From Sporosarcina sp. HYO08 (GTDB lineage Bacteria; Bacillota; Bacilli; Bacillales_A; Planococcaceae): a stretch of DNA of 64,000 nucleotides. The first letter of the stretch is position 1; each line of letters starts with the position of its first letter. Positions 1-64,000 of the stretch are shown here, one piece after another. The translations under genes were made by a program, and so were the position numbers. The notes under the pieces are model-generated. The model was not told where the DNA came from. It saw only the letters and a list, made by a program, of their open reading frames with translations, and ran no database searches. The stretch lies in assembly GCF_001563475.1 (NCBI RefSeq), contig NZ_LPUT01000027.1, positions 310,001 to 374,000 of the forward strand, in the 5' to 3' direction.

Positions 1-87
1 CTCGTTTGCAGATCCATTGCCGCAAGCTACTGCAATAACGCCAATAGCAGCGACTACTAATAATAAAACAAATTTTTTAATGTTCAA
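1..87 (-). CDS. Lipoprotein, N-terminal fragment (possible phosphate-binding PstS)
   Basis: Only the first 29 codons lie in the window; the gene runs off the left edge. It starts with TTG at 87, seven bases after a GGGGGAGG ribosome binding site. The peptide begins with a charged NIKK, a hydrophobic run, then AVAC-GNG, a lipoprotein signal peptide with the lipid-modified cysteine at residue 22. It follows pstB by 62 bp on the same strand with no clear terminator between, so it may be co-transcribed from the PhoP-box promoter. PstS is a lipoprotein in Gram-positives, so a phosphate-binding protein is a natural guess, but the visible part holds no family-specific residues. Gene order with pstB first would be unusual. 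Confidence 0.7.
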   Translation of the reverse strand, partial: MNIKKFVLLLVVAAIGVIAVACGNGSANE

Positions 88-149
88 TTGAATTCCTCCC
101 CCAAGCTCTCTCTATTCTTTTTTGTCTTGACTGTTATTTGATATAAAAG

Positions 150-968
150 TCACCCGAAACGACCGTTGATGTAGTCATTTGTTAGTCGATCGTTGGGATT
201 GTTGAAGATGGTTGCTGTGCTATTGACTTCGATAATCTCTCCGTTTAGGAAAAACGCGGTACGATCTGAAATCCTTGAAGCTTGCTGCATATTATGGGTG
301 ACAATTGCGATCGTTACATCATTTTTAATGGATGAAATGAGTTCTTCCACTTTATGTGTAGAAACAGGGTCTAGTGCGGATGTTGGCTCATCCATTAAAA
401 TGACTTCCGGATCGATGGCGAGACAGCGTGCGATACAAAGGCGCTGTTGCTGACCCCCCGAAAGACCATAAGCGCTTTTATGCAGTCGGTCTTTCACTTC
501 GTCCCATAATGCAGCTTTTTTCAAACTATCTTCTACGATCATATCGAGTGTGGCCTTATTTTTGATGCCGTGGATTTTAGGGCCAAACGCAATGTTTTCA
601 TAAATTGACTTTGGAAATGGATTTGGTTTTTGAAAAACCATGCCCACTTTGGAACGAAGCATTTCAACGGGCATTTCTTTTCCAAGAATATTGTTTCCTT
701 TGAATGTGATGTTGCCTGAAATATTGACATCCGGTACCATTTCGACCATTCGGTTGAGCGTTTTTAAATAAGTCGATTTCCCGCAACCGGAAGGCCCAAT
801 GATCGCAGTCACTTCTTTTTCATTAATAGAAAGATTAATATTTTTTAATGCATGGGAGGCTCCGTACCAAAGGTTCAACCCATTTGTTTCATAGACAGGT
901 TTCCGCCAATTTGTATTATCCATGACGCGGAGCTGTACATCCCCAATACGTTCTTTCAGTAAAGTCAT
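150..968 (-). CDS. pstB: Phosphate ABC transporter ATP-binding protein PstB
   Basis: This is the cytoplasmic ATPase that drives high-affinity phosphate import through the PstCA channel. The 272-residue protein has a Walker [10 protein letters not shown] near residue 60, a Q-loop region [11 protein letters not shown], the signature LSGGQQQR, Walker [14 protein letters not shown] and the switch histidine in THNMQQA. Length and the PNPFP stretch are typical of PstB rather than of other ABC ATPases. The ATG follows AGGAGGATGTAA. The gene is the first in its transcription unit: upstream lie four PhoP-box repeats and then the terminator of ytoQ. pstS, pstC and pstA are not visible here; a lipoprotein gene begins just downstream. 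Confidence 0.96.
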
Positions 969-1007
969 TTACATCCTCCTAATCGTGTTGAAGATCTTCT
1001 CATGTGT

Positions 1008-1064
1008 ATTATCATAGGAAAAGATTGTTGAGGGAGTATGAAGGAAACGTAAAGGTTTTGTAAA
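1008..1064 (-). promoter_or_regulatory. PhoP-box promoter of pstB
   Basis: Read on the minus strand, four 6-base repeats TTTACA, TTTACG, TTCATA and TCAACA are separated by exactly 5 bases each (1064 to 1026), the 11-bp phasing of the Bacillus PhoP consensus TT(A/C/T)ACA. A -10 candidate TATGAT lies 9 bases after the last box (1016-1011). This is the layout of PhoP-activated Pho promoters, so pstB should be induced by phosphate starvation. Confidence 0.85.
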
Positions 1065-1103
1065 TAACCAAAAGCGCAGGGCGCCTGGAGTCTAGACGGA
1101 AAC

Positions 1104-1146
1104 AAAAAAAGGTTGCTCCTGTCACATGTGACTAGGGCAACCTTTT
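1104..1146 (-). terminator. Intrinsic terminator of ytoQ
   Basis: On the minus strand AAAGGTTGC pairs with GCAACCTTT, followed by a T run. The loop contains a second perfect palindrome GTCACATGTGAC, which makes a long two-part stem. It lies 2 bases beyond the ytoQ stop and separates that gene from the pstB promoter. Confidence 0.85.
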
Positions 1147-1148
1147 GG

Positions 1149-1589
1149 TTATTCAAATATATAGCGCAGCGCTTTGATCGCTTGGTCTACATTTTCAACG
1201 GTAACATGAGCCTTTCGGGAAAGTTCCTTTAATGCATGGTGGTGCGCTTCTTGGCGAATTAAAATAAGTGGCTTACCGTAAGCGACCGCGGCACTCGCGT
1301 CCATCGCTGTATTCCATTGCTTGTATTTTTCACCGAACAATGCAATGACGAGATCAGCTTTTTTCATTAAAACTTCTGTCCGTAAATTGTTAAAGCTGGA
1401 TGCGGCAGCGTCTTTGAAAATGGCGTTTGGCTGCTCACCTAAAATTTCCTCTCCGATATTGTCGGAGCGATCGTGGTCTAACATTGGGCTCACAAAATCG
1501 ATCGGTAACTTTAATGCGGCAGATTTTCGTATAATTTCCTCACGCCACGAACTATGAATTTCTCCTGCCAAGTAAACAATTAACTTCAT
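1149..1589 (-). CDS. ytoQ: YtoQ family protein (nucleoside deoxyribosyltransferase-like fold)
   Basis: The 146-residue protein matches Bacillus YtoQ in length and sequence from memory: the start KLIVYLAGEIHSSWREEI, the central DHDRSDNIGEEILG and ALFGEKYKQWNTAMDAS. The family resembles nucleoside 2-deoxyribosyltransferases but its substrate is not established, so the function stays open. The ATG has an AGGAGGG site 8 bases upstream. It is a single-gene unit with its own terminator, divergent from the amidohydrolase gene at 1700. Confidence 0.88.
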   Translation of the reverse strand: MKLIVYLAGEIHSSWREEIIRKSAALKLPIDFVSPMLDHDRSDNIGEEILGEQPNAIFKDAAASSFNNLRTEVLMKKADLVIALFGEKYKQWNTAMDASAAVAYGKPLILIRQEAHHHALKELSRKAHVTVENVDQAIKALRYIFE

Positions 1590-1643
1590 TCGTCAATCCC
1601 TCCTATAGCTATTACTTTAATTGTAGCATGAATTTTCCAAACA

Positions 1644-1673
1644 TTGACCCTTGGGTGCCCAGAAGTTTAGAAT
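1644..1673 (+). promoter_or_regulatory. Probable SigA promoter of the ytcJ-like gene
   Basis: TTGACC (1644-1649), an 18-base spacer and TAGAAT (1668-1673) sit 27 bases ahead of the start codon, which has its own GGGGGGA ribosome binding site. Confidence 0.5.
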
Positions 1674-1699
1674 AATACATAGTACTGGGGGGATTTTGG

Positions 1700-3262
1700 A
1701 TGCGAAAAATTTGGCATAACGGAACATTTCATACGATGGAAAAAGAAGGGGACGCGGTCGAAGCGCTCCTAACGGAAAATGGTAAAATTGTCGCGACGGG
1801 TACATATGCAGAATTCAAGGGACAAGCTGACCATGAAGTCGATTTAAAGGGGGCAGTGCTGTATCCGGGCTTCGTTGACAGTCATATGCATGTCATTGGG
1901 CATGGGGAAAAGCTGCTGCGGCTTGATTTGTCAAAAGCCTCATCCTCCGAGCAGATGATAGACATGTTACAGAACGCAGACGTGGTGGAAGATGAATGGT
2001 TTATCGGTGAAGGTTGGAATGAAAACAACTTCCCCGATCAGAAAATTTTCACGCGGCAAGAATTGGATCACGTGATGCAGGCACCTATGTTTTTGAAACG
2101 GACTTGTCGACATGCGGCGATCGTCAATTCGAAAGCGCTTGAAATCGCAGGGATTACAAAAGATACACCAGATCCTGAAGATGGGATTATTGTGCGGGAT
2201 GATAACGGTGAACCAACAGGCTTTTTAAAAGAGGGCGCGATGAATTTAGTATTGCAACATATGCCAGAGCCAACAGAAGCGTATTTAACGCGGGCGTTGG
2301 AGAAATCCATCAATGACATGCACGCACTTGGGTTAACGGGGGCAGTGACAGACGACCTTGGCTGGTACGGCGACTACAAAAAGCCCTTGCAGGCGTTTCA
2401 CAATGTGATTGGCGAACAAAAGAAATTCCGTGCGCATTTGTTGAGAGGTTCAGGTGTGTTCGAGCAATTAATGGAAGAACAAGCAGCTTACAATGAACCT
2501 TGGATCGATCCAGGAGAGATGAAGTTTTTCATCGACGGTGCATTGGGCGGAAAAACAGCATTGCTCAGTAAACCATATGTCGATACACCGGAAACGTCAG
2601 GGATTACCGTACTGACCGATGAGGAAATCGAAGCACAGGTGAAACTTGCCCGCAAATACGGAGAAGCAATTGCTGTACATGTGATTGGAGATGCCGCGGT
2701 CGAAAAAGCGTTGGATGTGATTGAAAAATACCCAGCGCCGAATGGGAAGCGAGATCGCCTCATTCATGTGAATGTGTTGCGAGAAGATTTAGTCGCACGG
2801 ATGAAAGGATTGCCTGTTATTTTGGACATTCAGCCGGTATTCGTATCTTCTGATTTTCCGTGGGTGATGGATCGGTTAGGAGAAGATCGTCTAGACTGGG
2901 CATATGCATGGAAAAAGCTGCTTGACCGCGGGTTTATATGCGGAGGCGGATCGGACGCGCCGATTGAAGAAGTTGATCCATTGCTTGGGATTTATGCGGC
3001 GGTTGCTCGGCGAAAAGTAGGGGAAACACATGAAGGGTATTTACCTGAAGAAAAATTGAGCCGTTTTGAAGCGGTTGGACTATTTACAACAGGGAGTGCT
3101 GCCACGATTGGGAAGGACGACGTGCGCGGTAAACTGGTGCCAGGTTTTGACGCTGATTTTACAGTGTTGGATCGGGATCTTTTCACAGTGCCGGCGGAAG
3201 AAATCGTAGAAGCGGAAGTCGTGATGACAGTTGTGGCGGGCGATGTGGTGTATAGTAAATGA
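1700..3262 (+). CDS. ytcJ: Amidohydrolase family metal-dependent hydrolase (YtcJ-like)
   Basis: This 520-residue protein is a member of the amidohydrolase superfamily, subgroup Amidohydro_3, close to B. subtilis YtcJ. The metal-binding HxH lies in VDSHMHVIGHG near residue 64. Later ligands are the histidine in AIAVHVIGDAA, the one in RLIHVNVLR, and the aspartate in GGGSDAPIEEVDP. The C-terminal PGFDADFTVLDRD closes the composite beta-sandwich as in other family members. Substrates are typically N-acylated or cyclic amides, but the specific one cannot be read from sequence. It may be co-transcribed with the two small genes that follow up to the terminator at 3764. Confidence 0.9.
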   Translation: MRKIWHNGTFHTMEKEGDAVEALLTENGKIVATGTYAEFKGQADHEVDLKGAVLYPGFVDSHMHVIGHGEKLLRLDLSKASSSEQMIDMLQNADVVEDEWFIGEGWNENNFPDQKIFTRQELDHVMQAPMFLKRTCRHAAIVNSKALEIAGITKDTPDPEDGIIVRDDNGEPTGFLKEGAMNLVLQHMPEPTEAYLTRALEKSINDMHALGLTGAVTDDLGWYGDYKKPLQAFHNVIGEQKKFRAHLLRGSGVFEQLMEEQAAYNEPWIDPGEMKFFIDGALGGKTALLSKPYVDTPETSGITVLTDEEIEAQVKLARKYGEAIAVHVIGDAAVEKALDVIEKYPAPNGKRDRLIHVNVLREDLVARMKGLPVILDIQPVFVSSDFPWVMDRLGEDRLDWAYAWKKLLDRGFICGGGSDAPIEEVDPLLGIYAAVARRKVGETHEGYLPEEKLSRFEAVGLFTTGSAATIGKDDVRGKLVPGFDADFTVLDRDLFTVPAEEIVEAEVVMTVVAGDVVYSK

Positions 3263-3308
3263 AACCAATAGCGAATGATTCCGTATTCTAGGAAGGGAGT
3301 GATTCACT

Positions 3309-3554
3309 ATGAAAAAATATTTGGTTTTTATTGTTAGTTTTGCGGTACTTTATGCAGGGCTTCAACTTGTCTCTGGCGCATTGTTAACATTTTTTTATAC
3401 GCCCGATTTTACGACGGCAAGTGGTGCTGTGTCGCAAGAAGTGGCATTTGGGAAGGGGTCTTCAATGCCTATGATTTTCCTATTCATCGCTGCGACAGCT
3501 GCCTATATACTTTCCAATGTACTAGGGAAGAATGCTAAAGGACAACATGTTTGA
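3309..3554 (+). CDS. Small membrane protein, two TM segments
   Basis: The 81-residue protein has two hydrophobic segments (about residues 5-28 and 52-72) separated by a polar loop, and a short basic tail. The ATG follows GGAAGGGAGTG at good spacing, which supports a real gene. I do not recognise the family. It sits between ytcJ and ywbE with gaps of 46 and 15 bp, so all three may be one operon. Confidence 0.75.
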   Translation: MKKYLVFIVSFAVLYAGLQLVSGALLTFFYTPDFTTASGAVSQEVAFGKGSSMPMIFLFIAATAAYILSNVLGKNAKGQHV

Positions 3555-3569
3555 AAGGAAAGTGTTAAT

Positions 3570-3764
3570 GTGAGCGGACAAAATCGAAGTGATATTAGGG
3601 CGGGTCTAAAAGTAGCTGTTATATTAAAGAAAGACCAACGAACAGGCGTTAAAACGGAAGGCGTCGTCAAAGATATTTTGACAAATTCAAGTTTCCATCC
3701 ACATGGCATTAAAGTGCGTTTAACAGATGGACAAGTCGGTCGGGTGTGCGATATTTTGGAATGA
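3570..3764 (+). CDS. ywbE: YwbE family protein
   Basis: The 64-residue protein matches the YwbE family: RSDIRAGLKVAVILKKDQRTG, then VKDILTNSSFHPHGIKVRL and a C-terminal GQVGRVCDI. The fold is a small all-beta domain; the biological role is unknown. The start is GTG, preceded by AAAGGAAAG at 6-7 bases. An intrinsic terminator begins at the stop codon. Confidence 0.88.
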   Translation: MSGQNRSDIRAGLKVAVILKKDQRTGVKTEGVVKDILTNSSFHPHGIKVRLTDGQVGRVCDILE

Positions 3765-3790
3765 AAAAGATCCTGCGGGGTCTTTTTTTG
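3764..3790 (+). terminator. Intrinsic terminator after ywbE
   Basis: AAAAAGATCC and GGGGTCTTTTTTT form a short stem with a 3-4 base loop and a T run of seven, starting at the ywbE stop codon. Confidence 0.8.
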
Positions 3791-3836
3791 TTAGAAGTCG
3801 ATGCGTTTGGGATTTGCCCGTTGTAAACTAAGGAGA

Positions 3837-3941
3837 CGGTCATAAAAGGACTTATGCCGGTCAGAACCGCCCCTATGCCGGTCATAAGTACAGCCATGGC
3901 GATCATAATAGGCCCCGTGCCGATCAATGGCAGGGGAAATA
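3837..3941. repeat. Five degenerate 21-bp tandem units (locus A)
   Basis: CGGTCA or CGATCA begins at 3837, 3858, 3879, 3900 and 3921, exactly 21 bp apart each time. Units share CGGTCATAA at the front and TATGC or close variants at the back; the middle is variable. The block fills the space between the ywbE terminator and the EamA gene. It has no ORF and no clear promoter role. The same period with a different sequence recurs at 8221, 9897 and 60640. Confidence 0.85.
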
Positions 3942-4004
3942 AAAGACTTGCGGATCATGTAAATCCGCTATAATGGTACTATTAAAAAAATGGCGGTGAC
4001 ATGT

Positions 4005-4886
4005 ATGCGGAAATATATTGGCGAAATTGGACTCATCATAACGGCAATTATCTGGGGAAGCGGCTTTGTGGCTAGTGCGGTGGCGCTGGAACATTATACA
4101 CCTTACCAGATTATGGCGGGAAGGTTTTTAATGGGCGCGCTCCTATTAAGTATCGTTTTTCATAAAAAGTTAAAAGATCTAAAGAAGAGTACGATCATCA
4201 AGGGCGCAATTTTAGGAATCTTCTTATATGTAGCGTTCGTTCTTCAAACGGTGGGGCTTCAATATACAACCCCATCTAAAAATGCGTTTTTAACAGCGGT
4301 GAATGTTGTGATCGTTCCTTTTATCGGTTTTTTATTGTACAAGAAAAAAATCGACGGGTTCGAACTTGTTGGTGCCATAATGGCAATCATTGGTGTGGCA
4401 GTATTATCGCTGCAATTATCCTTTGACATTAATATCGGGGATTTATTGACGCTCTTATGTGCTGTCGGATTTGCGTTCCACATTTTCTATACGTCTCGAT
4501 TCGTAAAAGGTGAAGATGCGGTTTTGCTCACCCTTACGCAAATGGTGACAGCGGCAATCATCGGCTGTGTGGTTGTCGTATTCAAAGGGGAGACTTCTTT
4601 TTCGATGCAAACAGAAGGCTTGACGATGCTGCTGTATTTAGCGATTTTTTCAACAACAATTGCATTTTTACTGCAAACAATGGCGCAGAAATTCATTTCC
4701 GAAACGAAAGCAGCGATCATCTTGTCGACAGAATCGTTTTGGGGTATGGCATTTTCAGTCGTCATATTAAGTGAAGTGTTAACGGTAAAAATGATGATTG
4801 GTGCAGTTCTCATTTTGGGGGCGATTTTGATCTCTGAAACGAAGTTTGGTTTTCCTAAAAAGAAAGAAATTGAAGAAATCACTTAA
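4005..4886 (+). CDS. EamA/DMT-family permease
   Basis: This is a ten-TM drug/metabolite-type transporter of about 293 residues with two EamA repeats. The first repeat opens with IITAIIWGSGFVASAVALEHYTPYQ and contains ALLLS and VGLQYTTPSKNAFLTA. The second includes STTIAFLLQTMAQKFISETKAAIILSTES, a hallmark of the family. I chose ATG at 4005 because GGCGGTGA lies 5 bases upstream; the ATG at 3990 has no ribosome binding site. The substrate is unknown; family members export amino acids or metabolites. The YcxB-like gene follows with a 13-bp gap and may be co-transcribed. Confidence 0.9.
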   Translation: MRKYIGEIGLIITAIIWGSGFVASAVALEHYTPYQIMAGRFLMGALLLSIVFHKKLKDLKKSTIIKGAILGIFLYVAFVLQTVGLQYTTPSKNAFLTAVNVVIVPFIGFLLYKKKIDGFELVGAIMAIIGVAVLSLQLSFDINIGDLLTLLCAVGFAFHIFYTSRFVKGEDAVLLTLTQMVTAAIIGCVVVVFKGETSFSMQTEGLTMLLYLAIFSTTIAFLLQTMAQKFISETKAAIILSTESFWGMAFSVVILSEVLTVKMMIGAVLILGAILISETKFGFPKKKEIEEIT

Positions 4887-4899
4887 TGGGGGATGGACG

Positions 4900-5412
4900 A
4901 TGGAGATCTATTACAATTTAACTGAAGAAGACTATATCCATTTCAATTTATACCACGTCAAAAATTCTAAAACGGGTAAGCAGGCGTTAGGATGGCAAAG
5001 GTTTTTATCGCCATTCATCTTTATCGCAGGTGCTTACTTTCTCTCATGGATGGGGGACATCCCGTTGTTGCCGCTACTAATTACTTTTTTACTTATGAGC
5101 GCTTTATGGGTTGTTTTTTATCCAAAGTATTTTTATAGTCTCATTACCCGTCATGCGAAGAAAATGATAAAAGAAGGAAAGAATGACGGCTTATTAGGCG
5201 ATCATCAGCTCACGTTGACCGATGAAGGATTGGTCGATACATCTTCCAATAAAGAAACGAAAGTAACTTGGTCTGGCATTACAAGTTTTCAAGAAGACGA
5301 CCAATATTTTTACTTGTATAATAGCTCAGTAAGTGCCTATATTTTGCCGAAGCGGGAAATCGATCAAGTTGATCAATTGAGAATGTATGTACAGTCGAAG
5401 CTGGAGAGATAA
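4900..5412 (+). CDS. YcxB-like membrane protein
   Basis: The 170-residue protein has a short polar N-terminus (EIYYNLTEEDYIHFNLYH), two closely spaced TM helices around residues 34-72, and a C-terminal beta-rich domain with KVTWSGITSFQEDDQYFYLY and YILPKREID. This arrangement matches the YcxB/YcxB_C family, whose function is unknown. The ATG at 4900 has a GGGGGATGG site just upstream; an in-frame upstream ATG would overlap the permease gene and has no such site. Confidence 0.8.
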   Translation: MEIYYNLTEEDYIHFNLYHVKNSKTGKQALGWQRFLSPFIFIAGAYFLSWMGDIPLLPLLITFLLMSALWVVFYPKYFYSLITRHAKKMIKEGKNDGLLGDHQLTLTDEGLVDTSSNKETKVTWSGITSFQEDDQYFYLYNSSVSAYILPKREIDQVDQLRMYVQSKLER

Positions 5413-5419
5413 ATGAACT

Positions 5420-5629
5420 TTAGAGAAGGTTGTGCAATTTCGCATTCATAATGGCTTTTACTTTTTGAGTTTGTTTGATTTCGTCTTTGCTGGGCGGGTT
5501 TGGATTTAACCAGTTCATGAATGCATTGTCATACAAACCTTCATAAGCAATCCCTTCATAATAAATTGTATAAGAAAAATGTTTGTGAATTTGAATAGTT
5601 GATTTGATCTTTTGTAATTTAGAAAACAT
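5420..5629 (-). CDS. Small DUF5342/YheE-like protein
   Basis: The 69-residue soluble protein starts MFSKLQKIKSTIQIH and contains FSYTIYYEGIAYEGLYDNAFMNWLNPNPP, then a helical tail ending in MNAKLHNLL. The pattern of a short beta hairpin followed by W-x-NP-x-PP resembles the small YheE/DUF5342 proteins of Bacillus. The ATG is preceded by GGAGGATT at 6-7 bases. The longer reading frame that extends to 5812 runs antisense into lytS and lacks a start signal. Function unknown; convergent with the YcxB-like gene, 7 bp away. Confidence 0.68.
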   Translation of the reverse strand: MFSKLQKIKSTIQIHKHFSYTIYYEGIAYEGLYDNAFMNWLNPNPPSKDEIKQTQKVKAIMNAKLHNLL

Positions 5630-5750
5630 CGTGAAATCCTCCACATATTTGTTATGGCTAGAATACCGGCTTAAAATTAAAAGAAGTTTGGAAGAAAATG
5701 AGATTTTAATGAGAAACCGAATTTCTCGGTTTAGACAGGGGGTGATTGTC

Positions 5751-7520
5751 TTGTTAGATTTATTTGTCATAATGTTTGAAAGGGTTGGAATGATTATTGC
5801 AGTTGCATTCATTTTAACCCGTTTTCAATTTTTTAAAGACTTAGTTCGGCATGATCAGTTGAATAGACGGCAAGAGCTCTCTGCCATTTTATATTTTGGG
5901 CTTTTTGGCATTGCGGGTACTTATTTCGGCGTTGCGTTTAATACGGACACATCCAATTTTAATAGCGTGGCGCTTGAACTAGCGGCAGAAGAAGCGATCG
6001 CAAACTCAAGGGTGATTGGGATTGTCGTTGCAGGGCTGTTAGGTGGATATCGGCTAGGGATTGGCGCCGGGCTCATCGCGGGAATTCACCGGATGACGCT
6101 GGGTGGGTTCACAGCGTTCTCTTGTGGTTTTTCCACAATCGTCGCGGGCTTTCTGGCAGGGTATTTTCATCAGAAAAAGAAAGTTCTTTCCCCACTCACA
6201 ATTTTTGGCATCGGCGCAATGGCCGAAGCTATGCAAATGGGTGTCATTTTACTCATCTCCAAGCCATTTGAAAAAGCGTATGCCCTCGTTGAAGTGATTG
6301 GGCTGCCGATGATTATTACAAACGGCGTAGGTACTGCGCTGTTCATTTTAATCATCCGCCATGTGACAAGCGAGCGGGAGAAAGAGACGGCGCTGCAAGC
6401 ACAAAAAACATTGCGCATTGCCGACCAAACCCTTGGCCACTTACGGAAAGGCATGAACACGGACACGGCTCGTGCTGTCTGTGACATTTTATACCGCGAA
6501 CTAAAACCCAGTGCAGTTGCCATTACCAATTCAACAAGTATCTTGTCACATGTCGGAATCGCAAGCGATCATCACCAAATGAACAGCCCGATTCGGACGG
6601 ATGAAACGAAGGAAGTTATTGACAATGGGAAGCTGATGGTCGTCGATGAAGGCACCATTCACTGTACAGAGCCGACGTGTCCACTTGGCGCGGCGGTCAT
6701 TGCACCGCTTATCCAAAGGGGGAAAACAGTTGGGACATTGAAGTTGTATTATTCTTCGGGAAAAACAATTACCGATGTCACGGTTGAGTTAATTACCGGC
6801 TTAAGTGCCCTCCTTAGTAACCAGCTAGAACTGGCCGAAGCGGATCGCGCGGTGCAACTTGCGAAAGAAGCGGAAATCAAGGCATTACAAGCGCAAATCC
6901 ATCCACATTTTTTATTTAATGCGATGAACACGATCGTATCTCTAATCAGGACAGATCCCGATCAGGCCAGGAGACTGCTCACCTCGCTATCGTACTTTCT
7001 TCGTCAAAACGTCACCGGTACGACAGCAACGCTTGTGTCTCTGGCGCAGGAACTTTCGCATGTCAAAGCCTATTTAGCCATTAATAAAGCAAGATTCGTA
7101 GACAAATTGACCATTTATTACGACGTGGAGGAAACGGTACTGACGCAATCCATTCCGCCATTCACATTGCAGCCCATTGTCGAAAACGCCATTCATCATG
7201 GGATTAAAGATATGGAAAGAGACAGTGTGATTGAAGTATTTATCCGTCCAATAGGCGATGACATTGAAATAGGTGTATCCGATAACGGGCAAGGGATGTC
7301 ATCGGAGCGGGCTGCGATGCTTGGCACGGGTCAATTGGCATCCGAAACGGGAACCGGCGTCGGGTTATTTAATGTCAACCGACGTCTGCAAATGACTTTT
7401 GGAGAACGGTCGTCCCTCGTTGTCCAAAGTGAACCGATGAAAGGAACGACGATTTCTTTTCGAATACCTAAAGGGGAGGTGGGGAACGATGGAGAAAATC
7501 CAAGCGATGATCGTGGATGA
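5751..7520 (+). CDS. lytS: Sensor histidine kinase LytS
   Basis: This is the membrane sensor of the LytST two-component system, 589 residues, about the length of B. subtilis LytS. The order is a 5TM-5TMR_LYT domain (about residues 1-190, with GGYRLGIGAGLIAGIHRMTLGG), a GAF domain, a His_kinase domain with the motif QIHPHFLFNAMNTI (histidines 384 and 386) and a HATPase domain with PIVENAIHHGI and GIGVSDNGQGM-type boxes. The start is TTG at 5751, right after CAGGGGGTGATTGTC; the ATG further upstream has no site and gives a polar extension foreign to LytS. It overlaps lytT by 32 bp. In Bacillus, LytST responds to extracellular pyruvate, which fits the adjacent CstA-family gene. Confidence 0.94.
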   Translation: MLDLFVIMFERVGMIIAVAFILTRFQFFKDLVRHDQLNRRQELSAILYFGLFGIAGTYFGVAFNTDTSNFNSVALELAAEEAIANSRVIGIVVAGLLGGYRLGIGAGLIAGIHRMTLGGFTAFSCGFSTIVAGFLAGYFHQKKKVLSPLTIFGIGAMAEAMQMGVILLISKPFEKAYALVEVIGLPMIITNGVGTALFILIIRHVTSEREKETALQAQKTLRIADQTLGHLRKGMNTDTARAVCDILYRELKPSAVAITNSTSILSHVGIASDHHQMNSPIRTDETKEVIDNGKLMVVDEGTIHCTEPTCPLGAAVIAPLIQRGKTVGTLKLYYSSGKTITDVTVELITGLSALLSNQLELAEADRAVQLAKEAEIKALQAQIHPHFLFNAMNTIVSLIRTDPDQARRLLTSLSYFLRQNVTGTTATLVSLAQELSHVKAYLAINKARFVDKLTIYYDVEETVLTQSIPPFTLQPIVENAIHHGIKDMERDSVIEVFIRPIGDDIEIGVSDNGQGMSSERAAMLGTGQLASETGTGVGLFNVNRRLQMTFGERSSLVVQSEPMKGTTISFRIPKGEVGNDGENPSDDRG

Positions 7521-8214
7521 TGAGCGGTATGCCCGCGAAGAATTGACTTATTTACTCGGGAAATTTCCGGGCATTCAAATTGTCGGCGAAGCGGAAAGCG
7601 GAGAAACGGCTGTCGTTAAGGCATTACAACTCCAGCCGGATGTAATTTTTCTGGACGTTGAAATGCCAAAAATGAATGGCATGGAAGTAGCAAAAGCATT
7701 AATTGAACTTAAAAAAGTGCCGCTCATTATATTCGCAACAGCGTATCCGCAATTTGCGGCGGAAGCATTTCGCATCAACGCTACGGATTATTTGCTAAAA
7801 CCGTACGATGAAGAACAGCTTAAACAAACGATTGACCGAATCGAAAAAGTATTAGCGCCGTCAGCGGCTCCAGAAGTTGAAACGTTTGGGAAGTTGGCGG
7901 TCGAAGCGGATGGGGAAATCGTTTATGTAGCTCCGGATGATATTTTGTATGTATTCAGAGATGACAAGGTAACGAAAATCGCCACCGCTTCTCACGAGTA
8001 TGAAATCCGTGCAACGCTAAAAGAACTAGAGAATCGTTTGACAGCATTTTCATTTTTCCGGATTCATAAAGGATATGTCGTTAATTTAAAATATGTGCGT
8101 CGTTTAACGCCTTGGTTTAACGGCGCCTATCAGCTTGAATTGGATGGCCGGACGGAACTGTTATCGGTCAGCAGAAACTATGTGAGAGAGTTGCGCCAGC
8201 GCTTAGAGCTATAA
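7489..8214 (+). CDS. lytT: LytTR response regulator LytT
   Basis: The 241-residue regulator has an N-terminal receiver (acidic pair DDE near residue 8, phosphoacceptor Asp56 in [13 protein letters not shown], the conserved Lys in LLKPYDE) and a C-terminal LytTR DNA-binding domain from about residue 135 ([32 protein letters not shown]). Length equals B. subtilis LytT. The ATG has AAGGGGAGGTGGGG upstream inside lytS. The probable target is the downstream cstA gene; the region between holds three GACATGT direct repeats 21 bp apart. Confidence 0.94.
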
Positions 8215-8220
8215 ACGAAG

Positions 8221-8283
8221 GACATGTCAGTCTAGGAAATTGACATGTTAGTCGCTCAAATTGACATGTTAGATCAAAAACAC
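8221..8283. repeat. Three 21-bp direct repeats between lytT and cstA (locus B)
   Basis: GACATGT begins at 8221, 8242 and 8263, exactly 21 bp apart; the units share GACATGTTAGTC and AAATT. LytTR proteins bind direct repeats about two helical turns apart, so these could be LytT sites for the cstA promoter. The same 21-bp spacing with other sequences is found at three unrelated loci in this window, so they may instead belong to that repeat class. Confidence 0.8.
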
Positions 8284-8350
8284 CCCACTATTAGAGGATT
8301 CCCTTTACACTGAATATATGAAGTAGCAAAAGGGAAAGGGTGAGTTTTCA

Positions 8351-9808
8351 TTGTACACATTTCTATTTGGGATCATCTTACTCATTGTCGGGTATTTCAC
8401 GTACGGCAAATTTGTGGAGAGAACGTTTGGCGTTAAAACGGAGCGTGCCACACCGGCATATGTCAACAATGACGGTGTAGACTATGTGCCGATGAGCACG
8501 TCGAAAAACTCTCTCATTCAATTATTGAATATTGCGGGAGTCGGACCGATTTTTGGTCCAATTATGGGGGCGCTGTATGGACCGGTTGCGTTCATATGGA
8601 TTGTTGTGGGTGCGATTTTTGCTGGGGCGGTTCATGACTATTTAACAGGCATGATCTCTATTCGAAACAGAGGTGCGCATTTACCGGAACTTGCGGGTAA
8701 ATTTTTGGGGAAATTTATGAAGCATGTTGTCAATGCGTTCGCAATCCTACTTTTAGTGTTGGTCGGAACGGTTTTCGTTTCTGCACCTGCTGGATTGCTG
8801 TACAATTTGATGAACGGTTGGATGGCCCTTGGTGTCATTGTTGCATTGATTTTCATTTATTATATTTTGGCGACGCTGTTGCCGGTTGATAAAATTATCG
8901 GTCGAGTTTATCCAATCTTCGGGTTATTGTTAATCATTAGCGCTGTCGGTGTAGGAGGCGGATTAGTGCTGACAGGTGCACCGATTCCAGAACTGACATT
9001 GGCAAACTTGCATCCGGATAATTTACCGATCTTTCCATTATTATTCTTAACGATTTCATGTGGAGCACTTTCTGGCTTCCACGCAACACAGTCGCCGATT
9101 ATTTCACGAACGACGCAAAAAGAAGGACAAGGCCGTAAAATTTTCTACGGCATGATGATTGCAGAAGCAATTGTTGCAATGATTTGGGCAGCTGCCGCAA
9201 TGGCGTTGTTCAATGGTCCAGTCAGCTTGAACGAATTATTGGCGGCAGGCGGACCTGCACTGATTGTCAGCGAAGCGTCTACAATGATGCTTGGTGCAAT
9301 CGGTGGTACTTTAGCGGTTCTAGGGGTCATCATTCTACCGATTACATCTGGAGACACGGCATTCCGTAGTGCACGCATGATTATCGCAGACTACTTCAAA
9401 ATGTCACAAGCAAAGTTTTCAAGCCGACTATGGATCGCGCTTCCGATGTTTGTCATTTCTGTTGGATTAACACGCGTCGACTTTAATATTTTATGGCGCT
9501 ACTTCTCATGGGCAAACCAATCGACAGCCGTGATTGCATTGTTCGTTGGGGCGATGTACTTGTATATCGCTGGCAAAAATTACTGGATTTCACTTGTTCC
9601 AGGAACATTCATGCTCATGACAACGATGACGTATATTTTAAATGCGAGCATTGGATTTGGCTTGCCGATGAATGTTGCATACATCGGGGCAGCCGTCATT
9701 TCCATCGCACTGGTTGCTGTTTTCTTCGTCGCTGCACAAAAAGCACGCGCAGCACAAATTCCATTGGAAGACGATATATCGGAATGGGAAGGAATACGCA
9801 CTATATAA
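8351..9808 (+). CDS. cstA: CstA-family carbon starvation / pyruvate transporter
   Basis: This polytopic membrane protein of 485 residues belongs to the CstA family of peptide and pyruvate permeases. Typical stretches are the N-terminal VERTFGVKTERATPAY, NIAGVGPIFGPIMGALYGP, GAVHDYLTGMISIRNRG, LSGFHATQSPIISRT, and PITSGDTAFRSARMI. It is shorter than the roughly 600-700 residue CstA and BtsT proteins because it lacks most of their C-terminal part. The start is TTG after GGGAAAGGGTGAG. In E. coli the related BtsT is a pyruvate importer controlled by the LytST-like BtsSR; placement directly after lytST suggests the same job here. Confidence 0.93.
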   Translation: MYTFLFGIILLIVGYFTYGKFVERTFGVKTERATPAYVNNDGVDYVPMSTSKNSLIQLLNIAGVGPIFGPIMGALYGPVAFIWIVVGAIFAGAVHDYLTGMISIRNRGAHLPELAGKFLGKFMKHVVNAFAILLLVLVGTVFVSAPAGLLYNLMNGWMALGVIVALIFIYYILATLLPVDKIIGRVYPIFGLLLIISAVGVGGGLVLTGAPIPELTLANLHPDNLPIFPLLFLTISCGALSGFHATQSPIISRTTQKEGQGRKIFYGMMIAEAIVAMIWAAAAMALFNGPVSLNELLAAGGPALIVSEASTMMLGAIGGTLAVLGVIILPITSGDTAFRSARMIIADYFKMSQAKFSSRLWIALPMFVISVGLTRVDFNILWRYFSWANQSTAVIALFVGAMYLYIAGKNYWISLVPGTFMLMTTMTYILNASIGFGLPMNVAYIGAAVISIALVAVFFVAAQKARAAQIPLEDDISEWEGIRTI

Positions 9809-9830
9809 TTTAATCTAAAGGGGTATTTAG

Positions 9831-9888
9831 GGTGCCAGACATGGACACGATTTGCGGAATGACGCGAATTGTGACTGTGCCTGGCACC
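9831..9888. repeat. GGTGCC-type long imperfect inverted repeat
   Basis: GGTGCCAG at 9831 pairs with CTGGCACC at 9881, and the inner arms CACGATTTGCG and CGCGAATTGTG also pair with two mismatches, so the 58-bp element folds into one long hairpin. Related GGTGCC/GGCACC palindromes occur at 26983 and 30418. They look like a dispersed REP-like element. The T run after it (9891-9896) could also let it act as a terminator for cstA. Confidence 0.7.
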
Positions 9889-9896
9889 TGTTTTTT

Positions 9897-10183
9897 GATC
9901 CGGGCAACTCGCGGTCGCTTGAGGGAAACTCGAATCCAGATCCGGGCAACTCGCGGTCGCTTGAGGGCAACCCGAATCCAGATCCGGGCAACTCGCGGTC
10001 GCTTGAGGGCAACTCGAATCCAGATCTGGGCAACTCGCGGCCGCTTGAGGGCAACTCGAATCCAGATCCGGGCAATTCGCGGTCGCTTGAGGGCAACTCG
10101 AATCCAGATCCGGGCAACTCGCGGTCGCTTGAGGGCAACTCGAATCCATATCCGGGCAACTCGCGGTCGCTTGAGGGCAACCC
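9897..10183. repeat. 42-bp tandem repeat, about 7 units, each two 21-bp half-units (locus C)
   Basis: Units begin at 9897, 9939, 9981, 10023, 10065, 10107 and 10149 (last one incomplete) and are over 90 percent identical. Each unit holds GGGCAACTCG twice, 21 bp apart, so the array is really about 14 half-units of 21 bp. The repeat length is a multiple of 3, so open frames cross it on both strands, but none has a ribosome binding site and all give low-complexity peptides. There are no unique spacers, which rules out CRISPR. Confidence 0.95.
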
Positions 10184-10232
10184 TGCGCTCTGCTCTAACT
10201 AACTAAAAATTAAATTCTCCCAAAACTTTATA

Positions 10233-10263
10233 TTGACCCTTACGTTACGTCATACATTATAGT
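10233..10263 (+). promoter_or_regulatory. MerR-type promoter with 19-bp spacer
   Basis: TTGACC (10233-10238) and TATAGT (10258-10263) are separated by 19 bases, the stretched spacing that MerR activators correct by DNA distortion. The spacer contains the dyad-like GACCCTTACGTTACGTC, similar to sites of TipA/Mta regulators. It lies 26 bp ahead of the MerR gene, so autoregulation is likely. Confidence 0.8.
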
Positions 10264-10288
10264 TATTTTTGAAGGGAGGCCACAGACA

Positions 10289-11014
10289 ATGAAAGTAAAA
10301 GAAGTAGCCGAATTAGTCGGTATAAGTGTGCGCACACTCCATCACTATGACGAAATTGGTCTACTAACACCAGATGATACAACCGAAGCGGGCTATCGGC
10401 TTTATTCCGATGAAAACATCGCAACGTTACAGCAAATATTATTCTTCCGCGAACTTGGCTTTCCTTTGAAAAAAATTAAGAAGCTGCTTGATGATCCATC
10501 ATTCAACCGTCAACAAGCTTTCGAAATGCAGCGCGATATGCTGCTTGAAAAGCGCAAACGACTGGATGCAATGATTGAAACAATTGAGCAGACAATCCAG
10601 CATGAGAAGGGAGAAATTAATATGACGAACGAAGAGAAATTTAAGGGATTTGACTTTAGTCATAACCCATATGAACAAGAAGCAAGAGATCGGTGGGGTG
10701 ACAAAGCAGTCGACGAGTCGAAGAAGAAAGTTGCCGGGTTCGGACCGGAACTTGGCGAGGAAATGAATCGAATTTACTTTAACTTGGCAAGCGTAAGACA
10801 TTTGGACCCTGCATCAGACGAAGCACAAGCGGCGATTGGGGAGTGGTATACCATGCTAAATAAAATAGGCAACTACCCACCGGAAGTTTTTGCGGGGCTT
10901 GGAAAGATGTATGTGGATGATGAACGGTTTAGGAAGAATATTGATCAGTTTGGGGAAGGGTTAGCGGTGTTTATGCGGGATGCGATGGGGGTGTATGCTA
11001 GCCGAAACTCATAG
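10289..11014 (+). CDS. MerR-family regulator with TipAS ligand-binding domain (Mta/TipA type)
   Basis: The 241-residue protein has an N-terminal MerR winged helix (VAELVGISVRTLHHYDEIGLL, residues 5-25), a dimerisation coiled coil to about residue 110, and a C-terminal TipAS domain (NMTNEEKFKGF, YEQEARDRWGD, then a helical bundle). Proteins of this type bind hydrophobic or thiopeptide drugs and activate multidrug exporters or themselves. The ATG follows AAGGGAGG. An internal ATG at the TipAS domain start has GAGAAGGGAGAAATTA upstream, so a separate short TipAS form could also be made, as described for Streptomyces TipA. No exporter gene is adjacent. Confidence 0.9.
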   Translation: MKVKEVAELVGISVRTLHHYDEIGLLTPDDTTEAGYRLYSDENIATLQQILFFRELGFPLKKIKKLLDDPSFNRQQAFEMQRDMLLEKRKRLDAMIETIEQTIQHEKGEINMTNEEKFKGFDFSHNPYEQEARDRWGDKAVDESKKKVAGFGPELGEEMNRIYFNLASVRHLDPASDEAQAAIGEWYTMLNKIGNYPPEVFAGLGKMYVDDERFRKNIDQFGEGLAVFMRDAMGVYASRNS

Positions 11015-11023
11015 TCTGTCACA

Positions 11024-11072
11024 AAGAAAAAGTGCGTACGGGAAAATATCCCTTCGTGCTTTTTCTTTTTAA
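11024..11072 (+). terminator. Intrinsic terminator after the MerR gene
   Basis: AAGAAAAAGTGCGTACGGG pairs with CCCTTCGTGCTTTTTCTT across a 7-base loop and is followed by TTTTT. Confidence 0.85.
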
Positions 11073-11190
11073 TCGCTTTCTTTCACACCTTTTTTCATAA
11101 GAGCCAAGCAATCTATGTGTGTTTTCTATTTATTGGAATATTGTGTTATAATTTCCAGAATAGAATGGAAGACGGAAAGGGATTGGAGGG

Positions 11191-13278
11191 ATGCAGTTGA
11201 ATGAGGAAATGGAGAACCTTTTGAAACGAATGGCCCTTCTAGAAGAAGAGGTTCGCTTGCTAAAACAACAGCTGGCAGAACGGCAAGTCCAAGAGGCACC
11301 GCCTGTTGATAAGCCTAGGCCTTCCATCATCACTAGGAAACCAAAACCAGCTATTGCAGCAAGGAAGCCGGATCGGTTAGTAAAGGAACCCGTCCAAACG
11401 AAGCCATTGCCGAAAAAAGAGTTCAACCTCGAACAGACTATGGGCATTTGGCTGCCGCGTGTGTTTATGTTCATTTTACTCCTTGGGGTGCTCTGGGGCC
11501 TAAAGGTCGGAATGGATCACGGGATTATCACGAATCCGGTGCGTGTTGTTTTGGGCTATGCGGGTACGGCTTTGCTCTATTTTCTTGGAATGCGTTATGT
11601 TAGCGGCGGGAGAAAGGGATTTGGTTTAACGTTGCTCGGTGGGGTTATTGCGCTTGGGATTTTGACGACATTTGCGGCACATTATTTGTATGGGTATTTT
11701 CCTTTTACTGTGGCGTTTGTCGTCGGTGTGGCTTACATTGGCGCAGGTTTATGGTTATCCAAGAAGACCAAGTCAGAAACATTGACGGTGTTTTCGGCGA
11801 TTGCAGGCTTTTTGCTACCTTTTCTGTTGGAGGGAGAAGGAGCAACGTCGATCCAATTTTGTTTATACATCCTTCTACTATTCCTGTCCTTGTTTTATGT
11901 ATCGCTCAGTCAACGACATAAATACACGTTTTACGTCACATTTATGTTCTTCCATCTGACATTGCTCGCCTATGCGGTATTGAATTTTACAGATGGGGAT
12001 GAATCCATTCTTGTTGGGACGGTACTCATTCAACATATGGCATTGCTATTCTTTTACTTGAAAGGTAGTATCTCAAGAACTGTTTTTTCAGAAGCGCTTC
12101 TGTATACAAATTTTGTTTTTACGATCGGCTGGATTAAGGGGCTTGATGATCCGCAGGAAGTGGTCGTGTATGGACTATTTGCCCTCCTCTATGTTGCGCT
12201 TGCAGCATACGCATTTCGAAAGAAGGAAGAATTGCTACGTGGGGTACTAACAGCGGTGGCGGTGTTCGCCGTAACGGTTTTTCTCCTATCGTTCGATTTT
12301 GAAAATGCTTATGTACAGCTTATTCTCCTTCTCGTTAACGGAACGGTTGGATTATGGGTAGGTTTACGTTTTGCGACATTGCGTACAATCATTGCGAGTT
12401 CAATCATTTATTTATTTACAGCTATGGCAGTCTTGTTTGACACGGAATTCTATGGATTTTGGACGTGGGAACATGCGGTGTGGATCGTTTTCTTATATAC
12501 GATGCTTTGGATCTATTACACGCTGTATCAATTTCCGCCCGCTTTTCTCAAGGGGAAAATAGTTCGAATCAATCAAAGTTTGGTTGTTGGTCAATTGATC
12601 GTGCTTGTTTATGTCACCAAGCTGACAGGGATATGGGTTGAAGGTATTGGCTTGCATTTTGAAACGGCATCTCATATCCGTTACCTTGTCCTGATGATTG
12701 TGCTGTGTGGAATGTACGCTTTTCACAAATGGGAAAAGGGAATTTACTTGACGCATACGGCGGTTCTGCTATTTCTCCTGTTAGGACTGTTACTGATCCC
12801 GACGAGTACAGCACCCTATGGCTACATGCACGGCGGCAATTTCCCGTTCAATTTAACTGTACAAATTGGTTATATGATTGCATTGACGATTTTATTTCTA
12901 TCGATTTTGAAAGATTCTTTTTATCTTTCAAGTGAAAAGCTACGGATTCCATTGTTGGCGATTTTGATGCAAGTGATCTATTTTATCTTCCTGAACAAAT
13001 GGTACTTCGCTGTCACAATTGCTTATAACTGGGAATGGGAATATACCCTGTTGGTGCATACATTCTTGCTGTTTACCTTTGCCTTCCTATCGATCAGCAT
13101 CGGCGGGAAGATGAATTGGAAGGCTGTTAAAAATAGTGGTGCGGTGCTTATTGTGATTAGTGTTCTCAAGTTATTCATCGTCGATTTGGCGAGTATATCG
13201 ATCCTTGTTCGGGCTGTTTTATTTATCATCATCGGCGTAGTTGGATTGTTGTACTCCCGAACCTTACTAAAGAACTAG
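11191..13278 (+). CDS. DUF2339 polytopic membrane protein
   Basis: This large membrane protein of about 695 residues starts with a coiled coil (EEMENLLKRMALLEEEVRLLKQQLAE), continues through a Pro/Lys-rich linker (residues 35-75), and then has some 18-20 hydrophobic segments. The stretch EQTMGIWLPRVFMFILLLGVLWGLKVGMDHG and the later SGGRKGFGLTLLGGVIALGILTTFAAH identify the DUF2339 family of unknown function. GGAGGG abuts the ATG at 11191, so translation may start at TTG 11197 (residue 3), which has better spacing. It stands alone between two unrelated units. Confidence 0.88.
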   Translation: MQLNEEMENLLKRMALLEEEVRLLKQQLAERQVQEAPPVDKPRPSIITRKPKPAIAARKPDRLVKEPVQTKPLPKKEFNLEQTMGIWLPRVFMFILLLGVLWGLKVGMDHGIITNPVRVVLGYAGTALLYFLGMRYVSGGRKGFGLTLLGGVIALGILTTFAAHYLYGYFPFTVAFVVGVAYIGAGLWLSKKTKSETLTVFSAIAGFLLPFLLEGEGATSIQFCLYILLLFLSLFYVSLSQRHKYTFYVTFMFFHLTLLAYAVLNFTDGDESILVGTVLIQHMALLFFYLKGSISRTVFSEALLYTNFVFTIGWIKGLDDPQEVVVYGLFALLYVALAAYAFRKKEELLRGVLTAVAVFAVTVFLLSFDFENAYVQLILLLVNGTVGLWVGLRFATLRTIIASSIIYLFTAMAVLFDTEFYGFWTWEHAVWIVFLYTMLWIYYTLYQFPPAFLKGKIVRINQSLVVGQLIVLVYVTKLTGIWVEGIGLHFETASHIRYLVLMIVLCGMYAFHKWEKGIYLTHTAVLLFLLLGLLLIPTSTAPYGYMHGGNFPFNLTVQIGYMIALTILFLSILKDSFYLSSEKLRIPLLAILMQVIYFIFLNKWYFAVTIAYNWEWEYTLLVHTFLLFTFAFLSISIGGKMNWKAVKNSGAVLIVISVLKLFIVDLASISILVRAVLFIIIGVVGLLYSRTLLKN

Positions 13279-13351
13279 CTTCGTTTTTATTTTCGCAAAT
13301 CTTATCAAACCATGCGATAATAAAAGAAAATAACGAAGTAAGGATGACAAA

Positions 13352-14548
13352 ATGACTAAAACGATTGATGTACAAGTAAATGCTAAAAATATTGCCGATT
13401 TAAAAAAGGGTTATCCGTTAATTCTCAAAGAGGCAGTGATGAATCCGGAAGTGCTTCGTGAAGAAGGCAGCATCATCCGTCTTATTGATCGTTACCGAAA
13501 GTTTGTGGCGAAAGGCTATTACGGCAATCAAAACAAAGGAATCGGCTGGGTATTGACGCGAAAAGAAGACGAGGCAATTGACTTCGCCTTTTTCGAATCG
13601 AAAATTGCGGCGGCACTCGCTCGTCGCGAATCTTTCTTTGCGGATCCAGAAACAACAGCTTTCCGTGTATTTAATGGGGAAGGCGATGGCATTGGCGGGT
13701 TGGCGATCGATTATTTTGACGGCTACTACATGGTGAGCTGGTACAGCGCTGGCATTTATTCGCTGAAGCATCATGTCTATGGTGTATTGGATAAAATTGT
13801 TTCATATAAAGCGATCTATGAGAAAAAGCGCTTTGACACAAAAGGTCAATACATCGAACAGGACGACTTCGTCAAAGGTGAGCAAGGAGATTTTCCGATC
13901 ATCGTAAAAGAAAATGGCATGAACTTCGCAGTCGATTTAAATGACGGTGCGATGACGGGTGTTTTCTTAGATCAGCGGGATGTGCGGAAGGCGATTCGTA
14001 ATAACTATTCGGAAGGAAAAAATATACTAAATACATTTTCTTACACGGGCGCGTTTTCTGTGGCGGCAGCGCTTGGTGGCGCGGTCAAAACAACGAGCGT
14101 CGATCTGGCGAAACGCAGTTTGCCAAAAACGATTGAGCAGTTTAGTGTCAATGGCATTGATTATGAACAGCAAGACATTAAAGTAATGGATGTCTTCGAT
14201 TATTTCCGGTATGCCAAACGTCACGAACTGAAATTTGACCTTGTCATTTTGGATCCACCAAGTTTTGCGCGGTCCAAGAAATATACGTTCAGCACAGCGA
14301 AGGATTACCCGGCATTGCTTCAAGATGCGATTGCCATCACGGAGAAAAATGGCGTTATCGTTGCATCCACAAACAATGCAAGCTTCGGGATGAAGAAGTT
14401 TAAATCATTTATCGACCAGGCATTTAAGGCATCTAATTCGTCGTATAAAATTTTAGAAGAGTCATCTCTTCCGAAAGATTTCCGCACACCGCGGGATTAT
14501 CCGGAGTTTAACTATTTAAAAGTCGTTATTTTACAGAAGACTAAATAA
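13352..14548 (+). CDS. Class I SAM-dependent rRNA methyltransferase (RlmI/YwbD family)
   Basis: The 398-residue enzyme has an N-terminal PUA-like domain (KKGYPLILKEAV) and a middle EEHD-type domain, followed by a Rossmann methyltransferase domain: motif I NTFSYTGAFSVAAALGGA near residue 232, TTSVDLAKRS, and the catalytic-type motif IV LVILDPPSFARSKK near residue 303. This is the RlmI/YwbD group, which methylates 23S rRNA. Which base is modified cannot be settled from sequence: RlmI makes m5C, while Firmicute relatives have been linked to other positions. The ATG follows AAGTAAGGATGACAA. Confidence 0.9.
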   Translation: MTKTIDVQVNAKNIADLKKGYPLILKEAVMNPEVLREEGSIIRLIDRYRKFVAKGYYGNQNKGIGWVLTRKEDEAIDFAFFESKIAAALARRESFFADPETTAFRVFNGEGDGIGGLAIDYFDGYYMVSWYSAGIYSLKHHVYGVLDKIVSYKAIYEKKRFDTKGQYIEQDDFVKGEQGDFPIIVKENGMNFAVDLNDGAMTGVFLDQRDVRKAIRNNYSEGKNILNTFSYTGAFSVAAALGGAVKTTSVDLAKRSLPKTIEQFSVNGIDYEQQDIKVMDVFDYFRYAKRHELKFDLVILDPPSFARSKKYTFSTAKDYPALLQDAIAITEKNGVIVASTNNASFGMKKFKSFIDQAFKASNSSYKILEESSLPKDFRTPRDYPEFNYLKVVILQKTK

Positions 14549-14555
14549 AACGAGC

Positions 14556-14585
14556 GCCGCATCGCACGATTGGATGCGGCTTTAT
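14556..14585 (+). terminator. Intrinsic terminator after the methyltransferase gene
   Basis: GCCGCATC and GATGCGGC form a perfect 8-bp stem with a 9-base loop; only TTTAT follows, so it is moderate in strength. Confidence 0.7.
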
Positions 14586-14610
14586 CCATATGGGGAAAAG
14601 GGTGGGATTG

Positions 14611-15234
14611 TTGGCAGCAGCGATTGTTCACGGAATCATTTTAGCATTTGGACTCATTGTGCCGTTAGGAGCGCAAAATGTCTTTGTTTTTAACCAAGGC
14701 GCTTTACAGCCGCGATTTTCCCGTGCGTTGCCGGTCGTAATTACGGCAGGTATTTGCGATACACTTTTAATCGTAGCGGCGGTGTCGGGCGTTTCGCTTC
14801 TTGTACTCACATTTGGCTGGCTTGAAAACATTATTTTTAGTATAGGAATTGTATTTTTACTTTACATTGGCTGGTCGCTTTGGCGCAGCAATGCTGCCTC
14901 GGTGCAACTAGACGGTGAGCGTTTCACCCCGAAAAAGCAAATCCTTTTCGCGGCATCGGTTTCATTGTTAAACCCTCACGCTATTCTTGATACGATTGGC
15001 GTCATCGGGTCAAACGCGCTAAATTATGCCGGGGACATGCGGGTGGCGTTTACAGTAACGACAATTATTGTTTCATGGCTTTGGTTTTTGGGATTGGCAC
15101 TTGCGGGGAAACTTTTTGGCAAGCTCGATTCAAGCGGAAAGCTGATGGCATTGTTGAATAAAATTTCTGCGCTCGTCGTCTGGGGCGTAGCAATTTATAT
15201 GGCCATGCGATTATGGGGGAATTTACATTCATAG
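14611..15234 (+). CDS. LysE/ArgO-family amino acid exporter
   Basis: This is a six-TM exporter of about 207 residues of the LysE/ArgO family. The signature near the N-terminus is GLIVPLGAQNVFVFNQGAL; the middle has SVSLLNPHAILDTIGVIG, with the conserved NPH. These motifs mark the basic amino acid exporters (lysine, arginine) rather than RhtB types. I chose TTG at 14611 because AGGGTGGG lies just upstream and the protein then begins right before the first TM helix as in YisU-like relatives; the ATG at 14590 has no site and sits next to a terminator stem. Confidence 0.88.
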   Translation: MAAAIVHGIILAFGLIVPLGAQNVFVFNQGALQPRFSRALPVVITAGICDTLLIVAAVSGVSLLVLTFGWLENIIFSIGIVFLLYIGWSLWRSNAASVQLDGERFTPKKQILFAASVSLLNPHAILDTIGVIGSNALNYAGDMRVAFTVTTIIVSWLWFLGLALAGKLFGKLDSSGKLMALLNKISALVVWGVAIYMAMRLWGNLHS

Positions 15235-15280
15235 AAAAACTGCACAAGCCTTTTAAAACAGGCTGTTGTGCAGTTTTTTT
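15235..15280. terminator. Bidirectional terminator
   Basis: AAAAACTGCACAAGCC pairs with GGCTGTTGTGCAGTTTTTTT. A-rich on one side and T-rich on the other, it can end both the LysE gene and the convergent DUF3021 gene, whose stop codon lies in it. Confidence 0.9.
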
Positions 15281-15689
15281 ATAGCTCTTGCAGTTGTGCA
15301 TTCAGTTTTTTGGCTTGATGTCTAAAATAAAGGTAGAAAACAATCCAGAATAGGATATAGCAAAGGATAAATAATGAAAGTGCGAGGGAGAAACTTCTAA
15401 CGGTAAATTCAATCCAACCAATACCGAATGCAAGGGTAAAATAGAGAACAACGACTGTTATGAAATGCAGTGCAGTTTGTTGAGATAGCTTTAAACGTGT
15501 GTATTCAAAATAGAGCGGGCTTACCGTGAAAAACCAGCCGCAAAAAATGAAGCCGAGGGAGTTTTTCAAAAATAATTGTCCGTCAAGAACGTCCTGTCCG
15601 CCAAAATACACAAAGGAGTTTGTAGCGACAACAGCCAGGAATGCACCGAAAAAAATACCGATGACACTGCGAAATAAAAAAGTTTTCAA
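15279..15689 (-). CDS. DUF3021 four-TM membrane protein
   Basis: The 136-residue protein has four TM helices (starting RSVIGIFFGAFLAVVATNSFVYF) and a basic C-terminal tail, as in DUF3021 proteins. Its start overlaps the LytTR gene by 4 bases (ATGA type), so the two are translationally coupled. In streptococci, comparable pairs (HdrRM, BrsRM) consist of a LytTR activator and a membrane protein that holds it inactive; by analogy this protein may be the membrane partner or inhibitor of the regulator upstream. Confidence 0.85.
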   Translation of the reverse strand: MKTFLFRSVIGIFFGAFLAVVATNSFVYFGGQDVLDGQLFLKNSLGFIFCGWFFTVSPLYFEYTRLKLSQQTALHFITVVVLYFTLAFGIGWIEFTVRSFSLALSLFILCYILFWIVFYLYFRHQAKKLNAQLQEL

Positions 15690-16144
15690 TTGTTTTTCCT
15701 CCTGTTCATATTTAATATTTCTTTAATGGAAGGGACGTACGTGCGAGTGACATATTCTTTCGCCCCTGATTTAAAATACACACATAATGTGCCATTAAAA
15801 GATGCTTCGAATCGACTTAGTTCATGAAGGTTTGCGATGACCGATTTAGAGAGTCTTAAAAACTTACTCTTAGGCAGCATTTCTTCAAGCTCATATAACT
15901 TTTCCTTTAATCGGAACGTACCGTCATGAGTAACAGCTAGCACACCATCTTTATCCGAATGAAAGTAATGAATCACAGACGGCTTTAAGATATGTTGCAT
16001 ATTCCCCTTACTCCCGATTAGAAATATTGTTTCCCTTTCTTTGATGAAATCTAGCAGCTGTTGCACAGAATCATCCAATTCTGGACACTCAATCGTCACC
16101 TTCGTGTCCTCGAGCTGACTGTCGATCCTAAGTGACACCTTCAA
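15686..16144 (-). CDS. LytTR-domain DNA-binding regulator without receiver
   Basis: The 152-residue protein ends in a LytTR domain (from about residue 45: ETIFLIGSKGNMQHILKPSVIHYFHSDKDG, FLRLSKSVIANLHELSRFEASFNG, YVTRTYVPSIKEILN). It has no phospho-receiver, only a short N-terminal beta segment. It is therefore not a two-component regulator but the stand-alone type that is paired with a membrane protein (DUF3021, next gene). The start is TTG with AAAGGGGGGATTGAA upstream. TTGTATGT occurs twice upstream at 16210 and 16221, 11 bp apart, and might be its own binding site. Confidence 0.87.
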   Translation of the reverse strand: MKVSLRIDSQLEDTKVTIECPELDDSVQQLLDFIKERETIFLIGSKGNMQHILKPSVIHYFHSDKDGVLAVTHDGTFRLKEKLYELEEMLPKSKFLRLSKSVIANLHELSRFEASFNGTLCVYFKSGAKEYVTRTYVPSIKEILNMNRRKNN

Positions 16145-16381
16145 TTCAATCCCCCCTTTTGCATCAGAATCAATACACTTGCCATTCCCTTCTTCTTGAA
16201 TAAAGTAGTTTGTATGTAAATTGTATGTTGTTTCATCATACTTGTCTTGTTGTTTTCGGTAACTGGTATGATTTCACAAGTGATTTACTAGAATGGAGGA
16301 CTGAAATGCACTACGCGGCAAGACAAATAGTTTGAAACTTTATTCGTTTTTCCTTCGTAAAGAAAGAAAGGGGTGAGTGCG

Positions 16382-18067
16382 ATGATTTGGAGAAAAATCA
16401 TACCGCTGATGTTGATGCTAATTTTACTATTGCCAATCCAGACATTGGCAGTCGATTTTACGATAAAAGAAGTAACGATAGATGCGTATCTTCAGACGAA
16501 TGGAGAGGTTGACGTCATCGAAAAACATACATACGTGTTTGATGGGAAGTTCAATGGCATTACGCGCGAAATCATTCCAAAAAAAGGCGCGAAAATTGAC
16601 CGGTTTACTGCATCGGAAAATGGCAAAGCCTTAGCCGTCGAATCAAAAAAAGGTCTCTATAAAATCCATCGAAAGGGAAAAGATGAAACTGTAACGATTG
16701 AGCTGCATTATCAAATTCAGAACGGGATGGAAAAATATGAGGATGGTGCGCAGTTTTACTGGCCATTTTTTGACAATCGCAATGAAGCCGATTACGGCAA
16801 TATGAAAATAACGATTCATCCGCCTCAAGCGGTGAACAAGGCATTGTTTATTGGTTACGATACGGCTTACGACAAAGGAGTGCTTACGTCGGACGGTTCC
16901 GTTATGTTTTTGATGGGGGAAGTGCCGGCAGGTAAAAATGGTGATATCCGAGTCGTTTATGAGCCAAAGTTGTTTCCGAAAATGGCAGAAAGCAATGGGA
17001 CAATCCGCAGTAAAGTGATAGAAGAATCCAACCGCTTAGCGGAAGAAGAAAGGCGTTATGCTGCTAACAAAGAACAAGTAGCAGTTGTTGGAGGGATTGG
17101 CATAACGGCTGTTGGTATTTTACTAGTTGCTTTGTTTAGTAGTGTATCAGTCGTAGGACGACGAAAAAGGCAAGCGATTCGGGATAAAATTCAGCGTACC
17201 GGTGTAATTATTCCGGAACAGAAAATGAGTATTCCTGCAACAATTTTCTTCACAAAGGCTGGGCAGTTAACACCGGAAACAACTGCCGCAGCTCTATTGG
17301 ATCTCATTCGAAAAGGGCATATAAAGCAATTGACCGAGCAGCAGTTCGAGTTGGTGAATCGCGATGTGACGCATTCTCATGAACAAGTGCTGATCGCCCT
17401 TTTATTCGATAGAATAGGGGACCGTACTTACTTTGATATTGCAGATTTAGAAACGTATACGAAAAAAGAGACAAATCATCATTCGTATAGTTTGGCATTG
17501 GCATCCTGGCGAAAAGCGATTGCGGAGGAAGTGAAGTCGCAGGATTTGTTTGAGAACCGTGCTAAATTCCGGTGGATGATTGCTTTTCTTGCTGTCGTAG
17601 TGGGTGTAGTAGCGATCCCATTTGCTTGGTATGAACTTTTTCTGTATATGGCGCTTGCGATTGTATTTGCACTAACGATGGGGGGATTTGCGGCGCTTTA
17701 TCACCCGAAAAATAAACGAGGTATTCAAATCGTAGAGGAGTGGAAACAGTTCCGGGCCATTTTTAAGGAATTAAATATGGAAGAATGGAATCGATTGCCG
17801 ATGGTTGATAAGCTCCGTGCGTATACATATGGAATTGGCATGAAAGATCAAAATCTCGGAACAGCTTTTAAGGAATTTGCTGATGCAGAAAACCGTATGC
17901 GGCGAGGAAATGTGGGGAGTCCGATTGTCTACAATCCTGTTGATATTTCTTCATCCTTCAACAACGCAAATACAAATGCTTCAATTGATGCGAGTGGTTC
18001 GTCAACAACTTCCTCAAGTAGCGGAGGCGGCACGGGTGGAGGAGGGGGCGGCTCAGGTGCTTTTTAA
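16382..18067 (+). CDS. DUF2207 membrane protein with glycine-rich C-terminus
   Basis: The 561-residue protein has a signal peptide or N-terminal TM (IIPLMLMLILLLPIQTLA), an extracellular DUF2207 domain (FTIKEVTIDAYLQTNGEVDVIEKHTYVFDG, with IVYEP-like strands to about residue 205), a TM near residue 235, a cytoplasmic domain, two further TM helices near 395-430, and a tail ending in GGGTGGGGGGSGAF. The architecture is typical of DUF2207/YbbJ-unrelated Firmicute proteins of unknown function. ATG at 16382 is preferred over GTG 16373 because AAAGGGGTGA precedes it at suitable distance. Confidence 0.87.
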   Translation: MIWRKIIPLMLMLILLLPIQTLAVDFTIKEVTIDAYLQTNGEVDVIEKHTYVFDGKFNGITREIIPKKGAKIDRFTASENGKALAVESKKGLYKIHRKGKDETVTIELHYQIQNGMEKYEDGAQFYWPFFDNRNEADYGNMKITIHPPQAVNKALFIGYDTAYDKGVLTSDGSVMFLMGEVPAGKNGDIRVVYEPKLFPKMAESNGTIRSKVIEESNRLAEEERRYAANKEQVAVVGGIGITAVGILLVALFSSVSVVGRRKRQAIRDKIQRTGVIIPEQKMSIPATIFFTKAGQLTPETTAAALLDLIRKGHIKQLTEQQFELVNRDVTHSHEQVLIALLFDRIGDRTYFDIADLETYTKKETNHHSYSLALASWRKAIAEEVKSQDLFENRAKFRWMIAFLAVVVGVVAIPFAWYELFLYMALAIVFALTMGGFAALYHPKNKRGIQIVEEWKQFRAIFKELNMEEWNRLPMVDKLRAYTYGIGMKDQNLGTAFKEFADAENRMRRGNVGSPIVYNPVDISSSFNNANTNASIDASGSSTTSSSSGGGTGGGGGGSGAF

Positions 18068-18109
18068 GAATAAGTGGTGGTCGAATCAGAATGAAGGGGG
18101 ATGTTACAT

Positions 18110-18367
18110 GTGGAACAAATTATGGGTCTTTTGTTGGGTACTTTAAATTTATTCTATCCACTGCTTTTAGGATCCGTCATTACATTTATATATGCCCTCA
18201 TAAGGCGTTCGTCGATCCCGATGCTAATTAGTGCAATCTTGCTTTTTCCAATTGCTTGGTTCATAGGTGCGCATCCGCCGTTTCCTTGGGCAATCTTTCT
18301 TCCGCTCATTCAAGTTCTACTAGCGATTGTTTTTTATTTGTTAAATAAAAGGAAAGTAGAAACGTAA
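18110..18367 (+). CDS. Small membrane protein, three TM segments
   Basis: About 85 residues with three hydrophobic stretches and a basic tail (LNKRKVET). GTG at 18110 has GAAGGGGGA at good spacing; ATG at 18101 would overlap that site. It follows the DUF2207 gene by about 40 bp and ends at a terminator, so the two are probably one unit. Family not recognised. Confidence 0.72.
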   Translation: MEQIMGLLLGTLNLFYPLLLGSVITFIYALIRRSSIPMLISAILLFPIAWFIGAHPPFPWAIFLPLIQVLLAIVFYLLNKRKVET

Positions 18368-18370
18368 CAT

Positions 18371-18406
18371 AAAAACGCTTGGAAAATTGTACCCCAAGCG
18401 TTTTTT
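18371..18406. terminator. Bidirectional terminator
   Basis: AAAAACGCTTGG and CCAAGCGTTTTTT form a perfect stem. It serves the small membrane protein gene on the plus strand and the thi operon on the minus strand. Confidence 0.9.
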
Positions 18407-18408
18407 AT

Positions 18409-19428
18409 TCACCCCAATAACCCAGCTGCAATTTTCTTCGCTGTAACAACTTCTTTTGTCCCGTGGATGAGCATGCGGCCATCTCGAAACAGAACGACGC
18501 GATGCCCTTTGTATTCACAAGCAACTAGATGCTCGTTCTTTACTAAATTCGTTGTTGTACCATGAATGGATTCCGCAAATGCTAACGGATCGAAAGTTCT
18601 TCCTTCCGGCCAGGATAGTTGTACGGTTTCACGTCCGCAAAGCACAGCTGTCCGCATCGATTCACGGGCAGATAAAAATGGATAGACTGCATTTTCTGAA
18701 CAGCTCGGGCAACCTGCTTTTTTCATACTTGCAACATTCATCGAAGCACGGTCGCCTGTCCACAAATCTGCGGACTCAAGCTTCGGTTCGAAATCGGCAC
18801 CCGTTAAATATTTCAACACATCCGCAGCTTGCCGCGCAGCGGTCGTTACAACAATCGGGCTAATGACGCCGACCGTATCGCATGTCATCGTTTGGGAAGG
18901 CAACGCTTCCAACAAGCAATGGAGACACGGTTGATCGTCTTGAATACCGATTGGGAAAGTAAGGCCATAACTGCCAACGCAGGCACCCATGAAGAAGGGG
19001 ATACCGAGCTTCAATGCAGCGTCGTTTGCAATGAGTCTTGTTTCAATGTTGTCTGTCGCATCCAAAACGATGTCATGTCCATCGATTAGCTCCATAATAT
19101 TCTGTGGTGTCACATCGGTCACGATGCCTGTTATGTCGACATCACTATTAATCGCTTTGAGTCGTCGCTCCGCAGCCGCCGCTTTTGGCAATTGATCAAC
19201 CACGTCTTGTTCTGTGTAGAGCTGTTGGCGATGAAGGTTCGTCCATTCGATAATGTCCCGGTCCACGATTGTAATTTGCCCAACACCCGCCCGGACAAGC
19301 ATTTCTGCACCAGATGAACCGAGAGCTCCTGCGCCGAGAATAAAAACTTTTGCCTCGCGGATTCGTTTTTGTCCTTCCTCACCAATAGGCGCAAAAAGTT
19401 CTTGGCGCGAGTATTTACTGCTGCTCAA
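18409..19428 (-). CDS. thiF: ThiF/MoeB-family sulfur-carrier adenylyltransferase
   Basis: ThiF activates the C-terminal glycine of ThiS by adenylation so that sulfur can be added for thiazole synthesis. The 339-residue protein has the nucleotide-binding stretch [23 protein letters not shown] near residue 30, [15 protein letters not shown], the substrate-contacting DATDNIETR, and two zinc-binding pairs CLHC and CPSC. The C-terminal 80 residues form an extra domain found in Bacillus ThiF. It overlaps thiG by 4 bp, last gene of the operon. ThiF and MoeB cannot be told apart by sequence alone; the operon decides. Confidence 0.93.
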
Positions 19429-20192
19429 TTTGGAACCAATCCTTCTAACGGGCTGCTTGCCACCGCATAATCGCGCTCCGGCATGCGGCCCGCTTCGTAG
19501 CCAAGTCTTCCTGCTTCAATCGCTAATTTCATCGCTTGCGCCATCTTAATTGGATCATCTGCTTCAGATACCGCCGTGTTCAACAACACCGCGTCTGCGC
19601 CAAGCTCCATCGCATATGCCGCGTCTTTTGGAGAGCCGATGCCCGCATCGATGATGACTGGCACTTCGGATTGTTCAATGATAAAGGACAAGTTCAGCGG
19701 ATTTAAAATGCCGCGGCCTGATCCAATGGGTGCTGCACCCGGCATGATCGCATGGACGCCCATTTCACATAGCCTACGCGCGAGTACAACGTCATCGGAT
19801 GTGTACGGTAGAACGATAAACCCTTCGTCCAGCAACATTTCTGTCGCACGAAGTGTTTCCACTGGGTCAGGAAGTAAAGATCGGTCACAACCGATAATTT
19901 CGACTTTCACCATGTCACAAAGGCCAGACGCTTTCGCAAGCTGTGCAATGCGCACCGCTTCCTCCGCTGTTTTTGCACCCGCCGTATTTGGCAAGAGCGT
20001 ATATTTCGAAAGGTCAAGCTGCTCCAAGAAATTCGGCTGCGTTGGTTCGAAAATATTCATCCGTCTCACTGCAAATGTTAAGATTTCCGATTCCGAAACG
20101 CGTACTGCTTCTTTTTGAATTTCAAATGATGGATACTTTCCTGTTCCTAAAAGTAAACGAGAGTTGAATGTTTTATTACCAATCTTAAGCAT
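19425..20192 (-). CDS. thiG: Thiazole synthase ThiG
   Basis: ThiG condenses 1-deoxy-D-xylulose 5-phosphate, dehydroglycine and ThiS-thiocarboxylate to thiazole phosphate. The 255-residue TIM barrel has the N-terminal [15 protein letters not shown], the catalytic lysine in [17 protein letters not shown], and the phosphate-binding [25 protein letters not shown]. Two bases separate it from thiS and it overlaps thiF by 4 bp. Confidence 0.96.
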
Positions 20193-20194
20193 AT

Positions 20195-20401
20195 TTATCC
20201 TCCTCCTACAAAGTGAATGATTTCAATTTGGTCACGGTCCTTGATTGGCTGATCGAATGCATCTTTAGAAAGGATATTTCTATTCTTTTCTACGATGACG
20301 ATTCGATCTGCAAGTTCAAGATGACCAAGCAACTCTTGTACATTCCCTACTTCGACAGGCACATCATACTGATTGCCGTTCAACTCGATAACGCGTTCCA
20401 T
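20195..20401 (-). CDS. thiS: Sulfur carrier protein ThiS
   Basis: The 68-residue ubiquitin-like protein ends in the required Gly-Gly (HFVGGG), the site of adenylation and thiocarboxylation. It starts at ATG 20401 ([14 protein letters not shown]) with AAAAGGGGGATTTTT upstream. The start lies inside the 3' end of thiO (38-bp overlap), so the two are coupled. Confidence 0.94.
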
Positions 20402-21452
20402 GAAAAATCCCCCTTTTTGGATCAAATGTTTCCAACCGTTCTGTATCGACTTCAATTCCAATCATCAAATCACGAATGAGACAAGCTGTTGCAGGCGCCA
20501 ATAAAATGCCGTTGCGGAAGTGTCCAGCCGCAACATACATATTTTCTTTTCCTGGCACCCGCCCGATATAAGGTAAGTCATCAACCGTTTTTGGACGGAG
20601 CCCGGCCCAGCGTTTCAAAACTGGAAAACCGGAAAGACCGGAAATGAATCGTTCTGCAATATCATTCAAGGCGAAATGACCAGCAATCGTCGTGTCTAAG
20701 TCCATCACGCCGGGTTCCATCGTTGCGCCAACGACAAGCGTTCCGTCCGTTCGGGGTACGATGTAACATCCTTGGTGAAAAAGCGTATACGGCAAACGCA
20801 TCCCCATTCCATCGAGCTGCATGCATTGGCCTTTCACTGCTGTCATTTGTAGTCCTGGAATTAGCATCCCGCTTGTCACGCCGCCCGCAATGACAACATG
20901 TTTAGCATTCCAGTCTAAAACCCGATAACCTCCACGAATGGTTTCAATTTCGTCGACTTGGCTATTCCGTAAAATGGTTGCGCCCAGTTGTTCTGCTGAT
21001 TGACAAAATGCTCGTGTAGTTTTCTCGGGATGGACGTGCACATCCTCTTGGAATAAATAACCCCCAAATGCAGGAGGGGAGACGCTTGGCATGCGTTCCT
21101 GAATTTGTTCAGGTGAAAGATAAGCGGCATCATGCCAACGGGAAAGTGCTTTTCTTTCCTCATTCGACTGAGCGAATTGGACAATGCCGCCCGTTGTATA
21201 GGCAATGTCAATGCCCGATTCCCGCCAGAACTCCTCGTATAGCACCTGGCTTTCGCGTGCGAATGAGTAAAATTGGTCATTTAAATACTCGGAATGCGCC
21301 CCTAGCATGCCGCCAGCGGCACAAGTAGTACCTTGTGCGATTTGGGAACTTTCAACGAGTACGACAGAAAGGCCCGCTTTCGCGGCATAATAGGCGATAC
21401 TACACCCGATTATGCCTCCGCCAATGATGACAACGTCAACGTTTTGTGGCAT
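20364..21452 (-). CDS. thiO: Glycine oxidase ThiO
   Basis: ThiO is an FAD enzyme that oxidises glycine to dehydroglycine for ThiG. The 362-residue DAO-family protein has the dinucleotide motif DVVIIGGGIIGCSIAYYAAKAGLSVVLVE at the N-terminus, TTCAAGGMLGAHSE for FAD contact, and the C-terminal GLRPKTVDDLPYIGRVPGKENMYVAAGHFRNGILLAP. I chose ATG 21452 (MPQNVDV) because AAGGAGGGCTCCT precedes it; this removes 25 residues that would lie ahead of the FAD motif. It overlaps tenI by 17 bp. Confidence 0.95.
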   Translation of the reverse strand: MPQNVDVVIIGGGIIGCSIAYYAAKAGLSVVLVESSQIAQGTTCAAGGMLGAHSEYLNDQFYSFARESQVLYEEFWRESGIDIAYTTGGIVQFAQSNEERKALSRWHDAAYLSPEQIQERMPSVSPPAFGGYLFQEDVHVHPEKTTRAFCQSAEQLGATILRNSQVDEIETIRGGYRVLDWNAKHVVIAGGVTSGMLIPGLQMTAVKGQCMQLDGMGMRLPYTLFHQGCYIVPRTDGTLVVGATMEPGVMDLDTTIAGHFALNDIAERFISGLSGFPVLKRWAGLRPKTVDDLPYIGRVPGKENMYVAAGHFRNGILLAPATACLIRDLMIGIEVDTERLETFDPKRGIFHGTRYRVERQSV

Positions 21453-22041
21453 AGGAGCCCTCCTTGTATGAGGATGCAACCTCGTCCGGTTCATCACTTC
21501 TAAAAATGGTAGACATGACGGCGACACCTGCTACGCCAATTTGCTGTAAAGATGAAAGGTGTTTCGGTTTGATTCCGCCAATCGCATAAACGGGAATTGG
21601 CAGCGAGCCAGCGATTCGGCGAAGTTCTTCCGTTCCTCGCGGCGGCAATCCTTCTTTTGAACCTGTTGCAAAAAGATGCCCGTAAAGCACCCAATCTGCT
21701 CCGTCGTTATAGGCAGCTTCCGCTTCCTCAAGGGAGTGGACAGATCTGCCAAACGACAAACTTGGAAACTGTTTTTTGGCGAGCCTGAGCGGCAAACCAT
21801 GACCGGGCAGCTGCACTTTTTGGATGCCTGCAATGGTTGCGACGTCCGGACGTCTATGGACAATAATCTTTGATGCATCAAAGCCCGAACGTTTTACCGT
21901 TTGGATCAATTCAATCACTTCAGCATCTGTTTTTGACTTTTCTCGTAAGATGACGGCATCGATTGATGGTTCGATCGCGCAAAGTGTGTCAACAAGTTGT
22001 GCAGTTTCCATCTTGTCGTCCGTCACAGCGATTAAATTCAT
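21436..22041 (-). CDS. tenI: Thiazole tautomerase TenI
   Basis: TenI aromatises the ThiG product to the thiazole carboxylate phosphate used by ThiE. The 201-residue ThiE-like TIM barrel starts MNLIAVTDDK after AAGGGGGAATGTC; it has VILREKSKTDAEVIEL, VHRRPDVATIAGI, VQLPGHGLP and the phosphate-binding YAIGGIKPKHL. The ThiE pyrophosphate-binding residues are less well kept and the position ahead of thiO matches B. subtilis tenI, so TenI is preferred over ThiE. It is the first gene after the TPP riboswitch. Confidence 0.9.
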   Translation of the reverse strand: MNLIAVTDDKMETAQLVDTLCAIEPSIDAVILREKSKTDAEVIELIQTVKRSGFDASKIIVHRRPDVATIAGIQKVQLPGHGLPLRLAKKQFPSLSFGRSVHSLEEAEAAYNDGADWVLYGHLFATGSKEGLPPRGTEELRRIAGSLPIPVYAIGGIKPKHLSSLQQIGVAGVAVMSTIFRSDEPDEVASSYKEGSYATKR

Positions 22042-22062
22042 GACATTCCCCCTTATGCAACG

Positions 22063-22095
22063 AAAAAGACCACTTTCCGCGTTTGGAAAGTGGTC
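22063..22095 (-). terminator. Riboswitch expression-platform terminator
   Basis: On the minus strand GACCACTTTCC pairs with GGAAAGTGGTC (11 bp, 6-base loop) followed by TTTTT, 22 bases before the tenI start. The 5' arm CCACTTTCC can alternatively pair with GGAAGTGG at the 3' end of the TPP aptamer, so the hairpin should form when TPP is bound. Confidence 0.88.
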
Positions 22096-22125
22096 TGTCA
22101 TGAGTTTATTCCTTAAAATATGAAA

Positions 22126-22222
22126 GACACGCCACTTCCCTCCGCAGGTTCAAACCTGTTCAGGTAATAAGGGTATCGGAGTCGCACTCCTCTCTCAGTC
22201 CTTTAAAAGGATTCCCCTAATG
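22126..22222 (-). promoter_or_regulatory. TPP riboswitch aptamer (THI element)
   Basis: On the minus strand the conserved blocks appear in order: TAGGGG, the CTGAGAG box (GGACTGAGAGAGGAG), GATACCC, ACCTGAACAGG, and the closing GCGGAGGGAAGTGG. Together with the terminator downstream this forms a transcription-attenuating TPP riboswitch for the tenI-thiO-thiS-thiG-thiF operon. Confidence 0.95.
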
Positions 22223-22335
22223 GTCAGTTCTATGAAGTTATCATTTCATGGACTAGTGTAGCATATGGACGTGATAAATGGAAGTACTTGTCGGAATAAT
22301 TAAAATTGAGTGTGAAAAACCGTCATTGGGAAAGC

Positions 22336-23034
22336 TCAAACTAATAAAAGTTCATCTAAGTCCAAAACCTCGATCTCGCGTTTCCCGCGTTGCCGAATCC
22401 AGCCAGCTTCTTCAAAGTCCGTAAGCTTCCGGCTGACCGTTTCGGGCGTCGTACCAAGATGCGAGGCGATGTCTTTTCGACTCATTGGTAATTGAATGAT
22501 GTTGCTTTTTTGCTCTTCCACCAGATCTGCGATATACATCGCAACCCTTGCGTCTGTCGTTTCCATGGCAATGCGGGCTGCTTGTGTTTCGGTCTTCGCT
22601 AGTCGTGCAGAGAATTCCGAGAGTACTTTTAACGAAATCGCTGGGTATTTGAGTAAAAATGCTTGGAAGTTTTCTCGCCCCATGACGCATAATTCTACAG
22701 GCCCTAACGCTTCTGCATAAGCATTATGAACCGATTCACTAAACAGCGATAGTTCACCGGTGAAATCGCCAGGTTTTAGTATTCGCACGAGCTGTTCTTT
22801 GCCATTGTCAGATAATCGATAAATTTTCACCCGTCCTTTATGGACGATATAAAGACCTTCTGATCGATCACCTGCGTGGTAAATCGTTTGACCCCGCAAG
22901 TGTGTAACAGATGTCGTTTCCTTTACGATTTCGTTCATTTCCGAAGGTGTTAAATGATTAAAAATCGGTACAATGGAGATGCATAACTTCTGCATCTCCA
23001 AGCCGTGATCCGAATGGTGATTACATCCTGTCAT
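22336..23034 (-). CDS. Crp/Fnr-family transcriptional regulator (FLP/FNR type)
   Basis: The 232-residue regulator has an N-terminal Cys/His-rich stretch (TGCNHHSDHGLEMQKLC), a cyclic-nucleotide-binding-like fold (GQTIYHAGDRSEGLYIVHKG, PGDFTGELSLF) and a C-terminal helix-turn-helix with MSRKDIASHLGTTPETVSRKL. The recognition helix reads E-T-V-S-R, the same E-x-x-S-R pattern by which E. coli FNR reads TTGAT-N4-ATCAA. ATG 23034 is preferred to GTG 23046 since GAGGTG lies between them. It is 14 bp after the P-type ATPase gene and most likely co-transcribed with it. The N-terminal cysteines could sense redox or metal; no four-Cys Fe-S pattern as in FNR is clear. Confidence 0.9.
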   Translation of the reverse strand: MTGCNHHSDHGLEMQKLCISIVPIFNHLTPSEMNEIVKETTSVTHLRGQTIYHAGDRSEGLYIVHKGRVKIYRLSDNGKEQLVRILKPGDFTGELSLFSESVHNAYAEALGPVELCVMGRENFQAFLLKYPAISLKVLSEFSARLAKTETQAARIAMETTDARVAMYIADLVEEQKSNIIQLPMSRKDIASHLGTTPETVSRKLTDFEEAGWIRQRGKREIEVLDLDELLLV

Positions 23035-23047
23035 TGATTGATTCACC

Positions 23048-24934
23048 TCACTCTATTAATGGTTCTGGAACATGTCGACTTACTCGTTTCTTTTTTCCAT
23101 TATACCGAATTAATCGGACGGCGTTTACAATAACGGCTAGTACGCTTAATTCATGAATAAGCATGCCGGACGCGAGGAATACTTTTCCGAGTAAGACGCC
23201 TGCAAGAAGTAAGACAACTGTTCCAACTGCGATGAAAGTGTTTTGTTTCATGTTGCGAACGGTTGCTTTCGAGAGGGAATAGGCATGTGCGAATTGATCC
23301 AATCGATCAGCCATGAGGACAATATCAGCGGTTTCCATTGAAATGTCCGTTCCGCCTTCACCCATCGCAAGACCAATATCAGCTGTTGCGATTGCTGGTG
23401 CATCATTAATGCCATCGCCCGCCATTGCAACATGGCGACCTTTGTTTTTCAGTTTTTGTACCATTGCTACTTTGTCTTCTGGAAGCAGCTCCGCATGCAC
23501 TTCGTCGAGTCCTAATTGGGCTCCGACAAGTTCTGCCGTATGGCGGTTATCACCTGTCAGCATAATGATTTGTTTGATGCCATTTGTGCGCAGTTGCTGA
23601 AGTGCTTCTTCTGCTTCAGGACGGATTTTGTCAGCGATTGAAAAGATACCCGCGATCACACCGTCAATGCTTGCGAAGATCGCTGTGTTGCCGGTTTTTT
23701 CACGTTGTACCGCATAGTCTTCTGCAACATCATCAATAATGATTCCTTCAGAAGCCATTAATTTACGGTTACCGATGACAAGTTGTTTGCCTTCAATGCG
23801 AGCACGGATCCCGTTTCCTTTTATTACCTCGGCGTCTTCAGGCTCATTCATGAGCTCGATGTTGCGGTTTTTCGCTTCTTTGACAATCGTTTGGCCAAGA
23901 TGGTGTTCAGAAATCATTTCAGCTTCTGCAACGATGCGAAGCAAGTCTTCTTCATTTCCCGTGAACGCGTGGATATCCGTTACTTCTGGGCGTCCGCGTG
24001 TTAACGTGCCTGTTTTATCAAAAACAACCGTGTCGATTTTTGCAAGTTTTTCCATAATGTCGCCGCCCTTAATAAGGACGCCATTTCTTGCGCCATTTCC
24101 GATACCGGCAACGATGGAGACGGGTGCCGAAATGACAAGTGCGCCGGGACATGCGATGACGAGGAATGTGAGTGTCATTTCGATATTGCGTGTAAAGATA
24201 TAGACAAGTATGGATAAGATAACGATGGAAGGGGTGTAAATATTCGCGAATCGATCTAAAAACTTCTGTGTTTTCGATTGTGATTCTTGCGCTTCTTCAA
24301 CGAGTTCGATAATGCGTGCGAATGTCGTATCGTCGCCGACACGTTCCGCAATGATTTCGATAAATCCGTTATCCACGATCGTTCCGCTAAATACACGGTC
24401 GTCAATTGTTTTGGAAGCGGGAACGGATTCGCCGGTAATGGCAGCTTCATTCAACGTGGCAGTACCTGTGATAATTGAGCCATCTACTGCAACTTTCTCA
24501 CCGGAACGGATGATGACACGGTCACCGACTTCTACATCGTCGACGGAAACGGTCATCGTTGTGCCGTCACGGACGACAGTCGCTTCTAACGGTGCCAGAT
24601 CCACTAATGCTTTTAAGGAAGAACGGGTTTTTTCCAATGTACGTGCTTCCAGATACGCACCGAATAAAAATAGAAAAGTAACAGCGGCAGATTCGACATA
24701 TTCCCCGATGAACAATGCACCCACAACGGCGATCGTGACAAGAAGCTCGATGCTGAATGCTTTCATTCGCAGTGCTTTGAATGCTTTGATAGTGATCGGA
24801 ATGCCAGCAATAATTGTTGCTAGGATTAGCAATAGCTGTCTCCATTCATGGAGGCCGATGATGTGAAGCCCGATAGCTACGGCAAGCAAAATGCCAGTGA
24901 CAGCTGTAATTTGAGATGTTCTTTTGGCATTCAT
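23048..24934 (-). CDS. P1B-type heavy-metal ATPase with CPG motif, no HMA domain
   Basis: This is a metal efflux pump of 628 residues. It has the actuator TGES (AAITGESVPASK), the phosphorylation motif DKTGTLTRG, the nucleotide-binding HLGQTIV (HP-like) and the hinge MLTGDNRHTAEL plus MAGDGINDAPA. The metal motif in the key TM helix reads A-C-P-G-A-L, whereas Zn/Cd/Cu pumps normally have CPC; the second cysteine is replaced by glycine. There is no N-terminal HMA domain: the protein begins directly with TM helices. A separate HMA protein is encoded 158 bp upstream. Metal specificity (Zn, Cd, Co or Cu) cannot be assigned. Confidence 0.93.
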   Translation of the reverse strand: MNAKRTSQITAVTGILLAVAIGLHIIGLHEWRQLLLILATIIAGIPITIKAFKALRMKAFSIELLVTIAVVGALFIGEYVESAAVTFLFLFGAYLEARTLEKTRSSLKALVDLAPLEATVVRDGTTMTVSVDDVEVGDRVIIRSGEKVAVDGSIITGTATLNEAAITGESVPASKTIDDRVFSGTIVDNGFIEIIAERVGDDTTFARIIELVEEAQESQSKTQKFLDRFANIYTPSIVILSILVYIFTRNIEMTLTFLVIACPGALVISAPVSIVAGIGNGARNGVLIKGGDIMEKLAKIDTVVFDKTGTLTRGRPEVTDIHAFTGNEEDLLRIVAEAEMISEHHLGQTIVKEAKNRNIELMNEPEDAEVIKGNGIRARIEGKQLVIGNRKLMASEGIIIDDVAEDYAVQREKTGNTAIFASIDGVIAGIFSIADKIRPEAEEALQQLRTNGIKQIIMLTGDNRHTAELVGAQLGLDEVHAELLPEDKVAMVQKLKNKGRHVAMAGDGINDAPAIATADIGLAMGEGGTDISMETADIVLMADRLDQFAHAYSLSKATVRNMKQNTFIAVGTVVLLLAGVLLGKVFLASGMLIHELSVLAVIVNAVRLIRYNGKKKRVSRHVPEPLIE

Positions 24935-25010
24935 ACCAATCTCTCCTTTAGTTTTTAAATTTTGTACCTTCTATCTATCTCTAGCTTAAAGTGTTTCGGT
25001 AAAAGAAACC

Positions 25011-25024
25011 TTGATGTCCATCAA
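25011..25024 (-). promoter_or_regulatory. FNR-type box upstream of the metal ATPase
   Basis: TTGATGTCCATCAA is a perfect TTGAT-N4-ATCAA dyad, identical to the FNR consensus half-sites. It lies 77 bp before the ATPase start. A weak -10 (TAAGCT, 24988-24983) would put the dyad near -41.5. Confidence 0.8.
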
Positions 25025-25053
25025 GTCGTTGGGGAAAATTCCCTTCATTCCAA

Positions 25054-25085
25054 TAAAAAAGGAAACGGAGGTTCAGCCCGTTTCC
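25054..25085 (-). terminator. Intrinsic terminator after the HMA gene
   Basis: On the minus strand GGAAACGG and CCGTTTCC form a perfect 8-bp stem followed by TTTTTT. It separates the HMA gene from the ATPase gene, so the latter needs its own promoter. Confidence 0.85.
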
Positions 25086-25091
25086 TTCAGC

Positions 25092-25313
25092 TTATGAAAC
25101 TTTTTGCGATAATACAGGATAACCTAGTTTAACGATCGTATTTTGAAGTTCATCCGCCTGAATGGTTTCTGCATCGAACATAACACGCGCTTTGCTTGAG
25201 TTGAATAGCACTTTCGCTTCTTGGACCCCGTTCAATTTTGATAAAGTACTTTCAATTTTCTTAATGCAAGATGGACAGCTAAGCGGTTCAAGTGTAAAGA
25301 CAGCTTTTTTCAT
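25092..25313 (-). CDS. Stand-alone HMA metallochaperone domain protein
   Basis: The 73-residue protein is one ferredoxin-like heavy-metal-associated domain with the metal-binding C-P-S-C at residues 13-16 (EPLSCPSCIKKIES) and the typical GVQEAKVLFNSSKARVMFD. Such proteins deliver Cu+ or Zn2+ to P1B ATPases. Here the neighbouring pump has no HMA domain of its own, so this protein probably replaces it. The ATG follows a purine-rich AAAGGGAGGAAAAC. An FNR-like dyad lies 60 bp upstream. Confidence 0.9.
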   Translation of the reverse strand: MKKAVFTLEPLSCPSCIKKIESTLSKLNGVQEAKVLFNSSKARVMFDAETIQADELQNTIVKLGYPVLSQKVS

Positions 25314-25372
25314 TTTGTTTTCCTCCCTTTGTTCTTCTGACTTAAGAATAAGATATTTTTTATGAATAGACC

Positions 25373-25386
25373 TTGACGCCCGTCAA
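25373..25386 (-). promoter_or_regulatory. FNR-type box upstream of the HMA gene
   Basis: TTGACGCCCGTCAA is a perfect dyad differing from the FNR half-site by one base per arm. TATTCT at 25350-25345 is a -10 candidate whose centre is 32 bp from the dyad centre, the distance expected for an activator bound at -41.5. Confidence 0.72.
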
Positions 25387-25471
25387 GTTTCGGGAAACTT
25401 TTCTTTTTCTTCCCGTGAAATTCATTTATACTAAAGAAAGAACGACTATTTGAGTGGAAAGGAACTTGTCC

Positions 25472-26155
25472 ATGGAACTCATTTATAAAGGTAAAACGAA
25501 AGATGTGTACAAATTAGAAGACGGTAACATTCTCTTAAAATTTAAAGATGATGTGACTGGGGAAGATGGCGTATTTGACCCGGGTGCCAATACAGTTGGT
25601 TTAACGATTGAAGGAGCAGGACAGTCGGGGCTCCGGATGACAACATTTTTCTTTGAAAAAATGGCGGAAGAAGGCATTCCAAGCCATTACATCGATGCGA
25701 ATATTGAGGATGTGACGATGACAGTAAAGGCGGCAACGATGTTCGGAAATGGCTTGGAGGTCATTTGCAGATACCGCGCAGTAGGCAGTTTCTTACGCCG
25801 CTATGGTGCGTATTGTGAAGAAGGACAAGTGCTGGACGCTTTTGTTGAAGTAACGATTAAAGACGATGAGCGCAATGATCCGCCAATTTCAAAAGATGGC
25901 TTAGCGCAGCTCGATATTTTGACGAATGAAGAATACGATACGCTTGAGGCGTTGACGAAGCAAATTTCGAATGTCGTGAAAGATACACTTGCTGAAAAGG
26001 GTCTCGACTTGTACGACATTAAACTAGAGTTTGGCCGTGACAGTCAAACAGGTGATATTATTTTAATCGATGAAATTTCTGGTGGGAATATGCGTGTGTA
26101 CAAAGAAGGTACGTACATCGCACCACTTGATCTCGAAAAACTAGTATTGGCTTAA
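25472..26155 (+). CDS. purC: Phosphoribosylaminoimidazole-succinocarboxamide synthase (SAICAR synthase)
   Basis: PurC catalyses step seven of IMP synthesis, joining aspartate to CAIR with ATP. The 227-residue protein has the start ELIYKGKTKDVYKLEDGNILLKFKDD, then TFFFEKMAEEGIPSHYI, VICRYRAVGSFLRRYG, the aspartate-binding DDERNDPPIS and LIDEISGGNMRVY. ATG 25472 is preferred (AAAGGAAC upstream). It stands alone, outside any pur operon, and diverges somewhat from the usual Bacillus PurC (no EGKAKKIF), so it may be a second, paralogous copy. Confidence 0.88.
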   Translation: MELIYKGKTKDVYKLEDGNILLKFKDDVTGEDGVFDPGANTVGLTIEGAGQSGLRMTTFFFEKMAEEGIPSHYIDANIEDVTMTVKAATMFGNGLEVICRYRAVGSFLRRYGAYCEEGQVLDAFVEVTIKDDERNDPPISKDGLAQLDILTNEEYDTLEALTKQISNVVKDTLAEKGLDLYDIKLEFGRDSQTGDIILIDEISGGNMRVYKEGTYIAPLDLEKLVLA

Positions 26156-26159
26156 GTAA

Positions 26160-26209
26160 AAAACCACTGTTGATTCCATAAATTAATGGAGTTAACAGTG
26201 GCTTTTTTT
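26160..26209 (+). terminator. Intrinsic terminator after purC
   Basis: CCACTGTT and AACAGTGG flank an inner CCAT/ATGG pair, giving a long stem, followed by seven T. Confidence 0.9.
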
Positions 26210-26329
26210 CTGGTCATGGTGAATTCTTTGACGACAGGATTGGGCTATTCCGTAAACATTTCCCAAATATGATAAAAAGTATCTAATTAGGACATCCTTC
26301 TTAGTATAGAAACAAAAGGAGGATGTCAG

Positions 26330-26884
26330 ATGAAACAAAAGATCATCTTATTCATCGTTATCATGACCTTACTGCTGGTCAGTGGATGCGGTAGCAATAA
26401 TATGAAAGTTCCAGTCAGCGGAGGAAGCGAACAAATGGCTGTGGCGCCGTTGATTAATACAAAAAATGAGAAGATCGGCGAAGTGAGCTTTGTTGAAGGG
26501 AAAGACGGCGTGACGATCGCTGTCATCGCGGAAGGGCTGCCGCCGGGTAAGAAAGGTATCCATATTCATGAAACGGGCGTTTGTACACCACCTACTTTCA
26601 CCTCGGCAGGCGGACATTTAAATCCAGCCCATCGAGAACATGGCTTTGATAATCCAAAAGGGTTCCATTTAGGGGATTTACCTAACATTGAAGTGGATGC
26701 AAATGGACGAGTGTCAGCCGAGTTGGAGTTGAAAGACGTCACGTTAGAAATGGGTCAAAAAAATTCATTGCTCGATCGAGATGGCAGCGCACTTGTCATC
26801 CATGCAAACGAAGATGACTATAAAACAGATCCATCAGGAAATTCCGGCGATCGGATTGCTTGTGCAGTTGTCAAAGCGAAATAA
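26330..26884 (+). CDS. sodC: Cu/Zn superoxide dismutase lipoprotein
   Basis: The 184-residue protein has a lipoprotein signal peptide (LLLVSGCGS) and a SodC beta-barrel. All ligands expected of an active enzyme are visible: HIH in KGIHIHETG and the histidine of ALVIHANEDDY for copper, the bridging histidine in GGHLNP, then HREHGF and FHLGDLPNIEVD for zinc, plus the active-site arginine and second disulfide cysteine in SGDRIACAVV. B. subtilis YojM is reported to lack a copper ligand; this copy looks complete. It would detoxify superoxide outside the membrane. ATG follows AAAAGGAGGATGTCAG. Confidence 0.93.
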   Translation: MKQKIILFIVIMTLLLVSGCGSNNMKVPVSGGSEQMAVAPLINTKNEKIGEVSFVEGKDGVTIAVIAEGLPPGKKGIHIHETGVCTPPTFTSAGGHLNPAHREHGFDNPKGFHLGDLPNIEVDANGRVSAELELKDVTLEMGQKNSLLDRDGSALVIHANEDDYKTDPSGNSGDRIACAVVKAK

Positions 26885-26933
26885 AATGAAAAGGGATGTC
26901 CTAGAGCGAAGCGTCGGACACCATTGAACACTA

Positions 26934-26969
26934 AATATCGTATCAAAAATGAAGGTGATACGATATTTT
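26934..26969. terminator. Hairpin between convergent sodC and the CAP gene
   Basis: AATATCGTATCA and TGATACGATATT form a perfect 12-bp stem with a 10-base loop, flanked by T-rich sequence on the plus side. It probably terminates sodC, possibly also the minus-strand gene. Confidence 0.7.
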
Positions 26970-26982
26970 GAAAGTGTATCGT

Positions 26983-26995
26983 GGTGCCAGTCACC
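26983..26995. repeat. GGTGCC-type palindrome (copy 2)
   Basis: GGTGCCAGTCACC lies between the hairpin at 26934 and the CAP gene. It is related to the elements at 9831 and 30418. Confidence 0.55.
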
Positions 26996-27011
26996 TCTAG
27001 GGTATCCCATT

Positions 27012-28139
27012 TTATTTTGAGAAAAATTTTTCAGTGTAATACGGTTGTGACTTTTCATTGAATGCAACGCCAGTCCCAAGATGACTGAAATGACCTTGCA
27101 AAATATTTTTACGATGTCCTTCTGAATTCATCAAGCCTTCATGCGCAAAAATGCTACTAGGCTGACCATAGGCAAGGTTTTCTCCCGCACTGGAAAATAA
27201 AATGCCATCATACTGCATCCGATCAAATGGCGATTTTCCTTCTTGATTTGTATGGCTGAAATAATTTTTTACCGCCATATCTTCACTATGCTTACGAGCC
27301 GTCCCGGAAACAAGTTCGTCCCACTGAAGTACAGAAAGTCCGTTCCGCACACGCGCAGCATTCGTTAAGTCAAACAGCTGCTGCTCAAATCCTTTTCTAA
27401 GCGCGTCATTACCGCCGGCGTAAATACCGGCTTTTCTCCGTTCCAGAGAGGCTGAGATCAGTTGAACGGCTGTTACGGTATCGTTTTTATGGAGATCATA
27501 AAAAACATACGTATACGTATCGCCTGACTTAAAGACATCGTATTCTTCGCTGTCTTGTAAAATGAAAATGTGCAGGCCTTTTCGAATCTCTTTAATCGGG
27601 TCACCAAATGCAGTTCGGACATCTGATTTGGATGAGCCGTATTGGATGCCTGCGGAAGTGGAAATAAGGCGATCGTTTGTGTAAATCGCATTGACGTTTC
27701 GCAGCTCGTCAAATGAAATCATAACGAAATTATGATAACGATCATGATACGTTTCCCATTCCGTGCCGTATTCGTTCACAGAAACGCGCTGCGGATCGCC
27801 TAGTTCTGTTCTCACATTTTCTTCAGAACTGCCAAGCACAATGTTATGAATGGCGATTTCTCCACTTGGCGGCTTTTCTAAAATCGGAATTTTGACATCG
27901 GGTGCTAGTTTCTCTTGATCCACCGAAGGTGATGATATAAAAAGAGCCGCTTTATCGGCTGTATCTCGAATGTATTGAACGGCGGTATGCACCGATTGAT
28001 TATTTAAAAGGGTATTGACCTGTTCGTCAATGGTGTCGAAAAATGAAAGGTCGACAATTTTTGAGACAGGTTCTTCCCAGATAGGTTTTGCGATATAAAG
28101 TAAACCTGCAAAAAGTGCTAAAAGGAATAGTCTTCTCAT
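27012..28139 (-). CDS. ylbC: CAP/SCP-domain protein with CAP-associated N-terminal domain (YlbC-like)
   Basis: The 375-residue protein has an N-terminal signal anchor (RRLFLLALFAGLLYIAKPI), a CAP-associated domain with two related segments (ENVRTELGDPQRVSVNEYGTEW; SKSDVRTAFGDPIKEI) and a C-terminal CAP domain (residues about 250-375) with LTNAARVRNGLSVLQWDE, HSEDMAVKNYFSHTN, AGENLAYG and SEGHRKNILQ. The overall layout is that of B. subtilis YlbC. It should face the cell exterior; function unknown. ATG 28139 follows AAGGGGGGAAATCC. Confidence 0.9.
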   Translation of the reverse strand: MRRLFLLALFAGLLYIAKPIWEEPVSKIVDLSFFDTIDEQVNTLLNNQSVHTAVQYIRDTADKAALFISSPSVDQEKLAPDVKIPILEKPPSGEIAIHNIVLGSSEENVRTELGDPQRVSVNEYGTEWETYHDRYHNFVMISFDELRNVNAIYTNDRLISTSAGIQYGSSKSDVRTAFGDPIKEIRKGLHIFILQDSEEYDVFKSGDTYTYVFYDLHKNDTVTAVQLISASLERRKAGIYAGGNDALRKGFEQQLFDLTNAARVRNGLSVLQWDELVSGTARKHSEDMAVKNYFSHTNQEGKSPFDRMQYDGILFSSAGENLAYGQPSSIFAHEGLMNSEGHRKNILQGHFSHLGTGVAFNEKSQPYYTEKFFSK

Positions 28140-28283
28140 CGGATTTCCCCCCTTAAGCTTATTGTACCTCCTTGCTGTTTCAGGTAGAAGTAAGACGCTC
28201 ATAGCCATTAGAGGTTCCGAATTTCCAGTCTGTCAGGAAAAACGATATACTTGTACAATAACAAATGCGCGGAGCGTGAAAAT

Positions 28284-29147
28284 ATGATGGTTTCGAAAAA
28301 AATGAAAAATGCGCGTGTCATCGAAAACAACAGCCCAATATTGAGTTGTCCGATCTGTTCATCTGACATGGATTTGCTAGAGTATGCAAAACTTGTTTGT
28401 TTAAACAACCACTCCTTTGATTTATCTAAAAATGGTTATGTCAATTTAGCACCGCAAGCTTCCGGAACGAAGTATGATAAGTCCCTATTTCAGGCAAGGA
28501 AAATAGTGATGGCGAGCGGTTTTTTTGACCCAATTATTTCTCGGATCACGGAAAATATAAAGGTGGCAAGAAACGGGGAACACTCCGCCCTTCTATTGGA
28601 TGCGGGATGTGGAGAAGGTTCTCACTTGTCGGCTATTTGCACACGTTTGAACAATTTAACAGGCGTGGGGATTGATCTGGCAAAAGAAGGCATCGAGGCT
28701 GCCGCAAAAATGCATCCAGGCTCGATTTGGGCAGTCGCTGATCTTGCGAAGTGCCCATTTGGAAGCGGGGAATTTGACTTTATCGTCAATATTTTATCAC
28801 CTGCTAATTTTGCAGAATTCACAAGGGTATTAAAGCCAGGGGGAATGTGTCTGAAAGTAGTTCCTGAAAGTGGCTATTTACAGGAATTGAGAACAATTTT
28901 TTATGACGGGAAAAGCGATCAAGCGAACTCCGCGGATCCTATTGAACGTTTTGGGGCGCATTTTGAAGAAGTGGAAACAACGCGGCTGACGTATCAATTT
29001 CCGCTGACACCTGAATTGCTGGAACCGCTCATTCGCATGACGCCGCTCTCATGGGGTGCGGGTGAGAAGAAAGTAAAAGAAGCTTTGCAAACCAATATTC
29101 GGCAAGTGACAGTTGATTTGTCAATTATTTCGGGATTGAACGGTTAA
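28284..29147 (+). CDS. rlmA: 23S rRNA (guanine-N1)-methyltransferase RlmA family
   Basis: The 287-residue enzyme has an N-terminal zinc ribbon (CPICSSDMDLLEYAKLVCLNNHSFDLSKNGYVNL), then a Rossmann methyltransferase domain with LLLDAGCGEGSHLSAI near residue 104 and a later FIVNILSPANFAEFTRVLKPGG. The order and motifs match RlmA (RrmA in E. coli, YxjB/TlrB in Gram-positives), which methylates G745 or G748 of 23S rRNA; the RlmA(II) type confers tylosin tolerance with another methylation. The target base cannot be assigned. ATG 28284 has GGAGCGTG upstream. Confidence 0.9.
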   Translation: MMVSKKMKNARVIENNSPILSCPICSSDMDLLEYAKLVCLNNHSFDLSKNGYVNLAPQASGTKYDKSLFQARKIVMASGFFDPIISRITENIKVARNGEHSALLLDAGCGEGSHLSAICTRLNNLTGVGIDLAKEGIEAAAKMHPGSIWAVADLAKCPFGSGEFDFIVNILSPANFAEFTRVLKPGGMCLKVVPESGYLQELRTIFYDGKSDQANSADPIERFGAHFEEVETTRLTYQFPLTPELLEPLIRMTPLSWGAGEKKVKEALQTNIRQVTVDLSIISGLNG

Positions 29148-29165
29148 CGGAAGGGGAATGAAAGG

Positions 29166-29264
29166 ATGTTTGGTGGGATTAGCAGTACGCCAAGTGGATT
29201 TTATGTGATAGCGATCGCCATGATCGTGTTGGTCGTCATTTTTATTGAATGGAAGACACGATGA
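29166..29264 (+). CDS. Very small single-TM protein (32 aa)
   Basis: The reading frame MFGGISSTPSGFYVIAIAMI followed by VLVVIFIEWKTR is a single TM helix with a short polar N-terminus and basic C-terminus. AAGGGGA lies 10 bases upstream and AAAGG is adjacent. It lies 18 bp after rlmA and is probably co-transcribed with it. No family recognised. Confidence 0.55.
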   Translation: MFGGISSTPSGFYVIAIAMIVLVVIFIEWKTR

Positions 29265-29307
29265 ATGATGATATACTGAAAAAAACTAAATGGAAAAGAG
29301 TGGAACT

Positions 29308-29784
29308 ATGCTAACATTTGAACAAAAGCAAGCGATTATTGAATCATTTCCTGAACTGACACGAAAAGACGTGTCGATGAAACGGGTCAATTATCATTAT
29401 GAAGACAGTGTGTATGATAAAACGATTGTCGTTCAACATTTACACCCGAATGGCAATGGCTTTGTTTACGTATCGGGCATTCCGGGTTACGCGTCCGACG
29501 ACCGAGGCCTTGTGAATATTCGGGAGGCGACGGAAGAGGAGTTGCGGACGATTATTCGCGACGCGATCGATGCATTATCTACGGAAAAGTCTGACGGAGA
29601 GCCGATTGTAGAGTTTTGGACAAATCCAGAAGGAGAACAGTTGGTGTTAAAGGAAGAAATGGACGCTTGGAATGTGTATCATGGTGAAAATTTGGAAGAT
29701 AGCTTTGGGGATTATGAAGAGGCCGTTGATTATTTAAGGGAAGAACGGTTTTCGCCTGGCAAGGGAGGCGACGGGTGCGCATGA
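29308..29784 (+). CDS. Conserved-looking hypothetical protein, acidic
   Basis: The 158-residue soluble, acidic protein starts MLTFEQKQAIIESFPELTRKD and contains VNYHYEDSVYDKTIVVQHLHPNGNGFVYV, then a helical region and PIVEFWTNPEGEQLVLKEEMDAWNVYHGENLEDSFGDYEEAV. No catalytic motif is visible and I do not recognise the family. The next small gene starts inside its 3' end, so the two are coupled. Confidence 0.75.
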   Translation: MLTFEQKQAIIESFPELTRKDVSMKRVNYHYEDSVYDKTIVVQHLHPNGNGFVYVSGIPGYASDDRGLVNIREATEEELRTIIRDAIDALSTEKSDGEPIVEFWTNPEGEQLVLKEEMDAWNVYHGENLEDSFGDYEEAVDYLREERFSPGKGGDGCA

Positions 29785-29924
29785 AGGGGAGTCATCTCGT
29801 CATCGGACTTGTTCTTTTTGTCCTCATTGTAGTGGCAGTCATCTATTTCACAATGATGGCGACGTTTGATAAAGGCGAAACTGGGTTCGAATCGTTTTCT
29901 ACTATCGAATATAAAATTTCTTAA
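29775..29924 (+). CDS. Small single-TM protein (49 aa)
   Basis: The peptide starts at GTG 29775 (or ATG 29781), with AAGGGAGG 6 bases before the GTG. It reads RMKGSHLVIGLVLFVLIVV, continues as AVIYFTMMATF, and ends with an outward tail DKGETGFESFSTIEYKIS. It overlaps the previous gene by 10 bp and ends at a terminator. Function unknown. Confidence 0.65.
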   Translation: MRMKGSHLVIGLVLFVLIVVAVIYFTMMATFDKGETGFESFSTIEYKIS

Positions 29925-29955
29925 CTAGGGCACATCGTTTGTCCTAGTTCTTTAG
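29923..29955 (+). terminator. Intrinsic terminator
   Basis: AACTAGG and CCTAGTT form a stem around a 13-base loop, followed by CTTT. It overlaps the stop codon of the small TM protein. Confidence 0.7.
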
Positions 29956-30055
29956 GATGCACAGTTCTATGCAATAGATTTGAATAAACTTTGACTTCCC
30001 GATACGTTGAAACTTTTTTTAGAAGCGCCCGTAAATCTATCATGGGGGGAGCATA

Positions 30056-30403
30056 ATGAGATTCACAATAGTATTATTCCTAATCGCCCTATTAGTTCTG
30101 GGGTGGCATGGTTTCTCGGCACGGGGCCAATGGGACTTAGCGGAAAAAGAATTTGAACAGTATATCGAAGAACAAGGGATCTCAAAATCCATGATTGATC
30201 AAAAGAAGATTAAGAATATCTCAAGAGACGGACGGAGGCTCATTGTAATGGTTTCCTATAAGGATGATCCAGGATTCCGCTATAATTATTATTATACAAA
30301 AAACAATAGCCGTCCAATGTATTTGGTCGTATCGGAAGGTGACTTTGACAAAGTAAAAGTTGTTCCGACAGAAAAAAAGATGAAATATCCACCGCTAGAG
30401 TGA
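30056..30403 (+). CDS. DUF3139-like secreted or anchored protein
   Basis: The 115-residue protein has an N-terminal TM segment (FTIVLFLIALLVLGWHGF) and an extracytoplasmic domain with AEKEFEQYIEEQGISKSMI and YKDDPGFRYNYYYTKNNSRPMYLVV, the pattern of DUF3139 proteins. Function unknown. The stop codon is inside its own terminator stem. ATG follows a GGGGGGAGCATA site. Confidence 0.8.
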   Translation: MRFTIVLFLIALLVLGWHGFSARGQWDLAEKEFEQYIEEQGISKSMIDQKKIKNISRDGRRLIVMVSYKDDPGFRYNYYYTKNNSRPMYLVVSEGDFDKVKVVPTEKKMKYPPLE

Positions 30404-30417
30404 TATTTCATCTTTTT
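30379..30417 (+). terminator. Intrinsic terminator overlapping the DUF3139 stop codon
   Basis: GATGAAATATC and GATATTTCATC form an 11-bp perfect stem followed by TTTTT; the 5' arm is coding sequence. Confidence 0.88.
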
Positions 30418-30430
30418 GGTGCCTGGCACC
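30418..30430. repeat. GGTGCCTGGCACC palindrome (copy 3)
   Basis: A perfect 13-base palindrome directly after the T run of the terminator. Related sequences are at 9831 and 26983. Confidence 0.65.
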
Positions 30431-30473
30431 AACCGAAATTGCCTGGTGTGTCATATGTCTTTGTTTGATTACT

Positions 30474-32609
30474 TCATGAGTGCCAATTCCCGGCTTTATA
30501 AGGTCCTTTTCGAAATGGCAGCCACCAGTTCCATTTGCCGAACAGTTTCATAAGGCTAGGCACGAGAAGCAATCGAATAATTGTCGCATCGATCGCAACT
30601 GCGACGGCGATGCCGACGCCAATTTGCTTAACGGGCAAGACGTCAGTGAATGCGAAAGCGCCGGTGATGACGATCATAATGAGAGCGGCAGAAGTAATAA
30701 TTTTACTTGTTGTTGCAAGCCCTTCAACTGTTGAATAATCATTGTCATACGTGTTGGCATATTCCTCTTGCATGCGTGAAATCAGAAATACTTCATAGTC
30801 CATACTTAAACCGAAAACGAGGCTAAAGACGAGCACTGGAATAATGAGTGCGATCGTTCCGGCTTCCATGCCAAAATGTCCATATTGGAAAATGTACACG
30901 AGGATGCCGAATGTTGAGGCAAGCCCGATGACATTCATCGCAATTGCTTTAATCGGTATTAAAATAGATCTGAAAGCGATCATTAAAATGACAAATGTCG
31001 TAGCGACGACCACGCCCAAGGCAATCCAAATCTTGTCCCAAATTTCATCGAATATTTCTTGGTTGAACTTTGGATGTCCGCCGATACGCAAATTCCATTC
31101 GGTCTCCTTCGCCGACCAGTCGCGCACCCAATCTTGCGCTGCTTCAGATGATCCTTTGGCGCTAATCGTCACTGGGATTAACAGTAAATCCCCATTGACA
31201 AAAGTGTCTAAAAGCGGTGTAAGGGATGAAGCCATTTGGGGCATTTGCATCGCTTGTTCCCATTGCTGGGCAGTGTCGATTTTGCTTGCTGTAAAAATGG
31301 TTTGCACTTGATCGACGAGCGGATCCGCTGTTAGTGCATCTTCTAATTGCTTCATCGATTGCAGTCCAGCTTCATCATCCCAGCCATTTGCCCGTTCTGC
31401 AACGAGATAGAGGGATGATTGCCGATCCATTTCAAACGTTTTTTCTATGAGCTCATAGGCTTGTCTTGTATCATATGACTTAGGTAATGAATCAATTTGC
31501 GGGATCGTCAATTCCATGTTTTTTACTGGAATGATCGCGATGCTCAGTAAAACGACGGCGATCGAAGTGATGAGTACTGGACGTTTAATGACGCCATTCG
31601 CAAAATCACGCCAACGATCGGAACCATTTGTTTTCACTTTCAACAGCTGCCATTTTTCAATCCGATCTCCAAGTGTCATGAGAAGTGCAGGCAATAACGT
31701 AACCGAACTGAGGACAGCCATGCCGACAACGATCATGCCGCCAAGTGCAATGTTTTGGAAAATGGCGACGCGAATGATAAACATAGCGCCAAGGCCGATA
31801 AATACACAAAATGCTGAAAAAATGATAGACCTGCCAGCGGTTCGAACGGTCGTAGAGACTGCTTCTTGAATGGCACTTTTCCTGCGCTCCTCTCGGTAAC
31901 GGCTAATAAAGAGCAAGGCAAAATCGATGCTTAACGCAAGACCGAGCATCGGAATAATGTTTAACACAAAAATGGACAAATCTAGTTTGCTGCCGATTAG
32001 CGTTAGGACGCCAAAAGAAGTCACGACCGTCACAACGCCAATTAGTATCGGAACGAATGAGGCAACGACAGTTCCAAACGCGAAAAGAAGAATAATGATC
32101 GCAATGGGCAGCCCGATCGCTTCTGCCGTCATTAAATCACGTTGGCTAGCGGTATTAATATCTTTTGAAATGGCGGAAGCACCCGTAAGCGTAACGCCTT
32201 TCTCATCGCCAATCGCATCACGGATTTGTGTGACGACTTGGGACATATCCAGGTCATCATTGTCAAAATGCAACATCGCATAGGAAACATTTGCTGTATA
32301 TTGTTTTTCTACATCGAGCGGCGAAACACTGTCAGACGTAACACCTAGTTCTTCAACTGTCGTCAGCGTTTCTTGAATTTTGGCATCAGAAACGCCGTCA
32401 AATACGAGAAACATTGTTTCGGCAGGCATGTCGAACTGATCAGAAACGATGTCCATCACTTCTGCATGTTCGCCTTTCATTTCAAATCCATCGCCTTGTA
32501 AGTAGCTTGGCAGTCGAACAGCAAAAATGGCCAAACCGACAAAAATAACGACCCAAGCGGCGATGATATATTTTGGGACACTCGTAACAAATTTTGCGAG
32601 CGGACGCAT
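30474..32609 (-). CDS. MMPL/RND-family exporter
   Basis: The 711-residue protein has two repeats, each with one TM, a large extracellular loop and five to six TM helices. Diagnostic stretches are PILIGVVTVVTSFGVLTLIG, GLALSIDFALLFISRYREE in repeat one and FGLSMDYEVFLISRMQEEY in repeat two, with the proton-relay Asp-Tyr pair. This is the MMPL class (YdfJ/YdgH type) that exports lipids or drugs. ATG 32609 has GAAAGGAAGGATC upstream; the longer form adds only 7 residues. No regulator gene is adjacent, so the substrate stays open. Confidence 0.92.
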   Translation of the reverse strand: MRPLAKFVTSVPKYIIAAWVVIFVGLAIFAVRLPSYLQGDGFEMKGEHAEVMDIVSDQFDMPAETMFLVFDGVSDAKIQETLTTVEELGVTSDSVSPLDVEKQYTANVSYAMLHFDNDDLDMSQVVTQIRDAIGDEKGVTLTGASAISKDINTASQRDLMTAEAIGLPIAIIILLFAFGTVVASFVPILIGVVTVVTSFGVLTLIGSKLDLSIFVLNIIPMLGLALSIDFALLFISRYREERRKSAIQEAVSTTVRTAGRSIIFSAFCVFIGLGAMFIIRVAIFQNIALGGMIVVGMAVLSSVTLLPALLMTLGDRIEKWQLLKVKTNGSDRWRDFANGVIKRPVLITSIAVVLLSIAIIPVKNMELTIPQIDSLPKSYDTRQAYELIEKTFEMDRQSSLYLVAERANGWDDEAGLQSMKQLEDALTADPLVDQVQTIFTASKIDTAQQWEQAMQMPQMASSLTPLLDTFVNGDLLLIPVTISAKGSSEAAQDWVRDWSAKETEWNLRIGGHPKFNQEIFDEIWDKIWIALGVVVATTFVILMIAFRSILIPIKAIAMNVIGLASTFGILVYIFQYGHFGMEAGTIALIIPVLVFSLVFGLSMDYEVFLISRMQEEYANTYDNDYSTVEGLATTSKIITSAALIMIVITGAFAFTDVLPVKQIGVGIAVAVAIDATIIRLLLVPSLMKLFGKWNWWLPFRKGPYKAGNWHS

Positions 32610-32772
32610 ATGATCCTTCCTTTCTATCACTTGATCCCTTACACCTGTCGGTTCCCACCATCGTGGAAGCAGAGGGACAATTGAATCAAGTTAAACCTTA
32701 TTCTTCTATAATAACGGAAAGAAGAATGAATGTCTTGAGATTGGGGGGTGTTGAAGGGGAAGAGAAAAACAC

Positions 32773-32805
32773 AAAAAAAATCCACTCCCCGAAGGAAGTG
32801 GATTT
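32773..32805 (-). terminator. Intrinsic terminator of the cold-shock gene
   Basis: On the minus strand AAATCCACT pairs with AGTGGATTT, followed by a run of eight T. Confidence 0.9.
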
Positions 32806-32816
32806 CAAAAGTCAAA

Positions 32817-33017
32817 TTAGTTTTTTGTAACGTTTGTAGCTTGTAGACCGCGTTGACCTTGCTCGATTTCGAAAGATACGTCCTGGCCTTCTTCAAGAGT
32901 TTTGAAGCCTTCGCCTTGGATTGCTGAGAAGTGTACGAATACGTCGTCGCCATCTTCACGCTCGATGAATCCAAAACCTTTTTCTGCGTTAAACCATTTT
33001 ACTTTACCTTGTTCCAT
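32817..33017 (-). CDS. csp: Cold shock protein (CspA/B family)
   Basis: The 66-residue OB-fold protein starts [20 protein letters not shown] and has both RNA-binding motifs, KGFGFIE and DVFVHFSAI. It is an RNA chaperone that melts secondary structure at low temperature. ATG 33017 has GAGGAGGAAACAAAC upstream. The leader RNA is about 110 nt long, in keeping with the post-transcriptional control known for csp genes. Confidence 0.97.
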
Positions 33018-33131
33018 GTTTGTTTCCTCCTCGTGCGCACTTGCACACATTGTGTTACTATCCTTGCTCAAGTCTTGAAGCGGTCAAGAAGTAATCGAGA
33101 CCTTCGTACCGAACAAAAATAATTCTCCTCT

Positions 33132-33160
33132 ATCATAACAGATTGGAATGGGTAGTGCAA
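33132..33160 (-). promoter_or_regulatory. SigA promoter of csp
   Basis: On the minus strand TTGCAC (33160-33155), 17 bases and TATGAT (33137-33132) form a good promoter. It leaves a leader of roughly 110 nt before the start codon. Confidence 0.75.
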
Positions 33161-33199
33161 GGAAAATGTTAAAAACGTTTTCATCTTTTCAAATGATCT

Positions 33200-34213
33200 T
33201 CACATAGATAACTGTGAGAAGACTAAATTGAGGATTTGGTAAACGATTGCTGCAATTGTCGCGGAGATCGGCAAAGTGATGATCCACGTCATGACAATTT
33301 TTTGCGCAACGCCCCACTTAACTCCTTTTACACGCTGTGCAGTTCCAACCCCCATAATCGCGGATGAAATGACGTGTGTTGTACTAACAGGCAAATGGAT
33401 AAGCGTAGCACCGAAAATGATAATCGCAGAGGATAAGTCTGCCGCCGCCCCGTTAACAGGACGGATTTTCATAATTTTACCGCCAACTGTTTTAATAATT
33501 TTATATCCACCCATTGCAGTTCCAATCCCCATTGCAACTGCCGCGGCGATTCGGACCCATAATTGAATATCATCTCCTGATTGGAGATCCGCTGCAATCA
33601 AGGCCATTGTAATGATCCCCATTGCTTTTTGGGCATCGTTTGTCCCATGCGTAAACGATTGAAGAGCAGCAGTTCCGATTTGCATATAACGAAAGCGCGT
33701 ATTCGCTTTGAATAAATTACGATTTTTAAAGATGACCTTAAACAATGACATCATGAGAAAGCCGCCCGCTAATGCAATAAATGGAGAAAAGATCAGTGCT
33801 TGTAAAATTTTCATAAAGCCTGTGTAATTTAGAATACCAAATCCCGCCGCGGAAATGGCCGCCCCCGCAATCGAGCCAATCAATGCATGGGAGGAGCTAG
33901 AAGGAATGCCGTAATACCAGGTAATTAAATTCCATGCAATGGCTGCTGTGAGCGCTGCTAATATAACAAGTGAACCATTTTCCAAAACAAATGGATCGAC
34001 AATATCTTTGGAAATTGTTTTGGCGACCCCTGTGAATGTGATGGCGCCGACAAAGTTCATGGTAGCCGCCATCATAATAGCAACACGCGGCTTTAAAGCT
34101 CGTGTCGATACAGATGTTGCAATGGCATTTGCTGTATCATGAAACCCATTAATAAAGTCAAAAGCAAGTGCGAAAATAACAACGAGAATCGTTAGGAAGA
34201 GAATCGTATCCAT
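33200..34213 (-). CDS. pit: Inorganic phosphate transporter PiT
   Basis: The 337-residue low-affinity phosphate permease has the two PiT signatures: FDFINGFHDTANAIATSV near the N-terminus and the second copy QSFTHGTNDAQKAMG near residue 188. About ten TM helices are visible. It acts with DUF47, encoded 14 bp upstream, as in B. subtilis ykaA-pit. Confidence 0.95.
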   Translation of the reverse strand: MDTILFLTILVVIFALAFDFINGFHDTANAIATSVSTRALKPRVAIMMAATMNFVGAITFTGVAKTISKDIVDPFVLENGSLVILAALTAAIAWNLITWYYGIPSSSSHALIGSIAGAAISAAGFGILNYTGFMKILQALIFSPFIALAGGFLMMSLFKVIFKNRNLFKANTRFRYMQIGTAALQSFTHGTNDAQKAMGIITMALIAADLQSGDDIQLWVRIAAAVAMGIGTAMGGYKIIKTVGGKIMKIRPVNGAAADLSSAIIIFGATLIHLPVSTTHVISSAIMGVGTAQRVKGVKWGVAQKIVMTWIITLPISATIAAIVYQILNLVFSQLSM

Positions 34214-34227
34214 TTAATCTCCCATCT

Positions 34228-34848
34228 TTATGCGTTTCGCATAATAATTGTTTCAATTGTGTTGGCAACGTCTTGACAGTGATCGGCAATATCTTCCAAT
34301 TGCTCGTAAATGTCTTTAAATTGAATGATGCGAATCGGATCCTGTTCTGTAATGAATAATTGCTTGATCGACGTTCTAAAAACTTCATCACAAATACGCT
34401 CGTATTCTTTGATCAAGACAGCGTGCTCCCGCATAGCTTCAAGCTTTCTGCGTGCGAGCAGTTGCATCGCTTTAACAATTTCGTCGGAGCTTTTCACGAT
34501 ATTATCCATAAATTTTTGTATGTATTCATTAATTTCAATGAGAGAATACATTTCTAGGTGAGCGACAAATGCCTCTACGCCGTCAATCACATCGTCCATT
34601 TTGATCGCCAACTGCAAAATATCTTCCCGTTCGATCGGTGTCATAAATGATTTATTTAACCTTGCGATTAGATCATGAATGAGTTCGTCCCCTGCTGTTT
34701 CATAATTTTTGAGCTTAATACTTACTTCCTTTAGATCTGCTGCATTTTGTATTTTGAAGTCATTCGCATAATGCATTGCTTCTTGCACATTTTCTGCGAT
34801 TGAAAGTAATGCCGCGAAAAAAGGATCGGTTTTTTTTGAACTAAACAT
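34228..34848 (-). CDS. DUF47/PhoU-like protein partner of PiT (YkaA-like)
   Basis: The 206-residue all-helical protein has the PhoU-like metal-binding E/D-x-x-x-D patterns (ETAGDELIHDLIARLNKSF, IKMDDVIDGVEAF, EQLEDIADHCQDVANTIE). DUF47 proteins are nearly always coupled to PiT transporters and are thought to control phosphate flow. ATG follows GGAGGCACTATA. Upstream, TTTACA occurs twice 11 bp apart on the opposite strand. Confidence 0.92.
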   Translation of the reverse strand: MFSSKKTDPFFAALLSIAENVQEAMHYANDFKIQNAADLKEVSIKLKNYETAGDELIHDLIARLNKSFMTPIEREDILQLAIKMDDVIDGVEAFVAHLEMYSLIEINEYIQKFMDNIVKSSDEIVKAMQLLARRKLEAMREHAVLIKEYERICDEVFRTSIKQLFITEQDPIRIIQFKDIYEQLEDIADHCQDVANTIETIIMRNA

Positions 34849-35037
34849 TATAGTGCCTCCATCCGTTACTGGAAATTTTTTGACCGCTCTTCATCATATC
34901 AATTTTTGGGCGGTATTCGACAAAAAACATAAGAAATTTACAAGAATTTTACAAATGAACGCATTTAGTAGAATACCCTAATCTGTCTAAAACTTAACGC
35001 ATCCCAATGGTAATTTTTAAAAATATGAGAAAATATT

Positions 35038-35064
35038 TGAAACCAATGGTGAAGGTACTTCGTA
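35038..35064 (+). promoter_or_regulatory. SigW-like ECF promoter of yuaF-floT
   Basis: TGAAAC (35038-35043) and CGTA (35061-35064, followed by TA) are 17 bases apart; the SigW consensus is TGAAAC-N16-CGTA. In B. subtilis the orthologous yuaF operon belongs to the SigW envelope-stress regulon, which supports the call. Confidence 0.72.
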
Positions 35065-35098
35065 TAACTAACTAAGCAGCGAAAATGGAGGTGTTGAA

Positions 35099-35632
35099 AT
35101 GGAACTGTTTGGATTTCCGATTGTTCACGTTTATTTAACTGTCCTTATACTTGCCGGGATGGCAACCCTGTTATATGTATTCTTCAGTGATGTGGCAGAA
35201 GGAATTGGAGAAACGAGCCCTTTTTTGGACCCCGCGATCATGCTTTCATTTGTGACATTTACGGCCGCGGTTGGTTACATATTGGAGCTTACGACAGATT
35301 GGAACAATATGTTGATACTTATCATTGCTGTGGTAGTTGCGATTATTTTAGATTTTCTACTTTATTTTTTCGTACTGCTGCCGCTCCGTTCAGCCGAAGT
35401 ATCGCTTGCTTATACCGATGAGTCACTAACAGGGCAAGTTGGGCGTGTCATCGTTCCCATTCCGACTGATGGATTCGGTGAAATTGTTATTGAAACAGTC
35501 AATGGCATTCTTTCCAAACGAGCGGCAGGTTATGAGAACGAAGCGATCGACTATGACAAGGAAGTGCTCATTATTGAAGTAAAGGAAGGGACGTTTATCG
35601 TCAAAGCGTACGAACCATTCCGCTTCAAGTAA
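35099..35632 (+). CDS. yuaF: NfeD-family membrane protein YuaF
   Basis: The 177-residue protein has three to four TM helices (residues 10-105) and a C-terminal soluble OB-fold (ESLTGQVGRVIVPIPTDGFGEIVIETVNG). This is the NfeD type that travels with flotillins. It is 19 bp upstream of floT, as in B. subtilis, where YuaF and FloT are found together in membrane microdomains. Confidence 0.92.
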   Translation: MELFGFPIVHVYLTVLILAGMATLLYVFFSDVAEGIGETSPFLDPAIMLSFVTFTAAVGYILELTTDWNNMLILIIAVVVAIILDFLLYFFVLLPLRSAEVSLAYTDESLTGQVGRVIVPIPTDGFGEIVIETVNGILSKRAAGYENEAIDYDKEVLIIEVKEGTFIVKAYEPFRFK

Positions 35633-35651
35633 ATTAGAGGAGGGAAAGTAG

Positions 35652-37193
35652 ATGGGTATTTGGATTGCGATTGGGATTGTTGCATTTATTTTGCTAGCTG
35701 TTTTACTTGTGTATATTTCTAAGTATAAGACGGTCGGGCCAGATGAGGCATTGATTGTCACGGGAAGTTATTTAGGAACAAAAAATGTCCATACAGATGA
35801 CTCGGGCAATCGTGTGAAAATCATTCGCGGGGGCGGTACGTTCGTGTTCCCGATTTTCCAACAGGCTGTTCCGTTAAGTTTATTATCAAGCAAATTGGAA
35901 GTAACAACACCGGAAGTTTATACAGAACAAGGTGTGCCGGTGATGGCCGATGGAACAGCGATTATTAAAATTGGCGGTTCCATTTCGGAAATCGCAACAG
36001 CCGCCGAGCAATTTCTAGGAAAGTCTAAAGAAGATCGTGAAAATGAGGCCAAGGAAGTATTGGAAGGGCATTTACGTTCGATTCTTGGTTCCATGACGGT
36101 TGAAGAAATTTACAAAAATCGCGATAAGTTTTCACAAGAAGTACAGCGTGTTGCGTCTCAAGATCTTGCGAAAATGGGACTGATCATTGTTTCATTTACG
36201 ATCAAAGATGTACGCGATAAAAATGGCTATCTTGATTCCCTTGGGAAGCCGCGTATCGCACAGGTGAGGCGAGATGCGGACATTGCAACAGCGGAAGCAG
36301 AAAAAGAAACACGCATTAAAAATGCAGAAGCTGCAAAAGAAGCGCAAAAAGCAGAGTTGGAACGTGCAACAGAAATTGCCGAAGCTGAAAAAGAAAATCA
36401 GTTAAAAGTAGCCGAGTACCGCCTCGAGCAAGATGTCGCGAAAGCACGCGCCGACCAAGCCTACGAATTGCAATCTGCCCGCTCGAAACAGGAAGTCATG
36501 GAGCAAGAAATGCAAATTCAAATTATTGAGCGACAAAAGCAAATTGAATTGGAAGAAAAAGAAATTCTGCGTCGTGAAAGGCAATATGATTCTGAAGTAA
36601 AGAAAAAGGCGGACGCGGATCGTTATGCGATTGAACAAAATGCAGCTGCTGAAAAATCTAGACAGCTTGCGGAAGCGGATGCCGAGAAATACCGCATCGA
36701 AGCACGCGCGCAAGCTGACGCCGAAAAAGTTCGGTTGGACGGTTTAGCGAAAGCCGACTCCCAACGTGCACAAGGGGAATCCGAAGCTGATATTATCCGT
36801 CTGAAAGGTCTTGCAGAAGCGGAAGCGAAACGTAAGATTGCCGAAGCGTTCGAGCATTACGGCCAAGCAGCTGTTCTTGATATGATTGTTCGCATGATGC
36901 CAGAATATGCGAAACAAATCGCAAGCCCATTATCCAATATCGACAAAATTACAGTCGTTGACACGGGCGGCGGTGAAGGCGGCGGGGCCAATAAAGTATC
37001 CGCGTATGCTACGAACCTCATGTCTACTTTGCAAGAATCATTGAAAGCTTCTTCAGGCATTGACGTGAAAGAGATGCTTGAAAATTATGCAGGCAAAAAC
37101 AATATTCGCCCGAGCATCGACCAGCTGACGCAGGAAGTGAAAGTATCCAATGCGAAACAAGTAGTGGAAACAGCGGCGGATACTGAGGAATAA
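35652..37193 (+). CDS. floT: Flotillin FloT (YuaG)
   Basis: The 513-residue scaffold protein has an N-terminal membrane hairpin (GIWIAIGIVAFILLAVLLVYIS), an SPFH domain (residues about 30-220, with GTFVFPIFQQAVPLSLLSSKLEVTT), a long coiled coil rich in E-A-E-K repeats (220-400) and a C-terminal assembly region (LSNIDKITVVDTGGGEGGG). It organises lipid-raft-like domains and affects signalling and secretion. The yuaF-floT pair ends at a weak hairpin; the third B. subtilis gene yuaI is absent. Confidence 0.96.
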   Translation: MGIWIAIGIVAFILLAVLLVYISKYKTVGPDEALIVTGSYLGTKNVHTDDSGNRVKIIRGGGTFVFPIFQQAVPLSLLSSKLEVTTPEVYTEQGVPVMADGTAIIKIGGSISEIATAAEQFLGKSKEDRENEAKEVLEGHLRSILGSMTVEEIYKNRDKFSQEVQRVASQDLAKMGLIIVSFTIKDVRDKNGYLDSLGKPRIAQVRRDADIATAEAEKETRIKNAEAAKEAQKAELERATEIAEAEKENQLKVAEYRLEQDVAKARADQAYELQSARSKQEVMEQEMQIQIIERQKQIELEEKEILRRERQYDSEVKKKADADRYAIEQNAAAEKSRQLAEADAEKYRIEARAQADAEKVRLDGLAKADSQRAQGESEADIIRLKGLAEAEAKRKIAEAFEHYGQAAVLDMIVRMMPEYAKQIASPLSNIDKITVVDTGGGEGGGANKVSAYATNLMSTLQESLKASSGIDVKEMLENYAGKNNIRPSIDQLTQEVKVSNAKQVVETAADTEE

Positions 37194-37203
37194 GCAAGTA
37201 AGC

Positions 37204-37232
37204 AGAAGTCGTCTCCTTGTGAGACGGCTTCT
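37204..37232 (+). terminator. Hairpin after floT
   Basis: AGAAGTCGTCTC and GAGACGGCTTCT form a stem with one G-T pair and a 5-base loop. Only ATTCGTTTTC follows, so termination strength is uncertain. Confidence 0.55.
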
Positions 37233-37386
37233 ATTCGTTTTCAATGAGTCCATTCAAACCTCTATCCAAAATACGTAAATCTAAGACCTCATCCAAACTC
37301 TTAAGAAATTCTTCATACTTATCTACCTAAACCCTTAAGATTCATTCGCTACACTATGGATACTAATAAAAATTTGGAGGAGAAAA

Positions 37387-38085
37387 ATGATTCATGTCCG
37401 GAATTTACATCATTCATTTTCAATTGGAAAAAAGGGGAAAGAAAAGCAAGTACCTGTTTTAAAAGGAATTAGCTTCGATATAGCGGCTGGGGAGATTGTC
37501 TCTATTGTTGGGCGGAGCGGTTCGGGGAAGTCGACGCTGCTGCACATTATGGCCGGGTTTCTGAAGCCCGACAGTGGGGATATACGTGTTGCTGACGTTA
37601 CAACATCAGCATTCAGCGAAGTAGAAAGTGCAAAGTTTCGTTTAGATCATTATGGTTTCGTCTTTCAAAACTTCCAGCTTATGCCGGGACTTACCGCATT
37701 TGAAAATGTTGAATTGCCATTAGTATTAAAGGGGATTGGGAAAAAAGAAAGGCAGCAAAAAGTGCAGGGAATTATGGATAATGTTGGTTTAAAAGATGTC
37801 CAGGATCATTATCCAAACGAACTTTCGGGTGGACAACAGCAGCGAGTCAGTATTGCCCGTGCGCTTATTACCGACCCGCCGGTCATTTTCGCGGATGAAC
37901 CGACAGGCAGTTTGGACTCGGAAACAGAGCAGGATGTTTTATTGCTTATCCAATCGTTAAATAAGTCGCGTGGTATTACTTTTGTCATCATTACGCATGA
38001 CGATGAAGTCGCTCACACCGCAGACCGGATTTACCGGATGCACGACGGTGAATTAGTGGAAGGAGGCGTAACCCGTGCAATTTAA
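37387..38085 (+). CDS. ABC transporter ATP-binding protein, MacB/LolD type
   Basis: The 232-residue ATPase has Walker [18 protein letters not shown], Walker B VIFADEPTGSLDSE and the switch ITHDDEVAH. The GSLDSET stretch and short form put it in the MacB/LolD/YvrO class that pairs with an FtsX-type permease, which follows with an 11-bp overlap. Such systems handle antimicrobial peptides, lipoproteins or cell wall signals; no two-component genes are adjacent to narrow this down. Confidence 0.92.
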   Translation: MIHVRNLHHSFSIGKKGKEKQVPVLKGISFDIAAGEIVSIVGRSGSGKSTLLHIMAGFLKPDSGDIRVADVTTSAFSEVESAKFRLDHYGFVFQNFQLMPGLTAFENVELPLVLKGIGKKERQQKVQGIMDNVGLKDVQDHYPNELSGGQQQRVSIARALITDPPVIFADEPTGSLDSETEQDVLLLIQSLNKSRGITFVIITHDDEVAHTADRIYRMHDGELVEGGVTRAI

Positions 38086-39358
38086 GGATCAAGTGGATTT
38101 TATTCGACGGCATATAAAGAAAAATAAGTTGCGCGTTTTCATGACAGTGCTTGCTGCGACTATGGGGACTGCCTTCCTGATCGTACTCGCCTCGGTTGGT
38201 TTCGGTCTGCATGAAACATTGCGTGATGAAGTACAGTCCAATCGTATAATAACTGAAATTCAAGTGCATGCAAGCGATGAATCAAAAGAGCCAAGCGAAC
38301 AAGTCGGTGCCTTCAAGGAAATGGCGCATGTGAAGGCTGTTGTAAATCGCCAGCGGATCAATGCCATTCAGCACTCAAGACTTGGGGAATATACAGGGAG
38401 TCATGAAATTGTTGTGACTGACTTCACGGAAGAAGCAAGAGTAGGCTTTGCATTAAAAGAGGGAAGATTGCCTGAAAAAGCGAATGAAGTTGTCGTCGGC
38501 AGTGATTTTGGGGCGTCCATGTATTTGGAAATGGAAAATGAAAATGACGAATTCGTCACTTACGATGGTGATTTAATTGGACAACAGTTTATTTATCAAA
38601 TAGGTGACTATCAAACTGGCAATGTATTTGATGAAGAAATTCCATTTACGATTGTAGGTGTTGGTGAATATCCTGCAAAAGATTGGCAACAAGATCGCTC
38701 CATTTATGCGGATCGTGCGATGCTTGTAAAGATGGAAGAAATTTATGATGCGCATATAGAGGAAAAACAAGAGGACTTCAAGTTCATTTATAACAATGTA
38801 ACTGTCTATGCGGATAAAGTGGAAAACGTATCGACCCTTGCGAATGAACTAAAAGAAGAGGGTTACTGGGTGTATTCGATCGCAGATGAGCTAAAACAAA
38901 TGGACGTCTTTTTCCTTGCTTTAAAAGCAGGTCTCATCTTCGTTGGAACAATCGCCATTTTAATTGCTTCTATCGGCATTTTTAATACGATGACGATGGC
39001 GGTCACAGAGCGAACACGGGAAATTGGCGTAATGAAAGCGATCGGCGCAAATCCAAAACTCATTCAACGTCTTTTTCTCATGGAAAGTGCTTGGATCGGC
39101 ATTGTCGGAACTTTATTAGCTGTTGCCATTTCGTACGCCGTCAGTACAGTTGCCAACTATCTATTGCCAATCATTGTTGCAGCCGCGCTCGGCGAAGAGG
39201 ACTTAGGCGGCATGAATGTTACATTTTCGGTCATACCGTGGCAACTTGTACTGATTGCCTCTGCTATTAGTATCGGTGTCGCGATGATTTCTGGCTGGCG
39301 TCCGGCGCGCAAAGCAACGAAGATCGACGTGATCAATGCGTTGAGACAGGAATTATAA
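38075..39358 (+). CDS. ABC transporter permease, FtsX/MacB type
   Basis: The 427-residue permease has an N-terminal TM (FMTVLAATMGTAFLIVLASVGFG), a MacB-like periplasmic-core domain (about residues 50-270) and three C-terminal TM helices with the FtsX signature IGIFNTMTMAVTERTREIGVMKAIGANPKLIQRLF and a closing SGWRPARKATKIDVINALRQ. It forms a mechanotransmission-type transporter with the ATPase upstream, like B. subtilis YvrN. Confidence 0.92.
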   Translation: MQFKDQVDFIRRHIKKNKLRVFMTVLAATMGTAFLIVLASVGFGLHETLRDEVQSNRIITEIQVHASDESKEPSEQVGAFKEMAHVKAVVNRQRINAIQHSRLGEYTGSHEIVVTDFTEEARVGFALKEGRLPEKANEVVVGSDFGASMYLEMENENDEFVTYDGDLIGQQFIYQIGDYQTGNVFDEEIPFTIVGVGEYPAKDWQQDRSIYADRAMLVKMEEIYDAHIEEKQEDFKFIYNNVTVYADKVENVSTLANELKEEGYWVYSIADELKQMDVFFLALKAGLIFVGTIAILIASIGIFNTMTMAVTERTREIGVMKAIGANPKLIQRLFLMESAWIGIVGTLLAVAISYAVSTVANYLLPIIVAAALGEEDLGGMNVTFSVIPWQLVLIASAISIGVAMISGWRPARKATKIDVINALRQEL

Positions 39359-39465
39359 GAATTTGTTCCCTTATGTATGAAGAAACGGTTCAAGCTGGTC
39401 AGTTTTACAGCTATGCGCATCTGTCACAGATACGTGCAATACTGAATACCCGTGCAATAAAGTGA

Positions 39466-39495
39466 GGGGCTGTCATTTAATGGCAGTCTTTTTTG
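39466..39495 (+). terminator. Intrinsic terminator after the MacB-type operon
   Basis: GGGGCTGTCAT and ATGGCAGTC form a stem with a short TTA loop, followed by TTTTTT. The remaining 150 bp up to fumC hold no ORF; CGTGCAATA occurs twice there (39433 and 39451). Confidence 0.75.
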
Positions 39496-39643
39496 CGTAT
39501 CTACCGATGTCAAAGCGTTTCAATGAAGCAGTATATTTCTATTTATCTGTCATAAGTTGCCATGACCAATAGTTGATTTAACAGATGAAATACGATTGCC
39601 AATTGTGCGATAATAGGTTTGTACATAATCGAAAGGTGGATGA

Positions 39644-41029
39644 ATGATGGAGTATCGTATTGAACACGACACGTTTGGTGAAATTAAAGTACCTGCCGAT
39701 AAGCTTTGGGGTGCGCAAACACAGCGTAGCAAACAGAACTTTAAAATTGGCAATGAAAAGATGCCGCTTGGCGTTGTGCGTGCGTTTGCTCATTTGAAAA
39801 AGTCGGCGGCGATTGCAAGTCACGCGCTTGGAAATTTATCCGAAGCGAAAATGAAAGCGATTGGTGCAGCGGCGGATGAAGTCATTGCGGGCAAATGGGA
39901 TGACCATTTTCCACTAGTCGTTTGGCAGACGGGAAGCGGTACACAATCGAATATGAATATGAACGAAGTGCTTGCCAATCGGGGGAATCAATTGCTAGAG
40001 GAGTGGGGTGAAGAAGAACGTCTTCATCCAAACGATGATGTCAATAAATCGCAAAGCTCCAATGATACATTCCCGACAGCGCTTCATGTCGCGGGGGTCC
40101 TAGCTGTCGAAGAGCAGTTAATTCCAGCGGTTCAGAAGCTAAAAGAAACTTTTGCGAAAAAGTCGGAAGCATTTATGGATATTATTAAAATAGGCCGTAC
40201 GCACTTACAAGACGCTACTCCGCTTACATTAGGCCAAGAAATTAGCGGTTGGCACCGTATGCTTGAAAAAACCGAGAAAATGATTGCAGGCAGTGTGCAA
40301 TCGATGAAAGAGCTTGCGATTGGCGGAACGGCAGTTGGAACAGGATTGAATGCACCAGCTGGATTTGGCGATCGGGTAGCGGCTGAAATTAGTAAAGCGG
40401 TCGGTATTGAATTTACATCCGCGCAAAATAAATTCCATTCTTTAACGAGTTATGATGAAGTCGTATATACACATGGTGCCATCAAGGCGCTAGCGGCAGA
40501 TCTAATGAAAATTGCCAATGATATCCGTTGGCTCGCAAGCGGACCACGCTCCGGTATCGGAGAAATTACGATTCCAGAAAATGAGCCAGGCAGTTCAATC
40601 ATGCCAGGAAAAGTAAACCCAACGCAAAGCGAAGCACTTACAATGGTTGTTGCGCAAGTGATGGGGAATGACGCGGCGATCGGCTTTTCAGCGAGCCAAG
40701 GAAACTTGGAGTTAAACGTTTTTAAGCCAGTTATTATTTACAACTTCCTTCAATCCGTCACTTTGCTAAGCGATGCCATGATTAGCTTCAACGACAATTG
40801 CGCAGTCGGGATTGAGCCGAATCGAGAAGAAATTGAACACAAAGTGAAAAACTCTCTAATGCTTGTAACAGCATTAAATCCATACATTGGTTACGAAAAC
40901 GCAGCAAAAATCGCTAAGACAGCACATGCGGAAGGAACAACATTAAAAGAAGCCGCTTTGAAAACAGGCTTGCTGACCGAAGAGCAATTTGACGAATACG
41001 TCGATCCATCGAAGATGGTTGGAAAATAA
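39644..41029 (+). CDS. fumC: Class II fumarate hydratase
   Basis: This TCA-cycle enzyme interconverts fumarate and malate. The 461-residue protein has the class II signatures [34 protein letters not shown], the catalytic-loop [15 protein letters not shown] near residue 317 and [16 protein letters not shown]. There is no iron-sulfur cluster in this class. It is the orthologue of B. subtilis citG/fumC. A lipoprotein gene follows 5 bp after the stop. Confidence 0.96.
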
Positions 41030-41034
41030 ATGAT

Positions 41035-41532
41035 ATGATCACGAAATTTAGATTTGTACTCATTGTATCCATAGCGATCCTTGTTCTATCCGCATGCGGA
41101 CAAAAGTCTCATCAAGCAGATGTACTTGCACACGGAGAACAAAGACAACTTGAAAATGGCGATTTACAAGAAGTCACAGCATCTGCCCAGGAATTGCCTA
41201 GTTTTCTAGACGATCGACCTGAAGAGATGCGTCTCGTTTATCAAGTGGCGGGAGCGGCGACAGATATTCTGGATCATATGCCATGCTACTGCGGTTGCGG
41301 TGATAGTGCGGGACATCTGAACAACAAGAACTGCTTCATTCATGAAGTTCGTGAAGACGGATCTGTCGTTTGGGACGATCATGGCACGCGGTGCCTCGTC
41401 TGTCTTGAAATCGCTATGGAATCCGTCAAAATGGTTCAAGATGGGAAGTCGCTGAAAGAGACACGAGAAGCGATTGATGAAATGTATAAAGAAGGCTATG
41501 CGGAACCAACTCCAACACCGATGCCTTCATAA
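41035..41532 (+). CDS. PCYCGC-motif lipoprotein
   Basis: The 165-residue protein has a lipobox (ILVLSACGQ) and the PCYCGCGDSAGHLNNKNCF motif near residue 84, followed by a second pair in RCLVCLEIAM. This cysteine-rich family of exported Firmicute proteins has no settled function; metal or copper handling has been suggested from the motif. It begins 5 bp after fumC with a weak ribosome binding site, so it depends on read-through from fumC. Confidence 0.9.
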   Translation: MITKFRFVLIVSIAILVLSACGQKSHQADVLAHGEQRQLENGDLQEVTASAQELPSFLDDRPEEMRLVYQVAGAATDILDHMPCYCGCGDSAGHLNNKNCFIHEVREDGSVVWDDHGTRCLVCLEIAMESVKMVQDGKSLKETREAIDEMYKEGYAEPTPTPMPS

Positions 41533-41540
41533 GTTGATAG

Positions 41541-41582
41541 AAAACAGACATACTACTGCACTGTAGTGTGTCTGTTTTTTTT
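41541..41582 (+). terminator. Intrinsic terminator after the PCYCGC gene
   Basis: AAAACAGACATACTAC and GTAGTGTGTCTGTTTT form a stem with one G-T pair, followed by a T run. Confidence 0.9.
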
Positions 41583-41643
41583 GTATCATTCAAGAAAAGA
41601 GCTCTTATTGTGCCTTTAAAAGGGTAGTACGAATACAACGTCC

Positions 41644-41679
41644 TTGACTTATTTGTTAGATAAGAACATAATAATGTTC
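41644..41679 (+). promoter_or_regulatory. Promoter and DeoR operator of the sugar-acid operon
   Basis: TTGACT (41644-41649), 17 bases and CATAAT (41667-41672) form a promoter. A perfect 16-bp palindrome GAACATAATAATGTTC (41664-41679) covers the -10, the place expected for the operator of the DeoR-type repressor encoded next. Further AACATT and TTAACA half-sites follow to 41698. Confidence 0.75.
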
Positions 41680-41734
41680 GAAATTAACATTTTTAACAGT
41701 AGTGATAGTTTATTTTGATAAAGGAGGCCAAGCG

Positions 41735-42505
41735 ATGTCTCCGAGGGAAAGAAGACGACACATTTTAGAGCGCCTTAAAGTTGAAGGGAAAGTCGAGATT
41801 ATTCAACTCGCGGAAGAGTTGCAAGTGACACCTATGACAATTCGTCGTGATTTTGATGCGTTGGAAAAGCAAAAGAATCTCATACGCACGCACGGAGGCG
41901 CGGTTCTGCCGCAAGCGCTAATTGGGGAAAGAACTTTTGAATCAAAAGCGGTAATGGCCGTTGTTGAAAAAAAGGCCATTGCACGGGAAGCAATTGAATT
42001 TATTCAGGCTGGTATGACGATCCTTCTTGACTCGGGTACAACGACATTGGAAATTGCAAAGCAATTGAAGTTTCGTGAAGATGTAACAGTCGTAACAAAT
42101 GATATTAAAATTGCGGCAGAGTTAATGGATAGCAAGCTAGAAGTCATTGTCCTTGGCGGACGTTTACAAAATGACGTCGGTGCATTGTTTGGATCAGTAG
42201 CAGAAGAAATGCTCCGCTCCATTCATGTCGATTTGTTTTTCCTTGGCGCTCATGCGGTTCATCCATCATTTGGGATCACTTCACCGACGTTTGAAAAATC
42301 ATCCCTGAAGCAAAGAATGAATGAAGCAGCTGAGCAAATTATTCTCGTAACAGATTCTTCAAAATTTGACCGAAAATCATTTGCCAAAGTGTGTGATCTT
42401 GATCAGATTACCGCTATGATCACGGACGATAAACTTTCAGAATTGCAAATTGAAGCTTATGAGGCACAAGTGGATATTATTAGGGCAAGGCAGGTGGAAC
42501 AATGA
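41735..42505 (+). CDS. DeoR-family transcriptional repressor
   Basis: The 256-residue repressor has an N-terminal DeoR helix-turn-helix (RRRHILERLKVEGKVEIIQLAEELQVTPMTIRRDFDALEKQKNLIRTHGGAVL) and a C-terminal phosphosugar-sensing DeoRC domain (DSGTTTLEIAKQL, VTNDIKIAAEL, VLGGRL). ATG 41735 follows AAAGGAGG; the ORF upstream of it has no site. First gene of an operon with dtnK, pdxA2 and gntP, it overlaps dtnK by 4 bp and probably senses a phosphorylated intermediate. Confidence 0.93.
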   Translation: MSPRERRRHILERLKVEGKVEIIQLAEELQVTPMTIRRDFDALEKQKNLIRTHGGAVLPQALIGERTFESKAVMAVVEKKAIAREAIEFIQAGMTILLDSGTTTLEIAKQLKFREDVTVVTNDIKIAAELMDSKLEVIVLGGRLQNDVGALFGSVAEEMLRSIHVDLFFLGAHAVHPSFGITSPTFEKSSLKQRMNEAAEQIILVTDSSKFDRKSFAKVCDLDQITAMITDDKLSELQIEAYEAQVDIIRARQVEQ

Positions 42506-43788
42506 AAATAGGAGTTATTGCTGATGACCTAACGGGCGCCAACGCAACGGGGGTACTATTAGCGGAAGTCGGATTTACAAGTGTCACAATTGTTTTTGGT
42601 GGAGAAGTTCCCAAGGAAAATGGATTTACGTCCATTTGTGTGGACACCGATAGCCGATATGTATCGATGGAAGTCGCTAAAGACCGCGTATCGAATACGT
42701 ATGCCGAGCTCCGTAAATGGGGTGCCGACATTGTGGCAAAAAGAATCGATAGCACAATTCGAGGCAACCTAGGATCAGAAATCGATGCTTTGTTAGAAGA
42801 AATGGGAGACGACAGTGTCGCAATCGTGATCGCTTCATATCCAGATTCCGGGCGCGTGACATCCGGAGGGTATTTATTGGTTGAAGGAATACCTGTACAA
42901 GAAACAAATGTTGCCAAAGATCCATTGAACCCGGTTACGAACTCATATGTTCCCGATGTTGTTGCGGAACAAAGCCAACTTGCAATTGGCCATATTGGAC
43001 TTGGAGATGTGTTGCAAGGACCATCGCAAATTGTATCAAAATTACAGTCTTTAATGGAGCAGGACAAGCGAGTCATCATATTAGATGCAGTGACGAATGA
43101 TGACATTGACCATGTTGCCGAGGCAATGGCAGCTATTGAAAATAGAGTGCTTGTCCCGGTGGATCCCGGACCATTATCGGCGGCATTTGCGCGAGTAAAA
43201 GCTCGGAAAAACGAAAAAGAACGTAAATATCTTGTGACGGTTGGGAGTGTAACAGCTCAAACAGGACGGCAACTTCAATATTTAATCGATAAAACATCTG
43301 CGAATCCAGTTTATGTAGATGCAGAAAAATTGGCAACACTAACAAGTGACTGGGAGAAAGAGATCGAGCGTGCGACTGAGGATGCTTTGCATAAGCTTGA
43401 TCATGAAGAAATTCTCATTATTACTACACTCTCCCCGACGTCGAAAATATTGCCGTTGTCGCAAATTGCCATGAAAGAGAATGTATCTGAGGAAATGTTA
43501 GCCAAGCGAATTACGGCAGGACTTGCAAAAGTAACCCACAATGTCATGTTAAAAACGAACATTCAAATCCATGGAACATTTTCGTGTGGTGGAGATGTCA
43601 CTGCGGCTATATTTGCTGAAAGCGGGGCAAATGCCATTCAGTTAATGGATGAAGTGATCCCACGTGCGGCTTATGGGAAATATGTCGGTGGAACATTCGA
43701 TGGAATTCCGGTCATTACTAAAGGTGGCACGGTTGGCGATAAATATACAATTTATAAATGCATTGCTTATTTCCAAACTAAAAACTAA
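42502..43788 (+). CDS. dtnK: Four-carbon acid sugar kinase (DtnK/DUF1537 family)
   Basis: The 428-residue kinase has the N-terminal signature [19 protein letters not shown] and [19 protein letters not shown], plus the nucleotide-binding C-terminal half with [14 protein letters not shown] and [22 protein letters not shown]. The family phosphorylates threonate, erythronate and related acids at O4. Pairing with a PdxA2 enzyme and lack of an erythronate/L-threonate dehydrogenase or an aldolase points to D-threonate, the two-enzyme route to dihydroxyacetone phosphate. Substrate identity is inferred from context only. Confidence 0.9.
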
Positions 43789-43802
43789 GGAAGTGTTTGA
43801 AT

Positions 43803-44813
43803 ATGACAGAACGTAAAATTATTGCAATTCCAATGGGAGATGCAGCAGGAATCGGGCCAGAAATTACAGTGAAATCATTGGCACATAAAGAAATTTACGA
43901 GTTATGCTACCCACTTGTCGTTGGGGATGCGAAAGTCATTGAAAAGTCAATTGATGTCACAGAAACAGGTTTGAAAGTGAATGTCGTGTCGACGCCTGCA
44001 GAAGGGAAATATGAGCTTGGCACAATTGATGTGTTAGATCTGAATAATATTGATATTGAAGCGCTTGAACCGGGACAAGTTCAAGCTCAATGCGGGAAAG
44101 CTTCTTTCGAATACGTCGAGAAATCTGTCAAACTTGCGATGGCGGGCGAAGTGGCCGCGCTTGCGACGACGCCAATCAATAAAGAGTCACTGAAGGCGGC
44201 GAATGTTCCGTATATCGGACATACGGAAATGCTAGAGGATTTAGGAGAAACACCGGATCCGCTAACGATGTTCCAAGTAAAAGGCATGCGTATTTTCTTC
44301 TTAACGCGTCACGTATCACTCGCAGAGGCGATTACGCAAATGACGAAAGAGCGTGTCCATGATTACTTAATTCGCTGCGACCAAGCACTGCAACGTCTAG
44401 GTGTTGAAAGCCGTAAACTTGCTGTCGCGGGGCTTAACCCGCACTCCGGTGAAGGCGGTCTTTTCGGTCATGAAGAGATAGATGAAATCACACCGGGAAT
44501 TGACTTAGCGAAAGCGGACGGCATCGACGCTTATGGTCCAGTTCCGGCAGACTCTGTCTTTTTCCAAGCATTAAACGGGAAATATGATGCAGTTCTTTCT
44601 CTTTATCACGATCAAGGTCATATTGCTGCGAAAATGACGGATTTCCACCGTACGATTTCCATTACAAACGGTCTTCCATTCCTTCGTACTTCTGTTGACC
44701 ATGGAACGGCATTTGATATCGCATGGAAAAATATTGCATCTGAAGTGAGTATGTATGAGTGTATTAAACTAGCCGCAGAATATGCACCGAAATTTACACG
44801 TGAATCATTATAA
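43803..44813 (+). CDS. pdxA2: PdxA2, 4-phospho-threonate dehydrogenase (PdxA family)
   Basis: The 336-residue protein has the PdxA fold: [44 protein letters not shown] with a metal/phosphate histidine, [16 protein letters not shown] and [11 protein letters not shown] with another metal ligand, [13 protein letters not shown] near the end. Members next to a DtnK kinase oxidise and decarboxylate the 4-phosphate to dihydroxyacetone phosphate and CO2 rather than making vitamin B6. The context here supports that role. ATG 43803 follows AAGGAAG. Confidence 0.92.
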
Positions 44814-44824
44814 AAATTGAAATC

Positions 44825-44857
44825 AATGGAGGAGGTTTTCTCCTCCTTCATTTTTTT
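44825..44857 (+). terminator. Hairpin between pdxA2 and gntP
   Basis: AATGGAGGAG and CTCCTCCTTCATT pair with a short loop and are followed by TTTTTTT. It looks like a true terminator inside the operon, so gntP may be transcribed at a reduced level. Confidence 0.8.
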
Positions 44858-44877
44858 AGCTTAGGAGGAAGTCAAGA

Positions 44878-46251
44878 ATGTCACCAGAAGCGCAAATGAT
44901 ATTAGGGTTAGTCATCGGTGTGATGGCACTTATATTTCTAGTGTTAAAAACAAAAATCCATGCGTTTTTAGCGCTAATTATCGCAGCATCATTAACAGGA
45001 TTAATCGGCGGTATGGAGCCGGTCGCAGTCGCTTCTACGATTTCAGCAGGATTCGGCGGTACACTCGGTTCAATCGGGATTGTCGTCGGGTTTGGGGTCA
45101 TGATTGGACGGATTTTAGAAGTATCGGGCGCGGCAGAACGGTTGGCGTATAGTCTTATTCGCTTTGTCGGGAAAAAGAAAGAAGAATGGGCACTGGCGAT
45201 TGCTGGTTATATCGTTTCGATTCCCATTTTTGTCGATTCTGCTTTTGTTATTTTAAACCCGCTTGTAAAAGCGTTATCACGTAAAACGGGTAAATCTGTT
45301 ATTACATTGGGCGTAGCGCTTGCTATTGGATTAGTCGCTACACACCATGCTGTACCGCCGACACCGGGACCGCTTGGAGTCGCTGGGATCTTTGGTGTCG
45401 ATATTGGAAAAATGATTGCATGGGGACTTGTTTTCGCAATTCCGATTATCATTTCCGGTGTGTTATACGCAAAATGGATTGGTAAAAGAATTTACCAGGT
45501 TCCGACAGAAGATGGATTGGCGTTTGAACGCCCAGATACACAGTTAGCTTATCAGGAATTTTTGCAGCTGTCAGATGAACGCAGTAAAGAATTACCTTCT
45601 CTTTTCCGTTCAATGCTGCCTATATTATTGCCAATTGTTTTAATCTTTTTAAATACGACATTAGCCGCGCTGAAGATTAGCGGTGGTTGGATTGACTACG
45701 TATTATTTTTAGGACAGCCAATTATTGCGGTCGGTTTAGCGTTAGTAGTGGCAATTTATGCGTTAGCGGGACAACTTAAACGCGAAGAAGCGCTTGAGCG
45801 AATGGAAGAAGGGATTGTGACAGCGGGTATTATCTTGCTTGTAACTGGAGCGGGCGGTGCGCTGGGACAAGTACTTCGTGAAAGCGGCGCGGGGGATTAT
45901 ATTGCGCAACAAGTCGCGACATTACCGTTGCCGGCAATTTTAATTCCATTTTTCATTGCAACGATTGTTCGTTTGATTCAAGGAAGTGGAACCGTCGCAA
46001 TGATTACAGCTGCGTCCATTTCTGCGCCAATCGTTATAAACTTAGATATTAACATGGCGCTTGCCGCGCAAGCTGCAGCGCTTGGCGCGATGATTTTCTC
46101 CTATTTCAACGACAGCCTTTTCTGGGTCGTCAATCGAATGCTTGGGATTAAAGAAGTAAAAGAACAAGTGATGGTTTGGTCGGTTCCGACAACAATTGCA
46201 TGGGGAGTTTCTCTCGTCTCCTTACTCATTGCAAATATGTTTGTAGGCTAA
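44878..46251 (+). CDS. GntP-family sugar-acid permease
   Basis: The 457-residue transporter has the GntP family features: ILGLVIGVMALIFLVLKTKIHAFLALIIAA at the start, GFGGTLGSIGIVVGFGVMIG, ATHHAVPPTPGPLGVAGIFG and GSGTVAMITAASISAPI. Family members import gluconate and other aldonates. In this operon it should import the four-carbon acid handled by DtnK and PdxA2. ATG follows TTAGGAGGAAGTCAAGA. Confidence 0.93.
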   Translation: MSPEAQMILGLVIGVMALIFLVLKTKIHAFLALIIAASLTGLIGGMEPVAVASTISAGFGGTLGSIGIVVGFGVMIGRILEVSGAAERLAYSLIRFVGKKKEEWALAIAGYIVSIPIFVDSAFVILNPLVKALSRKTGKSVITLGVALAIGLVATHHAVPPTPGPLGVAGIFGVDIGKMIAWGLVFAIPIIISGVLYAKWIGKRIYQVPTEDGLAFERPDTQLAYQEFLQLSDERSKELPSLFRSMLPILLPIVLIFLNTTLAALKISGGWIDYVLFLGQPIIAVGLALVVAIYALAGQLKREEALERMEEGIVTAGIILLVTGAGGALGQVLRESGAGDYIAQQVATLPLPAILIPFFIATIVRLIQGSGTVAMITAASISAPIVINLDINMALAAQAAALGAMIFSYFNDSLFWVVNRMLGIKEVKEQVMVWSVPTTIAWGVSLVSLLIANMFVG

Positions 46252-46275
46252 TCTATATTAAACTCATCTTGAGCC

Positions 46276-46312
46276 AAAAGACGTTTCATCATAAAACGAT
46301 GGAACGTCTTTT
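46276..46312 (+). terminator. Intrinsic terminator after gntP
   Basis: AAAAGACGTTTCATC and GATGGAACGTCTTTT form a 15-bp stem with one G-T pair, ending the sugar-acid operon. Confidence 0.88.
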
Positions 46313-46387
46313 GCTATGGCATCAGTTTTTAGAGAGGTAAAACATGGTATGATTCTGATAACGATGAACGGGGGATGATACGAATTG

Positions 46388-47050
46388 ATGAGGAAAGGTC
46401 AACCATTTGTCGCATCATGGAGTGGCGGAAAAGATTCAGCGATGGCGTTTTACCGGGCAGTCAAAGGACAAGGGTTGCCAATGCGACTTTGGACAATGTT
46501 TGAAGAAGACCAAGAACGATCGAAATCACATGCATTACCTTTGGAAGTTGTCCAGGCGCAGGCGACAAGAATTGGGATCCCCCTCACGATTAGAGGGGCT
46601 AGTTGGCAAGGGTATGAAAAACAATTTTTAGATGCGATGCAGGAATGTAAAAATGACGGCATCGATCATGCGGTATTCGGTGATATTGACTTAGTCGATC
46701 ATTTGGAATGGGTGCAGAAAACTTGCGCTAAAGTTGAGATGGAAGCTGTGCATCCGCTTTGGATGGAACCGCGCAGAAAGATTCTTGAAGAATTTGTCGA
46801 AGCGGGGTTTGAAGCTTATCTTGTCGTTGTCAATACAAAAATGATGCCAGCAGAGTTTGTAGGCCGGAAATTCACAATTGCGTTAATGGACGAGCTGGAG
46901 GCGCAAGGCATTGATTCTTGCGGCGAATCAGGGGAGTTTCATACTGTCGTTGTAGATGGTCCGATCTTTAAGGAGCGCGTGCCCATCTCTTTTACCGGGC
47001 AGCATGAGCGGGATGGATATGTGTTTTTGGATGTGTCATTGGAAAAGTGA
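46388..47050 (+). CDS. Dph6-related ATP pyrophosphatase (adenosine nucleotide hydrolase fold)
   Basis: The 220-residue protein has the PP-loop SWSGGKDSAMAFYRA near residue 12 and the Dph6-type C-terminal CGESGEFHTVVVDGP near residue 180. In eukaryotes and archaea this fold makes diphthamide, but bacteria have no diphthamide, so the bacterial members form an unassigned ATP-dependent amidating or adenylating group. TTG at 46385 is an alternative start. Confidence 0.88.
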   Translation: MRKGQPFVASWSGGKDSAMAFYRAVKGQGLPMRLWTMFEEDQERSKSHALPLEVVQAQATRIGIPLTIRGASWQGYEKQFLDAMQECKNDGIDHAVFGDIDLVDHLEWVQKTCAKVEMEAVHPLWMEPRRKILEEFVEAGFEAYLVVVNTKMMPAEFVGRKFTIALMDELEAQGIDSCGESGEFHTVVVDGPIFKERVPISFTGQHERDGYVFLDVSLEK

Positions 47051-47052
47051 AT

Positions 47053-47098
47053 GGTCCCTTTCACTGTTATTTTAAGTGCAGTGAAAGGGTCTTTTTTA
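47053..47098. terminator. Terminator between convergent genes
   Basis: GGTCCCTTTCACTG and CAGTGAAAGGGTC form a long stem followed by TTTTTT; the 3' end overlaps the stop of the minus-strand methyltransferase gene. Confidence 0.88.
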
Positions 47099-48268
47099 TT
47101 GTGGCTTCGGCAATCGATCCACTAACTCCCGTTCCAAAAATGGATCAGCCTGTAGGAGCTTTTTGAACGCATCATACTGGGTAATTTCTCTTTCAGATGG
47201 TTTTCGTCCGGTATGATAAGCCCGAATTAAAATGTTTTTCGGCGTATGTTCGAGGTCGATAAACTCTAACAACTGCGCATCATAGCCGACTAGTTTTAAA
47301 AGTTCCGCCCGAATTGAATCCGTGGCAAGTGCGGAAAATCGTTCTTTGATCAGTCCATGTTGCAACATCACATCAAGTGCTGGTGACTGAATTTGATTGA
47401 AAAGTTCATGCTGACAGCAAGGCACACTCAAAATAACTTTGGCTCCCCATTTCACAGCGCGGCCAAGCGCCATATCAGTTGCTACATCACAAGCGTGGAG
47501 CGTGACGACCATGTCGACAGACGTTTCTTCGTTGTAGTCGTTAATATCACCGATTTCGAATGATAAATTTTCGTAACCCAAATCTTGCGCGATCTCGCGG
47601 CAGTGTTCAATTACTTCTTTTTTCAAATCTAGTCCGGTCACGTGGAGATCCAATCCTTTTTCAACATGTAAGTAGTGGTAAAGCGCAAAAGTCAAATACG
47701 ATTTACCTGAACCAAAGTCCAAAATGCGAATGGTGCGATCTTTTGGTAAATGAGCGAGTGCATCATCGATAAATTCAACGAAACGATTAATTTGCCTGAA
47801 CTTATCATGCTTTTGTTTTTTTACCTTTCCCTCGGGTGACTGGACGCCAAGCCGAATAAGAAACGGGTAAGGGGTATCCTCTTGCAGTAAATAATTTTTC
47901 TTCCGATTATGCGATAGATTGGCGACTTTAGTAGACGACGTCTTTTCTGTGCGCCACATCACTTTGAATTTCTTCGTTAACTGTACATGAATTTTTTCAT
48001 CGGAAAATTCCGCATGTACTTGCTTAAATTGTTCAAGCAATAGTTTGAGTTGCCCATGCACGTGTTCGGGAAGTACATTTTCATGCTTTAATACCCGTTC
48101 ATACTGATATTCCAATTGGATATGAAGCTGACCTCTGAGCGTGACAGGCTTCACTTTTACCCGCTTTAAATCAGCCGATTTCGTTCGCGGCTGGCTAATT
48201 GTCCCGCTAATGAGCGTTCCATTTGTGAACCGATGTGACAGTTCCTCGATTAATTGTTCAAACTCCAT
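47096..48268 (-). CDS. SAM-dependent methyltransferase, Methyltransf_32 / RRNAD-like
   Basis: The 390-residue protein has an N-terminal domain of about 150 residues without a known motif, then a Rossmann domain with motif I ILDFGSGKSYLTFALYHYL near residue 190, VTGLDLKKEVIEHC, VVTLHACDVATDMAL and SVPCCQHEL. The paired CD and PCCQHE features match the Methyltransf_32 family (METTL25/RRNAD1 relatives). Substrate unknown, likely RNA or protein. ATG follows AGGAGTGTTTGC. Confidence 0.88.
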   Translation of the reverse strand: MEFEQLIEELSHRFTNGTLISGTISQPRTKSADLKRVKVKPVTLRGQLHIQLEYQYERVLKHENVLPEHVHGQLKLLLEQFKQVHAEFSDEKIHVQLTKKFKVMWRTEKTSSTKVANLSHNRKKNYLLQEDTPYPFLIRLGVQSPEGKVKKQKHDKFRQINRFVEFIDDALAHLPKDRTIRILDFGSGKSYLTFALYHYLHVEKGLDLHVTGLDLKKEVIEHCREIAQDLGYENLSFEIGDINDYNEETSVDMVVTLHACDVATDMALGRAVKWGAKVILSVPCCQHELFNQIQSPALDVMLQHGLIKERFSALATDSIRAELLKLVGYDAQLLEFIDLEHTPKNILIRAYHTGRKPSEREITQYDAFKKLLQADPFLERELVDRLPKPQ

Positions 48269-48278
48269 GCAAACACTC

Positions 48279-49010
48279 CTATTTAAATGTAAAACCTTGC
48301 TTTTCCAAGAACGCTTTCATATACGTTCGTTTTGGTGTTTCTAAAAAATTCGCCATCGAAGTTGTCCAATTCGCGTCTTTTTGATTGGAGCCGCGACTTA
48401 AATAATACGCATTCATCGTTTGATCGTAGGCAGGCAGGATTTCTTCGTATTTCTCTGGATCATAGCTGTTTTCATGGATGATGGCTTCAACAGGCAGTCT
48501 TGGCTTTACTTCATTTTCCTCGTCAGGGACGCCGATAGACATGGCGAACAGTGGAACGACGCCTTTTGGCAAGTTAAACAGCGCGCTTATTTCTTCCGGC
48601 GCATTACGAACACCGCCAATATAGCAAATACCATAGCCTTTCGATTCCGCTGCGATGGCGACATTTTGGGCAAATAAAGAGACGTCAACTGTGCTAACAA
48701 GCAAGTTTTCAGCATACGAAAAATCGATTTCACGATCGAGCAGTTGCGCGGCTTTTTGTAATCTGCAATAGTCTGCGCAAAATACAAGTACAGCACCCGC
48801 AGACAAAATCTGGTTTGGATTTTTCGATAAATCCGCCAGTTCCTTCCGCTTTTGTTCGTCCGTGACGTGGATCACGGAATAGGCTTGAACAAAGTGAGAA
48901 CTCGCCGCATGTTGCCCGGCTTGAATGAGTTCCCGCACATCCTCGGACTGTAAAGGAACTGGCTTATATTTTCGAACAGATGCGTGTGCGGTTAATAACT
49001 CAATGACCAT
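48279..49010 (-). CDS. NfrA-type FMN nitroreductase / NADPH-dependent oxidoreductase
   Basis: The 243-residue flavoprotein belongs to the nitroreductase family, FRP/NfrA1 subgroup: ASVRKYKPVPLQ at the N-terminus binds FMN phosphate, ESKGYGICYIGGVRNAPEEI in the middle and the C-terminal extension ending with FLEKQGFTFK. These enzymes reduce flavin, nitroaromatics or disulfides with NADPH. ATG 49010 is preferred: GAGGTGATGATA precedes it. It lies 10 bp upstream of the methyltransferase gene and may be co-transcribed. Confidence 0.9.
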   Translation of the reverse strand: MVIELLTAHASVRKYKPVPLQSEDVRELIQAGQHAASSHFVQAYSVIHVTDEQKRKELADLSKNPNQILSAGAVLVFCADYCRLQKAAQLLDREIDFSYAENLLVSTVDVSLFAQNVAIAAESKGYGICYIGGVRNAPEEISALFNLPKGVVPLFAMSIGVPDEENEVKPRLPVEAIIHENSYDPEKYEEILPAYDQTMNAYYLSRGSNQKDANWTTSMANFLETPKRTYMKAFLEKQGFTFK

Positions 49011-49104
49011 TATCATCACCTCAAATAATTATATATAGTCTAAGATTAACAAAGTTTTACTGGCGATAACCTCCTTATAAAGACCCAGAAAGGAGTGGAT
49101 TACC

Positions 49105-49314
49105 TTGTTTTGGTTGGAAGGTATTTCGGTTATTACAGCTATTTTAATCATTTTTCCAGTCTTTGTTCCACTTATCGCCATTGCTTTTTCAAGCCTCAAG
49201 ATTGTGTCGATTCCATTCGTGAAACGGTTCCAGCGCCTTTTCAACTTCCATCTGCATAAAAGGAACCATTCGCTGTTCCGGCAATCTCTCCTGATCGGAA
49301 TAAAAAGCGTTTAA
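49105..49314 (+). CDS. Possible small membrane protein overlapping guaD antisense
   Basis: The 69-codon frame starts with TTG, 7 bases after AAAGGAGTG, a strong ribosome binding site. Residues 7-32 form a hydrophobic segment (ISVITAILIIFPVFVPLIAIAF) with a basic segment after it. From residue 29 on it lies antisense to the end of guaD. The site and the TM segment argue for a gene; the overlap argues against. Possible, not certain. Confidence 0.4.
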   Translation: MFWLEGISVITAILIIFPVFVPLIAIAFSSLKIVSIPFVKRFQRLFNFHLHKRNHSLFRQSLLIGIKSV

Positions 49315-49659
49315 TGGGTTTGTGAAGCCCGCGCCGACTAATGCTTCCGATTTGCCGCAAGCATAGTAAATCTGTCCAACAGTCGACCAGTACGCAGCGC
49401 CAAGGCACATTGGACACGGTTCCCCGCTTGCATACAGGACGCAATCCGATAAGTCGATGGATCCGATTGTTTGGCAAGCCTCTCGGATCGCCAGCAATTC
49501 CGCGTGCGCGGAAGGGTCATTGAGACGATGAACGAGATTTGTCCCTTTTCCAATCACTTCTCCGTCTTTTACAACGATTGCAGCAAATGGGCCGCCGCCA
49601 TCTCGGACATTCTGAATGGCCATATCAATTGTTTGGTGTAACCATTTTTCATGTGTCAT
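49189..49659 (-). CDS. guaD: Guanine deaminase-like nucleoside deaminase
   Basis: The 156-residue zinc deaminase has the catalytic H-A-E (DPSAHAELLAIREAC) and P-C-x-x-C (SGEPCPMCLGAAYW), and length equal to B. subtilis GuaD. The C-terminal segment with FYSDQERLPEQRMVPFMQMEVE resembles the domain-swapped end of GuaD. It would convert guanine to xanthine in purine salvage; other cytosine/tRNA-adenosine deaminase roles are less likely. ATG 49659 has AAGGAGG 8 bases upstream. Confidence 0.9.
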   Translation of the reverse strand: MTHEKWLHQTIDMAIQNVRDGGGPFAAIVVKDGEVIGKGTNLVHRLNDPSAHAELLAIREACQTIGSIDLSDCVLYASGEPCPMCLGAAYWSTVGQIYYACGKSEALVGAGFTNPLNAFYSDQERLPEQRMVPFMQMEVEKALEPFHEWNRHNLEA

Positions 49660-49756
49660 ATTCAAGTCCTCCTTGTCGAATGTCTGTTATTTCCCGGGGA
49701 ATTTGTAGAAACAGGAAATGTTTTATAGTCTATCATCCATGGTATCTCTTTAATCG

Positions 49757-49829
49757 CCAATTTTGAATAGTTTTACATTACAAAATTGGTAAAGACTGCG
49801 TTTTCATAACAGTTAACTAGTGGTATTAT
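49757..49829 (+). promoter_or_regulatory. Inverted repeat and promoter upstream of putP
   Basis: CCAATTTTG (49757-49765) and CAAAATTGG (49781-49789) form a perfect 9-bp inverted repeat with a 15-base centre. It is followed by a promoter candidate, TTTTCA (49801), 17 bases, TATTAT (49824-49829), just before the putP ribosome binding site AAAGGAGG. The repeat may be an operator. Confidence 0.55.
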
Positions 49830-49852
49830 GAAGGCAAAAGGAGGAAAGTACC

Positions 49853-51340
49853 ATGTCAAATGAAATGTATCAATTAATCGCAATTATTTTGTATATGGCT
49901 GCAATGGTCTTTATTGGTTGGTATGCGTTTAAACGAACATCGAATTTAACCGATTACATGCTTGGTGGACGTTCACTGGGACCCGCTGTAACCGCTCTCA
50001 GCGCGGGCGCGGCAGACATGTCAGGCTGGTTGCTCATGGGGTTGCCGGGCGCAATCTATTTAAATGGTTTAGTAGAAGCATGGATTGCGGTCGGGTTGAC
50101 AATCGGGGCTTACTTAAACTGGTTGCTTGTGGCGCCGCGTTTGCGTGTTTATACGCAAGTATCGAATGACTCGATTACGATTCCAAGTTATTTGGAAAGT
50201 CGATTGAAAGATAGTTCGCGATTACTGCGTGTTGCTTCCGGTATTATTATTCTTATTTTCTTTACGTTTTACGTTTCGTCAGGAATGGTTGCAGGCGGCA
50301 AGTTTTTCTTAAGTTCTTTTGGACTTAACTATCATGCCGGTTTATTAATCGTTTCGGGAGTCGTTATATTCTATACACTATTCGGTGGATTCCTTGCGGT
50401 TAGTTACACGGATGTTGTGCAAGGGCTCATTATGTTCATAGCTTTAATCCTTGTGCCTGTTGTGGGGATCTTTATAACAGGTGGATTTACGGAAACAACG
50501 GCGAGTATTCGTGAAGTGGATCCGCAATTATTGAACTTTGTATCAGGCGCTTCTTTCCTTGGGATCTTGTCTGCGGTCGCATGGGGGCTTGGATATTTTG
50601 GCCAACCGCATATTATCGTTCGTTTTATGGCGATCAGCTCTGTAAAAGAGACGAAAAGCGCCCGTCGCATTGGAATCGGCTGGATGTTTTTAAGCCTTTT
50701 CGGCGCGATCGCCACAGCGCTTGTTGGAATTGCTTATTATCATCAAAATACAACTGTTAAACTGGCAGATGCAGAAACAGTATTCATCGTTCTTGGGCAA
50801 ATCATTTTCCATCCGTTCATCGCTGGTATTATGTTAGCGGCTGTTCTGGCGGCTGTTATGAGTACGATTTCTTCTCAGCTGATCGTTACTTCTTCGGCTT
50901 TAATCGAAGACTTGTATAAAGCGGTATTTAAATCGGATGCTTCAGATAAGCAATATGTATTTTTGGGAAGAATGGCTGTTTTAGTCGTTTCAATCATTGC
51001 AATGGCGCTTGCGTGGCCGAATAACGAGTCGATTTTAAAAATCGTTTCATTTGCTTGGGCAGGATTCGGAGCATCATTCGGACCAATTATTTTGTTATCT
51101 CTATACTGGAGGAAAATCACGGCAGCCGGCGCGCTTTGGGGAATGGTTGCCGGAGCGATTACGGTTATCATTTGGGGGAACGTGGAAGTTTTAACAGGGA
51201 CTTTGTATGAAATTGTGCCAGGCTTCATTATTTGCTGGATCGTCACGATGATCGTAAGCTTGATTACTTATCGTCCAAATCCTGAAATTGAAAAAGAATT
51301 CACAGAAGCGCTTGAATTGCTCGAGCGTGATGGGAAATAA
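49853..51340 (+). CDS. putP: Sodium/proline symporter PutP
   Basis: The 495-residue member of the solute:sodium symporter family has about 13 TM helices. Diagnostic parts are DYMLGGRSLGPAVTALSAGAADMSGWLLMGLPGAIY with the sodium/proline-binding residues in TM2, GLGYFGQPHIIVRFMAI, and AVMSTISSQLIVTSSALIEDLY. These match PutP rather than other family members. No proline dehydrogenase genes are adjacent, so it may serve osmoprotection as in OpuE as well as catabolism. Confidence 0.94.
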   Translation: MSNEMYQLIAIILYMAAMVFIGWYAFKRTSNLTDYMLGGRSLGPAVTALSAGAADMSGWLLMGLPGAIYLNGLVEAWIAVGLTIGAYLNWLLVAPRLRVYTQVSNDSITIPSYLESRLKDSSRLLRVASGIIILIFFTFYVSSGMVAGGKFFLSSFGLNYHAGLLIVSGVVIFYTLFGGFLAVSYTDVVQGLIMFIALILVPVVGIFITGGFTETTASIREVDPQLLNFVSGASFLGILSAVAWGLGYFGQPHIIVRFMAISSVKETKSARRIGIGWMFLSLFGAIATALVGIAYYHQNTTVKLADAETVFIVLGQIIFHPFIAGIMLAAVLAAVMSTISSQLIVTSSALIEDLYKAVFKSDASDKQYVFLGRMAVLVVSIIAMALAWPNNESILKIVSFAWAGFGASFGPIILLSLYWRKITAAGALWGMVAGAITVIIWGNVEVLTGTLYEIVPGFIICWIVTMIVSLITYRPNPEIEKEFTEALELLERDGK

Positions 51341-51346
51341 TAGAGG

Positions 51347-51377
51347 AAAAGCCTGCAGACATTCTGCGGGCTTTTTG
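51347..51377 (+). terminator. Intrinsic terminator after putP
   Basis: AAAAGCCTGCAGA and TCTGCGGGCTTTTT form a stem with a 3-base loop. Confidence 0.9.
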
Positions 51378-51399
51378 TTTAAGGAGAGAAAAAGAGTTC

Positions 51400-52086
51400 A
51401 TGAAACTTGATCACGTTGTTTATTTTACAAAAAAAGACCCAAAGACGATCGTAGCGGAAAAGTTGGCTGAAAAAGAGCATGCAGTTGTGGGCGGACGCCA
51501 CGAAAACTGGGGAACGCAAAATGCGCTTCGTTACGTTGGCAATGCTTACATGGAATGGTTATCCGTCGAACGGGAAGATGTTGCAAAGAAAGCACAACAT
51601 CCGTTAGTGGATTTACTTTTACATGATGTAAAAGACGGCGAAGGCTGGGGGACAATTTGCCTGTCCGTGACAAATATCGAGGCGCTGAAAGAAGACATTG
51701 AAAACAAAGGATTCCAAACGTCAGGTGTGTTGGATGCCAGCCGTAAAACAGCGAACGGAGAGCTTCGTAAATGGAAAATGCTTTTTGTTGACCAATCTGT
51801 GTCGGATGAATTGCCATACCCGTTTTTTATCGAATGGGAACAGGAGGAAGAACAACGTTTTGCGATGCTCCGAAAAGAGGGAACGATTTCGCCTTATGAT
51901 GAGCAAAAGCAAATTGTTGAATGTCAATTCCACGTACATGACCCATTAGGCACGACTGGCGAGTGGGCCGTATTACTTTCACAAAAAGTGGGAGACCAGC
52001 ATGATATTGTTTTGCCGAATGTGACGTTAACATTTATTGAAAAAGAAGACGGAAAAGAGCGATTAGCTGATGTGAAAATCCAATGA
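51400..52086 (+). CDS. VOC-superfamily (glyoxalase-like) protein
   Basis: The 228-residue protein begins KLDHVVYFTKKDPKTIV, with the family's first metal-type histidine, and has GGRHENWGTQNALRYVGNAYMEWLSVE and GWGTICLSVTNIEALKEDIENKGFQ. This is the Glyoxalase_3-like group of the VOC superfamily. The reaction cannot be deduced. ATG has AAGGAGAGAAAAAGAGTTC upstream. Confidence 0.85.
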   Translation: MKLDHVVYFTKKDPKTIVAEKLAEKEHAVVGGRHENWGTQNALRYVGNAYMEWLSVEREDVAKKAQHPLVDLLLHDVKDGEGWGTICLSVTNIEALKEDIENKGFQTSGVLDASRKTANGELRKWKMLFVDQSVSDELPYPFFIEWEQEEEQRFAMLRKEGTISPYDEQKQIVECQFHVHDPLGTTGEWAVLLSQKVGDQHDIVLPNVTLTFIEKEDGKERLADVKIQ

Positions 52087-52187
52087 GAAACCACCTTGCG
52101 TATTGAAAAGACATGATTATGGTAAAATAAAAAGAACAATGAGGGTATCATTAGCCTCAGGAAGGCCTAGCTGGAAGGGGTAATGTT

Positions 52188-53459
52188 ATGGAGATTTTAG
52201 TAGAACGGGCAATTCTTGTCGGTGTCCACGAGCAGCAAGATGAACATTTTGACTATGCGATGGAAGAGTTAAAGAACCTTGCCGATGCGATCGATGTAGA
52301 AACGGTTGGGGTTGTGACGCAAAGTTTGGAGCGCCGCCACCCATCCCACTATGTTGGAAAAGGAAAGGTTATTGAGATCAGAAACGTTTATGATGCAACG
52401 GATGCAAATTTAATCATTTTTAACGATGAATTATCTCCGTCTCAAATTCGGAATTTGGAACAGGAGCTTGAATGTAAAATTATCGACCGGACGATGCTGA
52501 TTTTAGATATTTTTGCGCGGCGCGCTAGGACGAGCGAATCAAAAATGCAAGTTGAACTTGCACAGCTTCAATATACACTTCCGCGCCTTATTGGCTTACG
52601 TGCATCGTTAAGCAGGCAAGGGGGAGGAACGGGCGGTGGTTTTCAAAACAAAGGTGCTGGTGAAACGAAGCTGGAACTTGACCGCCGTAAAATTGAAGAC
52701 CAAATTGCAAAATTACGGCGCGACCTGAACCATGTGAAAGATCAACGAGAAACACAGCGCAAACAGCGGAAAAGAAGTGGGATACCTGTTGTGTCGATTG
52801 TTGGATATACGAATGCTGGAAAATCTACACTCATGAATCGCCTTTTAGAAAAAATGGATACGGATCATTCCAAGCAAGTGTTTGAAAAAGATATGTTATT
52901 TGCAACACTTGATACATCCATCCGTAAAATAAAGCTGATCGACAATAAAGAGTTCATCCTGACAGACACGGTTGGATTCGTTTCAAAGCTGCCGCATAAT
53001 TTGGTGCAAGCTTTCCGCTCAACATTAGAAGAGGCGCGAGATGCGGACCTTCTTCTCCATGTTGTGGACGTTTCAAATGAGGATTACCAGTATATGGTTG
53101 AAGTGACAAACGACACACTCCATGAAATTGGCGTTGAAAATGTCGCAATGGTCAATGTGTACAACAAAGCAGATCTTGCGAATATCATGTATCCGAAAGT
53201 TAGCGGTAATACGGTTTGGTTATCCGCCAGGGAAGGGAACGGTCTGGAAGAGCTGATCGCGTTAATCAAGCGGCATATTTTTGAACAATATGTAACGTGT
53301 AAACTGATGATTCCTTATGATCGCGGGGAAATTGTCTCTCATTTAAATGATAAAGCCAACGTGAAGAACGTTGCTTATGAAGAAGAGGGAACATTGATGA
53401 CTGTAGAAATGGACGTTACGGAGCGCGATAAACTAAGTGAGTATATCATCAGTCATTAA
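52188..53459 (+). CDS. hflX: Ribosome-associated GTPase HflX
   Basis: HflX binds 50S and 70S ribosomes and helps split stalled or hibernating ribosomes. The 423-residue protein has the HflX N-domain (LNAD-like ADAIDVETVGVVTQSLERRHPSHYVGKGKV), the DRTMLILDIFARRARTSESKMQVELAQLQY linker, a glycine-rich RQGGGTGGGFQNKGAGETKLE loop, and the G domain with GYTNAGKST, DTVGF and NKAD. Translation starts at ATG after GGAAGGGGTAATGTT. Confidence 0.96.
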   Translation: MEILVERAILVGVHEQQDEHFDYAMEELKNLADAIDVETVGVVTQSLERRHPSHYVGKGKVIEIRNVYDATDANLIIFNDELSPSQIRNLEQELECKIIDRTMLILDIFARRARTSESKMQVELAQLQYTLPRLIGLRASLSRQGGGTGGGFQNKGAGETKLELDRRKIEDQIAKLRRDLNHVKDQRETQRKQRKRSGIPVVSIVGYTNAGKSTLMNRLLEKMDTDHSKQVFEKDMLFATLDTSIRKIKLIDNKEFILTDTVGFVSKLPHNLVQAFRSTLEEARDADLLLHVVDVSNEDYQYMVEVTNDTLHEIGVENVAMVNVYNKADLANIMYPKVSGNTVWLSAREGNGLEELIALIKRHIFEQYVTCKLMIPYDRGEIVSHLNDKANVKNVAYEEEGTLMTVEMDVTERDKLSEYIISH

Positions 53460-53469
53460 AATTAAAACA

Positions 53470-53522
53470 AAAACTGCACTGTATGATTGGGTGGGGGCCC
53501 GTCATACAGTGCAGTTTTTTTA
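53470..53522 (+). terminator. Intrinsic terminator after hflX
   Basis: AAAACTGCACTGTATGA and TCATACAGTGCAGTTTT form a perfect 17-bp stem, with a G-rich loop and T run. Confidence 0.93.
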
Positions 53523-53572
53523 ATAAGAGAAAGGGGGTGGGATAGTAGTATTATCCCCGTAATTTTTGAAAG

Positions 53573-55291
53573 TTAAACCTTTTGGTATTGAAAATAATGA
53601 AGTCTTGCAAAAATGCCATCTTCCTCGAGTAAATCCTCATAACTACCTTCCTCGGCAATCCCTTCTTCTGTCACGACAACGACATGGTCAGCGTCTTTAA
53701 TTGTCGCCAGTCGGTGGGCGATGACAAGCGTTGTACGATTTTCGGCAAGCTCGGTCAGAGATTGCTGAATGATGCGTTCAGTCTCTGTATCTAATGCGGA
53801 AGTTGCTTCATCCAAAATAAGGATTGGCGGATTTTTTAAAAACATACGTGCAATCGCAAGTCGCTGCTTTTGACCGCCAGATAGTTTCAAACCGCGTTCG
53901 CCAACTTGTGTTTCATACCCATTTGGCAGCGAAGCGATAAAATCTTCAAGATATGCTTTTTCAGCGGCCTCGAAAATCTCTGCGTCGGTCGCATCTAATT
54001 TTCCATAAGCAATATTTTCTTTAATCGTCCCGGTAAATAAAAAGACATCCTGCTGTACAATACCAATTTGAGAACGTAAGGAATGCTGTGTCATTTGACG
54101 AATATCAATCCCATCGATGGAGATAGAACCTTCATGGACATCATAAAATCGAGGAATTAATGAGCAAATCGTCGTTTTCCCAGCACCGGATGGACCGACA
54201 AATGCAACGGTTTTCCCAGCAGGAATTGTTAAATTAATTCCTTCTAATACGGACTTTTCACCATCATAGTGGAAATGAACATTGTCAAAAACGATTTGGC
54301 CGTTTAAATGGGGTACAGCAATCGCATCGGGACGGTCTTTGATATCTGGATCTTGTTCAATGAGATCTTGGAATCTACGGAAACCTGCCATTCCCTTTGG
54401 ATACAATTCCAACAAAGCACTAATTTTGTCCACCGGCTTAATGAGGACGTTCACAAATAATACGAAGCTAACGAGTTCACCATAGGTTAACTTTCCGTTA
54501 AATGTAAACCAAGCACCAACGACAAGGACAAGCAGCGTTACAAGTCTCGTCATCATAAACATGCTGGAATGTGTCCACGCCATAACATGATAAGCTACGA
54601 GTTTTGCTTTTCTAAAATTACGATTGTCTTTTTTGAAACGTTCGATTTCGAAATCTTCATTTGTAAAAGACTTTACGACACGAGAGCCAGAAACAGCATC
54701 TTCTACCCGAGCGTTCACATCGGCAATTTTGCTATACATATTTTGCCACGCTGCGTTCATTTTGATATTACAAAATGTCACAAGAACGGCTAACAATGGC
54801 ACCATGACAATTGCAATAATGGCAAGTTCAGGATTGATCGTGTACATGATCGCAAATGCACCGATCATCGTCATGATAGCGATAAAGGCATCTTCAGGTC
54901 CGTGATGGGCAAGTTCACCAATGTCGAATAAGTCATTCGTAATCCGGCTCATAATATGACCGGTTTTTGTATTATCGAAAAAACGAAATGACTGGCGCTG
55001 TACATGATTGAACAGGTGTTGACGCATGTCCGTTTCAATATTAATGCCAAGTTTGTGCCCTAAATAGCTGACCACATATTGTAAAAATGTACTGAGTAAA
55101 TAAATGAATAACAGTAAAGCACTAATCCAGACAATTTTTCCCCAATCCCCTTCCGGGAGCAAATCATCGATGAACCACTTCACGGCTACTGGGAAGGCAA
55201 GATCCAGTAAAGCAACAAAAATCGCACTTGAAAAGTCGATGATAAACAGACGTTTATGCGGTTTATAGTAAGAGAAAAACTTTTTTAGCAA
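53573..55291 (-). CDS. ywjA: ABC exporter, fused permease-ATPase (YwjA-like)
   Basis: The 572-residue half-transporter has six TM helices (residues 15-290, type IV exporter fold) and an ATPase domain with GPSGAGKTT, QQDVFLFTGTI, LSGGQKQRLAIAR, ILILDEATSALDTETE and the switch IAHRLATI. It resembles B. subtilis YwjA and acts as a homodimer. The start is TTG after AAAGGAGTCTCTTACAG. It is divergent from yclNOPQ, and a Fur-box-like sequence lies between; the B. subtilis ywjA gene is recalled as Fur-regulated, so an iron-related export role is plausible. Confidence 0.9.
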   Translation of the reverse strand: MLKKFFSYYKPHKRLFIIDFSSAIFVALLDLAFPVAVKWFIDDLLPEGDWGKIVWISALLLFIYLLSTFLQYVVSYLGHKLGINIETDMRQHLFNHVQRQSFRFFDNTKTGHIMSRITNDLFDIGELAHHGPEDAFIAIMTMIGAFAIMYTINPELAIIAIVMVPLLAVLVTFCNIKMNAAWQNMYSKIADVNARVEDAVSGSRVVKSFTNEDFEIERFKKDNRNFRKAKLVAYHVMAWTHSSMFMMTRLVTLLVLVVGAWFTFNGKLTYGELVSFVLFVNVLIKPVDKISALLELYPKGMAGFRRFQDLIEQDPDIKDRPDAIAVPHLNGQIVFDNVHFHYDGEKSVLEGINLTIPAGKTVAFVGPSGAGKTTICSLIPRFYDVHEGSISIDGIDIRQMTQHSLRSQIGIVQQDVFLFTGTIKENIAYGKLDATDAEIFEAAEKAYLEDFIASLPNGYETQVGERGLKLSGGQKQRLAIARMFLKNPPILILDEATSALDTETERIIQQSLTELAENRTTLVIAHRLATIKDADHVVVVTEEGIAEEGSYEDLLEEDGIFARLHYFQYQKV

Positions 55292-55429
55292 CTGTAAGAG
55301 ACTCCTTTCTTCATGTTCATATTGGCTAGTATAGCGAAAAAGAAGTAAGAAGACGATTTATTCATTTCTAGTGGCGAAGTATTTAATGTCATCCTAGTTT
55401 GATACTTTAGATGGTTTTGTTACTTTAAT

Positions 55430-55511
55430 CGATAATCATTTTCAATTAGTCGTTGACACTAATTACCATCATGCTATAATTGAGTTTGTGGCCAATTGAT
55501 AATCATTATCA
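55430..55511 (+). promoter_or_regulatory. Fur-controlled promoter of yclNOPQ
   Basis: TTGACA (55453-55458), 16 bases and TATAAT (55475-55480) form a near-consensus promoter. A perfect Fur core TGATAATCATTATCA lies at 55497-55511 downstream of the -10, with a further overlapping ATTATCA, and a second close match CGATAATCATTTTCA at 55430-55444 upstream. Iron-loaded Fur should shut the operon off; the upstream box may also serve ywjA. Confidence 0.92.
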
Positions 55512-55550
55512 TTATCAATGAGCCGCAAATAATTGGTATCGGTGATAGCC

Positions 55551-56501
55551 ATGAAGAAACGTTATTTGATCATTACAGTCATACTTCTCTCATTTCTATC
55601 GTTATTCGTTGGAGTGAGCCATATTACGCCGATGGATCTGCTAGATTTTAAATCGGAAGAAACGGAAATATTTTTAATTAGCCGTTTGCCGCGACTTGTT
55701 GCCATTCTGCTTGCAGGTGCTGGCATGAGTATTGCGGGGCTTATCATGCAACAGCTAAGTAGGAATAAATTTGTTTCACCGACGACAGCAGGAACGCTCG
55801 ATGCAACTCGTCTCGGCATACTCGTCTCGATGCTATTATTTACGAATGCCTCTACGATTGAGAAAATGATTGTCGCTTTTGCATTTGCGCTTGCCGGCAC
55901 GCTTCTGTTTATGCAAATTCTTGACCGTATCAAATTCAAGGATGCGATTTTCATACCGTTAGTCGGGTTAATGTTCGGGAATATATTATCATCGATTACG
56001 ACGTTTTTTGCCTATAAAGCAAATGTAATCCAAAACATGTCGGCGTGGCTGCAAGGTGACTTTTCAATGATCATGAAAGGGCGCTATGAGCTTTTATACA
56101 TAAGCATTCCAGTGCTCCTATTAACATACCTTTATGCCAATCGTTTTACGGTTGCGGGGATGGGTGAGGACTTTTCTAAAAACCTCGGGCTTGCTTATCG
56201 ACGGATTGTCAACATTGGCCTCATACTTGTCGCGCTTATCACAACTACTGTTGTGTTAACAGTAGGAATGATTCCGTTTCTCGGGCTGATTATTCCGAAT
56301 ATAGTTTCTATTTTCAAGGGAGATCATTTGCAAAAGACCTTGCCGCATACGGCTTTGCTCGGTGCAATTTTCCTATTAATTTGTGACATTTTAGGGCGGG
56401 TGCTGATCTATCCGTATGAAATTTCAATTAGTTTAATGGTCGGCGTAATAGGCAGTGGAATCTTCCTCTATTTGTTGTTTAGGAGGAAGGCATATGCGTA
56501 A
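55551..56501 (+). CDS. yclN: Siderophore ABC transporter permease YclN
   Basis: This is one of two FecCD-type permeases of a petrobactin-class importer. The 316-residue protein equals B. subtilis YclN in length and has LPRLVAILLAGAGMSIAGLIMQQLSRNKFVSPTTAGTLDATRLG and the coupling region near GMIPFLGLIIPNIVSIFKGDHLQKTLP. ATG 55551 has GGTGATAGCC upstream. It overlaps yclO by 8 bp. Confidence 0.95.
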   Translation: MKKRYLIITVILLSFLSLFVGVSHITPMDLLDFKSEETEIFLISRLPRLVAILLAGAGMSIAGLIMQQLSRNKFVSPTTAGTLDATRLGILVSMLLFTNASTIEKMIVAFAFALAGTLLFMQILDRIKFKDAIFIPLVGLMFGNILSSITTFFAYKANVIQNMSAWLQGDFSMIMKGRYELLYISIPVLLLTYLYANRFTVAGMGEDFSKNLGLAYRRIVNIGLILVALITTTVVLTVGMIPFLGLIIPNIVSIFKGDHLQKTLPHTALLGAIFLLICDILGRVLIYPYEISISLMVGVIGSGIFLYLLFRRKAYA

Positions 56502-57444
56502 TTCAACAAAGTTAATCATATTAATACTGCTAGCTGCATTGTTTTGTGGGTTGTATCTGTTTCATGGGTTAAATGGAAGCTTTGATTATGCGCTTCCGCG
56601 TCGAGGCATTAAGGTTACGGCCATGGTGTTAACAGGCGTTGCCATCGCATTTTCAACGGTCATCTTCCAAACGATTACGCATAACCGTATTTTGACGCCA
56701 AGCATTATTGGATTAGATTCACTGTATTTGCTTTTGCAAACAGTGGTCATCTTTTTCCTTGGGGCAAACCACGTAACGATTGTCAATCAACATGTAAACT
56801 TTGTCTTATCAGTTGGGACGATGATCGTTTTTGCACTGCTGCTTTATCGTTTGTTATTTAGAAAAGGTTCACAGCCCGTTTACTTCTTGTTATTAGTTGG
56901 AATTATCGTTGGAACTTTTTTTGGAAGCATTTCGACATTCCTACAAGTATTAATTGATCCGAATGAGTTCATGCGGGTACAAGATAAGATGTTTGCTAGT
57001 TTTAACAATGTTAGCGGTGATCTTGTTTGGTGGGCATTGGCAATTATTGCAATTGCAATAGTTATTGGGATGCGATTTTCGAATGAACTTGACGTGCTCT
57101 CCCTTGGGCGAGATACAGCTATAAACTTAGGTGTTCCTTATGATAAAGTCGTAAAAATGATGCTTGTTTTATCGGCTGTTTTAATAGCAGTTTCTACTGC
57201 ACTTGTCGGACCGATTACATTTTTTGGTTTGATCGTTGCGAATTTATCCTATCAGTTTTTTAAAACGTATAAACATTCTATTCTAATTGCTGGTGCTTCT
57301 GTTATGAGTGTTATCGCCCTTGTCGGTGGACAGTGGGTTGTGGAGCGGGTCTTTACTTTCTCGACAACATTAAGTGTCATCATCAACTTTGTCGGCGGTG
57401 TCTATTTCATCTATTTACTATTAAAGGAGAGTCGATCTGCATGA
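56494..57444 (+). CDS. yclO: Siderophore ABC transporter permease YclO
   Basis: The second FecCD permease, 316 residues, starts MRNSTKLIILILLAALFCGL after AGGAGGAAGGC. It has LPRRGIKVTAMVLTGVAIAFSTVIFQTITHNRILTPSIIGLDSLY and the coupling GPITFFGLIVANLSYQFFKTYKH. It forms the heterodimeric channel with YclN. Its TGA overlaps the ATG of yclP. Confidence 0.95.
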   Translation: MRNSTKLIILILLAALFCGLYLFHGLNGSFDYALPRRGIKVTAMVLTGVAIAFSTVIFQTITHNRILTPSIIGLDSLYLLLQTVVIFFLGANHVTIVNQHVNFVLSVGTMIVFALLLYRLLFRKGSQPVYFLLLVGIIVGTFFGSISTFLQVLIDPNEFMRVQDKMFASFNNVSGDLVWWALAIIAIAIVIGMRFSNELDVLSLGRDTAINLGVPYDKVVKMMLVLSAVLIAVSTALVGPITFFGLIVANLSYQFFKTYKHSILIAGASVMSVIALVGGQWVVERVFTFSTTLSVIINFVGGVYFIYLLLKESRSA

Positions 57445-58202
57445 TCCAAGTTCGGGAACTGTCAAAGTTTTATGGGAAAAAAGCGGTTGTTGAAAAAGTA
57501 AATGTAACGATCCATCCAGGAAAAATCACTTCTTTTATAGGACCGAACGGAGCTGGCAAATCGACACTACTTTCAATGGTAAGCCGTCTTCTTGATGCGG
57601 ATACTGGAGAAGTCCTCGTTGACCAAGACAATGTGAAACAGATGAAGTCCAGTGAATTCTCTAAAAAAGTTTCAATTTTAAAACAATCCAATTTTATGAA
57701 TGCACGTTTAACAATACGTGAACTTGTTTCGTTTGGCCGCTTCCCTCATTCCAGGGGAAGGCTTAATGCGGAAGATATCCGTATGATTGATCAAGCGATG
57801 GACTATATGGACTTAATGGAAATGCAAAATCGTTATCTCGACGAGTTATCTGGCGGTCAGCGTCAGCGTGCGTTTATCGCAATGGTGATCGCGCAAGATA
57901 CAGATTATGTATTGCTCGATGAACCGCTCAATAACTTGGATATGAAGCATTCCGTTCAAATTATGAAAATCTTAAGAAGGCTTGTCGATGAGCTTGGGAA
58001 AACAGTCGTTATCGTCCTCCATGATATAAACTTTGCATCGGTTTACTCTGACCGAATTGTCGCTTTGAAAAATGGTCGAGTTGTAAGAGACGGACCAACG
58101 AATGAAATTATTAACTCGGATGCATTGAAGGAAATCTATGATATGGATATTCCGATTAAACAACTTAGTAATTGCCGTATTTGTGTATATTTCAACTCTT
58201 AA
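57441..58202 (+). CDS. yclP: Siderophore ABC transporter ATPase YclP
   Basis: The 253-residue ATPase starts MIQVRELSKFYGKKAV at ATG 57441. It has GPNGAGKST, LSGGQRQRAFIAM, Walker B VLLDEPLNNLDMKHS and the switch VLHDINFAS, all typical of FepC/FhuC-type siderophore ATPases. Expression is coupled to yclO through a 4-base ATGA overlap. Confidence 0.95.
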   Translation: MIQVRELSKFYGKKAVVEKVNVTIHPGKITSFIGPNGAGKSTLLSMVSRLLDADTGEVLVDQDNVKQMKSSEFSKKVSILKQSNFMNARLTIRELVSFGRFPHSRGRLNAEDIRMIDQAMDYMDLMEMQNRYLDELSGGQRQRAFIAMVIAQDTDYVLLDEPLNNLDMKHSVQIMKILRRLVDELGKTVVIVLHDINFASVYSDRIVALKNGRVVRDGPTNEIINSDALKEIYDMDIPIKQLSNCRICVYFNS

Positions 58203-58220
58203 AACAAAAGGATGGTTGAC

Positions 58221-59186
58221 ATGAAAAAATTTACAATTGTATTGATGATGCTTGCGCTAATGGCCATACTAGCTGCTTGCGGCGGCAAAGGTGAGCAAGG
58301 TGCAGACGACAAAGCAACAGGTAACAATGATGAAGCAAAAACAGAAGAAACAGCAACAATGACTGTAAAACATGAGCTTGGTGAAACACCTATCGAGAAA
58401 AATCCTAAGACTGTTGTAGTTTTTGATTTTGGAATGCTTGATACATTAGATGAACTGGGCATTGAAGTGGCAGGACTTCCACAAGCAAATGTTCCAGGCT
58501 ATCTATCTAAATATGAAGATGCTAAATATGCAAACCTTGGAAGCCTAAAGGAACCGGATTTTGAAGCGATTCATGCACTAAAGCCAGATGTAATTTTCAT
58601 CTCTGGACGTCAAGCGGACTTATATGACGACTTAAGTGACATTGCGCCAACGATCTACGTAGGTGTGGATACAGCGAAATACATGGAATCCTTCAAAGGG
58701 AACATGGAAATGGTTGCGGAATTATTCGGTAAAGAAGATGAAATGAAAGCCGAACTTGAAGACATTGATGCACAAATTGCAACGATTAAAGAAGAAACTG
58801 CAAATAAAGATGAGAAAGCACTTATCGTTTTGGGCAGTGAAGGGAAAGTAAGTGCATACGGCTCTAACTCACGTTTCGGTTTGATTCATGATGTATTTGG
58901 ATTTAAAGCGGCGGATGAAAAAATTGAAGTGTCAACACATGGTCAAAACGTTTCGTTTGAGTACATTCTTGAAACAAATCCAGATATTTTATTCGTCATT
59001 GACCGTGATGCTGCTGTAGGCGACGGTGCAAGTGCGAAAGACTCTATCGAAAATGAACTGGTTCAGAAAACAACTGCGTATCAAAACGACAAAATTATTT
59101 ACTTAGACCCTGAATATTGGTATCTATCAGGCGGCGGTTTAGCTTCTCTTAAAGAAATGATTAAGGAAGTTGAAGCAGGCTTATAA
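58221..59186 (+). CDS. yclQ: Siderophore-binding lipoprotein YclQ
   Basis: The 321-residue substrate-binding protein has a lipobox (AILAACGGKG) and the PBP2/TroA-type fold with NPKTVVVFDFGMLDTLDELGIEVAG, EAIHALKPDVIFISGRQ and TNPDILFVIDRDAAVG. The B. subtilis counterpart binds petrobactin and 3,4-dihydroxybenzoate complexes. ATG 58221 follows AAAGGATGGTTGAC. Last gene of the operon. Confidence 0.95.
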   Translation: MKKFTIVLMMLALMAILAACGGKGEQGADDKATGNNDEAKTEETATMTVKHELGETPIEKNPKTVVVFDFGMLDTLDELGIEVAGLPQANVPGYLSKYEDAKYANLGSLKEPDFEAIHALKPDVIFISGRQADLYDDLSDIAPTIYVGVDTAKYMESFKGNMEMVAELFGKEDEMKAELEDIDAQIATIKEETANKDEKALIVLGSEGKVSAYGSNSRFGLIHDVFGFKAADEKIEVSTHGQNVSFEYILETNPDILFVIDRDAAVGDGASAKDSIENELVQKTTAYQNDKIIYLDPEYWYLSGGGLASLKEMIKEVEAGL

Positions 59187-59193
59187 AAAAATG

Positions 59194-59230
59194 AGAACTA
59201 GCCACAATAAGTGTGAGCTAGTTCTTTTTT
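59194..59230 (+). terminator. Intrinsic terminator after yclQ
   Basis: AGAACTAGC and GCTAGTTCT form the stem, followed by TTTTTT. Confidence 0.9.
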
Positions 59231-59256
59231 ATTGAATTTATGGTAGAAAATTGTCT

Positions 59257-59305
59257 TTGTATTTGTCGAATAAGTAGACTATAATTACAAGTGTAAAGAC
59301 ACTTG
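59257..59305 (+). promoter_or_regulatory. niaP promoter with NiaR operator
   Basis: TTGTAT (59257-59262), 17 bases and TATAAT (59280-59285) form the promoter. Immediately downstream CAAGTGT-AAAG-ACACTTG (59288-59305) is a perfect dyad that matches the NiaR (YrxA) operator pattern ACA-AGTGT-N-ACACTTGT. NiaR represses NAD synthesis and niacin uptake genes when niacin is present. Confidence 0.85.
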
Positions 59306-59333
59306 ACAATATAAAGACAGGAAGTGTACAAAT

Positions 59334-60584
59334 ATGACTACCGTCAATTCACCAAATTATAAAGCGAGGGGCGAACAGCAGGTGAATGCGAAACCGAGCA
59401 TCTCTCGAAATAAATTATTAGGTATTGCCGGCACCGGTTGGATGTTCGATGCGATGGACGTCGGTATTTTATCATTTGTCATTGCGGCACTTGCAGCCGA
59501 ATGGCAGTTAACATCCTCGCAAATGGGCTGGATCGGCAGCGTTAACTCCATCGGAATGGCTGTCGGCGCATTTGGATTCGGAATTTTAGCGGATCGCATC
59601 GGCAGAAAGAATGTTTTTATGATTACACTCGTATTATTTTCACTGGCCAGCGGTTTTTCTGCTTTCACAACGACGCTTACAGCATTTCTCATTTTACGGT
59701 TTTTAGTCGGCGCGGGACTCGGCGGGGAGCTGCCAGTTGCCTCGACATTAGTTTCTGAAAGTGTGGATGTAAAGGAACGGGGACGAGTTGTCGTTCTATT
59801 AGAGAGCTTCTGGGCTGCCGGCTGGATTCTTGCCGCGCTTATCGCCTATTTTATTATTCCATCGTTCGGATGGCGCACAGCGCTTATCCTTACAGCTTTA
59901 CCGGCCTTCTACGCAATTTATTTGCGACGTAATTTACCGGATTCGCCGAAGTACGAAGCGAGTGGAAAACCTAAACAATCTTTAGGATCGAAAATAACAG
60001 CTGTTTGGTCTAAAAAGTATGCGAAGCGAACGTTGATGCTTTGGATCGTTTGGTTCATGGTTGTATTTTCTTACTACGGAATGTTCCTATGGCTTCCGAG
60101 TGTCATGGTGGCCAAAGGGTTTGATATGATTAAGAGCTTCGGTTATGTATTACTCATGACACTTGCACAGCTTCCAGGCTATTTTTCAGCTGCATGGCTG
60201 ATCGAGAAAGTCGGACGAAAATTTGTCTTGGCAACGTATCTTCTCGGTACAGCGGCGAGTGCGCTCGCTTTTGGATTTGCAGACACACTCGGCTTATTGC
60301 TTCTGTCAGGTGCGTTTCTGTCGTTTTTCAATCTAGGGGCGTGGGGAGCATTATATGCCTATTCTCCAGAACAATACCCAACATCGATCCGAGCAACAGG
60401 ATCTGGTATGGCGGCGGCAGTCGGGCGTATCGGCGGCATTTTTGGTCCGCTGCTTGTTGGTTCGCTTTTGGCCGCTGGAACGGACTTCAGTATTATTTTC
60501 GGCATATTTTGCGGTGCGATTGTAATCGGGGTATTAGCGGTTATCTTTTTGGGAACGGAAACGAAACAAATGGAATTGGAATAA
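59334..60584 (+). CDS. niaP: Niacin transporter NiaP (MFS)
   Basis: The 416-residue major facilitator has 12 TM helices, the start KLLGIAGTGWMFDAMDVGILSFVIAAL, GFGILADRIGRKNVF (MFS loop 2-3 motif) and RATGSGMAAAVGRIGGIFGPLL. It is very close to B. subtilis NiaP (YceI), with a longer N-terminus of about 20 residues. The NiaR operator in its promoter supports niacin import as its role. Confidence 0.95.
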   Translation: MTTVNSPNYKARGEQQVNAKPSISRNKLLGIAGTGWMFDAMDVGILSFVIAALAAEWQLTSSQMGWIGSVNSIGMAVGAFGFGILADRIGRKNVFMITLVLFSLASGFSAFTTTLTAFLILRFLVGAGLGGELPVASTLVSESVDVKERGRVVVLLESFWAAGWILAALIAYFIIPSFGWRTALILTALPAFYAIYLRRNLPDSPKYEASGKPKQSLGSKITAVWSKKYAKRTLMLWIVWFMVVFSYYGMFLWLPSVMVAKGFDMIKSFGYVLLMTLAQLPGYFSAAWLIEKVGRKFVLATYLLGTAASALAFGFADTLGLLLLSGAFLSFFNLGAWGALYAYSPEQYPTSIRATGSGMAAAVGRIGGIFGPLLVGSLLAAGTDFSIIFGIFCGAIVIGVLAVIFLGTETKQMELE

Positions 60585-60586
60585 CG

Positions 60587-60628
60587 AAAGGGCATCTTGC
60601 AAGTTGTTTTTGCAGGGTGTCTTTTTTT
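60587..60628 (+). terminator. Intrinsic terminator after niaP
   Basis: AAAGGGCATCTTGCAA and TTGCAGGGTGTCTTT pair imperfectly with several G-T pairs, followed by TTTTT. Confidence 0.7.
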
Positions 60629-60639
60629 ATGAACGTATC

Positions 60640-60702
60640 GGGTTTCCCCAAAAGTATTGTGAGTTTCCCGCACCGCCGTATGAGTTCCCCTCAATCAGCA
60701 AG
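60640..60702. repeat. Three degenerate 21-bp units (locus D)
   Basis: GGGTTTCCCC, GAGTTTCCCG and GAGTTCCCCT begin at 60640, 60661 and 60682, exactly 21 bp apart, each followed by unrelated sequence. A complementary GGGGAAAC stands at 60729. The block lies between the niaP terminator and the glycosylase gene. Confidence 0.7.
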
Positions 60703-60768
60703 TATTTCATTTTAAGTAGAAGACATTTGGGGAAACTTGTATTGTATAAAGACTAGGAGGCGCTGAAC

Positions 60769-61419
60769 ATGTTTCGCATTCCAGAATCAATTGCTGACCT
60801 TATCAAAGAAAGAGGCAGCAGCTTTCCAATAGAAGGTTTTGTCTATGGACAAGGACCTCAAAAACCGCAATTAATGCTCATTGGGGAAGCTCCTGGGGAA
60901 TTTGAAATCGTCGATGGCATTCCTTTCATCGGGCGTGCGGGAACAGAGCTTCTGCAATCACTCGATTCAATCGGCTTAACACGTGACGATGTTTATATGA
61001 CAAGCCCAGTGAGAAGCAGACCTTATAAATGGGGAACGAAGAAAGAACGGGATGGCACGGTTGTTAAACGGAAATATAATCGGCCGCCGACCCAAAAAGA
61101 AATTTTGGCGCATGCCCCCGCACTGGATTATGAATTGGCGCACCTCGAACCGAAACTCATTGTGACAATGGGGAATGTAGGTTTACAGCGGTTAATTGGA
61201 AAAGAAGCAAAAGTAACAGAGCTGCATGGTCAATTGTTAACACAGCCCATACAATATTTACGGGGGCTAGAAGACAAGGCATTCAGTTGGACGGAAAAAA
61301 GTTATTCTATCGTTCCGACCTTTCATCCGGCATCCGTCTTTTATAGACCTTCACACCGAACTACGATCGAAGCGGACTGGCAAAAGATCGGGCAACTATT
61401 GGAAGAAATAAACAAGTGA
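60769..61419 (+). CDS. Uracil-DNA glycosylase superfamily protein, family-4-like, without cysteines
   Basis: The 216-residue protein has the superfamily motifs LMLIGEAPGEFEIVDGIPFIGRAG (motif 1) and IVPTFHPASVFY (motif 2 with the conserved histidine), and VTMGNVGLQRL between. In family 4 a 4Fe-4S cluster is held by four cysteines; here the whole protein has none (the usual KCRP is SRP, and the EIAAC-type cysteine is missing). It thus belongs to a cluster-free branch. It should excise uracil or another deaminated base; the exact lesion is open. ATG follows AGGAGGCGCTGAAC. Confidence 0.88.
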   Translation: MFRIPESIADLIKERGSSFPIEGFVYGQGPQKPQLMLIGEAPGEFEIVDGIPFIGRAGTELLQSLDSIGLTRDDVYMTSPVRSRPYKWGTKKERDGTVVKRKYNRPPTQKEILAHAPALDYELAHLEPKLIVTMGNVGLQRLIGKEAKVTELHGQLLTQPIQYLRGLEDKAFSWTEKSYSIVPTFHPASVFYRPSHRTTIEADWQKIGQLLEEINK

Positions 61420-61531
61420 TGAAAATACGGTACTCTGAATTAAAACCTTCCCATTGTCTCTTCTCTTTCTAGTTACGGTATATTTTAATCAAATGAACAA
61501 AGGATAAGAGGGAAGATTGGAGGTTAGGGAT

Positions 61532-62125
61532 GTGTATAAACCGGTTCAACCATCTTTTTTTAAAGCACCTGTACTTGAGCTTGCTCCAAGCCTGCTTGGA
61601 CACTATATTGTGCACGAGCAAAAAGAAGGGACGCTTGTGGCGAAAATCGTTGAAACAGAGGCTTATCATGGCCCTGAAGATCAAGCTGCACATAGCTATC
61701 AAAACCGCCGAACGAAACGTACAGAAATCATGTTCGGTGAGGCGGGTTTAGTCTACACTTATCGAATGCATACACATACGCTGATCAATGTCGTCTGTGG
61801 ACCGATTGGTACGCCCCATGTGGTCCTTATCCGCGCAGTGGAACCGATTGAGGGACTGGAACTGATGCAGCAAAATAGAGGCGCCAAGTTGAAAATGAAA
61901 GATTGGACAAATGGACCCGGGAAGTTAACGAAGGCGCTTGGGATTACAATGGATTATTACGGTCATCATTGGTCCCAAAAACCGTTATTCATCGCTGAAG
62001 GTTCCGCGAGTAAAGACATCGTGTCAGGCCCACGTGTCGGAATCGCAAATGCAGGCGAAGCTGTCCACTACCCATGGCGTTTTTTTGAAAAAGATAACAT
62101 TTTTGTTTCTAAATACCGACCGTGA
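61532..62125 (+). CDS. mpg: 3-methyladenine DNA glycosylase (MPG/AAG family)
   Basis: The 197-residue enzyme removes alkylated and deaminated purines. It has LELAPSLLGHYIVHEQKEGTLVAKIVETEAYHGPEDQAAHSY with the catalytic glutamate in VETEAYHG, GLVYTYRMHTHTLINVVCGP, HVVLIRAVEPIEG and NGPGKLTKALGI. It is like YxlJ of B. subtilis. GTG 61532 (8 bases after GGAGG) is preferred; TTG 61517 with AGAGGGAAGA is an alternative that adds 5 residues. Its position after the uracil glycosylase gives a small base-excision pair. Confidence 0.93.
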   Translation: MYKPVQPSFFKAPVLELAPSLLGHYIVHEQKEGTLVAKIVETEAYHGPEDQAAHSYQNRRTKRTEIMFGEAGLVYTYRMHTHTLINVVCGPIGTPHVVLIRAVEPIEGLELMQQNRGAKLKMKDWTNGPGKLTKALGITMDYYGHHWSQKPLFIAEGSASKDIVSGPRVGIANAGEAVHYPWRFFEKDNIFVSKYRP

Positions 62126-62457
62126 ATATTCCAACTATTAATGAGGTCGTATTCGACGTTTTACCCTAATTTGTCGAAATACCGACCTTGTCGCCATGAG
62201 AAAACCCTTACATTTCAAGTGCTATGAGATTTGACATATAATTATAAAAATTTAGTAATAAAAATGTTTTTTTAAAAAGTAAAAGGAAAATGACGAAAGT
62301 ACGCACTATTTAGCTATTTGTGTCGTTGAAATAGTCCAACAAGTATGATAAATTTATAGAGGATCGAATCTTCGGAAGTCATTTTTTTGACTCGTTTTTC
62401 CGATTATTTGGTGAGATAGCCAGTTTTGAAGAATGGCGAAATCATATGGAGGACAGC
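62126..62457. other. 332-bp intergenic region
   Basis: No ORF with a start signal is seen. TACCGACC occurs at 62114 (end of mpg) and 62180. TTGACA at 62233 could be a -35 but lacks a good -10. TCGGAA and TTCCGA (62372, 62399) can pair around an inner GTCA/TGAC, a possible hairpin near the ykvI promoter. I see no terminator for mpg. Confidence 0.6.
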
Positions 62458-63522
62458 ATGAGAAACTTAGGGAAAATACTCAAAATGGGAAGCGCTTTCG
62501 TCGGAATTATTGTCGGCGCAGGGTTTGCTTCAGGTCAAGAGATTCTTCAATATTTTACTAGTTTTGGAATGCTAGGAATTGCCGCGGCTTTCGTTTCAAC
62601 GGTGCTGTTTGCTTATCTTGGCATGGTATTAACGCGTCTCGGGAGCCGAATGAAAACGGTTTCTCATAAAGATGTTATTTATAAAATAAGCGGTCGATAC
62701 TTAGGCGTGATCGTTGACTACGTAATTATCTTTACTCTTTTCGGAGTAGGGGTTGTGATGCTTGCGGGTGCCGGTTCTAACTTGAACCAGCAGTTTGGAT
62801 TGCCGACTTATTTTGGAAGTTTGCTTATGGTTATCCTTGTCTTTTTAACCATTTTATTGAATGTCGATAAAGTAGTTGGGGTCATTGGAAGTATTACACC
62901 ATTCCTTATTTTGGCAGTTGTCATTGTGTCCGTCTATTGCTTAACGACAATGGGAAGTACATTTACTGCCCTCGATCCAATTGCAAATGCAGTCCCGACG
63001 ACATTACCGAACTGGTTTATATCAGCGGTTAACTACGTTTCCTTTAACATCGCTGTAGGCGCTTCCATGTCACTCGTTATGGGCGGTGCGGAAAAAGACG
63101 AGAAAGTCGCTGCTTGGGGCGGCCTTGTCGGTGGATTTGGATTGGGCGTACTTATTTTGCTAAGCCACTTGGCAATTTTCTCAAGGGTAGATACTGTAGC
63201 AGATGCAGCCCTGCCAATGCTTGCCATTATGAATGAGATTTCTCCAGTATTTGCGATTTTTATGGCGTTTATTTTATACGGTATGATTTTCAATACAGCG
63301 GTGAGTATGTTTTACGCATTTGGCGCACGCTTTGTTCGAATCGGAACGAAAAGATTTAAAATCTTCGTACTCATTACGTTGATTGTTGGCTTTGCATTAA
63401 GTTTCCTTGGATTTACAAAGCTTGTTGCTTATTTCTACCCACTTATTGGTTACCTTGGATTATTCCTAGTGGCAGCCCTAATCTTTGCATCCTTTAGAAT
63501 GCCTGAGAAAGTGCGGCACTAA
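62458..63522 (+). CDS. ykvI: YkvI family membrane protein
   Basis: The 354-residue protein has 10-11 TM helices and a LeuT-like start: ILKMGSAFVGIIVGAGFASGQEILQYFTSFG, then VNYVSFNIAVGASMSLVMGGAEKDEKVAAWGG. This is the YkvI/BRCD-like family, related to amino acid transporters; substrate unknown. ATG 62458 has ATGGAGGACAGC directly upstream. Confidence 0.9.
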   Translation: MRNLGKILKMGSAFVGIIVGAGFASGQEILQYFTSFGMLGIAAAFVSTVLFAYLGMVLTRLGSRMKTVSHKDVIYKISGRYLGVIVDYVIIFTLFGVGVVMLAGAGSNLNQQFGLPTYFGSLLMVILVFLTILLNVDKVVGVIGSITPFLILAVVIVSVYCLTTMGSTFTALDPIANAVPTTLPNWFISAVNYVSFNIAVGASMSLVMGGAEKDEKVAAWGGLVGGFGLGVLILLSHLAIFSRVDTVADAALPMLAIMNEISPVFAIFMAFILYGMIFNTAVSMFYAFGARFVRIGTKRFKIFVLITLIVGFALSFLGFTKLVAYFYPLIGYLGLFLVAALIFASFRMPEKVRH

Positions 63523-63527
63523 AAATT

Positions 63528-63565
63528 AAAAAAGCAATCACGGAAACTTCTGTGATTGCTTTTTT
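63528..63565. terminator. Bidirectional terminator
   Basis: AAAAAAGCAATCAC and GTGATTGCTTTTTT form a 14-bp perfect stem with a 10-base loop. It serves ykvI and the convergent hmp. Confidence 0.93.
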
Positions 63566-63578
63566 GTATCTGTATTTC

Positions 63579-64000
63579 TTATACGTGAACCAGTTCAAGT
63601 TCTTCCTTAGGACCGAAGAATTCGAAGTGGATTTTCTCTTCCGGGATGCCAAGTGCGTGCAAGCTACTAATTACTGCTCGCATGAATGGTGTCGGACCAC
63701 AGACGTAAATATCGCTACCTTCAATCACATGTTCTTTCAAAAATTCTTTTGTGATAAAGCCGTCGCCTTCTTCAGAGTAAAGCGCTTTGTATTTTGAGTG
63801 TGGCATTAATTCATGTAAATTTGTCAATGCATTATGAAATGCTTGGTGTTTGCGTGTACGTGCTGAATGTAAAAATGCAACTTTACGGCCTTGTTGTGTT
63901 CTCGCGATCGTTTCGTACATGCTCATCATCGGTGTGAGACCAACACCGCCGCTAATGAGTGTAACAGGATTCGTACTTTCTGTATCAAGGAAGAAATCGC
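63579..64000 (-). CDS. hmp: Flavohaemoglobin Hmp, C-terminal part
   Basis: Hmp oxidises nitric oxide to nitrate with NADPH. About 140 C-terminal residues lie in the window; the frame is open to the right edge, so the gene continues beyond. The visible part is the NAD-binding half of the reductase domain: DFFLDTESTNPVTLISGGVGLTPMMSM, VAFLHSARTRKHQAFHNAL, IYVCGPTPFMRAVISSL and the closing IHFEFFGPKEEL. The globin and FAD parts are outside. A terminator lies just past the stop. Confidence 0.95.
   Translation of the reverse strand, partial: DFFLDTESTNPVTLISGGVGLTPMMSMYETIARTQQGRKVAFLHSARTRKHQAFHNALTNLHELMPHSKYKALYSEEGDGFITKEFLKEHVIEGSDIYVCGPTPFMRAVISSLHALGIPEEKIHFEFFGPKEELELVHV

Follow-up and report, generated by a model that had tools for sequence, protein, structure and literature searches.

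The CRP/FNR protein FLP of L. casei is a reversible disulfide switch of DNA binding and recognises the site CCTGA-N4-TCAGG, and FNR of E. coli acts at class II promoters. According to PMC5039431, two cysteines are frequent in FNR-like proteins of Gram-positive bacteria, and cluster formation in these two-cysteine proteins is controversial; a C129S exchange in S. suis FlpS left target expression unaltered, which counts against a redox-switch model. PMC3547956 states that upstream of flpB there is no copy of the motif put forward for L. lactis FlpA, and PMC7051946 contains no FLP. There is no agreed signal for the Gram-positive two-cysteine proteins, and conserved promoter geometry together with recurring partner genes offers a testable regulon.

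Organisation of the locus

We analysed a 64-kb stretch of Sporosarcina sp. HYO08 DNA (the window), for which a regulator, a CPG metal ATPase and an HMA protein with two matching boxes had been predicted; all of these are present as described:

22336..23046, minus strand: gene of a putative FLP-type CRP/FNR regulator, 236 aa from GTG, with Cys22, Cys120 and the helix E202-T-V-S-R206
23048..24934, minus strand: P1B-type ATPase gene, with CPG (262-264), HELS (594-597) and DKTGT
24983..24988, minus strand (read 24988-24983): -10 of the ATPase-regulator promoter, TAAGCT, weak, 22 nt downstream of its box
25011..25024, minus strand: box TTGATGGACATCAA (TTGATGTCCATCAA on the plus strand), centred at -41.5 for the ATPase-regulator unit
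25058..25088, minus strand: terminator-like hairpin between the HMA and ATPase genes
25092..25313, minus strand: HMA protein gene, 73 aa, with a CPSC motif
25345..25350, minus strand (read 25350-25345): -10 of the HMA promoter, TATTCT, 22 nt downstream of its box
25373..25386, minus strand: box TTGACGGGCGTCAA (TTGACGCCCGTCAA on the plus strand), centred at -41.5 for HMA

The regulator is a CRP/FNR protein by its domain matches (cNMP_binding, 2.7e-25; HTH_Crp_2, 4.7e-21), and its predicted structure and fold comparison likewise gave a CRP/FNR fold with an HTH, with GlxR and mycobacterial CRP as the closest folds; its start may be the ATG at 23034 instead of the GTG at 23046. The ATPase reaches 583.7 bits against TIGR01525, above the cut-off, and its DKTGT and CPG motifs indicate a P1B core with a TM6 metal motif; an N-terminal HMA domain was looked for across 23048..24934 and none was found. 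The HMA protein matches PF00403 (5.5e-15) and, with its CPSC motif, is a probable metallochaperone; it stays below the cut-offs of the NCBIfam CopZ models (51.9 versus 95 and 50.7 versus 91 bits). A PADLOC scan returned weak matches only. Two transcription units are probable, since the terminator-like hairpin separates the HMA and ATPase genes, and this hairpin fits the presence of the second box.

Boxes and promoter geometry across the Bacilli

The E-T-V-S-R helix (residues 202-206) and boxes of the TTGAT-N4-ATCAA type were both found as predicted, and both boxes lie at the class II position, centred at -41.5 as reckoned from the -10 hexamers rather than from mapped start sites. The predicted spacing was confirmed at 22 nt for both promoters, though the ATPase hexamer TAAGCT is poor (3/6 match), which counts against the explanation that we favour. 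The number of degenerate boxes in the window alone is weak evidence: 3 sites were found against 0.68 expected, and 4 of 100 shuffles reach 3. A search of the whole genome, which had been proposed along with the prediction, gave 42 degenerate sites (of 37 that were checked, 32 are within ORFs).

The comparison set comprised 82 regions, with the window included and L111 left out; a match to the regulator or to HMA was the basis for choosing them, and genomes that are related to one another do not count as independent. An HMA or CPG-ATPase gene is present in 69 of the 82 regions, and TTGAY-N4-RTCAA occurs upstream in 62 of these 69, versus a background of 398 in 13,800 random 230-bp windows from the same regions. 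A -10-like hexamer stands exactly 22 nt downstream in 85 of 88 boxes, whereas none of 39 other offsets reaches more than 27 of 88, and the hexamer was kept at this position in 54 of 57 promoters after thinning those at least 70% alike; the ATPase promoter of the window is one of the three exceptions. Matches to a -35 element do not exceed 3/6 in 84 of 87 distinct promoters (55 of 57 after thinning). The class II features seen are thus a site at -41.5, a -10 and mostly no -35. A separate promoter reading of 36 rows took in 30 loci (32 promoters). It is this conservation and fixed spacing, not the counts in the window, that lead us to accept the boxes as real, and the arrangement itself is real because it is found in many other Bacilli; it is not a new kind of system. 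Since a box lies upstream, at 22-nt spacing and mostly without a -35, sequence comparison suggests that this is very probably an activator-dependent, autoregulated unit that is widespread in Bacilli.

Regulator, HMA protein and CPG ATPase occur together in 56 of the 82 regions, with variable gene order. The regulator is found without HMA or an intact CPG ATPase nearby in 10 regions (in L079 by decay), and HMA and ATPase are found without a nearby regulator in 9, of which 7 have the box: the partnership is not strict. Nor is the bare promoter pattern selective: TATAMT at spacing 22 turns up at 9 sites, spread over 8 of the 151 genomes of the class, and not every one of them falls at such a unit (5 lie by coordinates at known units, and a sixth, in L236, precedes an ATPase-like ORF). 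The off-spacing control (19-21) yielded 14 sites, which come from 13 of the 151 genomes and by their coordinates never coincide with a known unit.

The regulator and its cysteines

Cys22 and Cys120 are the only invariant cysteines (68/68) in an alignment of 68 regulators, from which matches below 100 bits and L095 (internal stop) were dropped and in which the distant L107-L110, also part of a smaller set of 41 regulators, were kept. Cys120 aligns with FNR Cys122 and Cys22 adjoins FNR Cys23; the columns of FNR Cys20, Cys23 and Cys29 hold no conserved cysteine among the 68, so that of the four cluster positions Cys122 alone is conserved as Cys. A strict FNR with a [4Fe-4S] cluster was rejected on this pattern, and the term "FNR-type" of the original prediction is not supported in its strict sense. 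In the helix, Glu202 and Arg206 are present in 68/68 regulators and Ser205 in 62/68. The protein fits the FLP family, as judged from its fold and two-cysteine pattern; among named plasmid proteins, its closest relatives come from E. faecalis, E. faecium and L. salivarius (46-48%). A cAMP receptor was rejected on a reading of the alignment only: an Arg-Ser/Thr pair is expected for cAMP binding, and the conserved stretch GEL.LF.....HD.YAEA is without it.

ATPase class and substrate

The CPG of the ATPase aligns to SPC of 7qbz, which we take to be a P1B-4 ATPase (PfeT/CoaT type), so that the P1B-4 motif of TM6 is absent, and HELS aligns with HEGS of 7qbz. This last-TM motif, HEG[GS] in the P1B-4 subgroup, reads HE[LAVF]S in Bacilli relatives and HEGS in two plasmid copies; CPG ATPases also occur on lactobacillar, Leuconostoc and enterococcal plasmids. 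A literature search for the CPG motif in P1B ATPases yielded no paper. Three other P1B-like ATPases are encoded in the genome, which from their motifs and neighbours we read as CadA, CopA and P1B-4 (SPC/HEGS) types. A copper/cadmium housekeeping operon was rejected for this reason, and the ATPase is probably not the housekeeping copper/cadmium pump. The CPSC motif of the HMA protein and the Cys of CPG are as compatible with Cu(I) or Zn(II) as with iron, a point against our preferred reading.

Probable further members of the regulon

At another place in the genome, the gene of a globin-coupled chemoreceptor has the same promoter as the HMA and ATPase genes, which rules out a self-contained regulon. 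Box and a 4/6 hexamer at 22 nt are present in 3/3 genes of at least 60% identity (that of the window strain and two close relatives), whilst no such box was found at 7 loci of 26-30% identity; the chemoreceptor is a rare member, and just 2 of the 60 other genomes of the genus encode a close relative. Genes for Dps-like and Ric-like proteins and for flavodoxin are repeatedly found next to or under boxes of this kind in relatives: across the 82 regions, some of them near relatives, Dps-like genes were found in 12, Ric or Ric-like genes in 8 and flavodoxin in 3. PMC9938188 reports flavodoxin as up under mixed metals and ascribes this to Fur. Judging by the partner genes, simple metal sensing is less likely than a response to redox, oxygen and iron stress, which favours the first of the two signals, redox or metal, left open by the original prediction; of its interpretation, the comparison supports a metal-related operon, class II spacing and autoregulation by way of the boxes, but not a strict FNR or a self-contained system.

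Proposed mechanism and alternative explanations

We consider it reasonably probable that the regulator is an FLP-type, redox-switched activator of the HMA and ATPase-regulator promoters that serves metal export under changing oxygen. The dimer, in its active state, would bind TTGAY-N4-RTCAA centred at -41.5 and activate two promoters without a -35, one for the HMA gene and one for the CPG ATPase and the regulator's own gene, the latter giving positive feedback; the chemoreceptor gene would also be activated. The switch would most likely be a dithiol/disulfide change at Cys22/Cys120, and metal bound to the Cys/His-rich tail may tune it. HMA protein and ATPase would remove from the cytosol a metal ion that is most likely divalent, e.g. 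Fe(II) or Zn(II), and the output would be less damage from loose metal under changing oxygen. In relatives, the Dps-like protein would store iron, the Ric-like protein repair Fe-S centres and flavodoxin replace ferredoxin. More tentatively, a Bacilli-wide FLP regulon may link iron safety to the oxygen/thiol state: ATPases with CPG and HE.S, as a distinct P1B subclass, would export Fe(II) or another such divalent metal that the CPSC HMA carrier delivers, the tail would read both redox and metal, and one class II box would also govern flavodoxin, the Dps-like and Ric-like genes and, in part of the genus, the globin aerotaxis receptor.

That the regulator senses metal directly, with Cys22, Cys120 and tail His/Cys binding the metal exported by the ATPase and so turning on activation, appears unlikely. 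The operon is metal-related, a passage of PMC3616900 lists FlpA under metal-homeostasis regulons, and the earlier remark on N-terminal Cys/His residues was apt for many relatives, if not all: the tail N-terminal to Cys22 holds 4.7% Cys and 14.1% His (0.6% and 2.6% after Cys22), and at least 3 Cys/His are found in 34/68 tails, compared to 1.9% Cys, 3.5% His and 53/456 for residues 2-18 of control ORFs from the same regions, a set that contains the regulators themselves. However, half of the tails have fewer than 3 such residues and some none, tail residues 1-11 are modelled at pLDDT <50, and Dps-like, Ric-like, flavodoxin and globin chemoreceptor partners are redox, oxygen and iron genes.

We regard as rather improbable a sensor of oxygen or NO that carries an iron-sulfur cluster, i.e. 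an FNR with unusual ligands: the E-x-x-S-R helix and FNR box, the placement of Cys120 and Cys22 and the chemoreceptor and Ric-like partners agree with it, and a cluster with non-cysteine ligands was described for L. lactis FlpA according to PMC5039431, but only two cysteines are invariant here and the remaining cluster columns are not conserved. It is very improbable that the boxes arose by chance or serve a different regulator, e.g. the second CRP/FNR protein of the genome, since in spite of the many degenerate matches inside ORFs and the boxed HMA/ATPase pairs with no regulator nearby, the boxes are conserved at fixed spacing and that second protein carries another helix (TRESVNR) and is encoded next to a cytochrome oxidase gene.

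Comparison with known systems

The redox-switched activator that we favour resembles FLP, FlpA, FlpB and FlpS of lactic acid bacteria and streptococci, likewise CRP/FNR proteins with two conserved cysteines; here the regulator is accompanied by HMA protein, CPG ATPase and a globin chemoreceptor whose gene has the box. The FNR box found here differs from the site of L. casei FLP. The FlpA regulon, filed under metal homeostasis in a passage of PMC3616900, has a likeness in the metal-related operon, whereas S. suis FlpS acts, according to PMC5039431, on arginine deiminase genes, unlike the genes of this locus. Common to E. coli FNR are the E-x-x-S-R helix, the TTGAT-N4-ATCAA type box and the Cys122 counterpart, but the regulator is without conserved Cys20/23/29 and so has no standard [4Fe-4S] site. 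With P1B-4 ATPases such as 7qbz the ATPase has HE.S in the last membrane segment in common; these differ in having SPC in place of CPG, and an SPC/HEGS ATPase is encoded separately in this genome. CopZ-CopA and CadA operons show the same composition of HMA protein, P1B ATPase and regulator, although here a CRP/FNR activator would take the place of CsoR, CopY or an ArsR-type protein, CPG replaces CPC, and the HMA protein falls outside the CopZ cut-offs.

Genomic setting of the operon and its boxes

The window lies on contig 27 of the 3.05-Mb genome, and the genes for the HMA protein, the P1B ATPase and the CRP/FNR regulator are flanked there by purC and by a TPP riboswitch with genes that we take, from their sequence, to be thi genes:

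25373-25386: box upstream of the HMA gene
25092-25313, minus strand: HMA protein
25088-25058: terminator-like hairpin between HMA and ATPase genes
25011-25024: box upstream of the ATPase-regulator unit
23048-24934, minus strand: P1B ATPase
22336-23046, minus strand: CRP/FNR regulator
22120-22228, minus strand: TPP riboswitch (RF00059, 65.3 bits), preceding the thi genes
22096-22067: terminator-like stem near the riboswitch

Both FNR-like boxes (TTGAY-N4-RTCAA) of the original prediction were found as described, and since the hairpin separates HMA from ATPase (terminator-like hairpins: 6 vs 3.9 in shuffles), each probably serves its own transcription unit. By themselves, the box counts are weak evidence: 3 sites in the window against 0.68 expected, and 42 genome-wide, where the reversed pattern, as a control that takes no account of composition, occurs 9 times.

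Conservation and promoter geometry

A search of 200 family genomes returned 36 regulators of at least 49% identity (among them the window's copy and one interrupted by a stop). Close regulators also occur in named records such as Filibacter tadaridae (73%; Caryophanaceae) and Bhargavaea (62%), and the host is probably a Sporosarcina-like member of that family. Besides the window, regions were fetched for the remaining 35 regulators and for four distant ones, together with 35 regions from the HMA relatives found in 58 of 398 genomes of the class (E 1e-10) and six plasmid regions. In all, 82 regions were analysed (the window, L022, L072-L110, L142-L176, L208-L213). Regulator, HMA and CPG ATPase were all present in 56; the others had regulator and HMA (3), HMA and ATPase without regulator (9), regulator alone (10), HMA alone (1) or none by the tests used (3). 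A box, counted from 200 bp upstream to +30, preceded HMA or ATPase genes in 62 of the 69 regions possessing either (HMA 58/73; ATPase 26/65); a lower ATPase figure would result from many ATPase genes lying downstream of HMA within a single operon. No such box was found in the remaining seven: L082 has the variant TTGAGGAGCGTCAA in its place, L148 lacks a nearby ATPase, and in L152 and L157 the box stands before a Ric or Ric-like gene instead. The other three, titled Castellaniella (L022, a MAG), Rhizobium (L212, plasmid) and Paracoccus (L213, plasmid), are proteobacterial loci with HMA and CPG ATPase from which the TTGAY-N4-RTCAA box is absent; they may reflect transfer or, in the case of the MAG, faulty binning.

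A -10-like hexamer (at least 4/6) stood 22 nt downstream of 85 of 88 boxes (27 boxes at the next best offset), whilst a -35 element with at least 4 matches occurred in only 3 of 87 promoters. After thinning to 57 promoters less than 70% alike, the values were 54 (best other offset printed, 18) and 2. Such a fixed hexamer without -35 is characteristic of promoters driven by a class II activator. Scanning 41 genus genomes for box-GG-N18-22-TWWNNT yielded 36 rows, spread over 27 genomes (reversed pattern, 6); the 32 promoters in 30 fetched loci lay before HMA/ATPase (20), lipoprotein (5) or flavodoxin (1) genes, with 6 unclear.

Class II type boxes precede a small lipoprotein gene in L177, L178, L182, L189, L194 and L175 (3048), with a Big_14 domain in the one boxed lipoprotein scanned. 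Locus L078 (G076) carries a tandem HMA duplication, and both copies have a separate box and -10. The copies in L079 (F. tadaridae) and L095 (G186) have decayed: the ATPase shows a large internal deletion, and in L095 it is cut, with HMA and regulator interrupted by stops; boxes are still there in both. Record L018 (NZ_JADHDX010000008.1), titled Arthrobacter beigongshangensis, holds this operon of Bacilli next to purC and sodC, as in the window, and is probably a mislabelled or contaminated assembly.

The regulator

The E-T-V-S-R helix is present in the regulator, and all 68 of 68 regulators compared share Cys22, Cys120, Glu202 and Arg206. Cys120 aligns with Cys122 of E. coli FNR, whereas the columns of FNR Cys20, Cys23 and Cys29 lack a conserved cysteine, Cys22 being one column off Cys23. 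Many members, not all, bear a Cys/His-rich tail ahead of Cys22. The predicted structure is a CRP/FNR fold (mean pLDDT 87.3), with GlxR and mycobacterial CRP as top Foldseek matches and A. fischeri holo-FNR lower (TM 0.80). Because the box occupies the class II position without -35, the regulator would activate rather than repress. Its signal would most likely be thiol redox at Cys22/Cys120. A second CRP/FNR regulator of the genome (L002 1465-3130; G000:C1 near 74782) differs in its helix (TRESVNR) and adjoins a cytochrome oxidase subunit II gene.

Predicted targets and ATPase substrate

Of the 42 genome sites, three were accepted as regulon promoters, two of them in the window. Reading each site both ways (84 readings) gave at least 3/6 hexamer matches at 22 nt in 26; with acceptance requiring an intergenic box and a gene behind it, the predicted targets are HMA, ATPase (3/6 only) and a protoglobin-MCP protein. 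A ribosomal protein L11-like gene (L063) was set aside, its box lying inside the preceding ORF (hexamer 3/6). Close relatives of this chemoreceptor (60-62%) number two in 60 other genus genomes; both have the box with TATTGT at 22 nt, and the two genomes concerned (G567, G583) possess the HMA unit as well. The box was absent from seven loci at 26-30%.

Among relatives, flavodoxin genes each follow a box of their own (L096, L103, L175, L191); one operon is headed by a Ric gene (L152), with Ric-like genes in 7 further regions, and Dps-like genes occur in 12 regions. Several of the regions with such partners come from near relatives. A 99-aa Ric-like protein scored 1.1e-9 against TIGR03652, far under cut-off. 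In a single case (L097) the box precedes a cytochrome oxidase subunit II region.

In the window ATPase, CPG replaces the CPC of CopA and CadA. Given that its HELS is aligned to the HEGS of 7qbz and that the partner genes have to do with keeping iron and Fe-S centres safe, a first guess would be a divalent metal, e.g. Fe(II) or Zn(II); Cu(I) is a possible alternative.

Comparison with known systems

Published work places FlpA among metal-homeostasis regulons of Lactobacillales (PMC3616900) and reviews two-cysteine FNR-like proteins, describing the cluster question as unsettled and a Dps-like gene as changed in an flpS mutant (PMC5039431). The operon was not found described in the open-licence literature searched. 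The kind of system is thus already known; its Bacillales branch, the constant geometry of its promoters and the chemoreceptor seem to be the additions.
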